From Tropicimonas sediminicola (GTDB lineage: Bacteria > Pseudomonadota > Alphaproteobacteria > Rhodobacterales > Rhodobacteraceae), in assembly GCF_900188335.1 (NCBI RefSeq), contig NZ_FZOY01000004.1:124001-188000 (forward strand): a DNA stretch of 64,000 bases, read 5' to 3'. How positions within the stretch are numbered: position 1 is the stretch's first letter; the number at the start of each line of letters is the position of its first letter. Below, piece by piece: positions 1 to 64,000 of the stretch. The position numbers and the translations under genes are program-made. The notes under the pieces are model-generated. The model saw only the letters and a list, made by a program, of their open reading frames with translations. It was not told where the DNA came from and searched no databases.

Positions 1-255
1 AATGGCATCACCTTCACCTCCATGGACATCGACATCGATGTCACCATGGACAGCCACGGCACCCGCCTGATCAACCCGATCGACGTGCCGTTTCCTTCGG
101 TCGTACTGAACATCAACGCCGACTTCGACGGACCGCGCGAAGGTGCTGTAAAGGTTACAGAAACCTTGCGCGAGTATTGCGCGGTCTCCAAGATGCTGCA
201 GGAATCGGGCACCGAGGTGGTCGAGAACTGGACCCTGAACGGCGTGGCGGTCTGA
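1..255 (+). CDS. OsmC family protein, C-terminal part (5' truncated by window)
   Basis: The reading frame is open from base 1 and ends with TGA at 253-255, so the N-terminus lies outside the window. The visible 84 residues end in a segment with REYCAVSKMLQESGTEV, which resembles the second-cysteine helix of OsmC/Ohr proteins (CPVSxxL), where a cysteine takes part in thiol-dependent peroxide reduction. The preceding beta-rich stretch fits the OsmC fold. Only the C-terminal cysteine is visible, so the first catalytic cysteine cannot be checked. The family call is by eye. Confidence 0.6.
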   Translation, partial: NGITFTSMDIDIDVTMDSHGTRLINPIDVPFPSVVLNINADFDGPREGAVKVTETLREYCAVSKMLQESGTEVVENWTLNGVAV

Positions 256-315
256 GGCAATCCATCTTGAGGTGCCCGCCCCGATCCCACCCCAACCCTG
301 CGAGGATGTGCCGTC

Positions 316-1284
316 ATGATGACGCAAATGATGGACATCCTCGGTCCGATCATGGTCATCACCGCGATCGGCTTCCTGCTTGGGCGATCTTCGATCGGGT
401 TCGAGACGCGAACGCTGAGCACCGTGGTCATCCTCGTCGCGACGCCGGCGCTGATCTTCAACACGCTCACGTCGCTGGACATCACGCCCGAAACGATCGG
501 CACGATGTCCAGCGCCGCCCTGCTGTGCATCGCCATCTCAGGGGCCTTGGGGCTCCTGGTGCTGGTCATGGCGCGCAGCTCGGTGCGCAGCTTCCTGCCG
601 CCGATCATGCTGCCGAACTCGGGGAACATGGGGCTGCCGCTGGTGCTTCTGGCCTTCGGGCCGGAGGGGCTGCAACTCGGTGTGGCCTATTTCTTCGTGG
701 TGTCGGTGGTGCAGCACTCGGTTGGCCTGTCGATCTATGCCGGCGGCCTGCAGCTTGCGACAATCGCCAGGCAGCCGCTGCTCTATTCCGTTGCCGCCGT
801 CCTGCTGGTGACCTGGACGGACATGCCCGTGCCGAACATCGTCATGGTGACGACGGAGATGCTCAGCGGCATGATGATCCCCGCGATGCTGCTGCTGCTC
901 GGCACCTCGCTGGCCACGCTCAAGGTGACCGACCTGCGCCCTGCCCTGCTCATCGCGGTGTCGCGCCTGGGGCTCGGCATCCTGTCGGCGGTGTTCGTCA
1001 TCGCCTTTCTGGACCTGGACGGGCTGACCGCGGGCGTCGTGTTCCTGCTGGCCACCATGCCGACCGCCATCGTCAACTACGTCTATGCCGAACGGTTCCA
1101 GCACAACCCGCGGCAGGTTGCGGGGTCGGTCGTCACCTCGACGCTCGTGACTTTCGTCTGCCTGCCGCTGCTGGTCTGGACGGCTCTGGGCATCTCGGAA
1201 CGCGGGAGCGGCGCGGACGCGCAGCTCTCTCAGGCCATGACCCGAACTGAAACCAGCCTGGGAGCAACGTACACGAACGACTGA
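316..1284 (+). CDS. AEC family transporter (auxin efflux carrier type permease)
   Basis: A 322-residue, strongly hydrophobic protein with about ten predicted membrane segments and the split N- and C-terminal helix bundles typical of AEC/bile-acid-sodium-symporter-fold permeases. The conserved segment LPNSGNMGLPLVL (about residues 98-110) matches the family's N-x-G-x-x-G-x-P crossover motif. Family members export or take up small carboxylates such as malate or malonate. It starts at ATG 316 and precedes a TRAP-like binding protein and a tricarboxylate transporter, so it may move a carboxylate metabolite of the same pathway. Substrate is unknown. Confidence 0.85.
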   Translation: MMTQMMDILGPIMVITAIGFLLGRSSIGFETRTLSTVVILVATPALIFNTLTSLDITPETIGTMSSAALLCIAISGALGLLVLVMARSSVRSFLPPIMLPNSGNMGLPLVLLAFGPEGLQLGVAYFFVVSVVQHSVGLSIYAGGLQLATIARQPLLYSVAAVLLVTWTDMPVPNIVMVTTEMLSGMMIPAMLLLLGTSLATLKVTDLRPALLIAVSRLGLGILSAVFVIAFLDLDGLTAGVVFLLATMPTAIVNYVYAERFQHNPRQVAGSVVTSTLVTFVCLPLLVWTALGISERGSGADAQLSQAMTRTETSLGATYTND

Positions 1285-1371
1285 GACAAGCCGGGGCGAA
1301 CACCGGCGCTGCACAAGACAGGGACCGCAACGGGCAATGGGAGCGCCCGGGTCTCACAAGGGAGGACACCC

Positions 1372-1446
1372 GTGCACGACACGATTGCCATTGCCGTATC
1401 CGACACGCACGCCCATCCGGCGTGGGCCGGCGAGCTGCCCGGATGA
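1372..1446 (+). CDS. possible 24-codon leader ORF translationally coupled to the binding-protein gene
   Basis: A strong Shine-Dalgarno GGGAGG (1361-1366) is followed 5 nt later by GTG 1372. That frame runs 24 codons and ends in a TGA that overlaps the ATG of the next gene (ATGA, 1443-1446). The product is not recognisable. It may be a leader that couples translation, or a remnant of a lost 5' end of the binding-protein gene, which itself has no signal peptide. Small ORFs of this kind occur by chance, so this is weakly supported. Confidence 0.25.
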   Translation: MHDTIAIAVSDTHAHPAWAGELPG

Positions 1447-2396
1447 CGGAACCGATCCGCATATCCCTCGGCGGCTACCAGGGCCCCGGCTCGGTGCACA
1501 CCCGCGCCCTGAGCCAGCTGCAAGACGCGATCGAGCGCCGCACAGGCGGCGCGGTCGAGGTGCGGATCCGGGCCAATGTCGCCGAAGACGGCCACGGCAC
1601 CGCGGACCTTCCCGACCTTGTCGAGAGCGGGCAGCTCGATGGTTGCTACATCTCGTCGAGCTACCTCTCGGACCGTATCCAAGCGCTGTCGCTGTTCGAC
1701 ATGCCCTTTGCCGTTCCGGACCGGGACGCGGCGCTCGCCCTTCTGGACGGAGCCCTGGGCGCACGTTTCGCGCAGGAGGTCGAGGCGCATACCGGCCTGG
1801 TCCTCCTCGGCATCTGGGACAACGGCCTGCGCCACATCTCGACCGCCGACCGCCCGCTGCATCGGCCCGCGCAGGGAAAGTGCCTCGTGCTGCGAACGCT
1901 GCCCAATGCCGACCATCAGCGCGCCTTTCGCACGCTCGGCTTCGAGCCGCGCGTCGTCGATGCCAAGGACCTGGCCGGCGCCGTGTCCCGCGGCGAGGTC
2001 GACGCACAGGAAAACCCGCTCACGAACACCTACAACTTCGGCCTGCACGAGACGCTGCCGACCATCACCCTCACAGGGCACCTGATGGGGATCGCGCTCC
2101 TGCTCTTCAACCGCGCGCGGCTGCAGGCCCTGCCCGAGGCTATCCGCGCGGCCGTCAGGGCCGCCGCCACCGAGGCCAGCCGCGCGCAACGCGAGCTGGC
2201 CCGAGAGGACGACGCGCACTGTGCCCGGGCGTTGCTCGAGGCCGGCGCGACGATGCACCACCTGACCGCAGAGGACCGCGCCGCATGGCGCGACGCCGCC
2301 GAGCCCGAACTGGCGCGCAGCCGCGCCCGGTTCGATCCGGACCTGCTGTCGCTGTTTCAAACCGGACTCGAAGCCAGGGGGAGGGCTCCAGCATGA
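1443..2396 (+). CDS. TRAP-type C4-dicarboxylate binding protein (DctP family), lacking an obvious signal peptide
   Basis: 317 residues from ATG 1443 (an in-frame GTG at 1422 would add seven). It shows the DctP/TRAP solute-binding layout: an N-terminal beta strand opening into a helix, the hallmark segment GEVDAQENPLTNTYNFG (about residues 183-199) whose Asn and Arg neighbourhood forms part of the carboxylate pocket, and a charged C-terminal helix. TRAP binding proteins are periplasmic, but this one begins with polar residues and no hydrophobic leader is seen in frame. No DctQ/DctM permease genes are next to it. Its stop overlaps an ATG in the tctB frame (2393) and it lies in the tct operon. 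Confidence 0.8.
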   Translation: MTEPIRISLGGYQGPGSVHTRALSQLQDAIERRTGGAVEVRIRANVAEDGHGTADLPDLVESGQLDGCYISSSYLSDRIQALSLFDMPFAVPDRDAALALLDGALGARFAQEVEAHTGLVLLGIWDNGLRHISTADRPLHRPAQGKCLVLRTLPNADHQRAFRTLGFEPRVVDAKDLAGAVSRGEVDAQENPLTNTYNFGLHETLPTITLTGHLMGIALLLFNRARLQALPEAIRAAVRAAATEASRAQRELAREDDAHCARALLEAGATMHHLTAEDRAAWRDAAEPELARSRARFDPDLLSLFQTGLEARGRAPA

Positions 2397-2476
2397 TGCA
2401 CGAATCCGTCGACCAGTCGCCACGGGCGGAGGCCGAAGGCGTGGCGCCCGGCACAAGCAACAATGGGAGGTCGCAA

Positions 2477-2995
2477 ATGACCCGCAAGCATCCGCTTCTC
2501 ACGCCCGAGATATTGACGCTCAACGCCCTGATGATCGCGTCGGTGCTGTCGCTGATCTTCATGAACTCCCTTGTCGCGGCCCCGAAGGCCCTGTTCGGGC
2601 GCTCGCTCTCGGCGATCCCGCCGAGCCTGTTTCCCAGCATCGTCCTTGCGGCGATGGCGGTGATGTGCGCCTGCGCCCTGGTGCTGGTTCGCACCCGCAT
2701 CTCGTCCCGGGTCGACAAGGGTCTGAACCGGGCCGAATGGCTGCGCGCGGTGACGCTGTTCGGCATCATGACGCTCTACGCGCTGACGATGGTGCCCTTC
2801 GGGTTCCTGATCTCGACCGCCATCGCCATGACGCTGATCTCCCTGCAAATGGGGGCCCGGTCGGTCATCCAGATCACGCTCGTGGCGCTGCTCGGACCGA
2901 TCCTTCTCTATCTGTCGGCCACACAGCTGCTGGCCGTGTCCCTTCCCGAACTCAACGCGATCGAAATGGCCTATGCGCGCATTCTTTCGCTGTAA
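2477..2995 (+). CDS. tctB: tripartite tricarboxylate transporter small membrane subunit TctB
   Basis: 172 residues with four predicted transmembrane helices, the size and topology of TctB, the small membrane subunit of TTT carriers. It lies directly before tctA. Two starts are credible: ATG 2477 with GGGAGG at 2465-2470, and ATG 2393, which overlaps the preceding stop and has GGGGGAGGG at 2377-2385. The later start is preferred because the extra 28 residues are polar and low in complexity, but the earlier one cannot be excluded. It forms the membrane complex with TctA and takes substrate from the periplasmic TctC protein. Confidence 0.82.
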   Translation: MTRKHPLLTPEILTLNALMIASVLSLIFMNSLVAAPKALFGRSLSAIPPSLFPSIVLAAMAVMCACALVLVRTRISSRVDKGLNRAEWLRAVTLFGIMTLYALTMVPFGFLISTAIAMTLISLQMGARSVIQITLVALLGPILLYLSATQLLAVSLPELNAIEMAYARILSL

Positions 2996-3027
2996 TCCCC
3001 TGAAATTCCTCAACGCGAGAGGCTCGC

Positions 3028-4512
3028 ATGATTGAACAGTTCACCCAGGGCTTTGCCATGGCAATGCGCCTTGACACGATGGCCATGGTGAGCGTCGGCC
3101 TGTTCGCCGGTATGCTTGTCGGGTCGCTGCCCGGTTTCACGACGCTGATGGCGATGGCCATCCTGCTGCCCATCTCGTTCTTCCTTGACCCGATCGTCGG
3201 AATTCCCTTTTTGCTCGGGATCTACAAGGGCGGCATCTTTGGCGGCAGCGTGCCGGCGATCCTGATCTCCATGCCGGGCACCGGCGCGGCCGTGGCCACC
3301 TCCCGCGATGGCTACAAGCTCACGCAGAAGGGCCAGTCCCGCAAGGCGCTGGACATGGCGCTCTATTCCTCCGCCTTTGGCGACACCTGCAGCGACATCT
3401 TCACCATCGTGATGATGTTCCCCATCGCCTACCTCGTGATGCAATTCGGTCCGCCGGAGCTCTTTGCGGTGCTGCTGATGAGCCTCGTGATCATCGCCGC
3501 CACCTCGGCTGCCAACCCGCTCAAGAGCCTGATCATGATGATGCTGGGCCTCTGGCTGTCCTTCATCGGCACAGACCCGCTGGGCGGCGTCGAGCGCTTC
3601 ACCTTCGGCCTCTTCGACCTGAAGTCCGGCATCCCGCTGCTGCCCATGCTGATCGGCGTCTTCGCCCTTCCCGAGGTCGCCAACGTGGTGATCAAGAACG
3701 AGAAGAGCCGGCAACTGGCCGCGCTGGTCGGCGAGCGTCTGACCCGCGTCGAGTTCCGTCGCTGCCTGCCGACGATCTGCCGCTCGACGGTGATCGGCAC
3801 CGGCATCGGAATCGTGCCCGGCCTCGGCCAGATCGTGGCCGCGATGATGGGCTATTCGGCGGCCAAGAACGCCTCGAAACATCCCGAGACATTCGGCGAG
3901 GGCGAGATCGAGGGCGTCGCCGCCGCCGAGGCCGCCAACAACGCGGTGAACGGGCCGACCATGGTGCCGCTGCTGACCCTCGGCATCCCGGGCGACAACG
4001 TCACGGCGATCCTGCTCGGCGCCTTCGTGGCGCAGGGCCTGCGGCCTGGCCCGCAGCTCTTCGAGGAGCAGGGCGCGACCGTCTTCGCCATCCTCGTGGC
4101 CATGGTCATCGCCAACCTTCTGTTCGTGGCCATCGGCTACCTGTCGATCCCCTTCTTCGCCCGCCTGGTGACGATCAAGACCTCGATCCTGATCCCGCTG
4201 GTGATCATGTTCGCCTTTGCCGGCACCTACGTGTTCCGCTCCGACTCCACCGACCTGCTGATCCTGGTGGCCTTCGGGATCTTCGGGATCATAGCCAAGG
4301 CGGCGCGGTTCGACGTGATGCCGATGGTGATGGGCTTCATCCTCGGGCCGTCGATGGAATACGCCTTCGGCCAGACCGTCGCCATGTCGAGCGGCAATCC
4401 CCTGGGCTTCTTCCTGTCGGAACGCACGGGCGCCCTCGTGGTCCTGCTCGTCACCCCGATCATCGGCTTCATCCTGTGGCGTCGCCTCTACGGCCGACCG
4501 CTGCCCACCTGA
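3028..4512 (+). CDS. tctA: tripartite tricarboxylate transporter permease TctA
   Basis: 494 residues, the usual TctA length, with about 11-12 membrane helices. Two glycine/proline-rich motifs typical of the family are visible: GMLVGSLPGFTTLMAMAILLP near residue 28 (shown in part) and the second-half copy around GIGIVPGLGQIVAAMMGYSA (about residues 256-275). The short linker TLGIPGDNVTAILLGA also fits. It is the large secondary-transport subunit that uses an ion gradient to import a carboxylate delivered by TctC. It follows tctB by 32 nt and precedes tctC in one operon. Confidence 0.93.
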   Translation: MIEQFTQGFAMAMRLDTMAMVSVGLFAGMLVGSLPGFTTLMAMAILLPISFFLDPIVGIPFLLGIYKGGIFGGSVPAILISMPGTGAAVATSRDGYKLTQKGQSRKALDMALYSSAFGDTCSDIFTIVMMFPIAYLVMQFGPPELFAVLLMSLVIIAATSAANPLKSLIMMMLGLWLSFIGTDPLGGVERFTFGLFDLKSGIPLLPMLIGVFALPEVANVVIKNEKSRQLAALVGERLTRVEFRRCLPTICRSTVIGTGIGIVPGLGQIVAAMMGYSAAKNASKHPETFGEGEIEGVAAAEAANNAVNGPTMVPLLTLGIPGDNVTAILLGAFVAQGLRPGPQLFEEQGATVFAILVAMVIANLLFVAIGYLSIPFFARLVTIKTSILIPLVIMFAFAGTYVFRSDSTDLLILVAFGIFGIIAKAARFDVMPMVMGFILGPSMEYAFGQTVAMSSGNPLGFFLSERTGALVVLLVTPIIGFILWRRLYGRPLPT

Positions 4513-4583
4513 CACATCGGCGCGGCGCAGCGATGCGCCGCGTCTTTCATGCGAACGACCCAATCAACAAAGGGAGGAAAACC

Positions 4584-5555
4584 ATGTTGAGAAACTTTAC
4601 CAGGAAAGCCCTCGCCTCGCTGGCAATCACCGGGGCCGCGCTGACGGCAACCATGTCGCCGGCATTGGCGGAATACCCCGAGAAGCCGGTCACCATGGTG
4701 ATCCCGCTCGGCGCCGGCGGCTCGCATGACCTGAACGCGCGGATCATCACCTCGATCATTCCCAGCTACCTCGGCCAGGCGATGATCGTGCGGCTGACGC
4801 CGGGCGCCGGCGGCCAGAAGGGCACCCAGGAGGTCGCGAATTCGGCCGCGGATGGCTACACCCTGCTGTTCACGCACAACTACATCGACATGCTGCAGCA
4901 GTATGTCGAGAACCTGCCTTACCAGCCGCTCGAGGATTTCGTCCCGGTGGCACGGGTGAACTACGCTCCGGCCTCGATCATCGTGCGGGCCGACAGCCCG
5001 TTCCAGACCTTCGAGGAACTGGTGGCCTTTGCCAAGGAGAACCCGGGCGAGCTGCAGCTCGGCCATTCCGGCAACTGGGGCGCCTTCTTCGTGCCGGCCG
5101 CGCAGATCATGAAAAAGCTCGATTTCGTGATGAACATGGTCCCCTACCAGGGGGGCGGCCCCGCCATGCAGGCGCTGCTGGCCGGTGACTCCGACATGTC
5201 GCTCGCCTTCCCCTCGGCCCTCGGCGAGCTGGTCGAAGCCGGCAAGATCCGCGTGCTGGCCACCGCCGGCGAGGAGCGCATCTTCGAGGACGTGCCGAGC
5301 TTCACCGAGGTCGGCATCGACGGCGACATCGGCTTCATGCACCGTTTCGTGCTTGCGCCGGCCGGCACGCCGCAGGAAGCGCTCGACGAGCTCGAGGCCG
5401 CCTTCGCCCAGATGTCCGAGGACGAGACCTTCAAGAAGCTGATGGACCGCCTTGGCGAGAGCGTCGACCCGATGACCGGCGCGGAATACCAGGCCCTGCG
5501 CGAAGGGCAGGCCGTGGCCTATGACGAGTTGGTGAAAGACCTGACCTCGCAATAA
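4584..5555 (+). CDS. tctC: tripartite tricarboxylate transporter substrate-binding protein TctC
   Basis: 323 residues from ATG 4584, chosen because AGGGAGGA lies at 4571-4578 and the protein then opens with a classical Sec signal peptide ending in SPALA before EYPEKPVT. The mature protein has the Bug/TctC fold signature: YPEKPVTMVIPLGAGGSHD at the start of the mature chain and a PGAGGQKGTQEV segment that contacts carboxylates. It is the periplasmic receptor for the TctAB permease. Ligands in this family range from citrate to aromatic acids, so the substrate is not assignable. A strong terminator follows. Confidence 0.93.
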   Translation: MLRNFTRKALASLAITGAALTATMSPALAEYPEKPVTMVIPLGAGGSHDLNARIITSIIPSYLGQAMIVRLTPGAGGQKGTQEVANSAADGYTLLFTHNYIDMLQQYVENLPYQPLEDFVPVARVNYAPASIIVRADSPFQTFEELVAFAKENPGELQLGHSGNWGAFFVPAAQIMKKLDFVMNMVPYQGGGPAMQALLAGDSDMSLAFPSALGELVEAGKIRVLATAGEERIFEDVPSFTEVGIDGDIGFMHRFVLAPAGTPQEALDELEAAFAQMSEDETFKKLMDRLGESVDPMTGAEYQALREGQAVAYDELVKDLTSQ

Positions 5556-5595
5556 GGAACGCGCCCCATGCTGCATTCCGCGGCAGATACAATCG

Positions 5596-5627
5596 AAAGC
5601 GCCGGGCCTCCCGCCCGGCGCTTTTTT
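5596..5627 (+). terminator. intrinsic terminator of the tct operon
   Basis: A perfect 12-bp inverted repeat, AAAGCGCCGGGC (5596-5607) and GCCCGGCGCTTT (5613-5624), with a 5-nt loop. A run of six T lies at 5622-5627. It sits 40 nt after the tctC stop and just before the convergent dehydrogenase gene, so it may serve both strands. Confidence 0.9.
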
Positions 5628-5642
5628 CGCGTGGCGGCTTCG

Positions 5643-6695
5643 TCAGAGCGAAGCGACGCCGAGGTCCGCGGCCAGCCTGTCCAGCGCGTTGCGAAGCTGC
5701 GCCGGGATCGGAATGCCCTCGGCCTTGCGCTCGATCATCACACGGTGCAGCCGCTCGCCAGGCAGGCGGATCTCGCCGACGCCGGGCATCCGGGCGGAGG
5801 ATTTCATCTGCCGCCACACGTCGTCGATCCCGGCACGGAACGCCGCCGGATCGGCAAAGGCGGCGATGTCGAGCGCGAGGATCATGTGGCCGGTGTTGGT
5901 GACGGTCTCGGCCTCGGCATTGAAATCCACCACGTCGCGCCCGAAGGCGGCGCCGTTCAGCACCCCGGCCAGAATGCCGAAGATCAGCGAGAGCCCGTAT
6001 CCCTTGGGCCCGCCGATGGGCAGCAGGAACCCTTCCGACGCGCGGGCGGGGTCGGTCAGCGGACGGCCCTCGCGGTCGATCATCCAGCCTTCGGGCATGG
6101 TCTCGCCCCGTTGCGCGGCGGTCTTGACCTTGCCATAGGCCGCGACGGTCGTGGCCATATCGAGCACGATCGGCGGATACTCCTGCGACGGCACCGCCAC
6201 CGCGATCGGGTTGGTCGAGAGCAGCATGTCCGTTCCGCCCCAGGGCGGCATGTGGTTGGCGCTGCCCACCGCGAGGTAGAGGCCGATCATGTTCTCCCGC
6301 GCCGGCATCATCGCATAGAGCGACGCCGGACCTGCGTGGTTGGAGTGCCGCGCCCCCACCCAGGCGACACCGGTCGTGCGCGCCTTGTCCATCGCCAGCT
6401 CCGTGGCATGGTGCATCACCAAATGCCCCATCCCGTTGTCGCCGTCGATCAGCGCGGTGGCGGGGCGCTCGGACAGCCGCTCGAAGGTCGGGGTCATGTT
6501 CATCCCGCCGGCCCGGATGCGCCGGACATACATCGGCAGGCGGAACACGCCGTGGCCATCCTGCCCCATCAGGTCGGCCTGCGCCATCAGACCGGCCACC
6601 TTCGCGGCATCCGGCCCCGGCATTGTGCAGGCTTCAAGACAGCGGCCGATGAAGGCCTCCAACCCCGCGAGGGGACATTTCTCGATCAGTGACAT
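5643..6695 (-). CDS. Ldh family oxidoreductase (malate/L-lactate dehydrogenase, Ldh2 type)
   Basis: 350 residues from ATG 6695 (a longer frame reaches 6776 but lacks homology-like sequence). Family marks include QDGHGVFRLPMYVRRI near residue 43-58, with the conserved His of the GHG motif. GARHSNHAGPASLYAM (about residues 113-128) and the glycine-rich GGPKGYGLSLIFGIL near residue 223 form the NAD(P)-binding region special to this non-Rossmann family. It oxidises 2-hydroxyacids to 2-oxoacids (malate, lactate, ureidoglycolate, sulfolactate and others). It is divergent from the cupin gene at 6728 with only 32 bp between starts. Confidence 0.88.
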   Translation of the reverse strand: MSLIEKCPLAGLEAFIGRCLEACTMPGPDAAKVAGLMAQADLMGQDGHGVFRLPMYVRRIRAGGMNMTPTFERLSERPATALIDGDNGMGHLVMHHATELAMDKARTTGVAWVGARHSNHAGPASLYAMMPARENMIGLYLAVGSANHMPPWGGTDMLLSTNPIAVAVPSQEYPPIVLDMATTVAAYGKVKTAAQRGETMPEGWMIDREGRPLTDPARASEGFLLPIGGPKGYGLSLIFGILAGVLNGAAFGRDVVDFNAEAETVTNTGHMILALDIAAFADPAAFRAGIDDVWRQMKSSARMPGVGEIRLPGERLHRVMIERKAEGIPIPAQLRNALDRLAADLGVASL

Positions 6696-6727
6696 GGACG
6701 TTTCCCAGACAGATGAAAGGACAGGAC

Positions 6728-7165
6728 ATGACAGGCCCGAAACCCGATGCGCATCAGGACGGACCCATCGGAACAATCGTGCGGTACGAGGGCATCACGC
6801 CCTTCGCACGCGGAGACGGCGTCGAGACGCGGCTGATCGTCGGCCGCTCGACCGACCCGGCGGCGCCGTTCACCACCGGGACGACGGTCTTTCCCGCTGG
6901 CAGCGCCGCGCCGCTGCACACCCACAACTGCGCCGAGCAGGTGACGATCCTCGAGGGCGCGGCCGAGGCGATGGTGGGCGGCGAGGTCTCGACGCTGGGG
7001 CCGATGGACACCAGCTTCGTGCCCGCCGACGTGCCGCATTACTTTCGCAACATCGGTGACGGGCCGCTCAAGATCCTCTGGATCTACGGCGCCCGGGAAG
7101 TGACCCGGACCTTCGTGGAAACCGGCGAAACGGTCGCGCATATGTCTCCTCGCGATCAGGTGTGA
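6728..7165 (+). CDS. cupin domain-containing protein
   Basis: 145 residues from ATG 6728, preceded by AAGGA at 6716-6720. A single cupin barrel is visible: LHTHNCAEQVTILEG (about residues 61-75) gives the HxH...E metal-ligand set of cupin motif 1, and VPADVPHYFRNIGDGPLKIL gives motif 2 with its His. Small cupins of this type can be isomerases, lyases or ligand-binding proteins, and no specific function can be assigned. It lies just before the GntR regulator gene and shares its upstream region with the Ldh-type gene. Confidence 0.8.
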   Translation: MTGPKPDAHQDGPIGTIVRYEGITPFARGDGVETRLIVGRSTDPAAPFTTGTTVFPAGSAAPLHTHNCAEQVTILEGAAEAMVGGEVSTLGPMDTSFVPADVPHYFRNIGDGPLKILWIYGAREVTRTFVETGETVAHMSPRDQV

Positions 7166-7193
7166 CGTGGCCAATGCGCAGCGGGAGATGCAA

Positions 7194-7207
7194 ATTGGTT
7201 GACCATT
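7194..7207. promoter_or_regulatory. putative GntR/FCD operator, site 1
   Basis: TGGTTGACCA at 7196-7205, a TGGT-N2-ACCA palindrome with AT-rich flanks (ATTGGTTGACCATT). It lies 29 nt after the cupin stop and about 120 nt before the GntR start. Similar sites occur at 7313, 13544 and 13666. Confidence 0.65.
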
Positions 7208-7311
7208 GAGGGCAAGCCATGTCATCTGCGCGGCAGACCCTTCCAACATACCCGGAAGCGTTCAGGAACCAAGCGGAATTTCCGCTCTCCGGCGCTCGAC
7301 GGATCTGCGCG

Positions 7312-7324
7312 ATGGTAAACCAAT
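7312..7324. promoter_or_regulatory. putative GntR/FCD operator, site 2, overlapping the regulator's start
   Basis: TGGTAAACCA at 7313-7322, directly abutting the ATG at 7323. No Shine-Dalgarno sequence is seen here, so bound protein would cover the translation and early transcription region. Its centre is 117 bp from site 1, which would allow looping and autoregulation. Confidence 0.6.
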
Positions 7325-8009
7325 GCAAGAAAAAGTTCTCCCGAGGCTACGCAACTGGATCTCCGGCTCCGGACTGGCGAAGGGCGACCGCCTGCCCCCG
7401 GAACGCACCCTGTGCACGACCCTCGGGGTAAGCCGCGCCGAGCTGCGCAACGCCTATCTCGTGCTGGAAGCCGAGGGCATCCTAGAGCGCCATGTCGGGC
7501 GGGGGACGTTCCTGTCGCGCAGCCTGCGCGCCGCGCGCGGCAGCAACGGGATCGAGGGCGCGATTTCCGAGCTGGCCGAAAGCACGGGACCGGTCGACGC
7601 CATGACCGCCCGGCTCGTGCTGGAGCCGGAGCTCGCCAACCTGGCCGCGCTTCACGCCACGCCCCTGCAGCTGCGCGAGCTGCGCCGGCTGGCCAGCGCC
7701 ATGCGCGAAGCGACAAGCTGGAGCGCCTACGAGGAACTCGACAGCGAGTTCCACGAAACCATCGCCGCGGCCTCGGGAAACACCCTGCTCCAGGCGCTGC
7801 ACAGGATGGTCAACGGCGTCCGGGTCATCGTCGTCTGGCGGCGCCTCAAGAGCACGGAGCGCGGCCCCGGCGCTGACTACCATTCCTTCGACGAACACGA
7901 CGCGATCCTCGCGGCGCTCGAAAGCCGCGACGGCCCCGCGGCGAGCGCCGCGATGCGCCAGCACCTGCAAGGCACGCTGGCGGCAATGACGGCCGCCCCG
8001 CCGGCCTGA
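7323..8009 (+). CDS. GntR family transcriptional regulator with FCD ligand domain
   Basis: 228 residues from ATG 7323. Residues about 5-65 form a winged helix-turn-helix of GntR type: GDRLPPERTLCTTLGVSR and then LRNAYLVLEAEGILERHVGRGTF with the wing. The rest is an all-helical FCD domain with candidate metal/ligand residues in LDSEFHETIAAASGN and SFDEHDAILAALESRD. FCD regulators usually repress catabolic operons until a hydroxy- or sugar-acid binds. TGGT-N2-ACCA palindromes lie just upstream of this gene and upstream of the zinc-ADH operon, so it is the likely local regulator. The frame extends upstream to 7206, but the conserved part begins here. Confidence 0.9.
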   Translation: MQEKVLPRLRNWISGSGLAKGDRLPPERTLCTTLGVSRAELRNAYLVLEAEGILERHVGRGTFLSRSLRAARGSNGIEGAISELAESTGPVDAMTARLVLEPELANLAALHATPLQLRELRRLASAMREATSWSAYEELDSEFHETIAAASGNTLLQALHRMVNGVRVIVVWRRLKSTERGPGADYHSFDEHDAILAALESRDGPAASAAMRQHLQGTLAAMTAAPPA

Positions 8010-8116
8010 GCCACAGGATCAGAAAGTCGCATAGCAAGTATCAGCAAAGCTTGTTTGCCGAGAGCGGGCCCGAGTTGCGACACTGATCAACACGTTGGAA
8101 AGCTCGGGGATATGAG

Positions 8117-9202
8117 ATGAGACAGGTGGAAGTCGCCGTGATCGGCACCGGATGGTGCGGGGGCATGCGCGCGGAATCGCTGGCAAAATCGGCGCTGGTC
8201 GACAAGCTTCACATCTGCGAAATCCGCCCTGAACGGCTGATGGAGGTCAAGGCGCTGACCAGCCCCGCGACCGCCACGATGGACTACCAGGACATCGTGA
8301 AGAACCCCAACATCGAGGTGGTCTATATTTCGACCACGCCGGAGCCGACCCACTACCCCATCGCCCGCGACTGCCTGAAGGCCGGCAAGCACGTGCTGCT
8401 GGAGAAGCCCATCGCGATGGAACTGGCCGAGGCCGACGACCTGATCGCGATCGCGCGCCAGAACAATCTCAAGTTCACCATCGGCTATTCCCAGCGCTTC
8501 AACCCCAAGATCGCCTGGGCCAAGAAGGCCATTTCCGAGGGCAAGCTCGGCAAGATCGTGAACGTGATGGTCAGCCGCCATCTCTCGCGCAGCCTCGGCT
8601 CGCGGATCGCCGGCCGGGTGAAGCTCTCGCCGGCGGCGATGGAATCCACCCACGATCTCGATTTCGTCTACTGGCTGCTCGATGCCAAGCCGGTGCGCGT
8701 CTATTCGCAGGGTGCCTACGGCTACATGAAGGAACTCAACGGCTCCTATGACTGCATGTGGAACACCGTGAACATGGACAACGGCGCGCTGGTGGTGATC
8801 GGTGGCGGCTGGAACCTTCCGCCGAGCTATCCCAATTACTGCGCCACGTGGATCGAGATCACCGGCACCGAGGGCTCGCTGATCCTCGACGACACGTCGC
8901 GGGACAACTGGCTCAACACGGTCGAGGGGCATACCCAGTTTCCCATGTCGACCATGCCGGGCGAGCATGTGGATCACATGTATGCCGGGCAGATGGGGCC
9001 GGAGACGCTGCACTTCCTCGAATCCGTCCTGCTGGATCGCGAACCGCTGGTGTCGCCGGAACATGCGCGGATGGTGATGGAGAGCTACCTGGCCGCCGAC
9101 ATCTCGGCCGAGACCGGCGAGGTCGTGGACCTGCCGCTCTCCAACCACGCAATGGCGACGCTGGCCGACATGATCGAGGCCAAGAACCGGGAAGCGAGTT
9201 GA
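8117..9202 (+). CDS. Gfo/Idh/MocA family NAD(P)-dependent oxidoreductase
   Basis: 361 residues. The N-terminal Rossmann domain opens with VAVIGTGWCGGMRAESLAKS (GxGxxG). VLLEKPIAMELAEADDLI carries the conserved EKP lysine near residue 97. The C-terminal alpha/beta domain has ESTHDLDFVYWLLDAKP, where the His of the HD pair is the usual catalytic residue. Family members oxidise hydroxyl groups of sugars, inositols and sugar acids. The stop overlaps the TTG start of the next gene, so it is co-transcribed with two beta-hydroxyacid dehydrogenases. Confidence 0.9.
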   Translation: MRQVEVAVIGTGWCGGMRAESLAKSALVDKLHICEIRPERLMEVKALTSPATATMDYQDIVKNPNIEVVYISTTPEPTHYPIARDCLKAGKHVLLEKPIAMELAEADDLIAIARQNNLKFTIGYSQRFNPKIAWAKKAISEGKLGKIVNVMVSRHLSRSLGSRIAGRVKLSPAAMESTHDLDFVYWLLDAKPVRVYSQGAYGYMKELNGSYDCMWNTVNMDNGALVVIGGGWNLPPSYPNYCATWIEITGTEGSLILDDTSRDNWLNTVEGHTQFPMSTMPGEHVDHMYAGQMGPETLHFLESVLLDREPLVSPEHARMVMESYLAADISAETGEVVDLPLSNHAMATLADMIEAKNREAS

Positions 9203-10059
9203 CCCGCGCCGGCGTCGTCGGCCTCGGCCAGATGGGGCGCGGCATCGCGCGGCGCCTCGATGGGGCCGGGCTGCTGGTTGCCGCGGCGGATGCCCAGACC
9301 GGCATGTTGGAGGCTGCGGACCTCTCGGACCGGGTCGGGGCGGATATCCTCGATGCCGACGTCCTGGTGTTCGTTGTGCCCAGCACCGCACAGATCGCTG
9401 AGGTTCTGGAGAGCGCGCCCGGCAGGGACGGACAGGTGATCGTCGACCTCACGACATCGCACCCCGATGACAGCGCCGCGCTGGCCACAAGGCTCCTCGA
9501 CCGGGGCATCGCCTATGTCGATGCCGCCATGACCGGCGGGGCCGCAGGGGCGGACGCGGGCACCCTGACGCTGATGATGGGCGGCGAGGCCAATGTCATC
9601 GCCGGGATCGCCCCGGTGCTGGACCGGATCTCCGCGCAGCGCTTTCACATGGGGCCGGTCGGCGCGGGCCATGCGATGAAGCTGGTCCACAACCTGATCC
9701 TGCACAGCGCCTTCATGGCCACCTGCGAGGGCCTGACGCTGGCCGAAAAGGCCGGGCTGAACGTCGCGCGCGCGGTCGAGGTCCTGAACGCCGGGAACGC
9801 GCGCAGCTTCGTGACCGAGGTGCGCTTTCCCCGCGACATCCTGAGCGGCACGATGAACGGACGCTCGCGGATCGCGAACCTCGAGAAGGATCTCGGGCTT
9901 GCTTCCCGCTTCGCCGCAGCGCAGGGCGGACCGGCGGCCTATACCGACCTGACCCATCGGCTGCTCGCGGCCGCACTGGCAATCGGCGAAGGCGAGACGG
10001 ATTTCTCGCATCTCTTCCCGATGTTCGATCAACTGACGCGGCAGGCGCAGGATGGTTGA
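9199..10059 (+). CDS. NAD(P)-dependent oxidoreductase, 3-hydroxyisobutyrate dehydrogenase family (TTG start)
   Basis: 286 residues. The start is TTG 9199, overlapping the previous stop as TTGA. It is preferred because the next ATG (9232) would cut the Rossmann motif GVVGLGQMGRGIARRL. The family pattern is complete: YVDAAMTGGAAGADAGTLTL for the substrate loop, and VGAGHAMKLVHN with the catalytic lysine. These enzymes interconvert beta-hydroxyacids and semialdehydes (3-hydroxyisobutyrate, tartronate semialdehyde and others). It overlaps the next gene, a second family member, by 8 nt. Confidence 0.88.
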   Translation: MTRAGVVGLGQMGRGIARRLDGAGLLVAAADAQTGMLEAADLSDRVGADILDADVLVFVVPSTAQIAEVLESAPGRDGQVIVDLTTSHPDDSAALATRLLDRGIAYVDAAMTGGAAGADAGTLTLMMGGEANVIAGIAPVLDRISAQRFHMGPVGAGHAMKLVHNLILHSAFMATCEGLTLAEKAGLNVARAVEVLNAGNARSFVTEVRFPRDILSGTMNGRSRIANLEKDLGLASRFAAAQGGPAAYTDLTHRLLAAALAIGEGETDFSHLFPMFDQLTRQAQDG

Positions 10060-10915
10060 GCCGAGGACCGAGATCGGCGTTTTCGGACTGGGCCTGATCG
10101 GCGCCTCGCTGGCCAGCCGCCTGCTCGCGGCGGGCTACAACCTGCGGGGATACGATCCGGACGAGACTCGAATGGACCAGCTATCCGAGCAGGGCGGCAC
10201 GGCCTGCCCTCCCGAAGAGGTCTGGAAGGCGGACGTCGTCTTGTCCTGCGTATTCGACACCGACCAGCTTTCAGCGCTGATCGACGCGGCGCCCAAGGCG
10301 CCCTGCGTGCTGGTGTCGATGAGCACCTGCGATCCGGAGCGGATGCAGGGCCTCGCAGGGGCGGCTGCAATGCGCGGCATCACCCTCATCGAGGCGCCGA
10401 TTTCCGGCACCAGCCGGGCGCTCGCGAGCGGCGACGTGCTGCTGCTGGTCGCTGGCGACAAGGACACGGCGCAGCGCCTCGCCCCGATCTTCAACGCCCT
10501 CTCGCGCCAGCACATCCACGTCGGCGCAATCGGAAACGGAAACCGCGCCAAGCTGGCGATCAACCTCGTCCTCGGCCTGAACCGGGCCGCACTGGCCGAG
10601 GGCATGGTCTTTGCCGAAGCCCTCGGGCTTGCCCCGGACGACTTCCTCGAGATGGCCCGCGCCTCGGCGGCGCAGTCGGCCGTGATGGAGTCGAAGGGGC
10701 ATCTGATGGCGCGGCGGGACTTCGCCCCGCAAGGCAAGATCGCGCAATCGGCCAAGGACTTCAGGCTGATCCGCGATGGCGCCGCCGCGGCCGGACAGGG
10801 CCTGCCCTTTGCGGAGACCTACCTTGCCATGATGGAGGATGCGATCGCGCACGGCGAGGGCGAGCTGGACAATTCGGCCATCCTGCTGCCCATCGCGCGC
10901 GCGACCACGGGCTGA
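10052..10915 (+). CDS. second NAD(P)-dependent oxidoreductase of the 3-hydroxyisobutyrate dehydrogenase family
   Basis: 287 residues starting with IGVFGLGLIGASLASRLLAA (Rossmann GxGxxG). It has IEAPISGTSRALASGDVLLL as the substrate-binding segment and GNGNRAKLAINLVLG with the catalytic Lys. It overlaps the upstream paralogue by 8 nt but is quite different in sequence, so this is not a recent duplication. The two may act on different semialdehydes, or form a heteromer. The latter is speculation. Confidence 0.88.
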   Translation: MVEPRTEIGVFGLGLIGASLASRLLAAGYNLRGYDPDETRMDQLSEQGGTACPPEEVWKADVVLSCVFDTDQLSALIDAAPKAPCVLVSMSTCDPERMQGLAGAAAMRGITLIEAPISGTSRALASGDVLLLVAGDKDTAQRLAPIFNALSRQHIHVGAIGNGNRAKLAINLVLGLNRAALAEGMVFAEALGLAPDDFLEMARASAAQSAVMESKGHLMARRDFAPQGKIAQSAKDFRLIRDGAAAAGQGLPFAETYLAMMEDAIAHGEGELDNSAILLPIARATTG

Positions 10916-10941
10916 CCCCGGGCGTTACGCCTTGCCCGGGG
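10916..10941. terminator. hairpin between convergent genes
   Basis: CCCCGGGC (10916-10923) and GCCCGGGG (10934-10941) form an 8-bp stem with a 10-nt loop between the convergent stops at 10915 and 10925. There is no T-tract, so termination on either strand is only suggested by position. Confidence 0.4.
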
Positions 10942-11392
10942 GAACCAGCCGGACCTCGTCCGGCACGTCGAGCGGCGGGTTCGGGCCGTCGATGAACTCG
11001 ACGGTCGTGAAGATCAGCTCGCTGTCGCCGATATTCTCGACCGAGTGCAGCATGTGATCCCCCGCCCCGTAATTGAAGTGCTTCGTCTCGCCCTGGTAAT
11101 GGACAACGTCGCGGATCTCGCCCGACGAGAAATACCCGCGCGCCTTGCCCGGCACCATCGCGGTCCAGAAATAGCGGTTCACGTGGCGATGGAAGCGGCA
11201 GCGCTTGCCGGGCGGCAGACGGAGGTGCCAGATCCGCATCGTATCGGTTTCGGAGACCAGCACCGAACCGACGCAGCCGTTGTACATGTCGCCCAGCATC
11301 TCCTCGTAGACGCCCTCCGGCCAGTGAGCAAAAGCCGCCGGGTCGGGATTGATCTCGACGTGGTCGGGACCGTGCGTTTCAACCTGTGCCAT
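10925..11392 (-). CDS. cupin domain-containing protein
   Basis: 155 residues from ATG 11392 with GAAGGAGGAGCGC-like purine-rich sequence before it. Cupin ligands are visible in KRCRFHRHVNRYFWTAM (HxH) and YGAGDHMLHSVENIGDSEL with the second-motif His. It is unrelated in detail to the cupin at 6728. It is the last gene of a minus-strand group with the DHDPS-like lyase and zinc-ADH, 11 nt after the lyase stop, so it probably belongs to the same pathway. Function unknown. Confidence 0.78.
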   Translation of the reverse strand: MAQVETHGPDHVEINPDPAAFAHWPEGVYEEMLGDMYNGCVGSVLVSETDTMRIWHLRLPPGKRCRFHRHVNRYFWTAMVPGKARGYFSSGEIRDVVHYQGETKHFNYGAGDHMLHSVENIGDSELIFTTVEFIDGPNPPLDVPDEVRLVPPGKA

Positions 11393-11403
11393 GCGCTCCT
11401 CCT

Positions 11404-12330
11404 TCAGCTGGCAAGTTCCGGGGCAGCGTTCAGCCCCTCGAGATCGGCCTTGAACGCGGCCTTCTGCGCCCCTGACAGTGGCTGCAGGGGCGGCTGCATC
11501 CGCAGCCAGCCGTCATCGCCACTGCGCCAGGCCTCGGCCGTCTTCATCGCCGCCATCAGCGGGTATTTCGAGGCGACGGCCCGCGCCGCGCGCACCTCTC
11601 GCATGGCCGCCTCGCGCTCCGGCCCCTCCGCGGCCCGCCGCGCGGCCTGCACCTTCTGCGCGAAGATGTTGGTCGAGCCGGAGATGATCCCGGCCGTCCC
11701 GATCGACAGCCCATCCCAAAGGAAGGCCTCGGACGACGGATAGACGTCGAAATCCTCGGCGACGCCACCGGTCGCCTCGACGAAGGCGCGGGACTGCTCG
11801 AAGTCGCCACTGCTGTCCTTGAGCCCGGCGACGATGGGCCCGAACGCCTCCCGCAACCGCAGCACGAGGTCCACCGACAGCGGCACCTGGGACATCTGCG
11901 GGAAGTGATAGAGATAGATCCGCAGATCGTCCCGGCCCACCTTGTCGATCAGCCCCGCACAATAGGCATAGAGCCCCTCGTCAGAGGGCGACTTGTAGTA
12001 ATAGGGCGGCAGCACGAGAGCGTTGACGAACCCCGCCTCGCAGGACGCCCGCGTCAGCGCCACGCAATCGGGAAGCGACGGCGCACCGGTGCCGAAGATG
12101 ACCTGGTCGGCCGCGAAACCGGCCTGCGCGAAGATCCCGGGCAGCGCCAGCCGGTCAGCCATCGCGACCGACGTGCCTTCGCCGGTGGTGCCCGTGGGCG
12201 CCACGCCATCGCAGCCCCCCTCCGCCAGCAGGTGCCGGCAATAGGCCACCAGCTTGTCGCTTTCCAGCCGGCCATCCGCATCGAAGGGTGAAATGGCGGC
12301 CGCATAGATGCCGCGTCGTGCCTTGGTCAT
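11404..12330 (-). CDS. dihydrodipicolinate synthase / KdgD family lyase or dehydratase
   Basis: 308 residues, the usual length for the DHDPS/N-acetylneuraminate lyase (TIM barrel) family. Visible marks are VAPTGTTGEGTS (the TT pair that binds the carboxylate), a Tyr in IYLYHFPQMS, and the Schiff-base lysine in VAGLKDSSGD. The family cleaves or dehydrates 2-keto-3-deoxy sugar acids and related pyruvate adducts. ATG 12330 has a strong GGAGAGGAGA; an in-frame ATG at 12351 would overlap the upstream ADH stop. A frame extending to 13170 is only the shadow of the ADH gene. Confidence 0.88.
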   Translation of the reverse strand: MTKARRGIYAAAISPFDADGRLESDKLVAYCRHLLAEGGCDGVAPTGTTGEGTSVAMADRLALPGIFAQAGFAADQVIFGTGAPSLPDCVALTRASCEAGFVNALVLPPYYYKSPSDEGLYAYCAGLIDKVGRDDLRIYLYHFPQMSQVPLSVDLVLRLREAFGPIVAGLKDSSGDFEQSRAFVEATGGVAEDFDVYPSSEAFLWDGLSIGTAGIISGSTNIFAQKVQAARRAAEGPEREAAMREVRAARAVASKYPLMAAMKTAEAWRSGDDGWLRMQPPLQPLSGAQKAAFKADLEGLNAAPELAS

Positions 12331-12347
12331 GAAAGGTCTCCTCTCCG

Positions 12348-13517
12348 TCATTTCGCCTTGGGTCCGCCGGTGATGCCGGGCCGGGTCGAAACGACGACCT
12401 TGATCGCATCGTCGATCCGCTCGCGGGCGTATTTCAGCGCCGTCGGAAGATCGTCCAGTGGGAAGGTATGGGTGTGAATGAGGCTCGCGTCGAAACGCCC
12501 TGCCTCCATGAAGGCCATCGCGCGGTGGGTGGCGGACCGGCCCTCTCCGCGGATGCCGTAGAGATAGATGTTGTTGACCGCGAGCGCGCCGAGCGTGAAG
12601 GACACCGCGTTCTTGGGGAAAGCCGCCAGGCAGATCTTGCCACCCCGGTTGGTCATCGCCACCGCCTGGTTGACGGTGGTTTCGGACCCCGCGCAATCCA
12701 CCACGTAATCCGCGCCCTTGCCGGTCAGCTCCTTGACCCGGGCCACCACGTCCTCGTTGCGGGCATCGATCACGTGGTCGGCACCGAGCTGCCGCCCGAT
12801 CGCGTTGCGGCTTTCGCGGGTGCCGACGAGGATCACCGGCGCAGCACCGAGGGCCTTGGCCACGGCCACCGCCAGCAGCCCGATCGGCCCGGGCCCGATG
12901 ACCACGACGCTCTCGCCCGCGACCAGCCCGCCCAGTTCCGTCAGCCCGTACATCGAGGTGCCCGCCGTCACGACCAGCGTGGCCTCCTCGTCCGACATGG
13001 CGTCGGGTACCCGGATCAGGGTGTTGATGTTGTTCACCGCGTATTCGGCGAAGCCGCCGTCGGTGGTGAAACCGTTCGCCCGGTGCCCCTTGTCGACATC
13101 GCCATAGTTCAGGCCGTAGTTGTGACAGGAGGTGTACATCCCCTGCCGGCAGCGCTTGCACTGGCCGCAACCGGCGTGGATCTCCACCGTGACCCGGTCC
13201 CCGACAGCGAACTCGTCGACACCCGGGCCGAGGGCCGCGACGGTGCCCATGTACTCGTGTCCCGGCGTGAAGCCCTTGTTGAACGGCGCGCCGCCCTCGA
13301 TCATCGCCGGTGTGCCATAGGTCAGGATCTCAAGATCGGTGGCGCAGATGGCGACCGCATCGATCCGCACCAGCACCTCCGCCCGCCCGGGCATCGGGGT
13401 CGGCTTGTCGACGAGCGCCAACTCGTCCGGCCCGCCCAGAACCCAGGCGCGCATCGTCTGCGGCACATCCTCTCCCAGGCCACGCCGGGCCGGCTCGATT
13501 TCTACCTTGGCGTCCAT
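12348..13517 (-). CDS. zinc-binding alcohol dehydrogenase (medium-chain, sorbitol/threonine dehydrogenase type)
   Basis: 389 residues from ATG 13517 preceded by GAGGAGGAGC. The catalytic zinc site appears as AICATDLEI and TPGHEYMG. The structural zinc loop is complete, CGQCKRCRQGMYTSC. The Rossmann motif is VVIGPGPIGLLAVAVAKALG. The enzyme should oxidise a polyol or sugar-acid hydroxyl with NAD(P). It is the first gene of the minus-strand operon ADH-lyase-cupin, and two TGGT-N2-ACCA type sites lie 27 and 149 nt upstream of its start. Confidence 0.92.
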   Translation of the reverse strand: MDAKVEIEPARRGLGEDVPQTMRAWVLGGPDELALVDKPTPMPGRAEVLVRIDAVAICATDLEILTYGTPAMIEGGAPFNKGFTPGHEYMGTVAALGPGVDEFAVGDRVTVEIHAGCGQCKRCRQGMYTSCHNYGLNYGDVDKGHRANGFTTDGGFAEYAVNNINTLIRVPDAMSDEEATLVVTAGTSMYGLTELGGLVAGESVVVIGPGPIGLLAVAVAKALGAAPVILVGTRESRNAIGRQLGADHVIDARNEDVVARVKELTGKGADYVVDCAGSETTVNQAVAMTNRGGKICLAAFPKNAVSFTLGALAVNNIYLYGIRGEGRSATHRAMAFMEAGRFDASLIHTHTFPLDDLPTALKYARERIDDAIKVVVSTRPGITGGPKAK

Positions 13518-13541
13518 TTGCTCCTCCTCGCGCCGCTCAGA

Positions 13542-13555
13542 TTTGGTCAACCATT
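13542..13555. promoter_or_regulatory. putative GntR/FCD operator, site 3
   Basis: TGGTCAACCA at 13544-13553, a perfect TGGT-N2-ACCA palindrome 27 nt upstream of the zinc-ADH start. Read on the minus strand it is AATGGTTGACCAAA, almost identical to site 1 near the regulator gene. Confidence 0.65.
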
Positions 13556-13663
13556 GTGGCAATCTTTGGTCGATCTGTTATGGAGAGCGAACGCCGGGAA
13601 AATCAAGGTATTTATGCCAAAGAAACTGAATCAGCGCGAACGGTCAGGCAATTCCTGCAGTAA

Positions 13664-13677
13664 ATTGGTTAACCTTT
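13664..13677. promoter_or_regulatory. putative GntR/FCD operator, site 4 (one mismatch)
   Basis: TGGTTAACCT at 13666-13675 keeps the GGTTAACC core and differs from TGGT-N2-ACCA at the last base. Its centre is 122 bp from site 3, close to the 117 bp separating sites 1 and 2. Confidence 0.5.
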
Positions 13678-13928
13678 CCTTCAAGCGCCCCACTATCAAG
13701 GAACTTGATGCCGCCCATACGGAACCATGTTTACCCGCCGCACCGGCCGCCTGTTACGCTCCGATCCGAGGACCGGGAGTCGACGACGCCGATTGGGCGA
13801 GCGCCTCCCGGGGAGGAACATCCGGCCATCTGGTCACACCAAGCTTCGCCCCCGGAGACGGACGGTGAGGGCACCCGCGCGCACCTGGGCGTGGGAGGAA
13901 TGCATGGCGCGAAAAGATCGGGAGATAT

Positions 13929-14669
13929 GTGTTGGGCGAGATCATCCGGGCAGATTGGTTCGACCTCGACGAGGCCACTCGCGAAGACACCCTGCGCTGG
14001 CTCCACCAGAGCTACTTTCCCAGCGCTCAGGCGACACCGGGCGTCTGCTGGGTCGGGCATTACGAGATCGTTCCGCTGCCGGACAAACCCTATATCGAGG
14101 GCGCTCCGCGGAGGGTCGAAACCACCGACCCGTCGCTCCCCACCGGCTGGCAGAACGTCGTCCTGACCGCGGCCGTCTCGCCGGAAGTGTTCTTTGGCAA
14201 GGACAATGAGCTGGACGCCCTTGCCGCCGCAAATGAGTCCCGGCTCTCCGCGCTGCTGAACCACCGCAGCGCGGTTTACCTCGAAGAGCAGGTGATCAAC
14301 GCCCCCGAACAGCGCGCCTCCCCCTACGGAATGGGCCCGCCGCCTGCGATGCAGCTCGGCAATTACAACACCAACACGCCCGAAGACGACGTTGAGCTTG
14401 CACGATGGTACCGGGCCGAGCGCTTTGCCCGGGTCTCGGTGACGCCGGGCATGATCCGCGGGCGCAAGCTGCTGTCGATCGCAGGTTGGGCGAAGCACGG
14501 CGTGCTGTGGGAGTTCACCGATCTGCCGGAGGGCGATCACAGCTTCGAGCACCGCTTCGTCGCCGCGGACCGCAACGAGGACTGGGGCGGTCGGCACGTG
14601 CTGGAGTACGTGACGCACGCCTACGGCAGCCCGCATGCCGGCAGGAGGATCTGGCCGGAGGCGCGCTGA
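13929..14669 (+). CDS. hypothetical protein with a ferredoxin-like (EthD/dimeric alpha-beta barrel type) C-terminal half
   Basis: 246 residues; not recognised as a named family. The C-terminal half contains ELARWYRAERFARVSVTPG and then RGRKLLSIAGWAKHGVLWEF, a pattern (WY..ER...V..PG, later G...) seen in EthD-like dimeric alpha/beta-barrel proteins. The N-terminal half may be a second, diverged copy (DTLRWLHQSYFPSAQATPG). The start is GTG 13929 or TTG 13932; GGGAGA at 13920-13925 fits TTG better. It is followed by a CMD-like gene and lies opposite the ADH operon across the operator region, so it may act in the same catabolic pathway. Confidence 0.65.
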   Translation: MLGEIIRADWFDLDEATREDTLRWLHQSYFPSAQATPGVCWVGHYEIVPLPDKPYIEGAPRRVETTDPSLPTGWQNVVLTAAVSPEVFFGKDNELDALAAANESRLSALLNHRSAVYLEEQVINAPEQRASPYGMGPPPAMQLGNYNTNTPEDDVELARWYRAERFARVSVTPGMIRGRKLLSIAGWAKHGVLWEFTDLPEGDHSFEHRFVAADRNEDWGGRHVLEYVTHAYGSPHAGRRIWPEAR

Positions 14670-14767
14670 CGGCCTTTGAGGCGCCGACGCGCGAGCGAAC
14701 CGGAGCGCATTACGCAGACGAGCCCGAGCATCGGGACCGGAAGATTTGACCGAATGGGAGGAAGATT

Positions 14768-15424
14768 GTGACACAAAGACTGACTGGCCTGAGCCACGAG
14801 GACGCCACCGGAACAGCCAAGATGATCTACGAGGCGTCGGACCGATTTCTCGGACGAACGGCAAACCTGCAACGCATCCTCGCCACCCACAGCCCCTATC
14901 TCGCCCGCTGGTTCGGCGGCCTCGTGGCCGCCGTCCGGCAACCGGACCTCGGCGCCACCACCGATCCCCGCTTGCGCGGGCTGGCCTGCATCAAGACGTC
15001 GATGGTCAACGCCTGCAGCTACTGCACGGCCCACACATCGGTCTTCGGACAGGGCCTTGGCATCAGCGACGAGGAACTCGAAGCCATGATGGACGACAGC
15101 TACAAGACCAGCCCGCTTTTCGACGAGCGCGACAGGGCGGCGATTGCATGGTCCGAGGCCATGACACGCAACACCGCGCAGCGCGACAAGGACACCTGGG
15201 AGAACATGAAGGCCAATTTTACCGACACCGAGATCGTCGAGATCTCGATGGCCTGCGCCATGTTCAACATGATCAACCGGCTGAACGACAGCTTCTGGAC
15301 CGACCTCGAAACCGAGGAATACAACCAGAGGCAATGGAACGCGGTGAAAGGCCTGTCGGTCGAGGAGATCGAGGCCTACGCCGGCCGCTTCGGCGAAGTC
15401 GGGGAGCAGGAACGCGCCGGCTGA
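14768..15424 (+). CDS. carboxymuconolactone decarboxylase / AhpD-like protein
   Basis: 218 residues from GTG 14768 with GGGAGGAA just upstream. The core motif KTSMVNACSYCTAHTSVFG (about residues 78-96) carries the CxxC...H of the AhpD-like alkylhydroperoxidase fold, in which the cysteines are redox-active. The length is above that of minimal CMD proteins, with an extra C-terminal helix pair. Relatives act as peroxidase partners or as lyases on lactones. It follows the unknown 246-residue gene by about 100 nt and closes this plus-strand group. Confidence 0.82.
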   Translation: MTQRLTGLSHEDATGTAKMIYEASDRFLGRTANLQRILATHSPYLARWFGGLVAAVRQPDLGATTDPRLRGLACIKTSMVNACSYCTAHTSVFGQGLGISDEELEAMMDDSYKTSPLFDERDRAAIAWSEAMTRNTAQRDKDTWENMKANFTDTEIVEISMACAMFNMINRLNDSFWTDLETEEYNQRQWNAVKGLSVEEIEAYAGRFGEVGEQERAG

Positions 15425-15838
15425 TACGGGCCGCATCAGTGACGCCCCACCGACCCTAACCCTCAATGTCTGGGGCGCTTGCCTGTGCAAGGCAGGCGCC
15501 CTGAACGTTCATCCGTCCCTGTCGAACCTCGCCGCGTCACATCGGGCCCGCGAGAGCGAACACGCCAATGGCGCCATGTCCTCTGGCAGTGGGCGGCCCA
15601 TTCCTCCGGGGCGTGCAGGACCGGGCGTGGTGCGCCATGATGCGGACACCCGACCTCGTCGGGCGACTTACCGACCAGCGAGCACCGAGCCCCCCCGACT
15701 GCCCACCAACAGGCCAGGGCGCACAGGTCCGCTTCTCCCTGCTCAAGGAGCCGCTCAAAGGCCAATCACACAATGGTCAGGCCGGGAGCATCGACCCGCG
15801 CGGTTGCCTATATCGAGGGCCGGATAGGAGGATACCCG
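15425..15838. other. intergenic region
   Basis: About 410 bp without a convincing gene; frames on both strands are arginine/proline-rich shadows. A hairpin at 15473-15501 lies near its start, and the RBS of the YHS gene (AGGAGG, 15826-15831) closes it. Confidence 0.6.
15473..15501. terminator. terminator-like hairpin after the CMD-like gene
   Basis: GGGCGCTTGCCT (15473-15484) pairs with AGGCAGGCGCCC (15490-15501) over 12 bp with one T-G wobble and a 5-nt loop. No T-tract follows, so its role as a terminator is inferred from its place 48 nt after the stop codon. Confidence 0.45.
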
Positions 15839-16294
15839 ATGATTACGCGACGCGCCCTGCTCGAACTTTCCGTGCTCTCACCAATGGCATATGCCCTCAC
15901 ATCGGGCGTGGCTCTGGCGATGGAGCCGGAGATCTTCCAGAACCCGATCGCCATCAATGGCACCGACCCGGTCGGGTATTTCACCGATCGAGAACCTGTT
16001 CCCGGATCTTCGGCAAATCGGGTGATGTGGAAAGGCGCCGCGTGGCACTTCGCGAGCCCCGAGAATGCGGCCGCTTTCGAAGCGAACCCGACGAAGTATG
16101 CACCGGTGTTTGGCGGCTATTGTGCCTTCGCCGCGTCGCGGGGCTACCTGGCGCCGACAATACCGGAAGCCTGGACGATACACGAAGGAAAGCTTTATCT
16201 GAATGCCACGTTGAGAGCTCGGGAACTCTGGCTTCAGGACGTTCCGGGCAACATCGCGGCGGGTCTCAAGAACTGGCCGGGAATTCTCGGCTAG
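15839..16294 (+). CDS. exported YHS domain-containing protein
   Basis: 151 residues from ATG 15839 with AGGAGG at 15826-15831. The N-terminus MITRRALLELSVLSPMAYAL is a signal sequence with a twin Arg, possibly Tat-type. The mature part has the YHS pattern: AINGTDPVGYFTDREPVPGS and then AWHFASPENAAAFEANPTKY, followed by FGGYCAFAASRG. YHS domains bind copper or other metals, and exported ones often sit near metal or redox genes. No partner is obvious here. Convergent with the hemerythrin gene 130 bp downstream. Confidence 0.85.
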   Translation: MITRRALLELSVLSPMAYALTSGVALAMEPEIFQNPIAINGTDPVGYFTDREPVPGSSANRVMWKGAAWHFASPENAAAFEANPTKYAPVFGGYCAFAASRGYLAPTIPEAWTIHEGKLYLNATLRARELWLQDVPGNIAAGLKNWPGILG

Positions 16295-16424
16295 AGGCGC
16301 AACGGCGGGTCCGATCTGGACGACAGCGCTGCCACCGGCCTCCCGGCCACTGACGATGTACGCCCCAAGAGGATCTCACAGAGCGCCTCGATGGGTCGGC
16401 GCGCACCGCACGGCGGCGCCGACA

Positions 16425-17003
16425 TCAACTCAGGCCGCCCGCGCCATGCTTCAGGATTATCGGCACGACCAGTTCCTCCTCATCGATCAGGTGCCGGGAC
16501 AGCATTGCCTCGAGGCCACGCGTCTCTTCGAGGAATCTCCCGATCTCGCGCGTTGATCCAGGATCCGCCTGGATCGCGCGGTTTGCGGCCTCGACATAAC
16601 GGCTCAGAAGATCGTCGAGCGTGTGGTGGTCGCGGTCCAGGATGTCGAAGCCGCGTGTGATCCGCGGATCCTTCCTCGCAAGCACGGGGAAGTAGTGCGC
16701 GTCCTCGATGCCGTGATGACCGTGGAGTTCTCCGACCAGCGTCGATCCGAGCCTCGCCACATGCGCCTTGAACAGCATCGGGTCCGTCTTTTTGTCCAGC
16801 CGCTTTTCGGCTTCCGAGGTCAGCAACCCCAGAAGCTGGCGGAACATCAAGTGGCGGTCGAGCCAGAATCGGACCAGGCCGTCAAAACCGGGATGCTCCG
16901 CCCAGATCTCGTGGGGATATTCCTCGAGCAAGACCAACAGCGCATCCGGCAGGCCATCGCGTTTGCCGAGCTCAAATGCGCCGAGATCGATCTGGTCCAT
17001 CAT
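16425..17003 (-). CDS. hemerythrin domain-containing protein
   Basis: 192 residues from ATG 17003. His-rich helices fit a four-helix hemerythrin-like bundle with a diiron site: FWLDRHLMFRQLLGLL, ELHGHHGIEDAHYFPVLARK, ILDRDHHTLDDLLSRYVE and LSRHLIDEEELVVPIILKH. Such proteins sense or carry O2, or protect against reactive species. It is the last gene of the minus-strand operon with a VOC protein, acyl-CoA ligase and citryl-CoA-lyase-like gene, starting 38 nt after the VOC stop. Confidence 0.85.
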   Translation of the reverse strand: MMDQIDLGAFELGKRDGLPDALLVLLEEYPHEIWAEHPGFDGLVRFWLDRHLMFRQLLGLLTSEAEKRLDKKTDPMLFKAHVARLGSTLVGELHGHHGIEDAHYFPVLARKDPRITRGFDILDRDHHTLDDLLSRYVEAANRAIQADPGSTREIGRFLEETRGLEAMLSRHLIDEEELVVPIILKHGAGGLS

Positions 17004-17041
17004 CTCGAAACTCCGAGAAGGTTCAGGGTTCCCTGCAACAT

Positions 17042-17644
17042 TCAAGCATAGGGGTTCCTGGCGGAGCGATCCGCGGACAGCGTCTGCTGATCTCTCCGGA
17101 CCAGAAGCTCGATGGCGTCGGCAAGGTGCTCCCTGTCGATGTGGTGATCTCCACGGGCCACCCGAATGCGGTGCGCTTCGATCATCACGTCGGCGTGGCG
17201 GCACCCCTCGGGCGGTTCGAACCGATAGGAAGCCAGTTCGATCCGAAGCCCGAGCGGGTCACGGAAATAGATCGAGTCCATGAACCCGCGATCGACGGGG
17301 CCTGAATGCTTGACGCCGCGCGCGTCAAGTCGCGCAGGAACCTGCCAGAACGTTGCCTGGCTGACGTTCAGAGCAAGATGGTGCAGCGAGCCGGTATCCT
17401 CGGGGACCGCAGCCGGGTCCGGCTTGCGATCCTCGTTCGTGAAGATGGTGATCAAGCGGCCATCGCCCGGATCGAAGTAGAGGTGTCCTTCGCTCGGGTT
17501 GTCGAGGTTAGGCTGATCGAAGATGAAAGGCATGCCCAGCACGCCTTCCCAGAAGTCGATGGACGTTTGCCGGTCCGCCCCGATGATCGTGATATGGTGG
17601 ACCCCCTGCGTCTGGATCTTCCTGATTTCGCTGTTTTCCTTCAT
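17042..17644 (-). CDS. VOC family protein (glyoxalase / extradiol dioxygenase fold)
   Basis: 200 residues. Two beta-alpha-beta-beta-beta modules are visible: VHHITIIGADRQTSIDFWEG (residues 15-34) starts the first and LHHLALNVSQATFWQVPARL the second. Candidate metal ligands are His16 or His17, His88 or His89 and a Glu in DPLGLRIELASY. The fold is shared by ring-cleaving dioxygenases, glyoxalases and epimerases such as methylmalonyl-CoA epimerase. In this operon with a CoA ligase and a CoA-ester lyase, an epimerase or dioxygenase role is possible, but not shown. Confidence 0.82.
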   Translation of the reverse strand: MKENSEIRKIQTQGVHHITIIGADRQTSIDFWEGVLGMPFIFDQPNLDNPSEGHLYFDPGDGRLITIFTNEDRKPDPAAVPEDTGSLHHLALNVSQATFWQVPARLDARGVKHSGPVDRGFMDSIYFRDPLGLRIELASYRFEPPEGCRHADVMIEAHRIRVARGDHHIDREHLADAIELLVRRDQQTLSADRSARNPYA

Positions 17645-17668
17645 TTCCCTACCTCCCCTGTTCTGGCT

Positions 17669-18982
17669 TCACTCCGCTTCGGACCAGTCAACCAGCTTCG
17701 ACTTGTAATCCGTTCTCGGCAAGGTGCCGAACGGAACCATCGTGATGTCCGTACTGACCAGAAGTTCGTCGCGCAGGCGCTTGCGAATGAGCCCTGCCAG
17801 GGCGTCATCCGGTTCTGCGCCCTGGGCCAGTTCGACAACCACCGGCAATGGCGGTGCCTGCTTCACGGACCTGGCCGTGGGCCTGATGGCGATCGCTCCA
17901 CTGACCCCATTCCCGATCTTCCCCACAACGTCTCGTACAGCGGAGGGAAAGACGTTGACGCCCCGCACGATCAGAAGATCGTCTGTCCGTCCCACGCAAC
18001 GAACACGCGAGCCATCGCGTCCGCAAGGACAGGCACCGGTGCTCAGGCGCACCCTGTCCCGAGAGCGGAACCGAAGCAGAGGCGCAGCCGCGTGCTTCAG
18101 GTGGGTGTAGACCAACTCACCCTCTGCGCCGTCTGAAATCGGGACGGTTTCGCCGCTGTCAGGATCGATGAGTTCGAAGTGAACGAAGCCTGCACCGGAG
18201 AAGTGCATCCCATCCTGATGGACGCATTCGCCCCAGAGCGACACCGATATGTCACCGATTCCCATCGCTTCGGTGACCCGCGCCCCCCACGCCTTCTCGA
18301 TCCGCTGCCGCATCGCGGGCTCCCCGCCGCCCGGCTCGCCGGCAACGAGGATCTTGTTCACCGAGGACGCAGCGATATCGACGCCGCGCTCGACCGCCCA
18401 TTCCGCCAAGTGCAGCGCATAGGAGGGCGTACAGCCGAGGACCGTCGGCTTCAGGAGTTGAACCGCGGCCATCAAGCGCTCGGTGTTGCCGGCGCCCACC
18501 GGGATGTGACAGACGCCGAGCTTGGCAAAGGCGTCCAGCGTCACACCGGCCACGAAAGGCCCGGCGTTGTATGTCGTGACCATACGCTCACCCTGGGCCA
18601 ATCCGCTGGCACCATAGGATCGCATCGAGATCTCCACCCAGTTGGCGAGGTCGCTCTTGGTCAGCGGGATGTAGCTTGGGGTTCCGGTCGTGCCGCTCGT
18701 GGAATACACGCGGACGATGTCCGACATGGGAGCCGCCAGGTGACGCCCGATTGGGTGGGTCTCGTCGCGCGAGGCGCGCAGTTCGTCTTTCTCGGTGAAA
18801 GGCAGGCGTGCAATATCATCGAGCCCTCCGGCGTCTTCGACCGAAGAGATCCCGGCGGCTGCAAGCTTCTTCCTGTAGAATTCCGAGTGGTCCCAGAGAT
18901 ACGCAAGCTGGGTCCGGTAGGCCGCGTCACTGGCAGCGTGCGCCCCCTCCAACGACGCGTCAGAATATCTCAGGCGGCTCAT
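17669..18982 (-). CDS. AMP-binding acyl-CoA ligase, phenylacetate-CoA ligase (PaaK) family
   Basis: 437 residues from ATG 18982, the usual PaaK length; the start overlaps the upstream stop as ATGA. The P-loop YSTSGTTGTPSYIPLT is clear (about residues 104-119). EAMGIGDISV, FRSRDRVRLSTGACPCGRDG and VRCVGRTDDLLIVRGVNVFP match the A8 region and the CxCG zinc-like loop of this family, and the catalytic Lys lies in LPRTDYKSKLVDW at the C-terminus. It should activate a carboxylic acid, not necessarily aromatic, to its CoA thioester. The neighbouring lyase suggests the ester is then cleaved. Confidence 0.9.
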   Translation of the reverse strand: MSRLRYSDASLEGAHAASDAAYRTQLAYLWDHSEFYRKKLAAAGISSVEDAGGLDDIARLPFTEKDELRASRDETHPIGRHLAAPMSDIVRVYSTSGTTGTPSYIPLTKSDLANWVEISMRSYGASGLAQGERMVTTYNAGPFVAGVTLDAFAKLGVCHIPVGAGNTERLMAAVQLLKPTVLGCTPSYALHLAEWAVERGVDIAASSVNKILVAGEPGGGEPAMRQRIEKAWGARVTEAMGIGDISVSLWGECVHQDGMHFSGAGFVHFELIDPDSGETVPISDGAEGELVYTHLKHAAAPLLRFRSRDRVRLSTGACPCGRDGSRVRCVGRTDDLLIVRGVNVFPSAVRDVVGKIGNGVSGAIAIRPTARSVKQAPPLPVVVELAQGAEPDDALAGLIRKRLRDELLVSTDITMVPFGTLPRTDYKSKLVDWSEAE

Positions 18983-19761
18983 TTCGAGGACCCGGATGGC
19001 TCGCAGGTGATCCCCATCTCCGCGTGATGCGCCAGGGTGAACCCGATCGGCGTTTCGCTCTCTTCGGCGAGGTGGGCCAGCAGGCTTGCCGTGCGCGCCA
19101 GGATGGGCACCGCTTTCAGGACAGAGGGCGGGAAATCCAGGTCCAGCAAGACCGCGGGAATCGCGAACGAGACGTTCATGGGCAAGGGCTTCGACCAAAG
19201 GCGGGACACGGACGCTTCCACGTCACGCGCGAGCCTGGAATAGGGGCCCATCACACCCCGTTCCTCGACAAGCTCGAGTATGCGTTGGGCGCGGGGGTCG
19301 ACCGGCTTGTGAAGCGGGTGCCCGAAACCCGGGATGCGCCGCCCGGCGTCGCGCATCCCGATGATGATGTCGTCGAGGGTTTCGCCGTTCCTGTCGATCC
19401 TGGCTTGGGTATCCTGCAGGAAGCGCCCCGCGATTTCGGTCGTTCCAAGAATGACCTTGCCACACCCCAAGAGCCCTGCAGCCACGGCGCCTTGCAGGAA
19501 GTCCGGGTCGGCGGCGTAAGTCATCCGCGCGGCCTGGTTGGTCGGGACCAGTCCGTGCTCCGCGATCGACACCAGCAGGACGTCCAGGAAGAACGCCTGA
19601 TCGGAGGTCGCCTTGCGCCCGGTCGTCAGAAGATAGAAGTACTCGGTGAACGTCAGCCCACCCATCAGTTCGTTCACGAGATCATGATTTCGCACCGTGA
19701 TTGAATCATGTGTAGCGGTCGAAATCGAGGTCGTTGCCTTTCCGGCCTTTCCAATCTGCAT
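18979..19761 (-). CDS. citryl-CoA lyase-like protein (short citrate synthase family)
   Basis: 260 residues from ATG 19761 with GGGGAGGG just upstream. It has the citrate synthase C-terminal motifs IPGFGHPLHKPVDPRA, with the conserved His of the GFGH loop, and LLDLDFPPSVLKAVPILART, with the conserved Asp. The first catalytic His loop (HGG in citrate synthase) reads AVAAGLLGCGKVILGTTE, as in short citryl-CoA lyase relatives. About 260 residues instead of about 430 also fits that group. The expected chemistry is retro-aldol/Claisen cleavage of a 3-hydroxyacyl-CoA made by the downstream ligase. Substrate unknown. Confidence 0.82.
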   Translation of the reverse strand: MQIGKAGKATTSISTATHDSITVRNHDLVNELMGGLTFTEYFYLLTTGRKATSDQAFFLDVLLVSIAEHGLVPTNQAARMTYAADPDFLQGAVAAGLLGCGKVILGTTEIAGRFLQDTQARIDRNGETLDDIIIGMRDAGRRIPGFGHPLHKPVDPRAQRILELVEERGVMGPYSRLARDVEASVSRLWSKPLPMNVSFAIPAVLLDLDFPPSVLKAVPILARTASLLAHLAEESETPIGFTLAHHAEMGITCEPSGSSK

Positions 19762-20084
19762 CTGATCCCTCCCCTTCCGGCGCAACTTAGCGCGATTCGT
19801 CCGAAGGCAAACGGCGGGCTGCAGCAACAGGAAATCAACAGGCTCGGGCCGCCCCCTCGCCACGCCTCCGCCTCTGAGTTCTCCACGACAGCTTTGCCGG
19901 CCCCTTGAAGGCTTGACGGAGGTTGACGGCATGTCGAGGACGGATCGTTGCCGACTTCATGGCGTTCCTGCCGCGGCATCCGAAGTCCGGCGAAGGACGG
20001 CGATGGATAGCGGGCTCCCAGACATCGCGCACCGCTGCGGAGTAAAGTGGAAACCGCCTCAGCCCAAGGCTGGATAACGGAAAC
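19762..20084. other. intergenic region between the lyase operon and the island boundary
   Basis: About 320 bp that must hold the promoter of the minus-strand lyase-ligase operon. No gene or clear hairpin was found. Before insertion of the element this stretch would have lain directly downstream of the tRNA-Arg gene now at 40.7 kb. Confidence 0.55.
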
Positions 20085-20123
20085 ATTTCAGTTGGATATC
20101 AGGATTGAGTGGCGCGCTGGGGA
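20085..20123. repeat. attachment site copy, left (attL)
   Basis: 39 bp identical to 40680-40718. It contains the tRNA 3' end (GGCGCGCTGGGGA at 20111-20123, reverse complement of the acceptor/T-arm side) plus 25 bp of tRNA-flanking sequence. The next base differs from the right copy on both sides (C versus A before, C versus G after), which sets the limits. Confidence 0.92.
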
Positions 20124-20244
20124 CGCGCCATAGGTAGTTCCTAGCCGTTCCGGCGCGCGCCGGCAATGCCCCTGAAAAGGAGATGTTTTTTCGGAAACTA
20201 GCTCCGAGAGGGCCTTGAATGTTCCAGCATGTTCCGCGACTCTC

Positions 20245-20266
20245 TGGGGGAACTATTGGGGGAACC
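20245..20266. repeat. paired TGGGGGAAC boxes, left end (possible integrase arm sites)
   Basis: TGGGGGAAC at 20245-20253 and TGGGGGAACC at 20257-20266, 12 bp apart, just before the integrase start at 20269. The same pair with the same 12-bp spacing recurs at 40629-40650, 30 bp inside the right attachment site. Position fits arm-type binding sites; the second box may also act as the integrase ribosome binding site. Confidence 0.6.
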
Positions 20267-20268
20267 GG

Positions 20269-21486
20269 ATGACCTCTCTGCCCAAGCCAAAGCCGAAATC
20301 TCTCACCGCGGCCTTTGTTAATTCCGTCAAGGAACCCGGGAAGTACCACGACGCCAAGGGCACAGGGCTCTTCCTCCTCGTGAAGCCAACCGGCGGTAGG
20401 TTCTGGGTACAGCGTATTGTTATCCGCGGGAAGCGCCGTGAAATGGGGCTGGGCAGCCCACCAGTTGTGTCGCTCGCTGAAGCCCGTGAAGCGGCTCTGA
20501 ACAACAAGAGAGTTGCCCGAGCAGGCGGCGACCCACTGGCGGAGAAGCGAAGGGCGCGCGCTGTCCTGACCTTCGAAGAGGCGGCACGGAAGACCCACGC
20601 AGAGCTTGCGCCGACGTGGAAGAACCCAAAGGACCGCGCGGCGTTCCTCTCCACATTGGAGAACTACATCTTCCCGCGTTTTGGCTCCGTGCCCCTTCCC
20701 GAGGTGACGAGCGCGGACGTTCGGCAGGCCATCCTCGCCGCACGGGAGAAGGCGCCGGGGGTGGCGAAGAAGCTCATCTACCGGGTTTCCTTCGTCTTCA
20801 AATGGGGCATCGCCGAGGGCATGTGCACCGCGAACCCGTCCATCGCACAGGCTTTGGCCCTGCCCCGCGTGGAACAGAAGCCGAAGCACCGCAAGGCGTT
20901 GCACTACGCCGACGTTGCCGGCTGCATCGAGACAGTCCATGCTTCCCGCGCGTGGATTGCCACGAAACTCGCGCTTGAGTTCTTGGTCTTGACCGCCAGT
21001 CGGTCGGGGGAAGTGCGTATGGCACATTGGGATGAAATCGACTTGGACACCGCTACATGGGAGATTCCGGCCGAGCGGATGAAGATGAAGCGCCCACACC
21101 GGGTTCCCCTGTCAGGCCGTGCGCTGGAAATCCTTCGGGAGGCTAAGAAGCTGCGTGACGACAGCGGTCTCGTTTTCCCAAGCATACGAGGCAAGGCGCT
21201 GTCCGACATGACGCTCTCCAAGCTAGTAAAGGAACTCGGCTTCGAGGCCGACATTCACGGCTTCCGCACATCGTTCCGCACCTGGGCACAAGAGCACACC
21301 AACTTTCCGCGCGAAGTCGCCGAAGCGGCGCTTGCGCACAAAACAGGCGACGCGGTGGAGCAGGCCTATGCCCGCTCGGACCTGTTCGAGAAGCGACGGA
21401 AGATCATGGAAAACTGGGCTAGCTTCATATCCCTTGGAAAACCCAGTGTCTCCCTGCTGAAATACCGCGAACACCCCGCCCAATAG
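20269..21486 (+). CDS. tyrosine-type site-specific integrase (P4/DUF4102 type)
   Basis: 405 residues from ATG 20269. The N-terminal 90 residues are a DUF4102-like arm-binding domain (GLFLLVKPTGGRFWVQRIVI, then GLGSPPVVSLAEAREAAL). A SAM-like core-binding domain follows, and the catalytic domain carries ASRSGEVRMAHWDEI (first Arg), HGFRTSFRTWA (HxxR) and HKTGDAVEQAYARSDLFEKR, with the Tyr nucleophile in AYARSD. Such integrases insert elements at tRNA 3' ends. It lies 145 bp inside the left attachment site, the end away from the tRNA gene. Confidence 0.95.
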   Translation: MTSLPKPKPKSLTAAFVNSVKEPGKYHDAKGTGLFLLVKPTGGRFWVQRIVIRGKRREMGLGSPPVVSLAEAREAALNNKRVARAGGDPLAEKRRARAVLTFEEAARKTHAELAPTWKNPKDRAAFLSTLENYIFPRFGSVPLPEVTSADVRQAILAAREKAPGVAKKLIYRVSFVFKWGIAEGMCTANPSIAQALALPRVEQKPKHRKALHYADVAGCIETVHASRAWIATKLALEFLVLTASRSGEVRMAHWDEIDLDTATWEIPAERMKMKRPHRVPLSGRALEILREAKKLRDDSGLVFPSIRGKALSDMTLSKLVKELGFEADIHGFRTSFRTWAQEHTNFPREVAEAALAHKTGDAVEQAYARSDLFEKRRKIMENWASFISLGKPSVSLLKYREHPAQ

Positions 21487-21796
21487 CGACATCACGCCAA
21501 ACGCACACCACATTTAGATCGGGCCAAAGCCGAGTTGGCACAAATTGTGGTGTCAATTGCAAAAATGGAATGCGTGCTATGCGATCGATGAGGTTTCATT
21601 CCTGCGATCTTGAGCGGACAATACGGGAACAAGCCGGAAAGCGAGAAACGGCGGAGGTCGGCCTGAACGCGCCAACGTCTCAGGCCGACCGAAGAAGGAA
21701 CGGAATGGTACTCCCTGATCCTTCTTCTTCTCTCGCAAAACCAAAGCCGTTTGACAACAGATTTGTCTGCCCGCGGCGAATACGAGGAAGAAGTGC
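21487..21796. other. intergenic region upstream of alpA-like gene
   Basis: 310 bp without a convincing gene. It presumably holds the promoter of the AlpA-replication operon. AT content is higher than in the flanks. No clear operator palindrome was seen. Confidence 0.5.
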
Positions 21797-21982
21797 ATGG
21801 TTGACCGGATGCTGCGTCGCCCGGAGGTTCAAGCACGGGTTGGGCTTTCCCGCTCCACGATCTACGACATGATGGCCTTGGGGGCTTTCCCTAGACCGGT
21901 ACGTATCGGCAGGCGCGCGGTTGCTTGGCGCGAAAGCGACATAACCGCCTGGATGAATGGCCGTCTGAGAACGCCCGTCTGA
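21797..21982 (+). CDS. AlpA family DNA-binding protein (excisionase/activator type)
   Basis: 61 residues from ATG 21797 with GAGGAAG about 6 nt before it. The whole protein is an AlpA-like winged HTH: EVQARVGLSRSTIYDMMALG, then FPRPVRIGRRAVAWRESDI and a final W in TAWMNGR. In P4-type elements AlpA proteins activate integrase or act as excision factors. Its place after the integrase and before the replication genes fits that role. Confidence 0.9.
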   Translation: MVDRMLRRPEVQARVGLSRSTIYDMMALGAFPRPVRIGRRAVAWRESDITAWMNGRLRTPV

Positions 21983-22087
21983 ATCCCCCCGCACCCAACA
22001 ATCGGGCGCGGGCGGACCAGGTTTGCGGCATGTGATGATGCCCGCAATATATCCGCAGCGCCCCTGAACCCCAAGGGGTGTCGATCC

Positions 22088-22342
22088 ATGAATTCACGTC
22101 ACCAACGCCGAAAGTGGCGGGCTGCCTGCCGAAGGCTCATCAAGCGCGGCAAACTCTACCATTACGAAGTCCAGCACGATCCGTGGTGCGGGATCTACGA
22201 AGGTCATCCATGCCACTGCAATCCGGTACGAGTGCTGCGAGATGACTGCGGGCGGGTGCTTGCCCGCATTGAGGACGCAGGTTTCTACGATCCGATGGAG
22301 ATGGTCACGTTCGGAGCGCCTGAGCGCAAGGTGAAAGCATGA
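22088..22342 (+). CDS. hypothetical protein of the replication module
   Basis: 84 residues, very basic N-terminus (NSRHQRRKWRAACRRLIKRG) and a small Cys/His cluster (CGIYEGHPCHC) that could bind zinc. Family not recognised. The stop overlaps the next start by 4 nt (ATGA), so it is translated with the following genes, which supports it being real. Confidence 0.6.
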   Translation: MNSRHQRRKWRAACRRLIKRGKLYHYEVQHDPWCGIYEGHPCHCNPVRVLRDDCGRVLARIEDAGFYDPMEMVTFGAPERKVKA

Positions 22343-22713
22343 GCATACCCTTCGGCAACCCGCTCCTGCAGGTCTCTCCCTTCGCCAGCGACGGCGGCGC
22401 CGTGATTGGCCGTGACCCGAGAGACATCCAATCCGATGACTGGCGGGGTAACCCGTTCCTGATCGGACTGAAGGCCATCCGCGCCAAGTGCCTCGATTGC
22501 GCGTTCGATGCCAAGGAAGTCCGCAAGTGCGTCCAAACCGATTGTCCTCTCTGGCCGCTCCGAATGGGCACGGTGCCAAAGGGCTTCAATCAGGCGCGCC
22601 AAGAGGCCGAATTCTCCGAAGTCACCGAAGAACGTCTGACCATAGCGGCACGCATGGGGGCGGAAAAAAACGCCCCCTCCACGGACCAAAACGTTGCGGA
22701 GATGTCAAAATGA
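22339..22713 (+). CDS. hypothetical Cys-rich mobile-element protein
   Basis: 124 residues. The central motif AIRAKCLDCAFDAKEVRKCV followed by TDCPLWPLRMG has four cysteines in a zinc-ribbon-like arrangement. Similar KCLDC...CPLWP motifs are familiar from small phage and plasmid proteins near primases. Its start and stop both overlap neighbours as ATGA, so it lies in the replication operon. Probably a DNA-binding or primase-associated protein; the role is inference. Confidence 0.65.
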   Translation: MSIPFGNPLLQVSPFASDGGAVIGRDPRDIQSDDWRGNPFLIGLKAIRAKCLDCAFDAKEVRKCVQTDCPLWPLRMGTVPKGFNQARQEAEFSEVTEERLTIAARMGAEKNAPSTDQNVAEMSK

Positions 22714-23597
22714 CGGACGCACAAACACTCACGCGCGCGCTGAACGGAAAATGGCATGGCAGATACGGTCGCGCCTGCTGCCCGGCCTGCAACGACGACA
22801 ATCGTTCCAATCCAGCGCTGTCGATCAAGCAGGGCGCCAACGGAAAGCTCTTGCTGTGGTGCTTCAAGGGCTGCGAATTCGCTGACATCCTGGACAGCCT
22901 TAGAGCGCGGGGGATTGCTGCAGGAGCGGGCACCTACAATCCGCCCAATGCGACAGACGTTCTCCGAAACGAGTCCGAGGTTGAGGCTGACATCGTCAAG
23001 CGCGCTGCTCTCGCCAGGAGAAGTTGGCAGGAGGCCATGCACATCGGTGGCACGCTGGCGGAGACCTACCTCCGCAATCGCGGCATCACCTCCCCGCTCC
23101 CGGAAACGCTGCGGTTCCACCCGAATTGCTGGCATGCGACAGGCAAGCGCCTGCCCGCCATGCTCGCGCGTATTGACTGCGAAAAATACTTCGGCCTCCA
23201 CCGCACATACCTGACCGCTGTGACCGGCGAGAAATCGGGCGTTACGCCCAACAAGGCCATGCTCGGCAGCGCAAAGGGAGGGGGCGTCCGCCTCCGCGAG
23301 GCTCCGGGACCGTTGGTGGTTGCGGAAGGTATCGAGACAGCGCTCAGCCTGTCCAGTGGCCTTCTGGAGCGCTTTGGTTCGCTGTGGGCTGCCTTGTCAG
23401 TCTCGGGCATGACCGGCCTGCGCCTGCCCGATGTTCCACACGAGCTGGTCATAGCATGCGACGGCGACAAGGCGGGGCGAACGGCCGCATTCACCCTTGC
23501 AGAACGCGCCACTTCCAGAGGCTGGAGGGTGTCGGTGGCCGATCCGGGTGACGGCCTGGATTTCAATGACCTCCTGCAACGGGGGACGGCAGCATGA
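22710..23597 (+). CDS. primase-like protein with zinc finger and Toprim domain
   Basis: 295 residues from ATG 22710, overlapping the preceding stop. The N-terminus has a CHC2-like zinc finger (ACCPACNDDNRSNPALSI, then LLWCFKGCEFADIL). The middle resembles DUF7146, and the C-terminus is Toprim: PLVVAEGIETALSLSSGL with the catalytic Glu, and ELVIACDGDKAGRTAAF with the DxD-like acidic pair. It should make primers for element replication, working with the next gene's product. A longer frame from 22488 is out of context and not used. Confidence 0.88.
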   Translation: MTDAQTLTRALNGKWHGRYGRACCPACNDDNRSNPALSIKQGANGKLLLWCFKGCEFADILDSLRARGIAAGAGTYNPPNATDVLRNESEVEADIVKRAALARRSWQEAMHIGGTLAETYLRNRGITSPLPETLRFHPNCWHATGKRLPAMLARIDCEKYFGLHRTYLTAVTGEKSGVTPNKAMLGSAKGGGVRLREAPGPLVVAEGIETALSLSSGLLERFGSLWAALSVSGMTGLRLPDVPHELVIACDGDKAGRTAAFTLAERATSRGWRVSVADPGDGLDFNDLLQRGTAA

Positions 23598-25090
23598 ACG
23601 TAGTGAAGCCAACCCCCTTTCAGGCCGAGGGTCCGCATCCGCTCTTGAGGGACCTTCCGCCCGGACACCCCTACCCCGTCCGCGCGCTTGGAGCGCTCAG
23701 GCCGGCCGTTGAAGCCGTGCAGGGCATGACATTGGCGCCGCTGGCACTGCCAGCGCAATCGGCCCTCACGGTCGCCTCGCTGGCCGTACAAGGCCACGCC
23801 GACGTCCAGACGCTTGGCGGAGAACGACCAACGAGCCTCTTTGCCCTGACCATCGCCCAGTCTGGCGAACGCAAGTCCGCCTGCTATGCCCCTCTCATCG
23901 CCGAACTGCGGGAGTTCGAGAAGGAACAGGCGGAAGCATATCAGGACGAGTTGACCCGGTGGAACAATGAACAATCCATCTGGAAGGGCGAGCGCGACCG
24001 CATCCTGGCGGACGCTAAAAAAGGCAAGGGCGAGAAACGGGTGGCAGCGCGCGCCGATCTCGACGCACTTGGCTCTGAACCTCCAGCACCAGCGTCACCC
24101 GACCGTGTCGTGACAGAGCCGACATTCGAAGGCCTCACACGCCTCTTCGCGGAAGGTCAGCCAAGCCTCGGCATCTTCTCGGACGAGGCCGGCCAGTTCC
24201 TCGGCGGCCACGCCATGAACAGTGACAACCGCCAGAAGACGCTCGCGGCCCTCAATGACCTCTGGCAGGGCAACCCTATCCGACGCACGCGCAAGGGTGA
24301 TGGCTCGCTGACACTCTACGGGCGGCGACTAGCCGCCCACCTAATGGTGCAGCCCGGCGTGGCCCGAACGTTCATGGCGGACCCCATGGCGGCCGATACC
24401 GGCTTCCTCGCCCGCTTTCTCGTCTGCGAGCCGCCCAGCACAATCGGCACCCGCCTGCATGCGCACTCCCGGCGGGATGACCGAGCGTTGGCTGAGTTCT
24501 CCACGAACCTGCGACGTATCCTTATGGCTCCGCTGCCCATGGACGCCACAACTCGCGAGTTGCAGCCGCGCCTGCTTCCGCTGTCGTCCAGGGCGCGAAC
24601 ACTCCTGGTCCAGTTCGCGGATCTGGTCGAGCAGGCCCAGGCGCCAGGGGGCGAGTTCTCCCATGCTGGAGGCACCGCCTCGAAGACAGCAGAACAGGCG
24701 GCACGAATAGCTGGCGTGCTGACGCTCTGGCATGACCTGCACGCACCGGAGGTGACTGGCGAAACAATGGCCGATGGCATCGAGTTGGCCCAGTTCTACC
24801 TGGGCGAAGCCGTCAGGCTCGCGGACGCAGCGACTGTATCGGCCGAGATCGACATGGCCGAACGGTTGCGCCTTTGGCTATTGGGCGACTGGCCCGAGCC
24901 AGAGGTGCTTCCGGGAGACATCCTGCAAAGGGCGCCTGTTCGGGCGTTGAGGGAACGCCCGGCGGCCAAGAGAGCAATCACAACTCTGGTCGAAGCCGGC
25001 TGGCTGGTGCCTCTGGACCCGGGGACGGAAGTCCGCGGGACCGCTCGCAAGGAAGCCTATCGGATCGTGAGGCCGTCGCATGTGGTTTGA
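23594..25090 (+). CDS. DUF3987 (YfjI-like) protein, replication-associated
   Basis: 498 residues, overlapping the primase stop by 4 nt. DUF3987 proteins follow Toprim primases in phage-like islands and are thought to be helicase- or replication-associated. Recognisable segments are ERPTSLFALTIAQSGERKSA (a degenerate P-loop region, SGERKS) and a conserved FSDEAGQFLGGHAM resembling a Walker B. The C-terminus, RERPAAKRAITTLVEAGWLV, looks like a winged helix. Family from context and layout; enzymatic activity unproven. Confidence 0.85.
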   Translation: MNVVKPTPFQAEGPHPLLRDLPPGHPYPVRALGALRPAVEAVQGMTLAPLALPAQSALTVASLAVQGHADVQTLGGERPTSLFALTIAQSGERKSACYAPLIAELREFEKEQAEAYQDELTRWNNEQSIWKGERDRILADAKKGKGEKRVAARADLDALGSEPPAPASPDRVVTEPTFEGLTRLFAEGQPSLGIFSDEAGQFLGGHAMNSDNRQKTLAALNDLWQGNPIRRTRKGDGSLTLYGRRLAAHLMVQPGVARTFMADPMAADTGFLARFLVCEPPSTIGTRLHAHSRRDDRALAEFSTNLRRILMAPLPMDATTRELQPRLLPLSSRARTLLVQFADLVEQAQAPGGEFSHAGGTASKTAEQAARIAGVLTLWHDLHAPEVTGETMADGIELAQFYLGEAVRLADAATVSAEIDMAERLRLWLLGDWPEPEVLPGDILQRAPVRALRERPAAKRAITTLVEAGWLVPLDPGTEVRGTARKEAYRIVRPSHVV

Positions 25091-25445
25091 TGCGAGGCGC
25101 GCATTGGCGGAGATTGTCTCTGACGAAAACCCGGCCTCAGCCTCCTCCACCGGTGCTAAACGTGCTAATCGTGCTAATCCGCCCCCAACCGAGCCGCACC
25201 GTTTAGCACGTTTAGCACGTTTAGCACGGCCAGAGCTTCCAAATCCCGAGACGGCAGCGCCGCTCTCGACACCCGAGGACCGCCAGCATGGCCTGTCCGT
25301 GGCGGGGCGCCCGCGCACCTGGACAGGCCGCGTCGTATCCATTGACGAGTACCGACGGCTCTCGGATTGGCAAAGGCACGGACCGAACGGAAGGATCTGG
25401 GACGGGAGCACGCAGACATGGGTGGTTCCGGAAGACTCAGCCTGA
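25080..25445 (+). CDS. hypothetical protein overlapping an inverted-repeat cluster
   Basis: 121 residues, overlapping the DUF3987 stop by 11 nt. Residues about 25-52 are repetitive (AKRANRAN, then LARLARLAR), simply because they are encoded by the 9-bp repeats at 25153-25227. The C-terminus RVVSIDEYRRLSDWQRHGP and DGSTQTWV looks like a conserved domain seen in small mobile-element proteins. Function unknown. The repeat may matter more than the protein. Confidence 0.6.
   Translation: MWFDARRALAEIVSDENPASASSTGAKRANRANPPPTEPHRLARLARLARPELPNPETAAPLSTPEDRQHGLSVAGRPRTWTGRVVSIDEYRRLSDWQRHGPNGRIWDGSTQTWVVPEDSA
25153..25227. repeat. three 9-bp repeats facing three inverted copies (iteron-like, possible origin)
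   Basis: GTGCTAAAC (25153-25161), GTGCTAATC (25162-25170) and GTGCTAATC (25171-25179) are followed, 21 bp later, by three perfect GTTTAGCAC copies (25201-25227). The arms are 27 bp, with two mismatches, and could form a large hairpin. The cluster lies just after the primase and DUF3987 genes, where a replication origin or primase recognition site would be expected. Confidence 0.85.
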
Positions 25446-25631
25446 ACGCTTCAACACCTTGTCAACTTCAAGCTGGTCGATGCCGAGCGCGTCAGCCGCG
25501 GCCCTCAGCATCCAAGCGCCACTGTCGAGCATGGCAACGTCATAGCGATCCCGCCAGACCTCCCGCGCCCATGGCACCATATCGTCCGGCAGAAGGTCGG
25601 TTATGCTTCCGGGTCGTGCGCGTCTGGGCAT
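25437..25631 (-). CDS. small hypothetical protein
   Basis: 64 residues from ATG 25631 (the frame extends to 25745). The sequence has a balanced composition, SITDLLPDDMVPWAREVWRD and ALGIDQLEVDKVLKRSG, unlike the arginine-rich shadows nearby. It is convergent with and overlaps the preceding gene by 9 nt. No family recognised. It closes the replication module. Confidence 0.45.
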   Translation of the reverse strand: MPRRARPGSITDLLPDDMVPWAREVWRDRYDVAMLDSGAWMLRAAADALGIDQLEVDKVLKRSG

Positions 25632-25966
25632 AGCTCGCCATTGTTCATGATTTGTTCGAACGCAATACAGCACCATGATTGCTTCGGGATCAAGGGGGCA
25701 GCCTGCTTCCTTTTCTGAAGAGGCTAAGCCACCAGCTTGCCGCAATGCACAAGAAGCGGCAGCTTTGCCGACTGAGGGGGCATCCGACCGTTTTGCTCAG
25801 ATGTCGGCTCTTGCCTTGGATTGGTGCATTTCTGGATAATCCGTGTCCGTGTTATATTTCGTTCATTAGTGGCCGTTGGAGGCAGACTGTGAACAGGATA
25901 CTTGCCGCGACATTTCCATCAGTCGAATTGATGCGAAGATGGTTGCGCCCCTGAAAGGGAAAACTG
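25632..25966. other. intergenic region
   Basis: About 335 bp between the replication module and the cargo genes. Base composition becomes more AT-rich (for example GTTATATTTCGTTCATTAG near 25853). A 91-codon frame at 25679-25954 has no recognisable features. The end carries the RBS GAAAGGGA of the next gene. Confidence 0.5.
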
Positions 25967-27301
25967 GTGGGGCTTTACGAACAACTGCTTGAACGCCAAG
26001 AACTCGGCAACCCTGTGCGCGTCGGTGTCGTCGGGGCGGGCAAATTCGGCACCATGTTTCTGGCACAGGTCCAACGCATTCCCGGTATCCATGTGGTCGG
26101 GGTTGCTGACCTCAGGGTGGATGTCGCCAAATCCAACATGATCTATGCGGGATGGTCCGCAGAAAAACTGAACATGCCTTCTCTGGACGCTGCGCTGACC
26201 TCTGGTGGCACGCATGTCGGGGAAGACGCGATGGCGGTCATCAACTGCACTGCGGTGGACATTGTGATTGAATGCACCGGCAATCCCGTGATCGCTGTTG
26301 AGCATTGTCTGGCGTCGTTTTCAGCGGGCAAGCATGTCATCTCGGCCACGGTCGAAGCGGACGCGGTTTGCGGTGCGGCGTTGGCGGCGCGGGCGAAGGC
26401 AGCGGGTGTGATCTACAGTCAGGCTTACGGCGATCAGCCTGCAATGACGGTGGAACTGGTGGATTGGGCGCGCACGTGCGGTTTCGAGGTTGCGGCCGCC
26501 GGGCGCGGCCACAAGTGGAAGCCGGAATACCGGTTTTCGACACCTGACACTGTCTGGGATCACTATGGCTTGACGGCAGAGCAAGCCCAACGCGGTCGTC
26601 TTAACCCGAAGATGTTCAACAGCTTTCTTGATGGCACGAAACCTGCCATCGAATGCGCCGCCATTTCCAATGCCACTGGATTGAACGCACCGACGAATGG
26701 GCTGACCTATCCTTCGGGCTCCATCGACGACATTGCAGCCTTGATGCGGCCTCGAACCGAGGGCGGTGCGCTGGAAGAACTCGGCATGGTCGAGGTGATT
26801 TCGTGCCTTGCCGAAGATGGATCGATGATCCCCAATGATATCCGCCTGGGGGTTTGGGTCGTGGTGAAGGCGACATCCGAGTATCAGAAAAACTGCTTTG
26901 AGGAGTATATGGTATCGACCGACGACAGCGGTCTCTATTTCTGCAACTTCAAACGCTTTCACCTGATCGGCCTTGAGTTGGGTCTGAGTGTGGGATCAGT
27001 TGCCATTCGCCGGGAGGCGACCGGAACCGCTAAGGAGTTCCGCTCTGACGTCGTTGCCGTGTCAAAGAAGGATCTTAAGGCGGGAGAGATGTTGGACGGC
27101 GAGGGTGGGTTTTGCGTGGCAGGGCAACTGCGTCCCAGCGCAAAATCGGTTCCAATGCGCGCGCTCCCGCTCGGCTTGACGGGCGATATCAAGTTGGTCC
27201 GCGATGTCCCTGTCGATACGATCCTGACCTATGATGATGTTGAGATTGATGAAGGTCTGCATGCAGTGAAGCTGCGGCGTGAATGTGAAGCTATGGTCTG
27301 A
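25967..27301 (+). CDS. SAF domain-containing NAD(P)-dependent oxidoreductase (homoserine dehydrogenase-like)
   Basis: 444 residues from GTG 25967, preceded by GAAAGGGA. The N-terminal Rossmann domain is VRVGVVGAGKFGTMFLAQVQ. DIVIECTGNPVIAVEHCLAS and GKHVISATVEADAVCG resemble the nucleotide-binding half of homoserine dehydrogenase-like enzymes. The C-terminus (AVSKKDLKAGEMLDGEGGF and onward) is a SAF (AFP/FlgA-like) domain. Such fusions occur in sugar- and hydroxyacid-degradation loci, but no reaction is fixed by sequence. Within this element it appears as an isolated cargo gene followed by degenerate DNA. Confidence 0.82.
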   Translation: MGLYEQLLERQELGNPVRVGVVGAGKFGTMFLAQVQRIPGIHVVGVADLRVDVAKSNMIYAGWSAEKLNMPSLDAALTSGGTHVGEDAMAVINCTAVDIVIECTGNPVIAVEHCLASFSAGKHVISATVEADAVCGAALAARAKAAGVIYSQAYGDQPAMTVELVDWARTCGFEVAAAGRGHKWKPEYRFSTPDTVWDHYGLTAEQAQRGRLNPKMFNSFLDGTKPAIECAAISNATGLNAPTNGLTYPSGSIDDIAALMRPRTEGGALEELGMVEVISCLAEDGSMIPNDIRLGVWVVVKATSEYQKNCFEEYMVSTDDSGLYFCNFKRFHLIGLELGLSVGSVAIRREATGTAKEFRSDVVAVSKKDLKAGEMLDGEGGFCVAGQLRPSAKSVPMRALPLGLTGDIKLVRDVPVDTILTYDDVEIDEGLHAVKLRRECEAMV

Positions 27302-27960
27302 AATCAGTCGCCGCACTTTCAACGGAAACCTGCCCCGCATAGCGGACCTTGGAGAAATCGGCTCAACGACGGTTCTGAGCAGTTCACTGCCGTTCGCGCT
27401 GGCGCGGGAGGTCCGGTCGCCGCCGACCAAGATCGAACGGCGAGTTTGCCGACCTACCGGACCTTAGCCGCAAGCGCGAAATCTCGACCGATGCGCGCGC
27501 AGCATTCGTAAGGAAGGGCGGAAAGAAGCCATTCGCTGCGTCCAGCGTAGACGGCAGATCAGCGGACCGTGCTGCCGTTGGCGTCCGTCGGTGAGATGTC
27601 GGTTGACTGCGCAGACGCCGCCGGATTTTGCACCAGAACGTTTTGCAGTTGCAGCACCACAAAATGAGCCGGTCGCGCCCCGCTTCGATGTCTGTGCCGG
27701 ATCTTGGCCCTGCCGCAGGGCCGCAAGGCCGCTTCGAGCCCTTCTTGACCGATGCTGCGAGCTGCACCAGAGGCAGGAATGCCGACTTCGCGGACATCCG
27801 ATGAAAATGCTGGATTACGGCTCTACGCGCAATGCCGCCATCCATGCCGCTTGCAGCATTCTTCAAGTAGGGCGGGAAGCATGGGTAGTTGGGCTGATCC
27901 CGCTCTGAGGTCGGGCTCCCGATCGGATCACAGCGATGCTGTGAGTATGGGAGACAGAGA
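27302..27960. other. degenerate intergenic region
   Basis: About 660 bp with no intact gene. Frames on both strands are short fragments. It includes the first copy of the dispersed repeat (27772-27818) and, at its end, what should be the 5' flank of an IS110-type element (around 27905-27960). Confidence 0.6.
27772..27818 (-). repeat. dispersed degenerate repeat, copy A
   Basis: Read on the minus strand, GGATGTCCGCGAAGTCGGCA followed by TTCCTGCC matches copies at 36111/37198 and 38787 (core AGATGxCCGCAAGGTCGGCA), and a GTxATCC stretch lies about 20 bp before the core as in copy B. Confidence 0.55.
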
Positions 27961-28170
27961 ATGGAATACTACGTTGGCTTGGATGTGTCGCTTCGGTGCT
28001 GTGCGCTTTGCGTTGTAGATGGGCGCGGCAACGTTTGCATGGAGCAGGAGCTGCCATGCGAGATAAATGACATTGCTGGTTGTTTGGACGCGTTTGGTCA
28101 GCCAATTGGGCGTATTGGCTTTGAGGCTGTTGCGCTCAGTCAGCACCTGGTCTTCGGGCCTTCTGCATGA
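27961..28170 (+). pseudogene. IS110 family transposase, N-terminal remnant
   Basis: 69 codons. MEYYVGLDVSLRCCALCVVD is the typical start of IS110-type (DEDD) transposases, with the first catalytic Asp in GLDVS. GRIGFEAVALSQHL is the following conserved segment with the Glu. The reading then breaks at about 28158 and stops at 28170, while full-length proteins are about 340 residues. The rest of the element is absent; unrelated sequence leads into the sulfatase gene 72 bp later. Confidence 0.85.
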
Positions 28171-28242
28171 CCGGCCACGGTTTTCGGGTTTCTGGCGCCA
28201 GTCGACCAACAGGGGCCGGCTGGCGCTTCAATCAAGCGTTCC

Positions 28243-30744
28243 TCAGTCGCTGGCCTTCTGCATCGCAGCTTCGAGCTTCTTGATATCGGCGTCGCTGAGC
28301 TTTGGACGATCGATCTTGATCGTCAGTTTCTCCAGTTTGGCCGTGAGCGAGAAGGGTGGCTTGTAGTCATCGTCGTTTACGCCCGTGAGGGTATCGGAAC
28401 CGACGTCGAAGGCTTCGTCCCACTGCAGGATGGTCGGGATGGTGTTCTTCATTTCCTTGGTGTCGACCACCTGGCCATCTACCTTCAAGGTGCCGGTGCC
28501 GCCCTTGCCCAACCCGCTTGGGCTGCCGTAGGCGAGCGTCGCCGCGCCGAGACCGTCATACTGGAAGTCGAACTCGACCATATGCTTCCCGGGAGCCAAC
28601 GCTTCCTTCCCTTCCCACTTGATCCGCTCCAGGTTGACCATGTTCCAGGTGAAGACCGGCTTGCCCTCAAGCAGATAGAAACCGTAGCCTGCGAACCGGC
28701 CACCCGAAGTCAAGATCATCCCCTCGGCTCCGCCTTCGGGCATCTCGATCTCTGCCGTGATCGTGTAGGAACTGTTGAGCAGGCTTGGCGAGTCGCCCTG
28801 CGGAACTCCCGTCATTGGCCGCGTATAGACGAACTCACTGCGACCCGCCGTGATGCTTGGCCGCGGCTTCGCAAGTCGCGTGGTCACCGACGCGTCCATC
28901 GGGAAGACCTGATATTTCTTTGCCTCCTCGATGAACATCGCCTTCATCTCCTTCACCTTGTCGGGATGATCCTTGGCGACATTGGTCGATTGGTTCATGT
29001 CGGTCGTCAGATCGTAGAGTTCCAGCACCTGATTGTTGAGCGGATCGGGGTTCGGCGTCCCTGGCGTCTCCCAGGGCATTCGGTTGACCTCGGTGCTCAG
29101 CAGCCAGCCGTCGTGATAGAGCGCCCATTGGCCCATCATCTCGAAATACTGGGTAGTGTGGCGCGAGGGCTCATCAGCATTGGTATTATCGAAGGTATAG
29201 GCGAAGCTTGTGCCTTCGATCGGCGACTGCTTGATGCCATCAACCGTCTCGGGCTGCTTGATCCCTGCCACTTCGAGGATCGTCGGAACCACGTCGATCA
29301 CATGCATGAATTGATCACGGCGCCCACCCTTGTCAGAGATACCTTTCGGCCACGACACCACCATGTTCTGGCGGATGCCGCCGAGCCGATTGGCGTTCTG
29401 CTTGAAGTAATCGAAGGGTGTGTCGAAGGCCCAGGACCAACCGGCGGACATATGGTTGTAGGTCTCTTCTGTACCCCAGACATCATACCATTGCATCTGG
29501 GTCTCGGCGGGCATCTCGGCGATGCCGTTGAACCATGCAACCTCGTTGGGCGTGCCCATCGGCCCTCCCTCCGCACTCGTGCCGTTGTCGCCATTGATGT
29601 AGATGATCAGTGTGTTGTCCAACTCGCCGATGTCCTCGATCGCTTGAACGACGCGGCCGATCTCGTGGTCGGTATAGGCGGCATAGGCAGCAAAGACCTC
29701 GACCTGTCGGATGAAGAGCTTCTTCTCGTCATCGTTCAGGGTGTCCCAAGGCTTGAGTTTGTCCGCGGGCCATGCGGCTAGTTTGGCGTCCTGCGGCACC
29801 AGCCCCAGCTTCTTCTGGTTCTCGAAGATCGTCTGGCGCAGCGCCTCGTACCCATCATCGAAGAGCTTCATGCCTTCGATTTTCTCGACCCATTCCTTTG
29901 TCGGATGGTGCGGGGCATGGGTGGCGCCCGGGGCATATTTCACGAAGAACGGCTTTTCCGGATCGACCTGGTGCAGGTCGGTGATCCATCCAATCGCTTC
30001 ATCGGCCATGCCGGTGATCAGATTCCATTCCGGATCGCCGTCAAACGGGTAGATCTGGGTGGTATTGCGAAACAGGTTCGGCTGCCACTGGTTGGCGTCG
30101 CCACCGACAAAGCCATAGAAGTATTCGAAACCGAGACCGCTCGGCCACTGTTCGAAGGGACCGGCTACGCTGGCCTGAAAGGCTGGCACGTTGTGGTTCT
30201 TGCCGAACCAAGAGGTACTGTAGCCGTTCTCCTGCAGAATTCGGCCGATGGTCGCCTTGTCTTTGGTGATGATGGAATTGTAGCCGGGATAGGCCGTCGA
30301 TTGCTCCGAGATGACACCAAAGCCTACCGAGTGGTGGTTGCGCCCAGTGATCAGTGCGGCCCGCGTCGGCGAGCAGAGAGCGGTGGAGTGGATGTTGGTA
30401 TAGCTCAGCCCCTCGGCGGCCAGCGCATCCATTGTCTCGGTCGGAATGACTCCGCCGAAGGTGCTTGGAACACCGAAGCCTGCGTCATCGGTGATGATCA
30501 GCAGCACGTTGGGCGCCTCTTCCGGGGGAACGACGCGCGGCGGCCACCAGGGCGTGGACTTGTTCGCCTGTTCCTCGATCTTGCCGCCAAACGCCATCGG
30601 CGGCGGGGGCAGTTGCGTGCCGTCGAGCGTAATGGTGGAAGATGGGGATCCAGTTGGTGTTTGTGCCAGTCCGGGCAGAAGTGAACTGGTCAGCATGACA
30701 AGGACCGCCGGCACTGCCAGGACGATCTTCCGATTGAAAGACAT
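28243..30744 (-). CDS. exported arylsulfatase (type I, formylglycine-dependent)
   Basis: 833 residues with a Sec signal peptide (residues about 1-28, ending GLAQ). The sulfatase signature LCSPTRAALITGRNHHSVG places the Cys to be converted to formylglycine at residue 124. NVLLIITDDAGFG at 79-91 gives the metal-binding Asp pair, and GKNHNVPAFQ and KYAPGATHAPHHPTKEW fit further active-site residues. The large C-terminal beta domain is usual for the 780-830-residue arylsulfatase subgroup. It hydrolyses sulfate esters in the periplasm or outside, probably of organosulfates or polysaccharides. No sulfatase-maturing enzyme gene is in the window. Confidence 0.93.
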   Translation of the reverse strand: MSFNRKIVLAVPAVLVMLTSSLLPGLAQTPTGSPSSTITLDGTQLPPPPMAFGGKIEEQANKSTPWWPPRVVPPEEAPNVLLIITDDAGFGVPSTFGGVIPTETMDALAAEGLSYTNIHSTALCSPTRAALITGRNHHSVGFGVISEQSTAYPGYNSIITKDKATIGRILQENGYSTSWFGKNHNVPAFQASVAGPFEQWPSGLGFEYFYGFVGGDANQWQPNLFRNTTQIYPFDGDPEWNLITGMADEAIGWITDLHQVDPEKPFFVKYAPGATHAPHHPTKEWVEKIEGMKLFDDGYEALRQTIFENQKKLGLVPQDAKLAAWPADKLKPWDTLNDDEKKLFIRQVEVFAAYAAYTDHEIGRVVQAIEDIGELDNTLIIYINGDNGTSAEGGPMGTPNEVAWFNGIAEMPAETQMQWYDVWGTEETYNHMSAGWSWAFDTPFDYFKQNANRLGGIRQNMVVSWPKGISDKGGRRDQFMHVIDVVPTILEVAGIKQPETVDGIKQSPIEGTSFAYTFDNTNADEPSRHTTQYFEMMGQWALYHDGWLLSTEVNRMPWETPGTPNPDPLNNQVLELYDLTTDMNQSTNVAKDHPDKVKEMKAMFIEEAKKYQVFPMDASVTTRLAKPRPSITAGRSEFVYTRPMTGVPQGDSPSLLNSSYTITAEIEMPEGGAEGMILTSGGRFAGYGFYLLEGKPVFTWNMVNLERIKWEGKEALAPGKHMVEFDFQYDGLGAATLAYGSPSGLGKGGTGTLKVDGQVVDTKEMKNTIPTILQWDEAFDVGSDTLTGVNDDDYKPPFSLTAKLEKLTIKIDRPKLSDADIKKLEAAMQKASD

Positions 30745-30776
30745 CGACTTTTTCCGATCTGATGGCGCGAAATGAA

Positions 30777-30810
30777 AGCGCCGGGCCGACGCGTTTGCGG
30801 GCCCGGCGCT
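30777..30810 (-). terminator. terminator of the small secreted-protein gene
   Basis: An 11-bp perfect stem (AGCGCCGGGCC at 30777-30787 with GGCCCGGCGCT at 30800-30810) and a 12-nt loop. Read on the minus strand it is followed by TTTCATTTCG. It lies between the stop at 30850 and the sulfatase start at 30744, so the sulfatase may be partly insulated from read-through. Confidence 0.6.
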
Positions 30811-30849
30811 ACTGAATCGGCCCTGAAGCCTACATTTCAGGGCAAGGGA

Positions 30850-31089
30850 TCACTCCATTCCCAGCACCTTCTTGACTTCCATTTCGAGCTGAGACGGGTT
30901 GCCTTCATGCTGACCGCTCAGGGCGATGATCTGACCGAGTTGCTCTTCGGTCGCGTCCGCCGGAATCTCGACGTTGACTCCGGCACTTTCAAGTTCGCCC
31001 TGAGCTTGAGCATGCAAGCCTCCCTGGGCAAATGCAGACATGGCGAGAAGGCCGGAAATTGCGGCCGCAGAAATGAGACGAGTAAACAT
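30850..31089 (-). CDS. small exported protein of unknown function
   Basis: 79 residues from ATG 31089 with GGAGGAAG upstream. The first 22 residues, MFTRLISAAAISGLLAMSAF, form a signal peptide. The mature 55 or so residues are acidic and polar (NVEIPADATEEQLGQIIALS, then SQLEMEVKKVLGME) without cysteines. No family recognised. It lies immediately upstream of the arylsulfatase on the same strand, separated by a hairpin, and may act with it outside the cytoplasm. Confidence 0.75.
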   Translation of the reverse strand: MFTRLISAAAISGLLAMSAFAQGGLHAQAQGELESAGVNVEIPADATEEQLGQIIALSGQHEGNPSQLEMEVKKVLGME

Positions 31090-31305
31090 TGGTCTTCCTC
31101 CATATGGACCAGCGCCATCCGTCTGGCACAAAGAGAAATGCAGGTCGCCAAAATAGATGACGCTACGTCATCATGAGCCCCCCACATTAATGGCGCAAGG
31201 ACAAAGATGCGCTACTTCGCTGCTGAATTTCTTGATTCAGATCAAATTGTTTTGGGAGATTTGACTTTACGGGCCAAGATCTAAATAGAGAGTCGGAGAA
31301 ACGGC

Positions 31306-32319
31306 ATGAGTTACAACATCCCCTTGATACGGGTCGCCGCGATCGCACCAATCCACAGGTGGCTCGTCGATCGGCAACTCGATGCCAGACCTTTCCTTGA
31401 GCGTTCCGGGCTCGGTTGGGTTTCACTTGCCGACCTGCTTCTGCCAATTCCCGTGTCGGGAGCTGTTCGGTTGCTGGTAGACATCGCGCGGGCCGAAGGA
31501 CCGGACGCGCCATACCGGATGGCCCGTGAACGTGGTGGGTTCGAGATCGGCTTGATCGGAGCGGCTGCACTTCAAGGGCCGACCGTACGTGACGGGTTCC
31601 GGCGGCTTTCTCGTCAAATGCCGCTCCATTGTACCCACGAGGTGTTTTCCGTTCAGACCGACGGGGCAAACATTACCATCAACGATGGTTGGACGCTGAG
31701 TCTCGGCGACGACGAAGTTCTGCATTATGTGCAGCAGTATGTGGCTGCGTTGGTGGACTCGATTTGCAGCGTCGCAACGGGGCGCGCGCCAAGCGTGACG
31801 CGGGTGGGTATGGTGCCGCATCCGCAATTGGGCGTTTCACACCTCCGGCCTTGGCTCGGTGATCGGGTCGTCGGACGTGCGGATCGCCTGCTCGATATCC
31901 TCGTAGACAGTGACGTGGCCGATCTGGCTATGCCGGAACACATCCGCGAAAAGGCTGATTCCAGATTTGTTGGCAAGGTCGCGCCGCTGAACGTGGGCAA
32001 CAGCCTGTCCGGCGACGTGGCCACGCTTGTTGCCAGCATGATGTCGCACCAGAAACCCACAGTCGATGCCTTGGCGGCGACGGCAGGAATGAGCGCGCGC
32101 ACTTTCCGGCGACGGCTTTCGGAAGAGGGAACCTGTTTTTCCGATATCCTCGAACGAACACGTGCGCTCATAGCTCTCAATAGCCTGCAGACACCAAACC
32201 CGCCGTTGCTCCGAGACCTTGCGAGCGAGCTTGGGTATGCCAATCAGGAGACCCTGACCCGAGCGATGCAACGTTGGGCCGGCCACACGCCGACCGCGAT
32301 CAAGGCCATGCAGAAATAG
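31306..32319 (+). CDS. AraC family transcriptional regulator
   Basis: 337 residues. The C-terminal 100 residues contain the double HTH of AraC proteins: PTVDALAATAGMSARTFRRR for the first, and LLRDLASELGYANQETLTRA followed by WAGHTPTAI for the second. The N-terminal 200 residues match the AraC-binding (Arabinose_bd/OruR-like) domain with LPIPVSGAVRLLVDIARAEG. It is divergent from the small secreted-protein and sulfatase genes with 216 bp between starts, so it is their likely regulator. Confidence 0.9.
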   Translation: MSYNIPLIRVAAIAPIHRWLVDRQLDARPFLERSGLGWVSLADLLLPIPVSGAVRLLVDIARAEGPDAPYRMARERGGFEIGLIGAAALQGPTVRDGFRRLSRQMPLHCTHEVFSVQTDGANITINDGWTLSLGDDEVLHYVQQYVAALVDSICSVATGRAPSVTRVGMVPHPQLGVSHLRPWLGDRVVGRADRLLDILVDSDVADLAMPEHIREKADSRFVGKVAPLNVGNSLSGDVATLVASMMSHQKPTVDALAATAGMSARTFRRRLSEEGTCFSDILERTRALIALNSLQTPNPPLLRDLASELGYANQETLTRAMQRWAGHTPTAIKAMQK

Positions 32320-32558
32320 CGCACGGCACGCGCCCGGTCGCCGTAAGCAAGCCCATGGCACTGATCTCTCATTCGTCCCCGAGAACGGCGCCTAAGGCGT
32401 TCCAGCAACTTTGAGCAGCACCGCGAAGACTGGCGGAGCGAAGGCGCCCCCCATGTCAGATAGGAGAGGATCATCGCCCCGCGCTTCCCGACGTGTCACT
32501 GCGGCGCGCGAAAGTTTTTCGGCCCGCCCCAGAAAGTCTGCCCTAAATCCGGTGTATA
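32320..32558. other. intergenic region
   Basis: About 240 bp between the AraC gene and the decayed DUF3604 gene; no gene or clear structure. The base triplets just left of 32559 would still encode the missing Tyr-Thr end of the DUF3604 protein. Confidence 0.4.
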
Positions 32559-33065
32559 CTAGATCGGCGAGGTATGGGCGCGTTCCTGGTGAGAGCGCGG
32601 AATACCTTCCGGCGTAATCTTGATATCGAAGCGGGCCTTGTCACAGGCTTGCCAAGTCGGCGTCGGGATCTCAAGAACACTTGCGTAATAGACAGCCGGA
32701 ACCGAGGGGTCGAAATCCGTGTCGGTCCAGACAGCGCGCAATTCTGGAGCGCCGATCGTGTTGGTCCACGTCGCTTGTTCTACATCCACAGTGTTGCCAA
32801 CCGGATCGCTGGCGCGTCCGTCAGCCCCGATTTCGCGACCATCCGAGACCGCCAAGTCAGAGATCCGCTCATGGCGCTCGCTGTCGGTATCGACCCAGCC
32901 CTTGATGATCTGTTTCCCGTCGAGATTTCCCGACCAGGGATCCTTGAGTGCCCCAACCATGAAGACGGGCGCGTTTACCCCATCGGGCGCGGTGGCAAGG
33001 TCACCGCGCATCGGCACTCCCCTCGCATATCCGATCTCGACCACGTCGGGCCGATAGATTTCCTC
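32559..33065 (-). pseudogene. DUF3604 domain protein, C-terminal remnant
   Basis: About 168 codons of an otherwise some 600-residue exported protein. [20 protein letters not shown], then [28 protein letters not shown] and [14 protein letters not shown] are characteristic of the DUF3604 C-terminus. The family normally ends SPIWYT; here the Trp codon reads TAG and is followed by TAT ACA, so the last stop is a point mutation. In frame upstream a TAG at 33066-33068 and apparent frame loss break the gene, and the N-terminal part is absent. It is clearly inactive. Confidence 0.8.
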
Positions 33066-33282
33066 CTAGGCATGTCGGCAGCGGTCCAGTCGCGACGGTA
33101 GAACGATCCGAGGCTAAGGTTCGAGAAGCGCCACAGCCAGACCTTGCGCTGGAAGCCCCAAGGTCGGCTATGCGCAGTTAACTGCCTGTCTATCTGGGTT
33201 CACTAGGCGGCGGTTTGGTCCAGCACTCGGTGGTCTACGCGCTCACAGCCAAGGTCCGCTTTCCGAAGCTGGTGAATCTGCT

Positions 33283-33774
33283 TCAGCGCCTCATGCCCGA
33301 TGCTGCGTGTTTGCTGGCTTTCGCCCACCGTTTCCGCTGTGCCTCGGCTATCTGCTTTCGCCCTTCCTCCGTCTTCGGGCCCGTCGACATCCCGCCATGG
33401 AGCCGGCAGCGCTTCTTACCCGGCTCGGATTTCGCCCTGCATGGCGTGCCTTTCCGCGTTCTGGCGCCGCAGATACGCCTTTGGTTGTTAGCAGAGGTGA
33501 GGGTAGAGTCTTTGCTGCCTGAGTACAGGCGGTTGAGGTGTCTGGTCTCCGCCTTTCGGTCCAAGACCCCATGACGCGTGCGCGCGATTGGTGTCCGAAA
33601 ATCCCGCCACCCAAGTGCATCAGCTATCCGCCCTGTCGCCCAGGAGCGAGTGTCGATCTCGGCTTTGGCCTCCCAGTATTGAACGGTCGTCCGGTCAACG
33701 CCTGCACGCTGGGCAAGTTCGCGCTGGCTCCATCCCATCTCTCGCCGCGCATTCTTCAGGTCAGCGCCCGTCAT
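33283..33774 (-). CDS. HTH protein with C-terminal HGG zinc-like domain
   Basis: 163 residues from ATG 33774, overlapping the upstream stop as ATGA. Residues about 5-55 form a Cro/C1-type HTH (REMGWSQRELAQRAGVDRTT, then VQYWEAKAE). The C-terminal part has CGARTRKGTPCRAKSEPGKK followed by CRLHGGMSTGPKTEEGRKQI, a C-C-C-HGG motif common in short proteins of alphaproteobacterial islands. The fusion of the two is unusual to me. It forms an operon with the preceding zinc-finger gene and may regulate the element. Function unknown. Confidence 0.7.
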   Translation of the reverse strand: MTGADLKNARREMGWSQRELAQRAGVDRTTVQYWEAKAEIDTRSWATGRIADALGWRDFRTPIARTRHGVLDRKAETRHLNRLYSGSKDSTLTSANNQRRICGARTRKGTPCRAKSEPGKKRCRLHGGMSTGPKTEEGRKQIAEAQRKRWAKASKHAASGMRR

Positions 33775-34034
33775 TGCCTGTTCATCCGCCGTTGGCGCGC
33801 CGCACGCTTCCAGCAACCTTCGCAACAGAACCTGGCGTCGGCCCGACGGTAGAGCGGGATCGGCTCGTAGCACCAAGCGCACTTCCAGCCGGTCCATCTG
33901 ATGTTTCGGCTGACGGCCTGCATTCTGGCGATCCGGTTGGCGCGGTTGCCCTGTGCCCATACCTCGCAAGTGATGGTGAAGCCGCCGTTCTCGTGTTCCT
34001 CGATGTCGAGGCCGAATGGATCGGGTCCAGGCAT
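33771..34034 (-). CDS. small zinc-finger protein upstream of the HTH/HGG gene
   Basis: 87 residues from ATG 34034. The C-terminal part has WKCAWCYEPIPLYRRADARF followed by CCEGCWKRAARQRR, two CxxC pairs typical of a treble-clef or ribbon zinc finger. The N-terminal part (FGLDIEEHENGGFTITCEVW) is beta-rich. Coupled to the next gene through an ATGA overlap. No family name can be given. Confidence 0.65.
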   Translation of the reverse strand: MPGPDPFGLDIEEHENGGFTITCEVWAQGNRANRIARMQAVSRNIRWTGWKCAWCYEPIPLYRRADARFCCEGCWKRAARQRRMNRQ

Positions 34035-34458
34035 CTTGATCTTTCTTTATTGCCAAAGACGGGGCAGGGGATTGAAATCGATTGATCTGCTGAGGGTAAT
34101 ATAATACCACCCTCCGGGTGGAGCAAGATTGGCGACCTTAACTTAGTGGCAGTGGTCGTGACTGCTTGATGCACGTATCCGATCCACCGCGGTTGCATGC
34201 ACATGTCGCCTTCCTGCGCATTCCTGCCGTTCGTCGATTTCTGGACAAGGCGCGTTGTGAGACCATTGGAGACGTGCGCTGATGCGTAACGAACTCGGCC
34301 AATCAAAGCTATGCCGACAGCGGCGCATTAGTCACGTCGAAGGGATGTGCCATGGGCGCAAGTAGGCGGGGCATTTGATCTCCTTCATAGACACCTTTGG
34401 AAAACCTATGCACGGTGCCGTCGGAGAAGCGCAACCTGGTCAAAAATTGGAGGAAGCG
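34035..34458. other. divergent intergenic region
   Basis: About 420 bp between the HTH/zinc-finger operon (minus) and the DUF1254 gene (plus). The AT-rich run GGGTAATATAATACCACCCT (34095-34114) could be part of a promoter for the minus operon. No gene is supported. An in-frame TTG at 34375 extends the DUF1254 frame but lacks the signal-peptide context. Confidence 0.5.
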
Positions 34459-35925
34459 ATGGAAAGGCAATCATCATTACGGCGGTTACTGGCATCTATG
34501 ACGTTGGGGCTGATACTCGCCCCAACTGGCGTCTTTGCCCAGAACGTCTCGCCCGATGAGGCGCGGGCCATCGCCAAGGACGCTTATATCTTCGGCTACC
34601 CGCTGGTAGAGAACTACCGGATTCAATACACCTATTTCGTCGATCAAAGCGGCGCGGAATACAAAGGTCCGTGGAACAAGGTACTAAACACCGCACGACT
34701 GTTTACTCCGAAAGACACCACGATCCAGACACCCAATTCTGACACGCCCTATTCGATGCTCGGAGCGGACCTGCGAGTGGAGCCGCTTGTGCTCGGCGTG
34801 CCCAAAATCGACGAAAAGCGCTATTTTTCCCTGCAATTCATCGACGCATATACGTTCAACTTTCACTACGTCGGCAGCCGCACTACAGGTAATGGCGGAG
34901 GAACCTATCTGCTTGCCGGGCCGAACTGGACCGGCGACACACCCGCGGGCATTGACGACGTGATCCGTTCGGAGACCGATTTCGCCTTTGTCATCTACCG
35001 CACCCAACTCATGGGCCCCGACGACCTGGACAACGTGAAGAAGATCCAGGCGGGCTATACGCTTCAACCGCTCTCTGCCTTTCTCGGCCAAACCGCCAAG
35101 GATGGCACAGCGGTACCGCTGGAGAAGCCCAACGTTCTTCCTACCAAGGTCACTGTCGACCACCCTGTGACAAAGGCGCTGACGCCGGTCACACAGAAAG
35201 ACGAAAAAACCGATCCGAAGTTCTTCGAAATTCTCGACCTGACCCTGAAACTGGGCCCGGTGCCTGACGAGGAGAAGGATTTGCGGGCCCGAATGGCCAA
35301 GCTCGGCATCGGGACCGAGGCGGGCTTTGATCCCGACAGCTTGTCGCCGGAGGTTCTGAAGGCGGTTCAGGCCGGGATGACGGATGCCTGGGACGCGTTC
35401 GACACGTTCAAGAAGGAGCAGATCGACACCGGGAAGGTGACCTCGGCCGACATGTTCGGAACGCGCGAGGAGATCGGCGGAAACTGGATGTACCGCATGG
35501 CGGCCGTGATCTTGGGGATCTACGGAAATTCCGCCGAGGAGGCGTTTTACCCGGTACTGCAACTGGATACGGACGGGAATGCTCTTTCGGGGGCCAACGC
35601 CTACACAGTGACCTTCCCGAAAGGGCAATTGCCGCCCGTGAATGCGTTCTGGTCGGTGACGATGTACGGCCTGCCGCAAAGTCTGCTGGTGGAGAACCCG
35701 ATCAATCGCTACCTGGTCAACTCGCCGATGCTGCCGGATCTGAAGATGAACGACGACGGGTCCCTGACAATCTACGTGCAAAACGAGGCACCCGGAAAGG
35801 ACAAGGAGTCCAACTGGCTGCCCGCGCCCGCCGGGCCGTTCTGGATGGCCATGCGTCTCTACTGGCCCAAGGAAGCGGCGTTAAAGGGAGATTGGAAAGC
35901 ACCGGGTGTGGAAAAAACGAACTGA
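34459..35925 (+). CDS. exported DUF1254/DUF1214 domain protein
   Basis: 488 residues from ATG 34459, preceded by GGAGGA. A signal peptide (about residues 1-28, ending GVFAQ) is followed by the DUF1254 domain with AKDAYIFGYPLVENYRIQYT and IQTPNSDTPYSMLGADLR. The C-terminal DUF1214 domain has YTVTFPKGQLPPVNAFWSVT, NRYLVNSP and FWMAMRLYWPKEAAL. The family is widespread and exported, but its activity is not established. In many genomes such genes sit near sulfatase or DUF3604 genes, and here all three occur within 7.5 kb. Confidence 0.9.
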   Translation: MERQSSLRRLLASMTLGLILAPTGVFAQNVSPDEARAIAKDAYIFGYPLVENYRIQYTYFVDQSGAEYKGPWNKVLNTARLFTPKDTTIQTPNSDTPYSMLGADLRVEPLVLGVPKIDEKRYFSLQFIDAYTFNFHYVGSRTTGNGGGTYLLAGPNWTGDTPAGIDDVIRSETDFAFVIYRTQLMGPDDLDNVKKIQAGYTLQPLSAFLGQTAKDGTAVPLEKPNVLPTKVTVDHPVTKALTPVTQKDEKTDPKFFEILDLTLKLGPVPDEEKDLRARMAKLGIGTEAGFDPDSLSPEVLKAVQAGMTDAWDAFDTFKKEQIDTGKVTSADMFGTREEIGGNWMYRMAAVILGIYGNSAEEAFYPVLQLDTDGNALSGANAYTVTFPKGQLPPVNAFWSVTMYGLPQSLLVENPINRYLVNSPMLPDLKMNDDGSLTIYVQNEAPGKDKESNWLPAPAGPFWMAMRLYWPKEAALKGDWKAPGVEKTN

Positions 35926-36126
35926 AACCTCTGAATTTGCCGCTGCCCCTGCATTCGTCGCGGGCAGCGGACCCGCACCGTGCGTCGTCGGCAACACAAA
36001 GGCCACAGTCGTCTCCACGATGCCGCATGACGCGGGAATAACCTGCTTAGAAATGTTACGGAGCGCGCATTTCCCGTTTCAGAGCGCTGACCGCTTTGAG
36101 ATATTATTCAGTCATCCGAGTGAAAC
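35926..36126. other. short intergenic region before the IS element
   Basis: About 200 bp; no gene seen. The end of it (from 36111) is the left half of dispersed-repeat copy B, which the IS903-type insertion splits. Confidence 0.45.
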
Positions 36127-36135
36127 GCTCAGATG

Positions 36136-37188
36136 GGCGTTGTTGCGCAATTCAGCCCTAAGGCGTGATTTCCCCTTTCCCCGTTGATGTCATTCCACGC
36201 GGAGGATCCCGGCGGTGCCGAGGGCGTTGAAGCGGTTCATGAGTGCGATGCGGATGTGGATTTCGGCGGTTTGTCGGTCGGGGTCTCTGGCGGCGATGCG
36301 CTCGCCGAAGGATTTCAGGCAACGCATCTTCGCCTCGATCCGGCTGCGGGCGTGATACCCTGTCCAGCGTTTCCAGAAGGCCCGGCCGTAGTGCCGGGTG
36401 GCCCGGAGGGTTTCATTTCTTGTGATTGCGGCTGGGCAGTCTTCCTTCCACCACCGACCATTCTTGCGGATCGGGATGATCGGAATCGCGTCGCGCGCGA
36501 GGATCGCAGTATGACAGCGTCGCGTGTCATAGGCTCCATCGGCGGTCACGGTGCCGACGTCTTCGTCCTCGGGGATCTGTTCAAGCAGATCCGGTAGGAC
36601 CGGGCTGTCGCCGTCTCGGCTGGGGGTGAACTCCACTGCCCGGATATCGGATGTGGCGGTGTCCATGGCCAGATGGACCTTACGCCATTGGCGTCGGCCC
36701 TGAACACCGTGCTTTCGGGCCTGCCATTCACCGTCACCGAGGAACTTGATCCCCGTGCTGTCGACGAGCAGGTTCAGCGGCCCATCGGCGCGGCGATACG
36801 GGATCTGAACGGCCAGGGTCTTCTGGCGGCGGCACAGGGTCGTATAATCCGGGACCGCCCAGTCCAGGCCAGCCAGCCGCAGCAGGCTGGCGACCATTCC
36901 GGCAGTCTGCCTGAGTGGCAGCTTGAACAGGACCTTGATCGACAGACAGAACTGGATCGCCGCATCCGAGTAAACCGCAGGGCGACCGGGGCTGCCGTCA
37001 TGCGGCGCAAGCCAGGTCATCTCCTTGTCCAACCAGATCAACAGTGATCCGCGCTTGCGCAGCGAAGCTGTGTAGCTGGACCAGTTCGTGGTGCGATAGC
37101 GGGCGGGTGATGGCTTGCTCATGCCAGCCGTCTAACCGCATGGATTCACGTTGTGAATCCTTCAAGGATAGAGTTCTGCAACAACGCC
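36136..37188 (-). mobile_element. complete IS903-type insertion sequence (IS5 family), 1053 bp
   Basis: The left end begins GGCGTTGTTGCGCAATTC (36136-36153). The right end, read inward on the minus strand, is GGCGTTGTTGCAGAACTC (37188-37171), so the inverted repeats are 18 bp with three mismatches. Both sides carry the 9-bp target duplication GCTCAGATG (36127-36135 and 37189-37197). Length, 9-bp duplication and transposase type all fit the IS903 group. Intact and presumably recent. Confidence 0.93.
36190..37122 (-). CDS. IS5 family transposase (IS903 group)
   Basis: 310 residues, full length for the group. The N-terminus (YRTTNWSSYTASLRKRGSLL) is the typical IS903 start. The DDE residues appear in LLVDSTGIKFLGDGEW (first Asp), TVTADGAYDTRRCH (second Asp) and GYHARSRIEAKMRCLKSFGE (Glu in the YREK-like helix). 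It mobilises the 1053-bp element and has no frameshift. Confidence 0.95.
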   Translation of the reverse strand: MSKPSPARYRTTNWSSYTASLRKRGSLLIWLDKEMTWLAPHDGSPGRPAVYSDAAIQFCLSIKVLFKLPLRQTAGMVASLLRLAGLDWAVPDYTTLCRRQKTLAVQIPYRRADGPLNLLVDSTGIKFLGDGEWQARKHGVQGRRQWRKVHLAMDTATSDIRAVEFTPSRDGDSPVLPDLLEQIPEDEDVGTVTADGAYDTRRCHTAILARDAIPIIPIRKNGRWWKEDCPAAITRNETLRATRHYGRAFWKRWTGYHARSRIEAKMRCLKSFGERIAARDPDRQTAEIHIRIALMNRFNALGTAGILRVE

Positions 37189-37197
37189 GCTCAGATG

Positions 37198-37575
37198 TCC
37201 GCAAGGTCGGCAAACTTCCCTTTCAGCGCTGCGCTTTGATCCGCCTCGTCGCCGGGGCGACCATGCCGGTCGCTTCCTGCGCTTTGCGGCCGTTGGCCGG
37301 GAGCGGCACTTCGCACGCGCAGCAAGGTTTCCGACCGATGCGAACGGCCCTGAGCAGACATTCGCCAAGATGATCATCGCCGCGGCGCGGCCTCGTCAAA
37401 GCCGACGTTCTTTGCGCTGTGCGGCATCGTCCGGCTAGTCGATACCCGCAGTGCGGACAGTCCAGTTGTTCGGCCCGCAGAGGCCAACTGGTGCTCACTG
37501 CGCATTGCAGACAATCTCTCGTATCCAAGCTAGGTCCGGAGTGCGGACGAAGCTCCCGGTCTGAGAACCGTCACC
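37198..37575. other. degenerate intergenic region
   Basis: About 380 bp with no intact gene. A minus-strand frame (37223-37528, TTG start) opens with a zinc-ribbon-like CLQCAVSTSWPLRAEQLDCP followed by HCGYR but then becomes featureless, so it may be a remnant. The left edge is the second half of dispersed-repeat copy B. Confidence 0.45.
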
Positions 37576-38502
37576 TCAATCGACGCTGGCCAGCTGTCGC
37601 TCCCGGTGGATGATGTAGAGGCCGGTGGCAACAATGATCGCAGCGCCGGTCCATGTCCATCGGTCTGGCAACTGGTCGAATACCAGCCAACCCCAGAACG
37701 TGCTCCAGATTATCAGGCTGTAGTGCATCGGCGCCAGCACGGATGCCTGTGCTATTTCCAGCGACTTGATAATCATAAGCTCGCCCAGTGCCGCGAACAC
37801 GGCCATGCCGGCCAGCAGCGCCCATTGCAAGTCTGCCTCGGGCATCGTCCAGAAAAAGGGTAATGAAAATGATAGAGCCAGCACGCTCGCAAGCGCAGTA
37901 TATGCGACAGTGGTGATCGTCTGGTCGCTCGAGGCCAACCGCCTCGACAGCACCTGCCGCACGGCAAAGGCAGACGCCGCGACCAAAACCAACAACACCG
38001 CCGGGTGCATGACTCCCATCCCCGGGCGGATCACGATCAGTGTCCCGACGAAACCGATGGCAACGGCGATCCAGCGCTTCAAGCCGACTCGCTCGCCCAG
38101 CAGCAACGCCCCCATCGCCGTGACCAGAAATGGGGCGACGAAACTGACCGCTACAGCGTCCGCCAGCGGTACGAATTTCACGGCAAATATGAAACATGTC
38201 GCAGATATCACTGCCAACATCCCGCGTGCGATCTGCAGCACAGGATGGCGGGTGCGTAAGATCGACGGCCCCCGTATGGCCAGCGCAATCACCACACCGG
38301 AGAGCAACCCAAGTTGACGGAACCAGACGATCTGCACCGGATGGAATGACTCCGTCAGCAGCTTTGCCTGGGCGTCGGCGGCCGAGAATAGCAGAAAGCC
38401 AAGCCCCATCAGCAACAGCCCGCGCGTGTTGTTCAACTCGTGTGGATGCTCGTGCGGGCTCAGCGGAGTGGAGTGGCTCGAGGTCAAAGCGATGTCCCGC
38501 AT
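37576..38502 (-). CDS. EamA/DMT superfamily transporter
   Basis: 308 residues with about ten transmembrane helices in two EamA repeats. The first starts LLLMGLGFLLFSAADAQAKL and holds ARGMLAVISATCFIFAVKFV. The second ends MIIKSLEIAQASVLAPMHYS and WGWLVFDQLPDRWTW. These carriers export metabolites such as amino acids or purines. Alone in this cargo segment, on the minus strand, flanked by decayed DNA. Substrate unknown. Confidence 0.88.
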   Translation of the reverse strand: MRDIALTSSHSTPLSPHEHPHELNNTRGLLLMGLGFLLFSAADAQAKLLTESFHPVQIVWFRQLGLLSGVVIALAIRGPSILRTRHPVLQIARGMLAVISATCFIFAVKFVPLADAVAVSFVAPFLVTAMGALLLGERVGLKRWIAVAIGFVGTLIVIRPGMGVMHPAVLLVLVAASAFAVRQVLSRRLASSDQTITTVAYTALASVLALSFSLPFFWTMPEADLQWALLAGMAVFAALGELMIIKSLEIAQASVLAPMHYSLIIWSTFWGWLVFDQLPDRWTWTGAAIIVATGLYIIHRERQLASVD

Positions 38503-39655
38503 TCGGTCTTGCGGGCTGTCATCTCCGCAGAGAGAGGAAAAGGCACGGACCGGAAATCCGAGGCCAACGTAAAGAACCTATCTGAATCGCCGGAACCAGG
38601 CGACGCCAAAAATCCGTGAAGCGAACGGAAAAAAGTTCCGCAAGTCTCTCGTTCAGATCGACACATTCGCTGTGGGCGGAATGGAGAATCGCTTTTTGAA
38701 TTGCCGCGCTGCCAGAGTTCTTGGTCAACGGGATCGCAGCAACGGCAAGCATCTTGAAGAGTTAAGTCCGCTTCGGGCTCACAACGGTCATCTGAGCCTT
38801 TTCGTCAGATGACCGCAAGGTCGGCATTCATGCCAAGCACTTCGGCGTACTTGGCCGAACGACAAGGGCCTCTGCACGGTCAACTGAGCGACGAAATCGA
38901 ATGACCGCTTCTTCAGCGTCTTATCGGTCGATTGGCCATTAACCGGCTTGCGCTCAGCGGGCGCGGCCGATGGGTGCTTCCGGCTTCGGCTGGCCGCACA
39001 CATTGGCATGAACGATAGATCGCCTGCTGCGGGCTTTTCGTCCATGCATGCCAGGAATCGAGCCGGTCGAGACCGCGGCATCGACTTGTCCAGATCGTGG
39101 CATTTGATCAAGCGGCCTCACAATGGCACCGGCGAGGAGAGATCGTCCCGGCATGGCACGCCACGATTGCACTATTGAGCATCATGAAACCCGACGCACC
39201 ATGGGGCATAGTCACTGTCAGAGGGGCAACGTTGTGTACCGAGCCCTTGGATGGTTTAAGTCGTGAATGAGTCTCCTGCCCCTCTTTGACTTGTGAATTT
39301 GGCACCTGCCCCTTGGGTTTTTAGAGGCGAGGTGCAGCGAGTTAATTGATAAACATCCCGGCGTCGCGCTATCTGCGCGGCGCCGGTTTTGTTCGCGGTG
39401 CAGAAGAAAGGGGGGGGGGGCAATCCCGGCAGCGCCAAGACCAGCAACCGGTCGCTTCGGTACCTGCATGCATCCGCAATTCAAACATTCGGCGCTCGCT
39501 CGGGCTGCCCTTCGACCGTCAGACGAGATTTCTTCTAGTCGAAGGAATGTGGCGCACCGGCGTGACGTGCCCAATGTCCGTACTTCATGCTATGTGCCCA
39601 TTCGACAGACCTATTGCTTTCGAAATGCGCACCATTTGATGCGCGAGATTGGACC
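38503..39655. other. long non-coding or decayed stretch
   Basis: About 1150 bp without a supported gene. It holds dispersed-repeat copy C (38787-38834) and an 11-base G run (39410-39420). The short frames on both strands have no recognisable product. It probably consists of remnants of older insertions. Confidence 0.55.
38787..38834 (+). repeat. dispersed degenerate repeat, copy C
   Basis: GTCATCTGAGCCTTTTCGTC followed by AGATGACCGCAAGGTCGGCA and TTCATGCC. It shares the ends and core with copy B (GTCATCxGAG, then TCAGATGxCCGCAAGGTCGGCA) and the core with copy A. Confidence 0.6.
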
Positions 39656-40585
39656 GTGACGGAAGAACAAGCAAAACAAGCGCTCTTGCGGATCGAGCGA
39701 GCGCTCGCCAGTGCCAAGCTCAAGCAGTGGGAGCGGAGGTTCCTTACCGACATTCGCCGGAAGCTAACCCAGTCCTGGGGAAGCTCGCGGCTCAGTGCGC
39801 GTCAGTTCGCAAAGCTGCATGAGACGCTTTCCAAGTACGATACCCGAGACGGCACTGTGATAGATCTTCGGACAAAGCAGCAAGGCGCAACCAGCAAACA
39901 CCGTCGTGACGTTGGCCGGCAACGTGGAGGAACCCAGCGGCAGGTAACCACCTTTCCCCCTTGGCGAGACAAATGGCACCGATGGGTTCTGCCTACGGTC
40001 GCCGCAAGTGTTGTGGCGCTCTCGGCCTGGCAACTTTTTGACAACGTCAGCGTGGACGGATTGTTCGATGCCGTCTCCGGTGGAAAATTTGCTGCCGGCG
40101 TGGATGTTGGAACATCCGTGGTACAGAAGGACGGCGCCGGAATATCCGTCTCGCCCAGGCCAAAGCTTTCCCAGCGGAGAAGTACCCCCAGGCCATCCTC
40201 GACGGTTGACCCCTCAGAAATTGGGGTCATCGACGGCGACACAATTCGTTTGGGTTCCGACGGACAGCGGATTCGGCTCGTTGGATTCAATACACCTGAG
40301 ACGTACGAACCAGTGTGCGCAAAGGGATACGAACTTGGCAAGCAAGCCACTGCGCGCCTGAAAGATCTGCTTACCAACGCCGAGTTCGCGGAAGTCGAAT
40401 TCGTGCCATGCGCCTGCAAACCCGGGACCCAGGGAACCAACCAGTGCAACTATGGCCGCGCCTGCGCCTACCTAAGGGTGGACGGGAGCGACGTTGGCGA
40501 CATTCTTGTATCGGAAGGTCTGGCTGCGAGGTTCATCTGCGGTCGCACTTCCTGCCCAAGACTTCCACGGCCATGGTGCAACTAG
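39656..40585 (+). CDS. membrane-anchored thermonuclease (SNase-like) family protein
   Basis: 309 residues from GTG 39656 (a TTG at 39587 would add 23 residues). The first 95 residues are charged and helical; a single membrane span near residues 108-125 (WVLPTVAASVVALSAWQLF) is followed by an SNase-like domain. GVIDGDTIRLGSDGQRIRLV and GFNTPETYEP match the catalytic region, although the second Asp of the family's D-x-P-E turn is Asn, as in many bacterial homologues. GRACAYLRVDGSDVGDILVS supplies the other Arg. It should be a nuclease outside the cytoplasm. It is the last gene before the right attachment site. Confidence 0.78.
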   Translation: MTEEQAKQALLRIERALASAKLKQWERRFLTDIRRKLTQSWGSSRLSARQFAKLHETLSKYDTRDGTVIDLRTKQQGATSKHRRDVGRQRGGTQRQVTTFPPWRDKWHRWVLPTVAASVVALSAWQLFDNVSVDGLFDAVSGGKFAAGVDVGTSVVQKDGAGISVSPRPKLSQRRSTPRPSSTVDPSEIGVIDGDTIRLGSDGQRIRLVGFNTPETYEPVCAKGYELGKQATARLKDLLTNAEFAEVEFVPCACKPGTQGTNQCNYGRACAYLRVDGSDVGDILVSEGLAARFICGRTSCPRLPRPWCN

Positions 40586-40628
40586 ATAGCTGCCGCCCAA
40601 CTCAACGACTCCAAGCACTCCAAAGAGC

Positions 40629-40650
40629 TGGGGGAACAAATGGGGGAACC
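40629..40650. repeat. paired TGGGGGAAC boxes, right end
   Basis: TGGGGGAAC at 40629-40637 and TGGGGGAACC at 40641-40650 repeat the pair at 20245-20266 with the same orientation and 12-bp spacing, 30 bp inside the right attachment site. Confidence 0.6.
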
Positions 40651-40679
40651 TACCAATCGCAATCCGATCTAGTCGTTCA

Positions 40680-40718
40680 ATTTCAGTTGGATATCAGGAT
40701 TGAGTGGCGCGCTGGGGA
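40680..40718. repeat. attachment site copy, right (attR, at tRNA-Arg)
   Basis: 39 bp identical to 20085-20123. Bases 40705-40718 are the 3' end of the tRNA-Arg gene including the encoded CCA; 40680-40704 are downstream of it. Confidence 0.92.
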
Positions 40719-40781
40719 GGATTCGAACCCCCGACCCCTTGATTCGTAGTCAAGTACTCTATCCAACTGAGCTACCAGCGC
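40705..40781 (-). tRNA. tRNA-Arg (anticodon ACG)
   Basis: 77 nt including an encoded CCA. The acceptor stem pairs GCGCTGG (from 40781) with CCAGCGC (40715-40709), followed by a discriminator G. The D-loop region has TAGCTCAGTTGGATAGAG, the anticodon arm CTTGA-CTACGAA-TCAAG gives ACG, and the T-arm contains GGTTCGAATCC. The first anticodon base should be inosine in the mature tRNA. It stays intact at the right border of the island. Confidence 0.97.
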
Positions 40782-40837
40782 GTGAGGCGTTCGTTTAGAC
40801 TCGGCTGTCGGGCGATGCAAGAGCCAATCGAAGAAAA

Positions 40838-42244
40838 TCACTCCGCGACATCGGCGACCATCGCTACCGCCTTCGGAAGGAAGATCGCGAACGCGGTGCC
40901 CTCCGGTCCGGTATGAAGCATGTCGAGCCGGCCGCCATGGCCACGCACGAGGTCTGCGGAGATCGCGAGGCCGAGGCCGGTGCCGCCCTTGCGGGTGCCG
41001 CCCTGGAACGCCTGGAACAGGTATTCCCGCGCCTTGGGCGGCAGGCCGGGGCCGGTGTCCTCCACCTTGATCGTCCAGCCCTCGTCCGTCTCGTCGGCAG
41101 AGATGCAGATCTCGCCGCCCTTGCCGCTGGCCAGGATCGCTTGCCGGGCATTGCGGATGAGGTTGCTCAGAACCCGGTAGAGTTGCTCCGGGTCGGCGCG
41201 CAGGTACATGCCGGCGGGGATATCCTCGCCATAGCTGACGTCCTCGTTGCCGACGGCGAGGCGCTCGCTCTCGACGACGTCGAAGACGAGCGGGGCGAGC
41301 TGGATGTGTTGCAGCCGCGGCGCGGGCTCCTCGGCCTTGCCGAACGCCAGCGTCGACTCGCAGAGCGAGACGGCACGGGAGATCGAGTTCACCAGCTTGG
41401 GCGCGGCGCGCTGCACGGCCGGGTCCTCGCTGCTTTCCATCCGGTCGGCGAACAATTGCGCGGAGGTCAGGATGTTGCGCAGGTCGTGGCTGATCTTGGC
41501 CACCGCCGCCCCGAGCTGGGCGAGCCGCTCCTTCTGGCGCAGGGCCCCGGTCAGCTGGGTCTGCATGGACTGCATCGCCTCCTCGGCCTCCCGCAGCTCG
41601 CGCACGCCGGCCCCCGGCGCGATGATCCGGCGCGCGTCCTCGGGCGCGGTCGCATAGCTCTGCATGACATCGACGAGGTGACGGATCGGCGCGACGATCA
41701 GGCTGCGCACGGAGAGGAAGAGCAGCAGGGCCGTGACGGCCGAGATCACCGCCGAGAGCAGCAGGATGCGCAGGCCGTAGTCGACCATGGCGCTGCGAAG
41801 CTCGCCCGTCATCATGGTGACCTCGATCAGCAGGCCGGCTTGCTGGACCGGGTCGCCGATCACCCGGACGACCTGCGGTTCCGGCTCGAGGATGCAGGCA
41901 ATGGCATCACGGATCAGTTCCAGCGCGCTGGCATTTCGCAGGTCGTAGGTCGCCTGGATCGGAGCGGGAATGGGCGAGGACAGCACAAGCTGCCGGATCT
42001 CGTTGCGGCGGAGAACCACGTTCAGCACCCCGGCGTTCTCCAGCAGCTCGGCTTCAAGCTCCTCGTCCAGCATGTCGTCCGAGGCCAGCACCGCCAGCGA
42101 GGCGATCTGCGCCCGCTCCAGGTGCGACAGCAGGAAGTCCTCGCGGAACCGCGCCACCGACGGCACGAAGATCAGCACCTCCGCCAGCATGACGAATGCC
42201 ACCGTCAGAAGAAGGAAGCGGCCGGAGAGCGAATTGAGGAACAT
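40838..42244 (-). CDS. sensor histidine kinase
   Basis: 468 residues. Membrane spans at about 9-30 and 159-180 enclose a periplasmic sensor region. A HAMP domain follows, then the DHp helix with AKISHDLRNILTSAQLF (phosphoacceptor His253). The ATPase domain has YRVLSNLIRNARQAILASGK (N box), VEDTGPGLPP (G1) and GGTRKGGTGLGLAISADLVR (G2 region). No response regulator gene is adjacent. It follows the flavoprotein gene by 14 nt, so it may sense something related to redox or envelope state; the stimulus is unknown. Confidence 0.93.
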   Translation of the reverse strand: MFLNSLSGRFLLLTVAFVMLAEVLIFVPSVARFREDFLLSHLERAQIASLAVLASDDMLDEELEAELLENAGVLNVVLRRNEIRQLVLSSPIPAPIQATYDLRNASALELIRDAIACILEPEPQVVRVIGDPVQQAGLLIEVTMMTGELRSAMVDYGLRILLLSAVISAVTALLLFLSVRSLIVAPIRHLVDVMQSYATAPEDARRIIAPGAGVRELREAEEAMQSMQTQLTGALRQKERLAQLGAAVAKISHDLRNILTSAQLFADRMESSEDPAVQRAAPKLVNSISRAVSLCESTLAFGKAEEPAPRLQHIQLAPLVFDVVESERLAVGNEDVSYGEDIPAGMYLRADPEQLYRVLSNLIRNARQAILASGKGGEICISADETDEGWTIKVEDTGPGLPPKAREYLFQAFQGGTRKGGTGLGLAISADLVRGHGGRLDMLHTGPEGTAFAIFLPKAVAMVADVAE

Positions 42245-42258
42245 CTGCCTTGAGTGCC

Positions 42259-43674
42259 TTACGGGACGTGGCGCTGTATGAAGCCCACCACTTTCTTAAC
42301 CCAAGGACTATCAAACAGACGCGGGGAGAAATAGGCCCCTGCGACGCGCTTGTTGACCTCCGACAGCGTCGGGTAGGGCAGCACCGTATTGGTCAGCGCC
42401 TTCATCTTGAGCCCGTTGGCGAGAATCAACGCCCAGGTGCCGATCATTTCCCCGGCCTGCGGGCCCACGATGCCGGCCCCGACCGGGCGCCCCTTGTGGA
42501 CCATCACCTTGACGAGGCCCGTCGTGCGGCCCTCGGCAATCGCCCTGTCATTCTGGTCGTAGGAGAAGCGGACCACCTCCAGCCCGTCGCCGTGACGGTC
42601 CCGGGCCTCGGCCTCGGTCAGGCCGACCTGCGCCAGCTCCGGGTCGGTATAGGTCGCATGCGAAATATGCGCGTCAGACGCCTTGGCGGGCAGGCCGAAC
42701 AGGATCGAGCGCGCGATCACCCCGGCGTGGTAGTTCGCGACATGGGTGAACTGCTGCCGGCCGGCGACATCGCCGATGGCATAGACGCGCCGGTTGCTGC
42801 TGCGCAGGGCGTCATCGACCTTGATGCCCGTCTTGTCGAACGCGACTCCCGCGGCATCCAGGCCCAGCCCCTCCGTCGTGGGGGAGCGCCCCGCCGCGAC
42901 CAGAAGATGCGTGCCGGTGATCGCCGCCTCGCCGCTGTGCACGGTGATGTTGCCCGCCGATCCGGTGACCTTCTCGACCTTGGTGTCCTCGAGGATCTCG
43001 ATGCCCTCGGCGCGCAGCCGCTCCAGCGCGATGGCCGCCAGTTCCGGATCTTCCCGCCCGAGGGCGCGCATTGCCTCGATGACGGTCACCCGGCAGCCGA
43101 GACGACGGTGGGCCTGGGCCATTTCCAACCCGATCGGCCCGCCTCCGATGATAATCAGGTGCTCCGGCCGTTCGCGCTGCTCGAAGAGCGTCTCGTTGGT
43201 GAGGAACGGCACGTCAGCCAGCCCGTCGATGGGCGGCACGAGCGGACGGGACCCGGTCGCCACCACGAAGCGGCGGGCGGTGATGCGGTGCGGGCCGGCC
43301 TCGACCTCGCTCTCGGAAACAAAGCGCGCGCGGTCGCGGAGCACGGTCACGCCCAGCCCCTCGAAGCGCTCCTGGCTGTCATGCGGGGCGATGGTTTCGA
43401 TCGCGCCGCGGACATGGCCCATCGCCACGGCATAGTCGATCTCGGGTTCCACAGGCGTGACACCATAGGCGGCGCCCGAGCGCATGGCATGCGCGTGCTT
43501 CGCGGCGGAGATCAGCGCCTTGGACGGCACGCAGCCGAAGTTCAGGCAATCACCGCCCATTTCGCCGGCCTCGATCAATACCACCCGCGCGCCCATCTGG
43601 ACCGCGCCGGCGGCCAGCGACAGGCCGCCCGACCCGGCGCCGATGATGCAGATATCGGTTTCGATGCGATCCAT
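42259..43674 (-). CDS. FAD-dependent pyridine nucleotide-disulfide oxidoreductase (mercuric reductase / lipoamide dehydrogenase family)
   Basis: 471 residues. The FAD motif is DICIIGAGSGGLSLAAGAVQ. The redox-active disulfide is GGDCLNFGCVPSKALISA (residues 42-59). The NAD(P)-binding Rossmann motif is LIIIGGGPIGLEMAQAHRRL. VYAIGDVAG gives the second FAD contact. The C-terminus lacks the HPT catalytic dyad of lipoamide dehydrogenase (LPYPTLSEVNKR instead) and has no MerA C-terminal cysteine pair, so it is neither enzyme proper. It is in an operon with a TVP38 gene (3-bp gap), a common pairing. Confidence 0.9.
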   Translation of the reverse strand: MDRIETDICIIGAGSGGLSLAAGAVQMGARVVLIEAGEMGGDCLNFGCVPSKALISAAKHAHAMRSGAAYGVTPVEPEIDYAVAMGHVRGAIETIAPHDSQERFEGLGVTVLRDRARFVSESEVEAGPHRITARRFVVATGSRPLVPPIDGLADVPFLTNETLFEQRERPEHLIIIGGGPIGLEMAQAHRRLGCRVTVIEAMRALGREDPELAAIALERLRAEGIEILEDTKVEKVTGSAGNITVHSGEAAITGTHLLVAAGRSPTTEGLGLDAAGVAFDKTGIKVDDALRSSNRRVYAIGDVAGRQQFTHVANYHAGVIARSILFGLPAKASDAHISHATYTDPELAQVGLTEAEARDRHGDGLEVVRFSYDQNDRAIAEGRTTGLVKVMVHKGRPVGAGIVGPQAGEMIGTWALILANGLKMKALTNTVLPYPTLSEVNKRVAGAYFSPRLFDSPWVKKVVGFIQRHVP

Positions 43675-43677
43675 CGC

Positions 43678-44430
43678 TCAGTCCTCCTTGCGGCCGCGAA
43701 CCGCCCGCAGGACGATCGGCAGCGCCGCCAGAACACAGAGGCCAAAGAGAGGCAGCAGGATGTGCGGCTCGAAGATCACGCCGAGATCGGGGGTTTCGCC
43801 CGCGGCCAGCACCTCGCCCAGCCCGCTGCCGACCGAGGTATAGACCAGCCCGCCGGGGATGATGCCGAGAAAGGTCGTGATCGCGAACCGGCCGAGCGGC
43901 ACGCCCACGAGCGCCGGCACGAGGTTGGCGACGAAGAACGGCACCACCGGCACCAGCCGGATCAGGAACAACATTTCCCACTGGTTGGCGTCGATCCCGG
44001 CCTTGATCTTGCGGACCTGCCCTTCGGAGGCTTCCATTCGCGCCGCGAGTGCCTCGCCCAACCCGCGACGCGCGGCGAGAAAGATCACGCAGGCGCCGAT
44101 CGTGGCGCCAAGCACGTTGAAGAGCACGCCCGGAAACAGGCCGAACAGGAAACCGCCGGTCAACGTGGCAACCGTGGCGCCCGGCAGGGAAAAGGCGACG
44201 ATGACGATATAGACAGCAACGAAGGCAAGCGCCGTGGCCACGAAATGGCTGTCGCGGAAGGCAATCAGCGCCTCGCGGTTCTCGGCGAGGGTCTCGAAGC
44301 TCAGGGCATCGCCGAGCAGGAAGGCGCCGGCCACCGCCACGATGGCAATGGCGGCAAGAGGAAGGGCGCGCGTGACATTTGCGCGTCTGGGTTGGGTCGT
44401 GTCGCTCGGCATGGGTCTTGGCTTGCTCAT
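43678..44430 (-). CDS. TVP38/TMEM64 family membrane protein
   Basis: 250 residues with about six membrane segments. The central VTT/SNARE-associated domain is visible in FSLPGATVATLTGGFLFGLF (a re-entrant GGxxFG region) and LFLIRLVPVVPFFVANLVPA, with the usual FLGIIPGGLVYTSVGSGLGE further on. DedA-like proteins of this kind act in membrane homeostasis or lipid scrambling. It is the first gene of the minus-strand operon with the flavoprotein and the kinase. Confidence 0.9.
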   Translation of the reverse strand: MSKPRPMPSDTTQPRRANVTRALPLAAIAIVAVAGAFLLGDALSFETLAENREALIAFRDSHFVATALAFVAVYIVIVAFSLPGATVATLTGGFLFGLFPGVLFNVLGATIGACVIFLAARRGLGEALAARMEASEGQVRKIKAGIDANQWEMLFLIRLVPVVPFFVANLVPALVGVPLGRFAITTFLGIIPGGLVYTSVGSGLGEVLAAGETPDLGVIFEPHILLPLFGLCVLAALPIVLRAVRGRKED

Positions 44431-44617
44431 GATGTGATCTTGTCATCCCGAACATGAGCTTTGGCACGGAAATGCGACAGAGGGCTCACGCCCGCTTGAT
44501 GCGCCACCTGCCCTTTCGTGATAAGTCCTGCGTCCCGGTGCGGGTTTTGAAACATCCGGTCTGGAAATCGGCCGCCGAAAAACCTGAATGTTGCAGGCTT
44601 TCTGTGAGCAAACCGAA

Positions 44618-44646
44618 TTGACTCGGGTCGCAATCTCGCTTAAGCG
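44618..44646 (+). promoter_or_regulatory. possible rpmH promoter
   Basis: TTGACT (44618-44623) and TAAGCG (44641-44646) with a 17-bp spacer lie about 75 nt upstream of rpmH. The -35 is close to consensus and the -10 is weak. Confidence 0.4.
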
Positions 44647-44719
44647 CCGGGCTTCGAGATATCAGAGCCTTCGAATCCGTGCCGGATTTGGGCCCAAGCA
44701 CAAGAACGGAGACGGAGCG

Positions 44720-44854
44720 ATGAAACGCACCTATCAGCCTTCCAACCTGGTTCGCAAGCGCCGCCACGGCTTCCGTGCGCGCATGGCCACCAAGGGTGGT
44801 CGCAAGATCCTGAACGCCCGCCGCGCCCGCGGCCGGAAGTCGCTCAGCGCGTGA
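44720..44854 (+). CDS. rpmH: 50S ribosomal protein L34
   Basis: 44 residues, full length. [20 protein letters not shown] and the rest match L34 almost throughout. It is the first gene of the conserved rpmH-rnpA-yidD run, and its stop overlaps the GTG start of rnpA. A GGAG at 44714-44717 precedes the ATG. Confidence 0.98.
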
Positions 44855-45228
44855 GCCGGGGGCGGCCACCGATGGCCACCCTGACCAAGCGCAGCGAGTT
44901 CCTGGCGGCCGCCCGTGCGGGGCGTGCCGGGACGCCGGGATTTCTGCTTCAGGCGCGCAAGCGCCGCGATGACGAGGCCGATCCGTCGCTTGTGCGGGTC
45001 GGCTTTACCTGTTCAAAGAAGGTCGGTAACGCCGTCGCCCGCAACCGCGCCAAGCGCCGCCTGCGGGAGATCGCCCGAGCCGTGCTGCCCGAGGCCGGGC
45101 GGCCGGGCTGGGACTACGTGCTGATCGGCAAGGCGGGCGCGACGGCCGACCTGCCGTTCGACGCGCTGCTGGACGATCTGCGAACGGCGCTGGAGCGAGT
45201 GCATTCGCCCAGGCCGCGCAAGTCATGA
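44851..45228 (+). CDS. rnpA: ribonuclease P protein component
   Basis: 125 residues from GTG 44851, which overlaps the rpmH stop; ATG 44872 is an alternative 7 codons later, directly before [15 protein letters not shown]. The RNR motif is seen as [20 protein letters not shown], and [14 protein letters not shown] precedes it. It assists the catalytic RNA in tRNA 5' processing. Its stop overlaps the yidD start by 4 nt. Confidence 0.95.
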
Positions 45229-45479
45229 GCCCCGCCGCCTGGATCCTGTCGCTTCCGATCCGCGGCTACCGGCTCATCTTCTCACCCTGGGTCGGATTCA
45301 ACTGCCGCTATCAGCCCACCTGCTCCGCCTATGCGCTGGAGGCGCTGCGCAAGCATGGCGCGGTCCGCGGAGGCTGGATGGCGCTCCGGCGGATCGCTCG
45401 GTGCAACCCTTTCGGCAGCTGCGGCTACGACCCCGTGCCCGGCACCGACCCGGAGCACGACGCCGCCCACCGTCACTGA
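45225..45479 (+). CDS. yidD: membrane protein insertion efficiency factor YidD
   Basis: 84 residues. [20 protein letters not shown] followed by [14 protein letters not shown], then [17 protein letters not shown], match YidD including its conserved Cys residues. It supports YidC-dependent membrane protein insertion, and sits in its usual place after rnpA. Confidence 0.97.
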
Positions 45480-45533
45480 CCGCCGCAGCGCGGCCGTGCC
45501 TTCGGCGAGGATCTTTCCAGACAGAAGCAGCCG

Positions 45534-46496
45534 TCAGGCCTTGCGCCAGTCGAAGAAGCCCGGCCCGGCCCGGTCAAGAAGGCGGGCCGCGATCTCCCGC
45601 CCGAGCGCTGCGCCGTCGGCAATCGGCGCGCTGCCGTGATCGGTGAGGCATTCGCTGCCGTCGGGCCGCAGGATCTCGCCCCGCAGGGTCACCTCGCCCC
45701 CCGAGAGCTCGGCAAGCCCGGCAATCGGGGTCTCGCAGGAGCCGTCGAGCGCCGCGAGATAGGCGCGCTCGGCTGCCAGCCGTTGGCCGGTCGGCCCGTC
45801 GTGGATCGCGTCGAGCAGGGCCGCTGCCGCGCTGTCGTCGGTGCGCCGCTCGATGCCGATTGCCCCCTGCGCGACCGCCGGGAGCATGTCCTCGGCGGCG
45901 ATCGGCGTACGGCGGACATCGTCCAGCCCGAGCCGGTTCAGGCCCGCGCAGGCGAGAAAGGTCGCCTCGGCCACGCCCTCGGTGAGCTTGCGCATCCGCG
46001 TCTGCACGTTGCCGCGGAACTCCACCACCTGCAGATCGGGCCGGCGGAACAGAAGCTGGGCACGACGGCGCAGGGAAGAGGTCCCGACCACCGCGCCCTC
46101 CGGCAGATCGCCGAAAGCCTTGCCGTCGAGCGTGACGAAGGCGTCACGGACGTCCTCGCGCGGCAGGTAGCAATCGAGCGTCAGCCCGGTGGGCTGCTCC
46201 ACCGGCATGTCCTTCATCGAATGGACGGCGATGTCGATCCGGCCGGCGAGCAGGTCCTCCTCGATCTCCTTGGTGAAGAGCCCCTTGCCGCCGATCTCCT
46301 TGAGCGGCCGGTCGGCCGCGATCAGCGCCCGGTCGTCGCCCGTCGTCTTGATCACGACGATCTCGAAGGCGGTCTCCGGCAAATCGAAGGCGACGGCGAG
46401 CCGGGTGCGGGTCTCGTAGGCCTGCGCAAGGGCGAGCGGGGAGCCGCGGGTGCCGATCCGGAGCGGTCGGTCGGGGGAAGGGAGAGCCTGTGTCAT
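45534..46496 (-). CDS. hemC: hydroxymethylbilane synthase (porphobilinogen deaminase)
   Basis: 320 residues. LRIGTRGSPLALAQAYETR opens domain 1; SSLRRRAQLLFRRPDLQVV and FRGNVQTRMRKL are substrate-binding Arg segments. The dipyrromethane cofactor Cys lies in LAALDGSCETPIAGLAEL. It links four porphobilinogen units in heme and tetrapyrrole synthesis. Divergent from hemE, with about 100 bp between the starts. Confidence 0.97.
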   Translation of the reverse strand: MTQALPSPDRPLRIGTRGSPLALAQAYETRTRLAVAFDLPETAFEIVVIKTTGDDRALIAADRPLKEIGGKGLFTKEIEEDLLAGRIDIAVHSMKDMPVEQPTGLTLDCYLPREDVRDAFVTLDGKAFGDLPEGAVVGTSSLRRRAQLLFRRPDLQVVEFRGNVQTRMRKLTEGVAEATFLACAGLNRLGLDDVRRTPIAAEDMLPAVAQGAIGIERRTDDSAAAALLDAIHDGPTGQRLAAERAYLAALDGSCETPIAGLAELSGGEVTLRGEILRPDGSECLTDHGSAPIADGAALGREIAARLLDRAGPGFFDWRKA

Positions 46497-46600
46497 GGGC
46501 CGTGCTTAATTGCCGCCCCGCGGACTGACAACTCCCCCGCGACTTGACTTCCCGTCGCAGAGGCCGCACCCAGCGTAGCGCCGACGAGGGAGAGGGCCCG

Positions 46601-47635
46601 ATGACCGAGACCAAGAAACTGCTGCGCTCGCTTGCCGGCGAGGTTCTGCCCACCCCGCCGATCTGGATGATGCGGCAAGCCGGGCGCTACCTTCCGGAGT
46701 ATCGCGCGACCCGCGCGCTGGCCGGCGATTTCCTGTCGCTGTGCTACAATCCGGACCTCGCCGCCGAAGTCACGCTGCAGCCGATCCGGCGCTACGGCTT
46801 CGATGCCGCGATCCTGTTCGCCGACATCCTGCTGGTTCCGCAGGCGCTCGGCGCCGACCTGTGGTTCGTCACCGGCGAAGGGCCGCGGCTGTCCACGGTG
46901 ACCGGGCAGGCGGAGTTCGACGCGCTCAAGGGCAAGGACGACATCCACGAGGTGCTCTCGCCGGTCTACGAAACCGTGCGGATCCTGTCGCGCGAACTGC
47001 CCTCCGAGACCACGCTGATCGGCTTTGCCGGCGCGCCCTGGACGGTGGCGACCTACATGATCGCCGGGCGCGGCACACCGGACCAGGGGCCGGCCCACAC
47101 GCTGATGGCCGAGAACCAGCCGCTGTTCGATGCGCTGATGGGGCGACTGACCGAGGCGACGATCGAATACCTCTCCGCTCAGGTCGAAGCAGGCGCCGAG
47201 GTGCTGAAGCTGTTCGACAGCTGGGCCGGCTCGCTGAAGGGCGAGGCGTTCGACCGCTATGCGCTGGAGCCGGCGAAGAAGATCATCGCCGAACTCAAGG
47301 CGCGCCACCCCGACACACCGATCATCGCCTTTCCGCGCGAAGCCGGCGAGCGCTACATCGGATTTGCCAGGGCGACCGGCGCCGATTGCGTGGCGCTCGA
47401 CAACTCGGTGAGCGCGGACTGGGCCGCCGAACATGTGCAGGTGGATGGCTGCGTGCAGGGCAATCTGGCGCCGACGCACATGGTCACCGGCGGGCAGGCG
47501 CTCGTCGACGAGACGCGCCGGATCGTGAAGGCCTTCTCGAAGGGCCCGCACATCTTCAACCTCGGGCACGGGATCACCCCCGATGCCGACCCCGAGAACG
47601 TCGCGCTGATGATCGAGACCGTCAGGAACGGCTGA
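46601..47635 (+). CDS. hemE: uroporphyrinogen decarboxylase
   Basis: 344 residues from ATG 46601 with GAGGGAGAGGG upstream. [19 protein letters not shown] is the family's first signature. [18 protein letters not shown] is the second, and [16 protein letters not shown] is the usual C-terminal segment. The catalytic Asp lies in [13 protein letters not shown]. It decarboxylates uroporphyrinogen III to coproporphyrinogen III, the substrate of hemF nearby. Confidence 0.97.
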
Positions 47636-47641
47636 TCCGGC

Positions 47642-48373
47642 CTAGGCCGAACCGGCCTGCCGGATCGCCGCGAGGGACCGCCTCTGCTGCCCGTCGGCAT
47701 CGAAGTTCTCCGGGGCCAACCAGGCCGCCAGGGCCTCGCGAACCCGGGGCCAGTCGCCGTCGGTGAAGGCGAACCAGGCGGTGTCGCGGTTGCGGCCCTT
47801 GTACTGGGCCGCCTGTCGGAAGGTGCCTTCGTAGAGAAACCCCAGGCGTTCGGCGGCCGCCCGCGAGGGCGCGTTGAGCGCATCGCATTTCCACTCGTAC
47901 CGGCGATAGGCGAGGTCCGTCATGGCGTGGTCGGCCATCAGGAACATCGCCTCGGTCGCCATCGGCGTGCGCTGGACCAGGGGTGAGAAGTTGATGTGCC
48001 CGACCTCGACCGAGCCGTTGCCGGGGTCGATCCGCAGATAGCTCGCAAGGCCAAGGCACCGCCCCGCCCCCGCCTCGCGGAGGGTGAAAAACATCGGGTC
48101 GTTGCCGAGACAAGTCGCGCGCATCCAGTCCGCCAGCGCCTCGGCGCTGTCGAAGGGTCCGTAGGGCAGATAGGTCCAGATCCGGTGGTCGGCGCTGGTG
48201 GCGAAGGCCTCGAACAGGCTGGCGGCATGCACCTCCGGATCTGCCGGTTCGAGGGTGCAGAACCGCCCCTGCATCGGGGCCCTGTGCGGACGCGGCCGTG
48301 GCAGGGCCACGTCGAGCGGCCAGCCGATGGGCTGACCGAGCGCGTTGGTCCGCGGCTCCCGCCTCAGTGCCAT
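47642..48373 (-). CDS. GNAT family N-acetyltransferase
   Basis: 243 residues. The RimJ/RimL-like pattern is visible: GRFCTLEPADPEVHAASLFE at the start of the domain, VEVGHINFSPLVQRTPMATE with the acetyl-CoA-binding loop, and LNAPSRAAAERLGFLYEGTF near the end. It overlaps the end of hemF by 10 nt, so it is co-expressed with it, but no heme-related role is known for this family. Substrate unknown. Confidence 0.9.
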   Translation of the reverse strand: MALRREPRTNALGQPIGWPLDVALPRPRPHRAPMQGRFCTLEPADPEVHAASLFEAFATSADHRIWTYLPYGPFDSAEALADWMRATCLGNDPMFFTLREAGAGRCLGLASYLRIDPGNGSVEVGHINFSPLVQRTPMATEAMFLMADHAMTDLAYRRYEWKCDALNAPSRAAAERLGFLYEGTFRQAAQYKGRNRDTAWFAFTDGDWPRVREALAAWLAPENFDADGQQRRSLAAIRQAGSA

Positions 48374-49254
48374 TTCGCGACCGGCGGAAGGGACATCAGC
48401 ACCGCGTTGGCGTCGTGCCCGGTGGCGAGACCGAACTTGGTGCCTCGGTCGTAGACGAGGTTGTACTCCGCATAGAGCCCGCGGTGGACGAGCTGCGCTT
48501 CCTTGTCGACGTCGGTCCAGGGCTGGTTCCGCCGCCGTTCCGTCACCGGCAGGAAGGCGGGCAGGAAGGCCTCTCCCACCGCCCGCGTGAAGGCGAAATC
48601 GGCCTCCCAGTCGCCGGTGTTCAGGTCGTCGTAAAAGATCCCGCCGACACCGCGCGCCCTGCCCCGGTGCGGAACGAAGAAATACTCGTCGGCCCAGGCC
48701 TTGAATCGTTCGTAGTAGTCGGAAGAATGCGCATCGCAGGCGGTCTTGAGCGCCGCGTGGAAGGCGGCGGTGTCCTCGTCATACTCGATGCAGGGGTTGA
48801 GGTCCGCACCGCCGCCGAACCACCAGGCGTGCGGCGTCCAGAACATCCGCGTGTTCATGTGGACGGCCGGCGTGTGCGGGTTCTGCATATGGGCCACAAG
48901 GCTGATACCGGAGGCCCAGAAACTCGGGTCGGTCTCGATCCCCGGCACGCCGCGGGCCGCCATCGCCTTCTGCGCCGCTTCTCCAAGCTTGCCGTAGACG
49001 GTCGAGACATTGACGCCGACCTTCTCGAAGACCCGGCCGCCACGCATGACGCTCATCAGCCCTCCACCCGCGTCGCCACCGTCGTCGGAGGCGCGTTTCG
49101 TCTCGGTCACCTCGAACCGCCCGGCCGGCAGGCCGGCCATCGGACCCTCGGCCTGGCTGTCCTCCAGCGCCTCGAAGGCGGCAACGATCCGGTCGCGCAG
49201 CTCGCGGAACCAGGCAGAGGCACGCGCCTTTTCCGTGTCGAATGGCTGGGTCAT
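48364..49254 (-). CDS. hemF: oxygen-dependent coproporphyrinogen III oxidase
   Basis: 296 residues from ATG 49254 with GAGGGAGAG upstream. MNTRMFWTPHAWWFGGGADL with NPCIEYDED carries the conserved acidic and His residues, RARGVGGIFYDDLNTGDWEA is the family signature, and QLVHRGLYAEYNLVYDRGTK is the C-terminal one. It converts coproporphyrinogen III to protoporphyrinogen IX with O2. Clustering with hemC and hemE is usual in this group. Confidence 0.97.
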   Translation of the reverse strand: MTQPFDTEKARASAWFRELRDRIVAAFEALEDSQAEGPMAGLPAGRFEVTETKRASDDGGDAGGGLMSVMRGGRVFEKVGVNVSTVYGKLGEAAQKAMAARGVPGIETDPSFWASGISLVAHMQNPHTPAVHMNTRMFWTPHAWWFGGGADLNPCIEYDEDTAAFHAALKTACDAHSSDYYERFKAWADEYFFVPHRGRARGVGGIFYDDLNTGDWEADFAFTRAVGEAFLPAFLPVTERRRNQPWTDVDKEAQLVHRGLYAEYNLVYDRGTKFGLATGHDANAVLMSLPPVAKWH

Positions 49255-49359
49255 GTCAGGCTCTCCCTCGCAGATCATCGGAGCGCTAGCAGTTTTGCCG
49301 AGAACGGGCCAGCCCCGGAGGCGATTGGCGCGGCCATGCAGGGGGTCTAAGCTTCTGAT

Positions 49360-49764
49360 ATGCGACACCTGATTCTCCTGCTTGCCCTACCCGCGCTCGT
49401 GGCCTGCGCGCCGACACGGCAGACCTGCCTCAAAGCCGCGACCCAGGATGTGGCCGTGGTCGACCGGCTGATCCTCGAGACGCAGGAGAACCTGTCGCGC
49501 GGCTACGCGCTGGATCGCGAAGCCTATGTGACCAGTACGGTGGACCTGTGCGTCGGCAGCGGCAGGGTCGGCTATGGCCGCGGGATGGGCGTCGGCTGGA
49601 GTTACTGCAACACGCCGACGACGCGTTACCGCGACCGGCCTGTCGCGATCGACCGCGCCGCCGAGCAGCGCAAGCTGAAGGAATTGCAGCAGACCCGCGC
49701 CCGGCTGGTCAAGGAATCGGAAGCAGCACTCCAGCAGTGCAACCTCCGCTATCCGGCCGGCTGA
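49360..49764 (+). CDS. predicted lipoprotein with C-terminal coiled coil
   Basis: 134 residues. MRHLILLLALPALVACAPTR is a lipoprotein signal with lipobox LVAC (Cys16). A further Cys pair flanks a glycine-rich loop (DLCVGSGRVGYGRGMGVGWS, then YCNTP), and the last 45 residues are a charged helix (AEQRKLKELQQTRARLVKES). No named family recognised. Divergent from hemF with about 105 bp between. Confidence 0.75.
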   Translation: MRHLILLLALPALVACAPTRQTCLKAATQDVAVVDRLILETQENLSRGYALDREAYVTSTVDLCVGSGRVGYGRGMGVGWSYCNTPTTRYRDRPVAIDRAAEQRKLKELQQTRARLVKESEAALQQCNLRYPAG

Positions 49765-49786
49765 CCGTCGAAACGCTCGCCGCGGG

Positions 49787-50608
49787 CTAGTGGGCCGGGG
49801 CCGAGACCGGATCGAGAAGCGTGCGGCCGCCGTCCACGGTCATGATCTGGCCGGTCATGAAGGCCGCCGCGTCCGAGGCCAGGAACTGCGCGGCCTCGGC
49901 CACTTCGCCCGGCTTCGCGATGCGGTGCATCGGCGTATGATCGCGGATGTTCGTCCGGTAATCGGCGTTCTGCTTGAGCGCGCCCTTCAGGCTGTTGGAC
50001 AACACCGAGCCGAAGGAAACGCCATTCACCCGGATCCGGTGCGGCGCCAGCGCCACCGCGAGCGAACGGGTCATCTGGTCGAGCGCCGCGGTCGAGACGG
50101 AGTAGCCCAGTAGCTCGGGATGGGTACGCCGCGCGGCGATGGAGGAGAGATTGATGATCGAGCCGATGGTGCTGGGCAACTCGTCCGGCTCCAGATCCTC
50201 CACCTGTTTGATCATCCGCTTCGACACTGCCTGGCTGAGTCGCAGCGAGGTCATCAGGTTCTGTTCGAGCAACATCTGCACGGCGTCATTGTCCGGGTCC
50301 AGCGGGTCGGATGGCACCATCTGGCGGCAGGCGTTGACGAGGATGTCGACCCGCTCGAAGGCGTCGATCGTGGCCGAGAGCAGGTTGGCAATGGTCAGCC
50401 GCTCCCGCAGGTCGCCGGCAAAGGCGCGCGCGGTGCCGCGGCCGCCGTCGCCATTGGCCTCGCCCAGCTCGTCGCAGAGCCGGCCTTCGTCCATGTCGGC
50501 GAACATCACGTTCGCCCCCTGGTCGACGAAATGCCGGGCGATGGCGAGCCCGACGCCGTTGGCGGCGCCGGTGACAATGGCGGTCTTTCCTTCGATCGAG
50601 AAGCTCAT
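49787..50608 (-). CDS. short-chain dehydrogenase/reductase family protein with altered YxxxK
   Basis: 273 residues. The cofactor loop is AIVTGAANGVGLAIARHFVD, with VMFADMDEGRL implying NAD(H). The catalytic Ser is in IINLSSIAARR. The Tyr motif reads GYSVSTAALDQMTRSLAVAL, so the usual catalytic Lys (YxxxK) is Thr, encoded by ACC. The rest of the fold is conserved, including a C-terminal QFLASDAAAFMTGQIMTVDG. Either a subfamily with different proton relay or a non-catalytic protein. It lies opposite the lipoprotein gene. Confidence 0.88.
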   Translation of the reverse strand: MSFSIEGKTAIVTGAANGVGLAIARHFVDQGANVMFADMDEGRLCDELGEANGDGGRGTARAFAGDLRERLTIANLLSATIDAFERVDILVNACRQMVPSDPLDPDNDAVQMLLEQNLMTSLRLSQAVSKRMIKQVEDLEPDELPSTIGSIINLSSIAARRTHPELLGYSVSTAALDQMTRSLAVALAPHRIRVNGVSFGSVLSNSLKGALKQNADYRTNIRDHTPMHRIAKPGEVAEAAQFLASDAAAFMTGQIMTVDGGRTLLDPVSAPAH

Positions 50609-50660
50609 GGGAAGTCCTGGTGGTCCTTGCCTCGGGGGCGTGGGGGGATGTTAGCCGAAG

Positions 50661-51665
50661 TCAGCGCCGCGAGCGCGTGGCGGATTGCCCCTGCGGGCGG
50701 CGCGCGGCGAAAAGCTTGAAGGACGGCGGCCCGGCAAGCTCCCGGGTCTCGCGGAAGGCGGCCTGCAGCGGCGCCTCGTAGGGAAGATGTCGGTTGGCGA
50801 CCATCCAGAGCGTGCCATGGGGCGCGAGCAACCGGGCGGCGCTGGCGATGAAGGCCGCGCCGAGGGAGGGGTCGGCCTCGCGGCCCTTGTGGAACGGCGG
50901 GTTCATCACGACGTGGTCGAACGCCCCGGCGTCGGTCCAGGTGGTGGCATCGGCCCAGTGAAACTGCGCGCGCTCGTCACGAATGTTCATGCGGGCGGCT
51001 TCGAGGGCGGCGTGCTCCGCCTCGACCAGGGCGCATTCGGTGACGCCGCGCCGCTCGAGGACGTGGAAGGCGAGATAACCCCAGCCGGCGCCGAGGTCGG
51101 CCACGCGGCCGGGCAGCTTCTCGGGCAGCGCCTCGGCCAGCGCGACGGAGGCCGGATCCGGCCCGTCGGCGGAAAAGACGCCGGGCGCGGTGACCCATCC
51201 GCTCGGCAGGGTCTGGACCAGCGGCAGGTCCCAGTCGGCGAAGGTGCCGGGGGCGGCCTGGAACTGGAACACCTTTCCATGGGCCTTGGCGAAGGGCGCC
51301 GAGACCTCGGCCCGGGCGCGGATCTCGCGCAGCAGGGAATCGATGCCGTCGGTCTTCTGCCCGTCGACGATCACCGAGCCGCCCTGCGCGCTCGCGCGGG
51401 CCACCAGCGCCCGGGCCTCGGCCTTGGCGCGCGGCACCATCACGAGGGCGGCGGCGAAATCCTCGGGCGCGGCGGTTCCGACCCGGTAGCCGCGTTGCAG
51501 CCAGGCGTCGTGGTCCGGACGGCTGCCCTGCACGATCTGCACCCGTTCCCGCGGCAGCGCCGAGAGATCGGCGGTCTCGCGCGGGCGGAACACGGCAATC
51601 GTCCCGGAGGGCGGCAGGTGGATGGCTCCGGACTGGAGCGCGAGGCTGAGGCGGCTATCGGACAT
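50661..51665 (-). CDS. class I SAM-dependent methyltransferase, RsmC-like
   Basis: 334 residues. A degenerate N-terminal methyltransferase-like domain is followed by an active one. GRVADLGAGWGYLAFHVLER is the SAM-binding motif I; FDHVVMNPPFHKGREADPS holds the NPPF motif of N2-guanine rRNA methyltransferases. The double-domain layout is that of RsmC (16S m2G1207) and RlmG. The first domain is short, so the exact target is uncertain. Confidence 0.85.
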   Translation of the reverse strand: MSDSRLSLALQSGAIHLPPSGTIAVFRPRETADLSALPRERVQIVQGSRPDHDAWLQRGYRVGTAAPEDFAAALVMVPRAKAEARALVARASAQGGSVIVDGQKTDGIDSLLREIRARAEVSAPFAKAHGKVFQFQAAPGTFADWDLPLVQTLPSGWVTAPGVFSADGPDPASVALAEALPEKLPGRVADLGAGWGYLAFHVLERRGVTECALVEAEHAALEAARMNIRDERAQFHWADATTWTDAGAFDHVVMNPPFHKGREADPSLGAAFIASAARLLAPHGTLWMVANRHLPYEAPLQAAFRETRELAGPPSFKLFAARRPQGQSATRSRR

Positions 51666-51738
51666 GGGCGGCAGGTTCTAGCCTGCCCGGCAAGCCGCGT
51701 CACGCGAAAAATGCGCCGATGGGCTCCCGCCGGCCCGC

Positions 51739-51757
51739 ACGTCATCGGAGATGACGT
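51739..51757. repeat. perfect inverted repeat, possible operator
   Basis: ACGTCATC (51739-51746), a 3-bp spacer GGA, and GATGACGT (51750-51757). The short spacer suits a dimeric regulator. It lies about 75 bp upstream of the methyltransferase start and about 450 bp upstream of the Mo-hydroxylase operon. Confidence 0.5.
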
Positions 51758-51774
51758 CCGGCCCGTTGGGCCCG

Positions 51775-51795
51775 GCCGCGCGCTGCGCGCGCGGC
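51775..51795. repeat. GC-rich hairpin
   Basis: GCCGCGCGC (51775-51783), loop TGC, and GCGCGCGGC (51787-51795): a perfect 9-bp stem. No T-tract, function unknown. Confidence 0.5.
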
Positions 51796-52203
51796 AGCCT
51801 GCCCGGACCGGCACGCCGGGCGTCGCTGCGCCGCAGCGTTCGAATGCTGCAAACGCAAATGATTCGAATGGTTTACTGGCGTCAAAACGGTTGCTTTGTG
51901 GCACTTCGGCAGTAATCTTTCCCGGGCGGACAGGAGGAGGAACCTGCGGGGAGGGAGGTGGCCGGCGACGCCGGAACCCGGTTGGACGAGATGGCGGATC
52001 TGCCGCGCGCCCGGGCCCAAGTGGGGCCGGTGTGGCGCAAGAACCGAGACGCCAAAGACATTTCAGGGACCCGCGCGACCTTTTGCTTCGACGATTTCAG
52101 CGCCCGTCAGACGGCCACCACCCGCAAAGCGGGGCGCAGCTGACGCGGCATCGACATTGAACGGATGCGGGGAAAGAGCCCGCATCGGCCAGGGAGGACA
52201 AGA

Positions 52204-52674
52204 ATGGCGAACGTGAAACTCACGGTGAACGGGCGCGCGGTCAGCCGCGACGTGCCCGACACCACCCTGCTCTCCGAATTCCTGCGGGAGACTCTACGCC
52301 TCACCGGCACCCACGTGGGCTGCGACACCAGCCAGTGCGGGGCCTGCGTGGTGCATGTCAACGGGAAGGCGATGAAGAGTTGCACGGTGCTCGCCGCCGC
52401 GATTTCCGGGGGCGAGGTGACGACGGTCGAGGGGCTGGCCAACGGCAGCCTGCACCCGATGCAGACCGCCTTCAACGACAATCACGGGCTCCAGTGCGGC
52501 TTCTGCACGCCGGGCATGATCATGACCGGGGTCGACATGGTGAACCGCTACAAGGCGGCGGGCCGGGAACTGACCGAGGAGGCGATCCGCCACGAGCTGG
52601 AAGGCAATATCTGCCGCTGCACCGGCTACCACAACATCGTGAAATCCATTCAGGACGCCGCCGCCAAGATGTGA
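52204..52674 (+). CDS. (2Fe-2S)-binding small subunit of a CoxS-type molybdenum hydroxylase
   Basis: 156 residues from ATG 52204. The ferredoxin-like domain has [20 protein letters not shown] with SC, and the C-terminal four-helix [2Fe-2S] domain has [17 protein letters not shown] and [15 protein letters not shown]. It passes electrons from the molybdenum site to FAD. It is the first gene of the order small-large-medium subunit, usual for form II Cox-like enzymes. Confidence 0.95.
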
Positions 52675-52732
52675 GCGGCCGGCCCGCGGGGCATGGCTCA
52701 CGCGGCAGACACTGAATCCAGGGAGGAATTCC

Positions 52733-55093
<2,361 letters not shown>

Positions 55094-55106
55094 GGGAGGA
55101 GACGAG

Positions 55107-55904
55107 ATGTATCCGACGACCTACCACAAGCCCGAAACGCTCGAGACCGCTGTCGCCATGCTGCAGGGGTCCGAGGAAGGCAAGATCATCGCCGGAGGGC
55201 ACACGCTGCTGCCGACGATGAAGAACCACCTCGCGGCCCCGACCGACGTGGTCGACATCCGCGGGATCGCGGCCCTGCACGGGATCTCCGACGACAGCGG
55301 CACGCTGGTGATCGGCGCCACCACGACCCATGCCGAGGTGGCCGGAAGCGCCGTGGTCGCGGCCGCTTGCCCGGCGCTCGCCTGCCTTGCCGCCGGGATC
55401 GGCGATCCGGCGGTGCGCCATGCCGGCACGATCGGCGGCTCGCTCGCCAACAACGACCCGGCGGCGGATTATCCGGCGGCGGTGCTCGCCCTTGGCGCCA
55501 CGATTGTCACCAACCAGCGGGAGATCGCGGCCGACGAGTTCTTCGACGGCATGTTCGCGACGACGTTGGAGGAGAGCGAGATCATCACCGCGGTCCGCTT
55601 CCCGGCCTGCGAGGCGGCGGGGTATTCCAAGTTCCCCAACCCGGCCTCGCGCTACGCCATGGTCGGCGTCTTTGTGGCGAAGACAAATGGCGGTGTGCGC
55701 GTCGCCGTCACCGGCGCGGGCGAGGACGGGGTGTTCCGCCACGACGGGCTGGAGGCGGCGCTCTCGGCCAGCTTCTCGCCCGAGGCGGTGGACGGGGTCC
55801 CGGTCAGCCCGGACGGGCTTCTTACCGACCTGCACGGCGACGCCACCTACCGGGCCAACCTGGTCAAGGTGATGGCGAAACGGGCGGTCCTCGCCTCGGC
55901 CTGA
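55107..55904 (+). CDS. FAD-binding medium subunit of the molybdenum hydroxylase (CoxM type)
   Basis: 265 residues from ATG 55107 with AAGGGAGGAG before it. The FAD-binding pattern is clear: KIIAGGHTLLPTMKNHLAAP (AGGHS-like) and then VRHAGTIGGSLANNDPAADY (TIGGxxANxDP). YSKFPNPASRYAMVGVFVAK starts the C-terminal CO-dehydrogenase flavoprotein domain. It completes the S-L-M operon. No maturation factors (coxD-like, XdhC) are adjacent. Confidence 0.95.
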   Translation: MYPTTYHKPETLETAVAMLQGSEEGKIIAGGHTLLPTMKNHLAAPTDVVDIRGIAALHGISDDSGTLVIGATTTHAEVAGSAVVAAACPALACLAAGIGDPAVRHAGTIGGSLANNDPAADYPAAVLALGATIVTNQREIAADEFFDGMFATTLEESEIITAVRFPACEAAGYSKFPNPASRYAMVGVFVAKTNGGVRVAVTGAGEDGVFRHDGLEAALSASFSPEAVDGVPVSPDGLLTDLHGDATYRANLVKVMAKRAVLASA

Positions 55905-55928
55905 CCCGTCCCGATCACACGGAATGAG

Positions 55929-55959
55929 GGAGCCGGCCCGGCCACGGGCCGGCTCCTTT
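55929..55959 (+). terminator. intrinsic terminator of the molybdenum hydroxylase operon
   Basis: A perfect 11-bp stem, GGAGCCGGCCC (55929-55939) and GGGCCGGCTCC (55946-55956), with a 6-nt loop and a short TTT after it, 25 nt past the last stop. Confidence 0.75.
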
Positions 55960-56083
55960 CCATTGCGCCTCCCCGGCAGCCATTCCGGCCGCTGCCTCGA
56001 CAGAAAGCCGCTTATGCGGCAGACTGCTGGTATCAAACGAGATTCTTGACGAGCCCACGCCCGGCGGCGCGGGCAGGCATGCG

Positions 56084-57280
56084 ATGTGGAACCGGGTACT
56101 CGATACATCCCTGCGCCGTCTCGTGGGCACCGGCACGCTCACGGTCGTGGATGCGGAAGGCAGCGCGCGCACCTATGGCGCGGGTGACGCGCCGCAGGTC
56201 ACCGTGCACCTGAAGGATCCGGACCTGGCGCAGAAGCTGCTCCGGAACCCGGATCTCGCCCTGGGAGAGGCCTACATGGACGGCCGTCTGACGATCGAGG
56301 GGGACGACCTGCCGGGCTTCATGGAGCTGCTGCTGATGAACCGGGGAGACGGCCGGACGATCCCGGCGATCCAGGCCAACCTCGCGCTGCGGCAGATGCT
56401 GCGCCGGGCGGCACAGACCAACCCCCTGCCCCGCGCCCAGGCCAACGTGGCGCATCACTACGACATCTCGCAGGCGCTTTACGATCTCTTCCTCGACGCG
56501 GACCTCAACTATTCCTGCGCCTATTTCAGACACCCCGACGACACGCTGGAAACGGCGCAGGCGCAGAAGAAGGCCCATATCGCCGCCAAGCTCCGCCTCG
56601 AGCCGGACATGCGGGTCTTCGACATCGGCTGCGGCTGGGGCGGCATGGCGCTGACGCTAGCGCGCGACCACGGCGCGCGGGTGCTCGGCGTGACGCTGTC
56701 GGAAGAGCAGCACCGGGTCGCGAGCCGGCGGGTGCAGGAGGCGGGGCTTGCTGAGCGGATCGAGCTGCGGCTAGCCGACTACCGGACCGTGACCGGCAGC
56801 TTCGACCGGGTCGTCTCGGTCGGCATGTTCGAGCACGTGGGCGTGCCACATTACCGAGAGTACTTCTCCCATGTGCGGGACCGTCTGACCGAGGAAGGGG
56901 TGGCGCTGATCCACACCATCGGGCGCTACACGCCGCCCGGATCGACCAGCCCCTGGATCACCAAGTACATCTTCCCCGGCGGCTACGTGCCCGCGCTGTC
57001 CGAGGTGATGGCGGCTGTGGAAAGGGAGCGGCTCTGGACCACCGATGTGGAGGTCTGGCGCCTGCATTATGCCGAGACGCTGCTGAAATGGCGGGAGCGT
57101 TTCGAGGCCAATATCGACGCGGTGCGCGAGATGTTCGACGAGCGGTTCTGCCGGATGTGGCGCTATTATCTCGTGGCCTCCGAGATGTCCTTCCGCCACT
57201 ACAACCAGGTTGTGTTCCAGCTCCAGCTCGCGCGCCGGCAGGACGCCGTGCCGCTGACGCGGGACTATCTTTACCGCTGA
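56084..57280 (+). CDS. cfa: cyclopropane-fatty-acyl-phospholipid synthase family protein
   Basis: 398 residues, typical length. The N-terminal domain (DPDLAQKLLRNPDLALGEAY with MDG) precedes the methyltransferase domain. ANVAHHYDISQALYDLFLDA with LNYSCAYF is the family's YDxxxxFY..L....YSCAYF region. FDIGCGWGGMALTLARDHGA binds SAM, and SVGMFEHVGVPHYREYF holds the conserved Glu. It transfers a methylene from SAM to membrane lipid double bonds. Convergent with tuf. Confidence 0.92.
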   Translation: MWNRVLDTSLRRLVGTGTLTVVDAEGSARTYGAGDAPQVTVHLKDPDLAQKLLRNPDLALGEAYMDGRLTIEGDDLPGFMELLLMNRGDGRTIPAIQANLALRQMLRRAAQTNPLPRAQANVAHHYDISQALYDLFLDADLNYSCAYFRHPDDTLETAQAQKKAHIAAKLRLEPDMRVFDIGCGWGGMALTLARDHGARVLGVTLSEEQHRVASRRVQEAGLAERIELRLADYRTVTGSFDRVVSVGMFEHVGVPHYREYFSHVRDRLTEEGVALIHTIGRYTPPGSTSPWITKYIFPGGYVPALSEVMAAVERERLWTTDVEVWRLHYAETLLKWRERFEANIDAVREMFDERFCRMWRYYLVASEMSFRHYNQVVFQLQLARRQDAVPLTRDYLYR

Positions 57281-57290
57281 TCCGGAAACG

Positions 57291-57317
57291 AAAAAGGGCC
57301 GCCCCGAAGGACGGCCC
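57291..57317 (-). terminator. intrinsic terminator of tuf
   Basis: GGGCCGCCC (57296-57304) pairs with GGACGGCCC (57309-57317) over 9 bp with one mismatch and a 4-nt loop CGAA. Read on the minus strand the stem is followed by TTTTT. It lies 25 nt past the tuf stop and also near the end of cfa. Confidence 0.85.
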
Positions 57318-57341
57318 CCATTCTTCCGATCTCGAGAGTGA

Positions 57342-58517
57342 TTACTCGATGATCTTGGAGACGACGCCGGCGCCGACGGTGCGGCCGCCTTCGCGGATGG
57401 CGAAGCGGAGCTTCTCTTCCATCGCGATCGGGGCGATCAGCTCCACGGTGAACGACACGTTGTCGCCCGGCATCACCATCTCGGTGCCTTCGGCCAGCGT
57501 CACCGTCCCGGTCACGTCCGTCGTACGGAAGTAGAACTGCGGGCGGTAGTTGGCGAAGAACGGCGTGTGACGGCCACCCTCTTCCTTGGTCAGGATGTAG
57601 GCCTCGGCCTCGAACTTGGTGTGCGGGGTCACCGAGCCCGGCTTGCAGAGAACCTGGCCACGCTCGACGCCTTCACGGTCGACGCCGCGCAGCAGCGCGC
57701 CGATGTTGTCGCCGGCTTCACCGCGGTCCAGCAGCTTGCGGAACATCTCGACGCCGGTGCAGGTCGTCTTCTTGGTGTCGCGGATGCCGACGATCTCGAT
57801 CTCGTCGCCCACGTTGATCACGCCGCGCTCCACACGGCCGGTCACGACCGTGCCGCGGCCGGAGATCGAGAACACGTCCTCGATCGGCATCAGGAACGGC
57901 TGGTCGACCGGACGGTCCGGGGTCGGGATGTACTCGTCGACCGCGGCGATCAGCTCGCGGATCGAGTTCTCGCCGATCTCCGGGTTGTTGCCTTCCATCG
58001 CGGCCAGGGCCGAGCCCTTGATGATCGGGATGTCGTCGCCCGGGAAGTCGTAGGAGGAGAGCAGCTCGCGGATCTCCATCTCGACGAGCTCCAGCAGCTC
58101 CTCGTCATCGACCTGGTCGACCTTGTTCATGTACACCACCAGCGCAGGCACGCCGACCTGGCGGGCCAGCAGGATGTGCTCGCGGGTCTGCGGCATCGGG
58201 CCGTCGGCGGCCGAACACACCAGGATCGCGCCGTCCATCTGGGCGGCACCGGTGATCATGTTCTTCACGTAGTCCGCGTGGCCGGGGCAGTCGACGTGCG
58301 CGTAGTGACGCGCGTCGGATTCGTACTCGACGTGCGCCGTCGAGATCGTGATGCCGCGGGCCTTCTCTTCAGGCGCGCCGTCGATCTGGTCGTAGGCCTT
58401 GAAGTCGCCGAAGTATTTCGTAATCGCAGCCGTCAGCGTCGTCTTGCCGTGGTCAACGTGACCGATCGTGCCGACGTTCACATGCGGTTTGTTACGCTGA
58501 AACTTTTCCTTTGCCAT
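57342..58517 (-). CDS. tuf: translation elongation factor Tu
   Basis: 391 residues from ATG 58517. GTPase motifs are GHVDHGKTT (G1), [13 protein letters not shown] (G3) and [10 protein letters not shown] (G4), and switch I shows RGITI. Domains 2 and 3 are complete with a C-terminal [17 protein letters not shown]. It delivers aminoacyl-tRNA to the ribosome. Rhodobacteraceae often have two copies; here it stands alone, away from ribosomal protein genes, as a separate copy would. A frame extending to 59075 is a shadow of the upstream gene. Confidence 0.99.
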
Positions 58518-58569
58518 GATGGCGCCTCGTGAGTTGGGGGCTACCTTCGGCCCGTTGCACATCGCGCGC

Positions 58570-58598
58570 GAAGTATGTCGATTGGCGCCGGAAATCAA
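58570..58598 (-). promoter_or_regulatory. probable tuf promoter
   Basis: Read on the minus strand: TTGATT (58598-58593), 17 bp, TACTTC (58575-58570), about 50 nt upstream of the tuf start. Good spacing, moderate match at -10. Confidence 0.45.
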
Positions 58599-58678
58599 GC
58601 GCCTTCCAAACTTCCGGGCCGAAACGGCGCATCGCGGGGCCGGTCCGGGCGCCGCGCGCTCCGGACGCCCCGCCGATC

Positions 58679-59326
58679 TCACATGTAGGCGCCGAAGATC
58701 TCGAGGTCCTCGGCAAAGAGTTCGTGGATCCGTGCACGATCCTGTGGGGTGAGGTCGCCAGCGAAGGAACGCGACCGGCTGGTGGTGCGGCGGCCGACCT
58801 CGGGCACCGGGCCGATGGCCTCTGCCAGATCCGCGACGAAGTCCTCCACCTGCCCGGTGTTGTAGATCCGGTCGAAATAGGCGGGGTCGCGCCCGAGGAA
58901 ATGGCTGAGCGGCTCGCAGTGATGCGCCACGACCCCGGACAGCGCGCGGTATTCCGGCAGGAACCGGATGAAGGTGCCGATGTCGGGGGCCTCCACCACG
59001 CCGCGGTCGCGCTGCTCGGGCGAGAGGTCGAGCGTGTTCAGGTCTCCGCGCGCCACGACCCGGTTGGCGTAGCACGACAGGAGCCGCGAGACCGGTTCGC
59101 GCACCACGCAGACCCGGCGATGCCCCGCGATCCGGTCATGCGGCAACTTCTCGAAAGGCACGAAGGGGTAGGCCGCGTTGTGGATGTGCCAATGCGTGCC
59201 GTTCTCGGTGTAGGGCTCGAACGGCCGTCCGTTCTCGATCTCGAAGAACAGGAACTTGAGGGAGGTGCTGGAGCACTTCGGCACGCTGATATAGCTGAAC
59301 CCGTGCTGGTAGAGATGAACCGTCAT
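58679..59326 (-). CDS. sulfotransferase family protein (first of tandem pair)
   Basis: 215 residues from ATG 59326. The 5'-phosphosulfate loop appears as [19 protein letters not shown] (residues about 12-30) and the 3'-phosphate site as [20 protein letters not shown] (about 70-89). Both are typical of sulfotransferase family 2 (carbohydrate-type). It would move sulfate from PAPS to an unknown acceptor. It has the same length and layout as the gene at 59373, 46 bp upstream, so they are tandem paralogues, about half identical by eye. Confidence 0.82.
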
Positions 59327-59372
59327 CGCGCGCAAAGCCCCGGACGGCGCCGGGCAGAGCCCGCGTGGTCGC

Positions 59373-60020
59373 CTACTTCATCCACTGGCCGAAAATCTCC
59401 CGGTCCTCGGCGTAGATCTCCTCGATCCGCGCGCGGTCCTCTTCCGTGAGTTGCTTGGACACATCCGAGCTCGTGCTCTTCTGGGTGTGCGGCAGGCTGG
59501 GAGCTTCGCCCACCATGTCTGCCACGTATTCGACCAGCGTGGACAGCTCCCGCAGCGGGAAGATCTTGTCGAAAAAGGCCGGGTCGCGCCCCAGGAAATA
59601 GGACAGCGGCCTCGAGTGGTGCAGGAGCGTATAGGAGGATTCCTGGTATGCGGGCAGGTCGCGCACGAACTCCTGGATCGTGGGCGTCGTGGTCAAGCCC
59701 CGCTGCTCCAGGAACTGCGCGGCCTTCGGCTTCTCGAGAAGCCGCGCATCGATGACCTTGTTCGCGTAGCACGACACAAGCCGCCCGACAGGCTCCCGCA
59801 CCACCGTGATCGTGCGATTGCGCCGGGTCATTTTCCGGTCGAGATCCTCGAACGGTATGCTCCTTGCGAGCTTGTGAATTCCGTAGGCCTGCCCGTTAAT
59901 GTCAAATGCCTTGAACTCAAAGCCATTGTGAACCTCGAAGAAGAACTGCTTCAAGGACGTGCAAGCGCATTTGGGCACGCTGACATAAGTCAGTTTGTGC
60001 TTCTTGAGGTAGAGGGTCAT
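59373..60020 (-). CDS. sulfotransferase family protein (second of tandem pair)
   Basis: 215 residues. YVSVPKCACTSLKQFFFEVH and RTITVVREPVGRLVSCYANK are the PAPS-binding motifs, at the same positions as in the neighbour. Shared segments such as PLSYFLGRDPAFFDKIF versus [17 protein letters not shown] and the C-terminal AEDREIFGQWM versus [11 protein letters not shown] show common descent. Acceptor unknown; surface polysaccharide is a guess from the family. Confidence 0.82.
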   Translation of the reverse strand: MTLYLKKHKLTYVSVPKCACTSLKQFFFEVHNGFEFKAFDINGQAYGIHKLARSIPFEDLDRKMTRRNRTITVVREPVGRLVSCYANKVIDARLLEKPKAAQFLEQRGLTTTPTIQEFVRDLPAYQESSYTLLHHSRPLSYFLGRDPAFFDKIFPLRELSTLVEYVADMVGEAPSLPHTQKSTSSDVSKQLTEEDRARIEEIYAEDREIFGQWMK

Positions 60021-60105
60021 GCCCGGGAACTCCTAGGAAACGTGTCCAGCCCCTCGTATCCGGGGGAGGGTTTGGCCGCAGGACTTTCAGAGAATTGAAC
60101 CAAGA

Positions 60106-60657
60106 TCAATTCTTTCGCGCGAACCACTCCGGATTGTCGCGCATCCACTCCTCGATCTGCCTCGCGCCATTGGCGGCGAGAGCGGCGACCTGTTCGTCAC
60201 GGGACTTCGTGAGGCCGGAGCCGACGACGAACTCCTCGTCGAAGGACTCGAACACGGTGAACTGCTTCGGCTCGGCATTGATCTTGCCGCCGGCCTCGTC
60301 ATCCCAGATCGAGGCCTCGATAATCATCGCCGACTTCGGCGCCAGCACCACCGGCACGCCAGGCACGGCGACCGAGTAGCCAAGGATGTTCACGGCGATG
60401 TGGTAGAACTGGTCCCCGGTGTAGCCGCTGAACCGCGCATCCAGCGCGTCCCGGTAGGCGCTTTCCCATTCTTCCACCGACACGTTGCGCGAGGGCTGAA
60501 CCTGCTTGACGTTGTCGGCGACCACGACGATGTGGCCGAGCTTGAACTCGCCGAGGGGAATGCGTTCGGCCTGGGTGGCGGTTTCGGTGCTGCTGGCGCA
60601 ACCGGCGAGCGCCGCGGCAGCGGCGAGTGCGAAGAGGCGGCGCGTCAGTCGTGTCAT
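60106..60657 (-). CDS. predicted lipoprotein of unknown function
   Basis: 183 residues from ATG 60657. [20 protein letters not shown] gives a lipoprotein signal with lipobox LAGC. The mature part has regular beta-alpha composition ([20 protein letters not shown], then [20 protein letters not shown]) and no enzymatic motif. It resembles the DUF3313/DUF4410 class of lipoproteins in style only. It lies 85 bp upstream of the sulfotransferases on the same strand, and divergent from pdxJ. Confidence 0.75.
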
Positions 60658-60791
60658 CCAGGGCTCCGTGCAGGTTCTGGTCGCAGGGTCCCACTGGCAT
60701 AGCGGAGCCATGGCGCGCGCGCAATTTTCGCTTCGGGGTTTCCCGGGCCTGCCGTCGGGTCTATGTCTGCGGCGCAACAGGGAGTTTTGCG

Positions 60792-61565
60792 ATGCAAGAT
60801 GCGGATTTCGTCGGCCGGCTGCGGCTGGGTGTGAACATCGACCACGTCGCCACCGTGCGAAACGCCCGCGGCGGCGCCGTTCCCGACCCGCTGCGCGCCG
60901 CAAGGATCGCGGAGGCTGCGGGTTGCGACGGCATAACGGCGCACCTGCGCGAGGATCGCCGCCACATCAGCGACGCCGACATCGAGGCGCTGGCTGCAAA
61001 CCTCTCGGTGCCGCTCAACTTCGAGATGGCCGCGACCGAGGAGATGCAACGCATCGCCCTGCGCCACCGCCCGCACGCCGTCTGCATCGTGCCCGAGAAG
61101 CGCGAGGAGCGCACCACCGAGGGCGGCCTCGAGGTCGCCAAGGACGAAAACCGTCTGGCCCATTTCATCGCCCCGTTGCGCGACGCCGGCTGCCGGGTGT
61201 CGATCTTCATCGCGGCCGACCGGCGCCAGATCGAGGCCGCACACCGGATCGGCGCGGCGGTGATCGAGTTGCACACCGGCGCCTATTGCGACGCCCACTC
61301 CGAGGGGCGCTTTGACGAGCGCGATGCCGAACTGGAGCGGTTGCGCGAGATGGCGGCCTTCGGCCATTCGCTCGGCCTCGAGGTTCACGCCGGCCACGGC
61401 CTGACCTACGACACCGTGAAGCCGGTCGCGGCCTTCCCCGAGGTGGTGGAACTCAACATCGGGCATTTCCTCGTCGGAGAGGCAATCTTTGTCGGGCTGG
61501 ACGCCTCGATCCGGGAGATGCGCCGGCTGATGGACGAGGCGCGCAGCCCCGCGAGCGCCGCATGA
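60792..61565 (+). CDS. pdxJ: pyridoxine 5'-phosphate synthase
   Basis: 257 residues from ATG 60792 with AGGGAG upstream. [57 protein letters not shown] and [19 protein letters not shown] are all family signatures. It forms PNP from DXP and aminoacetone phosphate. Its stop overlaps the next start by 4 nt. Confidence 0.98.
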
Positions 61566-62029
61566 GCACGGTCACGGAGGCAGAACGCAGTGCGCTGGCC
61601 GAATGCATCCACCGCGCCCGCGAGGCAAGCGACGTGGATGGCAAGGCCGGGATTTCGGCGGCCGTCCTGAAAGAGGGCGTGGTGATCGCCTGGGGTGACA
61701 ACCAGGTCCATCTCGACAACGATATCACCCGCCATGCCGAGGTCGTCGCCATGGCCCGCGCGACCGCCGCGCTGGACACGCCGGACCTGTCGGGCTGCAC
61801 CTTGCTGTCGACCTTGCAGCCCTGCGAGATGTGCCTCTCGGCGATGCGGTTCGCGGGTATCCGCAGGGTCGTCTTCGCCGCGACCAAGCCGCGTGTCGCG
61901 GCCAAGTATTTCGTGTTTCCCGAGCTGACGATCGAGCAGTTCGAAGGCGCGGACAAGGGCGCCTTCGAATGGGTCGGCGGGGTGCTGGAAGCCGAGGTGC
62001 TGGACCTCTACGCCGAGGGCGACGAGTAG
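61562..62029 (+). CDS. nucleoside deaminase family protein
   Basis: 155 residues. The zinc site of the CDA-fold is complete: [13 protein letters not shown] with the HAE proton shuttle, and [20 protein letters not shown] with PCxxC. It resembles guanine/cytosine deaminases and TadA-like proteins; TadA-specific residues for tRNA binding are not obvious. It lies between pdxJ and acpS with overlapping or abutting ends, so the three form one transcript. Confidence 0.85.
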
Positions 62030-62440
62030 ATGATCCTCGGCATCGGCACCGACCTTGCCAATATCGAGCGGATCCAAGGTACGCTGGACCGTTTCGGCGA
62101 CCGCTTCCGCAACCGCGTCTTCACCGAGATCGAACAGCGCAAGGCGGAGCGGAGGGCCGACACCGCCGGCACCTACGCCAAGCGGTGGGCGGCCAAGGAG
62201 GCTTGCTCCAAGGCGCTCGGCACCGGGCTGCGCATGGGGATCGCCTGGAAGGACATGGCCGTTTCCAACCTCGAGACCGGCCAGCCGGTCATGGCCGTCA
62301 CCGGCTGGGCCGCCGAGCGGCTGGCCGAGATGACGCCGCCGGGCCACGAGGCGATCATCCATGTCACGCTCACCGACGATCACCCCTGGGCGCAGGCCTT
62401 CGTGGTGATCGAGGCGAGACCCCTGGCCGCACGGGACTGA
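62030..62440 (+). CDS. acpS: holo-[acyl-carrier-protein] synthase
   Basis: 136 residues. [20 protein letters not shown] with the metal-binding Asp, and [20 protein letters not shown] with the (W/F)xxKE motif, are the AcpS signatures. It transfers 4'-phosphopantetheine to ACP. It begins at the base after the deaminase stop. Confidence 0.97.
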
Positions 62441-62444
62441 CCGT

Positions 62445-63293
62445 TCAGAACAGGAACATGTCGGCCTCGAGCTCGCCCGCACGCACATCCTCCAGCAGTA
62501 CCTTGCCGGCGCCCGCCGTCACCAGCGCTCCGGCCTTGGTGTTGCTGATATCGAGATCCCGGAACCGTTCCGCCTCGCCCGCGACCAGCAGCCTGTCGCG
62601 CGCGACATCGAAATCGGTGATCGTGTCGCGCCCGCGATAATCGCCAAAGACGAAAAAGACGAAGGTGTCGCCCCCGCCCCCGCCGGTGAGCATGTCCCGG
62701 CCCGCGCCGCCGTCGATCAGGTCGGACCCCTTGCCACCATTGATGCTGTCCCGCCCGTTGCCGCCGGCCAGAACGTCCGCGCCGCCGCGACCCAGCACGA
62801 GGTCCTTGCCGTCACCGCCAAGGAACACGTCCCGCCCTCCGTCACCGTCGAATTTCAGGTTCAGCCGCAGGTTGAACCCGTCGCCCGTCGAAAAGAACAG
62901 CCCGTCCACGTTGATCCAGATCGCGTTGCCCCGGGTTTCGACATTCGCGTCCGGAAGATCGAGCGAATTGGTGCCGCCGACGAGGCTTGCCCCGCGCAGC
63001 GACAGCTGGTCGTCTTCCGCGAAGGCGGTCATGGTCAGCTTGTAGCCGTTGAACCCGGTCTCGTCGTCGACATTGGCAAAGACGCCGCCCTGCAAGGTCT
63101 CGTAGTGGACCGTCGTGCCCGTCAGATCGAAGCGGGCGGCCACGACGAAATACGGATCCCCGTTGATGTCGAGAAAGGACACATCGTCGAACTCGACAGC
63201 ATCCTCGTCGATCCTCGACGTCACGGGACGGCTGGAAGGGGTTTGCATGTCAGGTGTGAATACCTGCAAGCGGGCCTTGGTGCCTTCAAACAT
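62445..63293 (-). CDS. RTX-type calcium-binding protein
   Basis: 282 residues from ATG 63293 (TTG 63305 would add four). The C-terminal half has nonapeptide GGxGxDxxx repeats: GGDGKDLVLGRGGADVLAGG, NGRDSINGGKGSDLIDGGAG and RDMLTGGGGGDTFVF (about residues 160-210), which bind Ca2+ in a beta roll. These are followed by the usual DTITDF.... end. No N-terminal signal; such proteins use type I secretion. The N-terminal half is unrecognised. It lies between acpS and lepB on the opposite strand, breaking a run that is usually continuous. Confidence 0.9.
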   Translation of the reverse strand: MFEGTKARLQVFTPDMQTPSSRPVTSRIDEDAVEFDDVSFLDINGDPYFVVAARFDLTGTTVHYETLQGGVFANVDDETGFNGYKLTMTAFAEDDQLSLRGASLVGGTNSLDLPDANVETRGNAIWINVDGLFFSTGDGFNLRLNLKFDGDGGRDVFLGGDGKDLVLGRGGADVLAGGNGRDSINGGKGSDLIDGGAGRDMLTGGGGGDTFVFFVFGDYRGRDTITDFDVARDRLLVAGEAERFRDLDISNTKAGALVTAGAGKVLLEDVRAGELEADMFLF

Positions 63294-63479
63294 CTCAAGT
63301 TCCAATCATTGCTTCGGGAATGAATATCGGCTCACGCACAGATCAACTTGCCGTGCCGCACCACTTCGGTCAAACGGCGATCCTCGCCGCCCGCCCCGCC
63401 ACCGGCTTGACTCCCCCACCGCCCCCGACCATGAAGCGCCTTGCGCAAGGAGCGCAGGCAGGCACGGCAGGGAACAGGC

Positions 63480-64000
63480 ATGGGCGACGCGGTCGAAGGC
63501 ATCTGGGAAACGATCAAGACGGTCTTCTGGGCCCTGGTGATTGCCGGCGTCTTCCGCACGCTGTTCTTCCAGCCGTTCTGGATTCCCTCGGGTTCGATGA
63601 AGGACACGCTGCTGATCGGCGATTTCCTGTTCGTCAACAAGATGGCCTATGGCTATTCGCAGTATTCCTGCCCCTTCGGCCTCTGCCCGATCGATGGCCG
63701 GCTGATGGGTTCCGAGCCCGAGCGCGGCGACGTCGTGGTGTTCCGCCACCCGGTCAACGGCACCGATTTCATCAAGCGGCTGATCGGCCTGCCCGGCGAC
63801 CGGATCCAGATGAAGGATGGCGTGCTGCACATCAACGATGAGCCGGTAGGAATGGAACCGGACGGGCTGTTCATCGAGGACATGGCCCCGCAGGGTCCGC
63901 AGCAGCTTCTGCCGCGCTGCTCCAACGACCCCGTCGGCCAGGGCGGCACCTGCGAAAAGGAACGTTTCATCGAGACCCTGCCGAACGGCACGAGCCACTC
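63480..64000 (+). CDS. lepB: signal peptidase I, N-terminal part (3' end outside window)
   Basis: Open from ATG 63480 to the window end (173 codons). A membrane anchor (ETIKTVFWALVIAGVFRTLF) is followed by FWIPSGSMKDTLLIGDFLFV with the nucleophile Ser, and GTDFIKRLIGLPGDRIQMKD with the general-base Lys. It cleaves Sec and Tat signal peptides. It follows acpS in the pdxJ-acpS-lepB cluster of rhodobacters, separated here by the RTX gene. Confidence 0.96.
   Translation, partial: MGDAVEGIWETIKTVFWALVIAGVFRTLFFQPFWIPSGSMKDTLLIGDFLFVNKMAYGYSQYSCPFGLCPIDGRLMGSEPERGDVVVFRHPVNGTDFIKRLIGLPGDRIQMKDGVLHINDEPVGMEPDGLFIEDMAPQGPQQLLPRCSNDPVGQGGTCEKERFIETLPNGTSH

Follow-up and report, generated by a model that had tools for sequence, protein, structure and literature searches.

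Near one another in the genome of Tropicimonas sediminicola lie a gene for a GntR/FCD transcriptional regulator, several dehydrogenase genes and a presumed leftward operon headed by a zinc alcohol dehydrogenase gene (adh), and the control regions of this locus contain four copies of the palindrome TGGT-N2-ACCA. Do these palindromes serve the regulator encoded beside them and, if so, how would two operators separated by about 120 bp act on a single promoter? Here, we address both questions computationally in a 64-kb stretch of DNA (the window) and in related genomes. The evidence leads us, with considerable confidence, to a local, autoregulated catabolic regulon in which the 228-residue protein would act as a repressor at two promoters.

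Results

Palindromes in the control regions of the locus

Exact TGGT-N2-ACCA cores occur at only three places in the window, 7196 (TGGTTGACCA), 7313 (TGGTAAACCA) and 13544 (TGGTCAACCA), and a fourth copy, at 13666 (TGGTTAACCT), has one mismatch. These positions and the within-pair distances of 117 and 122 bp agree with an earlier note on this DNA. That note had the first two sites flanking the regulator's start, which was incorrect: both are upstream of the ATG at 7323, and the core of O2 (7313-7322) adjoins it, the palindrome's outer AT doubling as the first two letters of a start codon that is conserved in nine genomes. The other two sites were rightly assigned to the divergent control region of adh, where GAGGAGG precedes the ATG at 13517. 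In three compact loci, TGGT boxes roughly 21 bp away from the operator at adh were also seen by eye. Elsewhere, the divergent neighbour is an ahpD homologue (G008) or, by eye, a GST-like gene (Thalassovita, G275 and G309).

Table 1. Coordinates of genes and predicted operators in the window
Feature	Position	Strand	Evidence
DctP-tctB-tctA-tctC transporter genes	1422..5555	+	
O1, predicted distal operator of gntR promoter	7194..7207	.	ATTGGTTGACCATT; matrix score 26.9, best in window
O2, predicted proximal operator of gntR	7311..7324	.	GATGGTAAACCAAT; 14.2, lowest of the four
GntR/FCD transcriptional regulator, 228 aa	7323..8009	+	Pfam GntR 57.6 bits (cut-off 27), FCD 93.3 bits (cut-off 24.3)
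Gfo/Idh/MocA-family dehydrogenase	8117..9202	+	Pfam
3-Hydroxyisobutyrate-dehydrogenase-family protein A (start uncertain)	9199..10059	+	Pfam NAD_binding_2, NAD_binding_11 on 9205-10056
3-Hydroxyisobutyrate-dehydrogenase-family protein B	10052..10915	+	Pfam
155-aa protein, cupin-like by eye	10925..11392	-	Pfam/NCBIfam, zero matches at E <= 0.001
DapA-family aldolase/dehydratase	11404..12330	-	Pfam DHDPS 122.7 bits; best solved relative 3b4u
Zinc alcohol dehydrogenase (adh), leading gene of presumed leftward operon	12348..13517	-	Pfam ADH_zinc_N, ADH_N
O3, predicted proximal operator of adh-dapA-cupin operon	13542..13555	.	23.2; directly 5' of Shine-Dalgarno
Accessory box (uncertain), weak extra TGGT half-site	13567..13576	.	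9.9; 23 bp from O3
O4, predicted distal operator of adh, towards divergent gene	13664..13677	.	ATTGGTTAACCTTT; 22.0
Divergent gene, 246 aa	13929..14669	+	Pfam/NCBIfam, zero matches at E <= 0.001

The signal for these sites resides in their AT flanks and their conservation. The earlier note had expected the motif to stand out in the genome and to recur in orthologous clusters; the first expectation failed for the bare core, found genome-wide at 104 places against 102 for a reversed control pattern, which is the level of chance, whereas the second held in ten of ten clusters, as described below. With one mismatch allowed, the core occurs 28 times in the window, where 100 shuffles gave a mean of 12.8 (sd 3.7) and never more than 23, so that the site at 13666 by itself is weak. 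When the window was scored with a matrix trained on nine other genomes (23 sites), the source genome being excluded, O1-O4 together filled the first four ranks, with the runner-up (28095, score 13.2) little below O2; when the window was dinucleotide-shuffled 200 times, places scoring 14 or more numbered on average 0.125 and at most 2. The flanked motif, allowing one mismatch, occurs at 11 places in the source genome (G000) against 5 for the control, and these comprise O1-O4, one site at a paralogue and six others. That the palindromes arose by chance has negligible probability, for although the bare-core count would fit, the out-of-sample ranking, the shuffles, the conservation in ten genomes and the co-occurrence with the regulator's cluster all contradict it.

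Conservation and co-occurrence with the regulator

Orthologous regulators were found in ten genomes and form one group in a phylogenetic tree (100/99). In all ten, footprinting by sequence comparison placed sites at both promoters, that of gntR and that of adh, with a predicted site close to the adh start in each, which in the five compact loci is common to gntR. The O1 sequence TGGTTGACCATT is the same in all five split-type genomes, and an alignment of gntR upstream regions from five genomes is identical at 68% of 28 operator positions versus 5% of 133 others. The G008 sequence TGGTTGACCT matches O4, with both the 122-bp spacing and the mismatch conserved. An operator core adjoins the gntR start codon in eight of the ten genomes; in G275 the start-codon operator has decayed and a further site lies within the gntR coding region. 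Duplication of a divergent operator pair to yield two similar pairs was considered, and the tree is compatible with either arrangement, compact or split, being the older.

The pair is present at all seven adh loci taken from regulator clusters and at none of 16 others, although missing sites and adh divergence are confounded in this comparison of 23 loci, since the site-less genes are more distant (71-80% identity), two being second copies from regulator-bearing genomes (G000 and G153). From the out-of-sample ranks, the ten-genome conservation and this distribution, it is very likely that the local FCD-GntR regulon proposed earlier is real, with binding by the regulator predicted from sequence.

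It is far less probable, and in our view very unlikely, that the sites serve a different FCD regulator encoded in this genome and recognizing a common motif, the GntR protein encoded here acting elsewhere. The source genome has at least 18 GntR matches (20 of 50 candidates scored), and of 46 loci of paralogous FCD regulators that were scanned (some fetched twice), 22 have similar sites close to the paralogue's gene, 20 of them with a single site; because one such paralogue, with an upstream site at C10:64655 (matrix score 16.6), is in the source genome itself, cross-recognition is possible. This alternative does not sit well with a site on the regulator's own start codon, with the co-occurrence of the sites and the regulator's cluster, or with the concentration of the flanked motif at this locus in the source genome. 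The transporter genes also count against the local regulon: in relatives operator pairs precede transporter operons, unlike at the source locus, where no site scoring 10 or more was found upstream of the DctP-tctB-tctA-tctC genes.

The regulator protein and its possible ligand

The protein joins an N-terminal GntR winged helix-turn-helix to a C-terminal FCD domain, and predicted TKGT/ACMA palindromes, as expected of the FCD family, are found at its promoter in all ten genomes. Residues were assigned by eye against those named in PMC7797058; the presumed metal ligands (D140, H144, H192 and H214) and the helix-turn-helix residues E27, R38, R42 and G59 are invariant in four orthologues. The putative ligands match the Asp/Asn and three His of metal-binding FCD proteins such as Atu1419 and LldR. 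A predicted model (mean pLDDT 84.7, pTM 0.63, pLDDT below 50 at 68-75), based on an alignment of only four sequences, has seven C-terminal helices including H77-87.

The top NCBIfam matches, NanR (94.4 bits) and LldR (92.0 bits), fall short of cut-offs of 260 and 311, and the best solved relatives include NanR 6on4 and Corynebacterium glutamicum 2di3 (LldR according to PMC7797058). The earlier note had likened the N2 spacing to that of ExuR and UxuR and read from it a sugar-acid inducer. The likeness stands for UxuR, which the main text of Suvorova et al. (2015, PMC4494728) gives as an N2 example together with GntR, HpxS, HypR, MdcY and PrpR, but not for ExuR, which is there among the N3 regulators, as is LldR. 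The step to an inducer class is not supported, as N2 regulators serve various pathways in the same account and the NCBIfam scores for UxuR (84.5 bits) and ExuR (69.4 bits) are far below cut-offs of 442 and 396. The neighbouring enzymes, examined for the identity of the inducer, could be assigned to families, and no pathway was found among them.

Discussion

The proposed circuit would operate as follows. The regulator would bind paired AWTGGT-N2-ACCAWT palindromes around two promoters, the first presumably serving gntR, gfo and the two hydroxyacid dehydrogenase genes, and the second the leftward adh-dapA-cupin operon. When ligand is absent both promoters would be repressed, repression rather than activation being what we infer, and a small pathway carboxylate occupying the presumed metal site would release the repressor. 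Because the proximal operator is at the gene start (O2 overlying the start codon, O3 just ahead of the Shine-Dalgarno sequence) with its distal partner some 120 bp upstream, each promoter is expected between its operators. A simple scan of both control regions revealed no sigma-70-like promoters, but has little power here, given shuffle expectations of only 0.0 and 0.1. As an operator overlies the gntR start codon, a leaderless transcript was considered; it is not favoured, since AT-rich, -10-like stretches seem by eye to be present about 60-75 bp upstream in several genomes.

The paired arrangement noted at this locus extends to 22 pairs in ten genomes, at spacings of 116-157 bp, and nine of these pairs are free of matrix training sites. 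For how the members of a pair act, we give an even chance to two independent operators without interaction, the proximal one a roadblock at the gene start and the distal one blocking or serving a neighbouring promoter. The spacings are loose and show no helical phasing (Rayleigh p of about 0.76 at 10.5 bp and about 0.66-0.93 over 10-11 bp), and in the five compact loci the two members are near different divergent genes, adh and gntR. Published comparison divides on this point: in 71 of 100 FadR-subfamily double-site divergons containing the regulator gene, spacing tracks intergenic length and the sites were read as separate, whereas in the remaining 29 spacing is near-constant and the sites were read as cooperative pairs (PMC4494728, main text). 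A similar spacing range outside divergent regions, at the cupin-gntR junction and before some transporter operons, likewise speaks against independence.

Looping, in which two dimers or a tetramer would hold the distal and proximal operators together and shut off the promoter between them, is plausible but, in our view, less likely than not. It could explain the recurrence of the pairs within one range of spacing, and the further site inside the gntR coding region of G275. Published evidence on looping by FCD repressors is mixed. A loop was proposed for the tetrameric FCD regulator Atu1419 of Agrobacterium fabrum, whose 10-bp palindromes are spaced by 190 bp in one region and by 109 bp in another, the second palindrome of the latter being degenerate and within an ORF (PMC7797058). 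Atu1419, however, belongs to the six-helix VanR group, whereas the seven C-terminal helices of our model are FadR-group-like, and the same account describes other GntR regulators as dimers. The absence of phasing also argues against a loop, as does an LldR reporter library in which a distal site gave no extra repression beside a proximal one, although this is weak evidence because the assay showed no effect of the proximal LldR site either (PMC7804116). We consider it unlikely, though not far-fetched, that an FCD repressor of the FadR group, a kind described as dimeric, would loop through pairs at 116-157 bp while its proximal operator, merged with the gntR start codon, takes the place of a Shine-Dalgarno sequence; a single palindrome would then limit the regulator's transcription as well as its translation.

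This new gene circuit, very probably a real one, is of a well-known general kind. It resembles the local regulons of the FadR subfamily in its domains, its GT-N2-AC type of palindrome, its own-gene sites and its double sites in divergent regions, and differs from those in the passages of PMC4494728 consulted in its gene set and regulator group and in a proximal operator fixed on the start codon. With Atu1419 it has in common the FCD domain and metal site, a 10-bp GT-N2-AC palindrome and a pair of sites of which one may lie within an ORF, but the Atu1419 core, ATGTATACAT, which we read as N2, differs from TGGT-N2-ACCA, and that protein controls hydroxycinnamate genes, with methylene-tetrahydrofolate as its proposed effector (PMC7797058). 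Enterobacterial UxuR shares the subfamily and the spacing, and is set apart, as is ExuR, by the NCBIfam scores and by other genes. LldR and NanR are nearest by profile and are among the best solved relatives, and the metal-site residues are as described for LldR (PMC7797058), yet PMC4494728 lists LldR as N3 and gives direct repeats as the NanR target. Searches of CC-licensed PMC articles found none on TGGTNNACCA with GntR, none on a GntR operator in which the literal wording 'overlaps the start codon' was used, and none on Tropicimonas with GntR.

Half-site spacing is no guide to inducer class, which corrects an attractive shortcut. A regulon defined in ten genomes, with a defined motif, makes the regulator's ligand testable through two reporter promoters, and the combination of paired sites with a start-codon operator offers a good natural test of DNA looping by FCD repressors.

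Results

Palindromes in the window and the genome

Four TGGT-N2-ACCA palindromes, with 117 and 122 bp within the two pairs, were found where the earlier note had placed them. O1 and O2 are the putative distal and proximal operators of gntR, which encodes a 228-residue GntR/FCD regulator, and O3 and O4 are the putative proximal and distal operators of adh, a zinc alcohol dehydrogenase gene. Exact TGGTNNACCA cores occur only three times in the window, all within these palindromes, and O4 is one among many one-mismatch copies (28 places versus 12.8 expected from shuffles). The bare core is found 104 times in the whole 5.17-Mb genome versus 102 times for its reversed control; the core by itself thus occurs at the random rate that the earlier note had named as evidence against a regulon. 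The non-random element is the core plus its AT flanks. When one mismatch is allowed, AWTGGTNNACCAWT lies at 11 places in the genome versus five for the control, four of them being O1-O4 and one lying upstream of a paralogous GntR gene. WTTGGTNNACCWWT, a pattern shaped post hoc once the sites were known, occurs four times (three forward, one reverse) versus once for the control, and three of these places are O1, O3 and O4.

A symmetric weight matrix was built from 23 sites of nine other genomes, none from T. sediminicola, picked by hand near expected genes with at most one mismatch to the core. The four operators take the first four ranks in the window, although O2 alone is not clearly separate because the fifth-ranked place comes close to it in score. 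Dinucleotide shuffling of the window (200 rounds) gave on average 0.125 places with a score of at least 14, and never more than 2.

Coordinates and matrix scores of features (window positions unless a contig, C10, of the T. sediminicola genome, G000, is named)
Feature	Position	Strand	Matrix score
O1	7196		26.9
O2	7313		14.2
O3	13544		23.2
O4	13666		22.0
Fifth-ranked place, downstream of the stop codon of the sulfatase-like ORF (by eye)	28095		13.2
Sulfatase-like ORF, 833 aa (by eye)	28243-30744	minus
ORF of 423 aa, tyrosine-type integrase look, genomic island (by eye from translation)	20215-21486
ATTGCTCAACCAAT, upstream of a 40%-identical paralogous GntR gene (loci L140, L143)	G000:C10:64655		16.6
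Weaker palindrome	92 bp beyond ATTGCTCAACCAAT		12.5

Conservation of the operators with the regulator

Orthologues were sought among 146 relatives and 394 family genomes and in a single scan of genome contigs. The regulator and the same adh (at least 83% identity) are present, nearby or in the same genome, in ten genomes: T. sediminicola, Thalassovita gelatinovora, a Roseibium MAG and relatives G008, G153, G197, G215, G275, G277 and G309. Regulator identity to that of T. sediminicola is 54.9-75% in the other nine. The regulator is matched at E <= 1.1e-75 in seven of the 394 family genomes, T. sediminicola among them. Matches beyond these, the best at E 3.4e-58, are read as paralogues, and the cluster was absent around the six of them examined with wide flanks. 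Cluster content beyond regulator and adh varies: gfo, a Gfo/Idh/MocA-family dehydrogenase gene, is found at 79% identity or more in eight of the ten, the stretches from G197 and Roseibium being the two in which it was not seen. In G309, gntR and adh are on separate contigs. Genes for a luciferase-like monooxygenase, BKACE, OsmC, an alpha/beta hydrolase, LysR and a rhodanese (Pfam, G277 proteins), and by eye a GST-like gene, also occur in relatives' neighbourhoods (L134, L133, L091).

The earlier note would have been refuted by orthologous clusters lacking the sites; sites were present at both the gntR and the adh promoter in every one of the ten genomes. G008 retains all four, the mismatched last base included, with 118 and 122 bp within the pairs. 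When the gntR upstream regions of five genomes were aligned, 68% of 28 operator positions were identical in all, versus 5% of 133 others. Five genomes (G277, G197, G153, G215 and Roseibium) are compact, with divergent adh and gntR and one pair common to both; in the remaining five, T. sediminicola included, gntR adjoins a cupin gene, with separate pairs for the two promoters. Transporter genes, either a DctP-TctBAC set or a second TctCBA set, are preceded by extra pairs in G153, G277, G309 and Thalassovita; an additional pair lies between two other genes in G277, and another elsewhere in the G275 genome. With both members required to score at least 13.9, the ten genomes hold 22 pairs, nine without any training site, at distances of 116-157 bp (mean 131, sd 11). 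Tested at periods from 10 to 11 bp, these distances showed no helical phasing (Rayleigh p 0.66-0.93). By eye, the adh operator of three compact loci (L094, L095, L096) is accompanied by a further TGGT half-site about 21 bp upstream, possibly an accessory box.

The proximal core directly abuts the regulator ATG in eight of ten genomes, the palindrome's outer AT being that of the start codon. Of the two exceptions, G275 has a decayed start-codon copy and carries another site at codon 12; in the Roseibium MAG, 20 bp separate the end of the core from the likely ATG. Anti-Shine-Dalgarno pairing upstream of the regulator is weaker (mean -3.5 kcal/mol, n = 9) than for 43 other genes from nine of the ten loci (-7.4 kcal/mol; one-sided Mann-Whitney p = 0.0002), an approximate test in that starts were set by alignment.

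Among 23 adh loci compared, the pair is present in 7/7 from the regulator's cluster and 0/16 elsewhere. The latter (adh 71-80% identity, regulator absent within about 1.5 kb on each side) include second adh copies in T. sediminicola and G153 and yielded one single weak match (14.0), on the far side of the gene. Because these site-less loci are also more diverged, the co-occurrence is supportive, short of proof.

Scanning of 46 paralogue loci, some of them one place counted twice and most short stretches with about 1.5 kb of flank, gave 22 with a place scoring at least 13. Only G189 (a 47%-identical paralogue, entered twice) has paired sites, 157 bp apart; the other 20 are single. From these mostly short stretches, constant pairing seems characteristic of the regulator's own group. 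Cross-talk with the T. sediminicola paralogue on contig C10 is possible, since a similar palindrome lies upstream of its gene.

Discussion

The earlier note had taken the N2 spacing to indicate an ExuR/UxuR-like inducer. This proposal fails: a survey places ExuR in N3, and its N2 examples include GntR, HpxS, HypR, MdcY, PrpR and UxuR (PMC4494728). Pfam assigns GntR and FCD domains to the regulator, which reached none of the NCBIfam cut-offs for NanR (94/260 bits), LldR (92/311), UxuR (84.5/442) or ExuR (69/396). A structure model built on four sequences (mean pLDDT 84.7, pTM 0.63) shows seven helices in the C-terminal part, like the FadR group, and the presumed metal ligands are conserved. The 50 structure matches listed are many different FCD proteins (TM about 0.3-0.6 over the whole chain), with none prominent.

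The paired operators may act by DNA looping. The closest precedent found for paired N2 palindromes is Atu1419, but, judged from the model, it belongs to the other helix group (PMC7797058). In an LldR reporter library study, synergy was not seen, but the LldR proximal site was also inactive there (PMC7804116).

The added neighbour genes in relatives suggest what may be a larger catabolic pathway. No site scoring at least 10 was found upstream of the T. sediminicola transporter operon, and the regulon therefore seems smaller in this organism. The best reading, and in our judgement a highly probable one, is a local autorepressor circuit.
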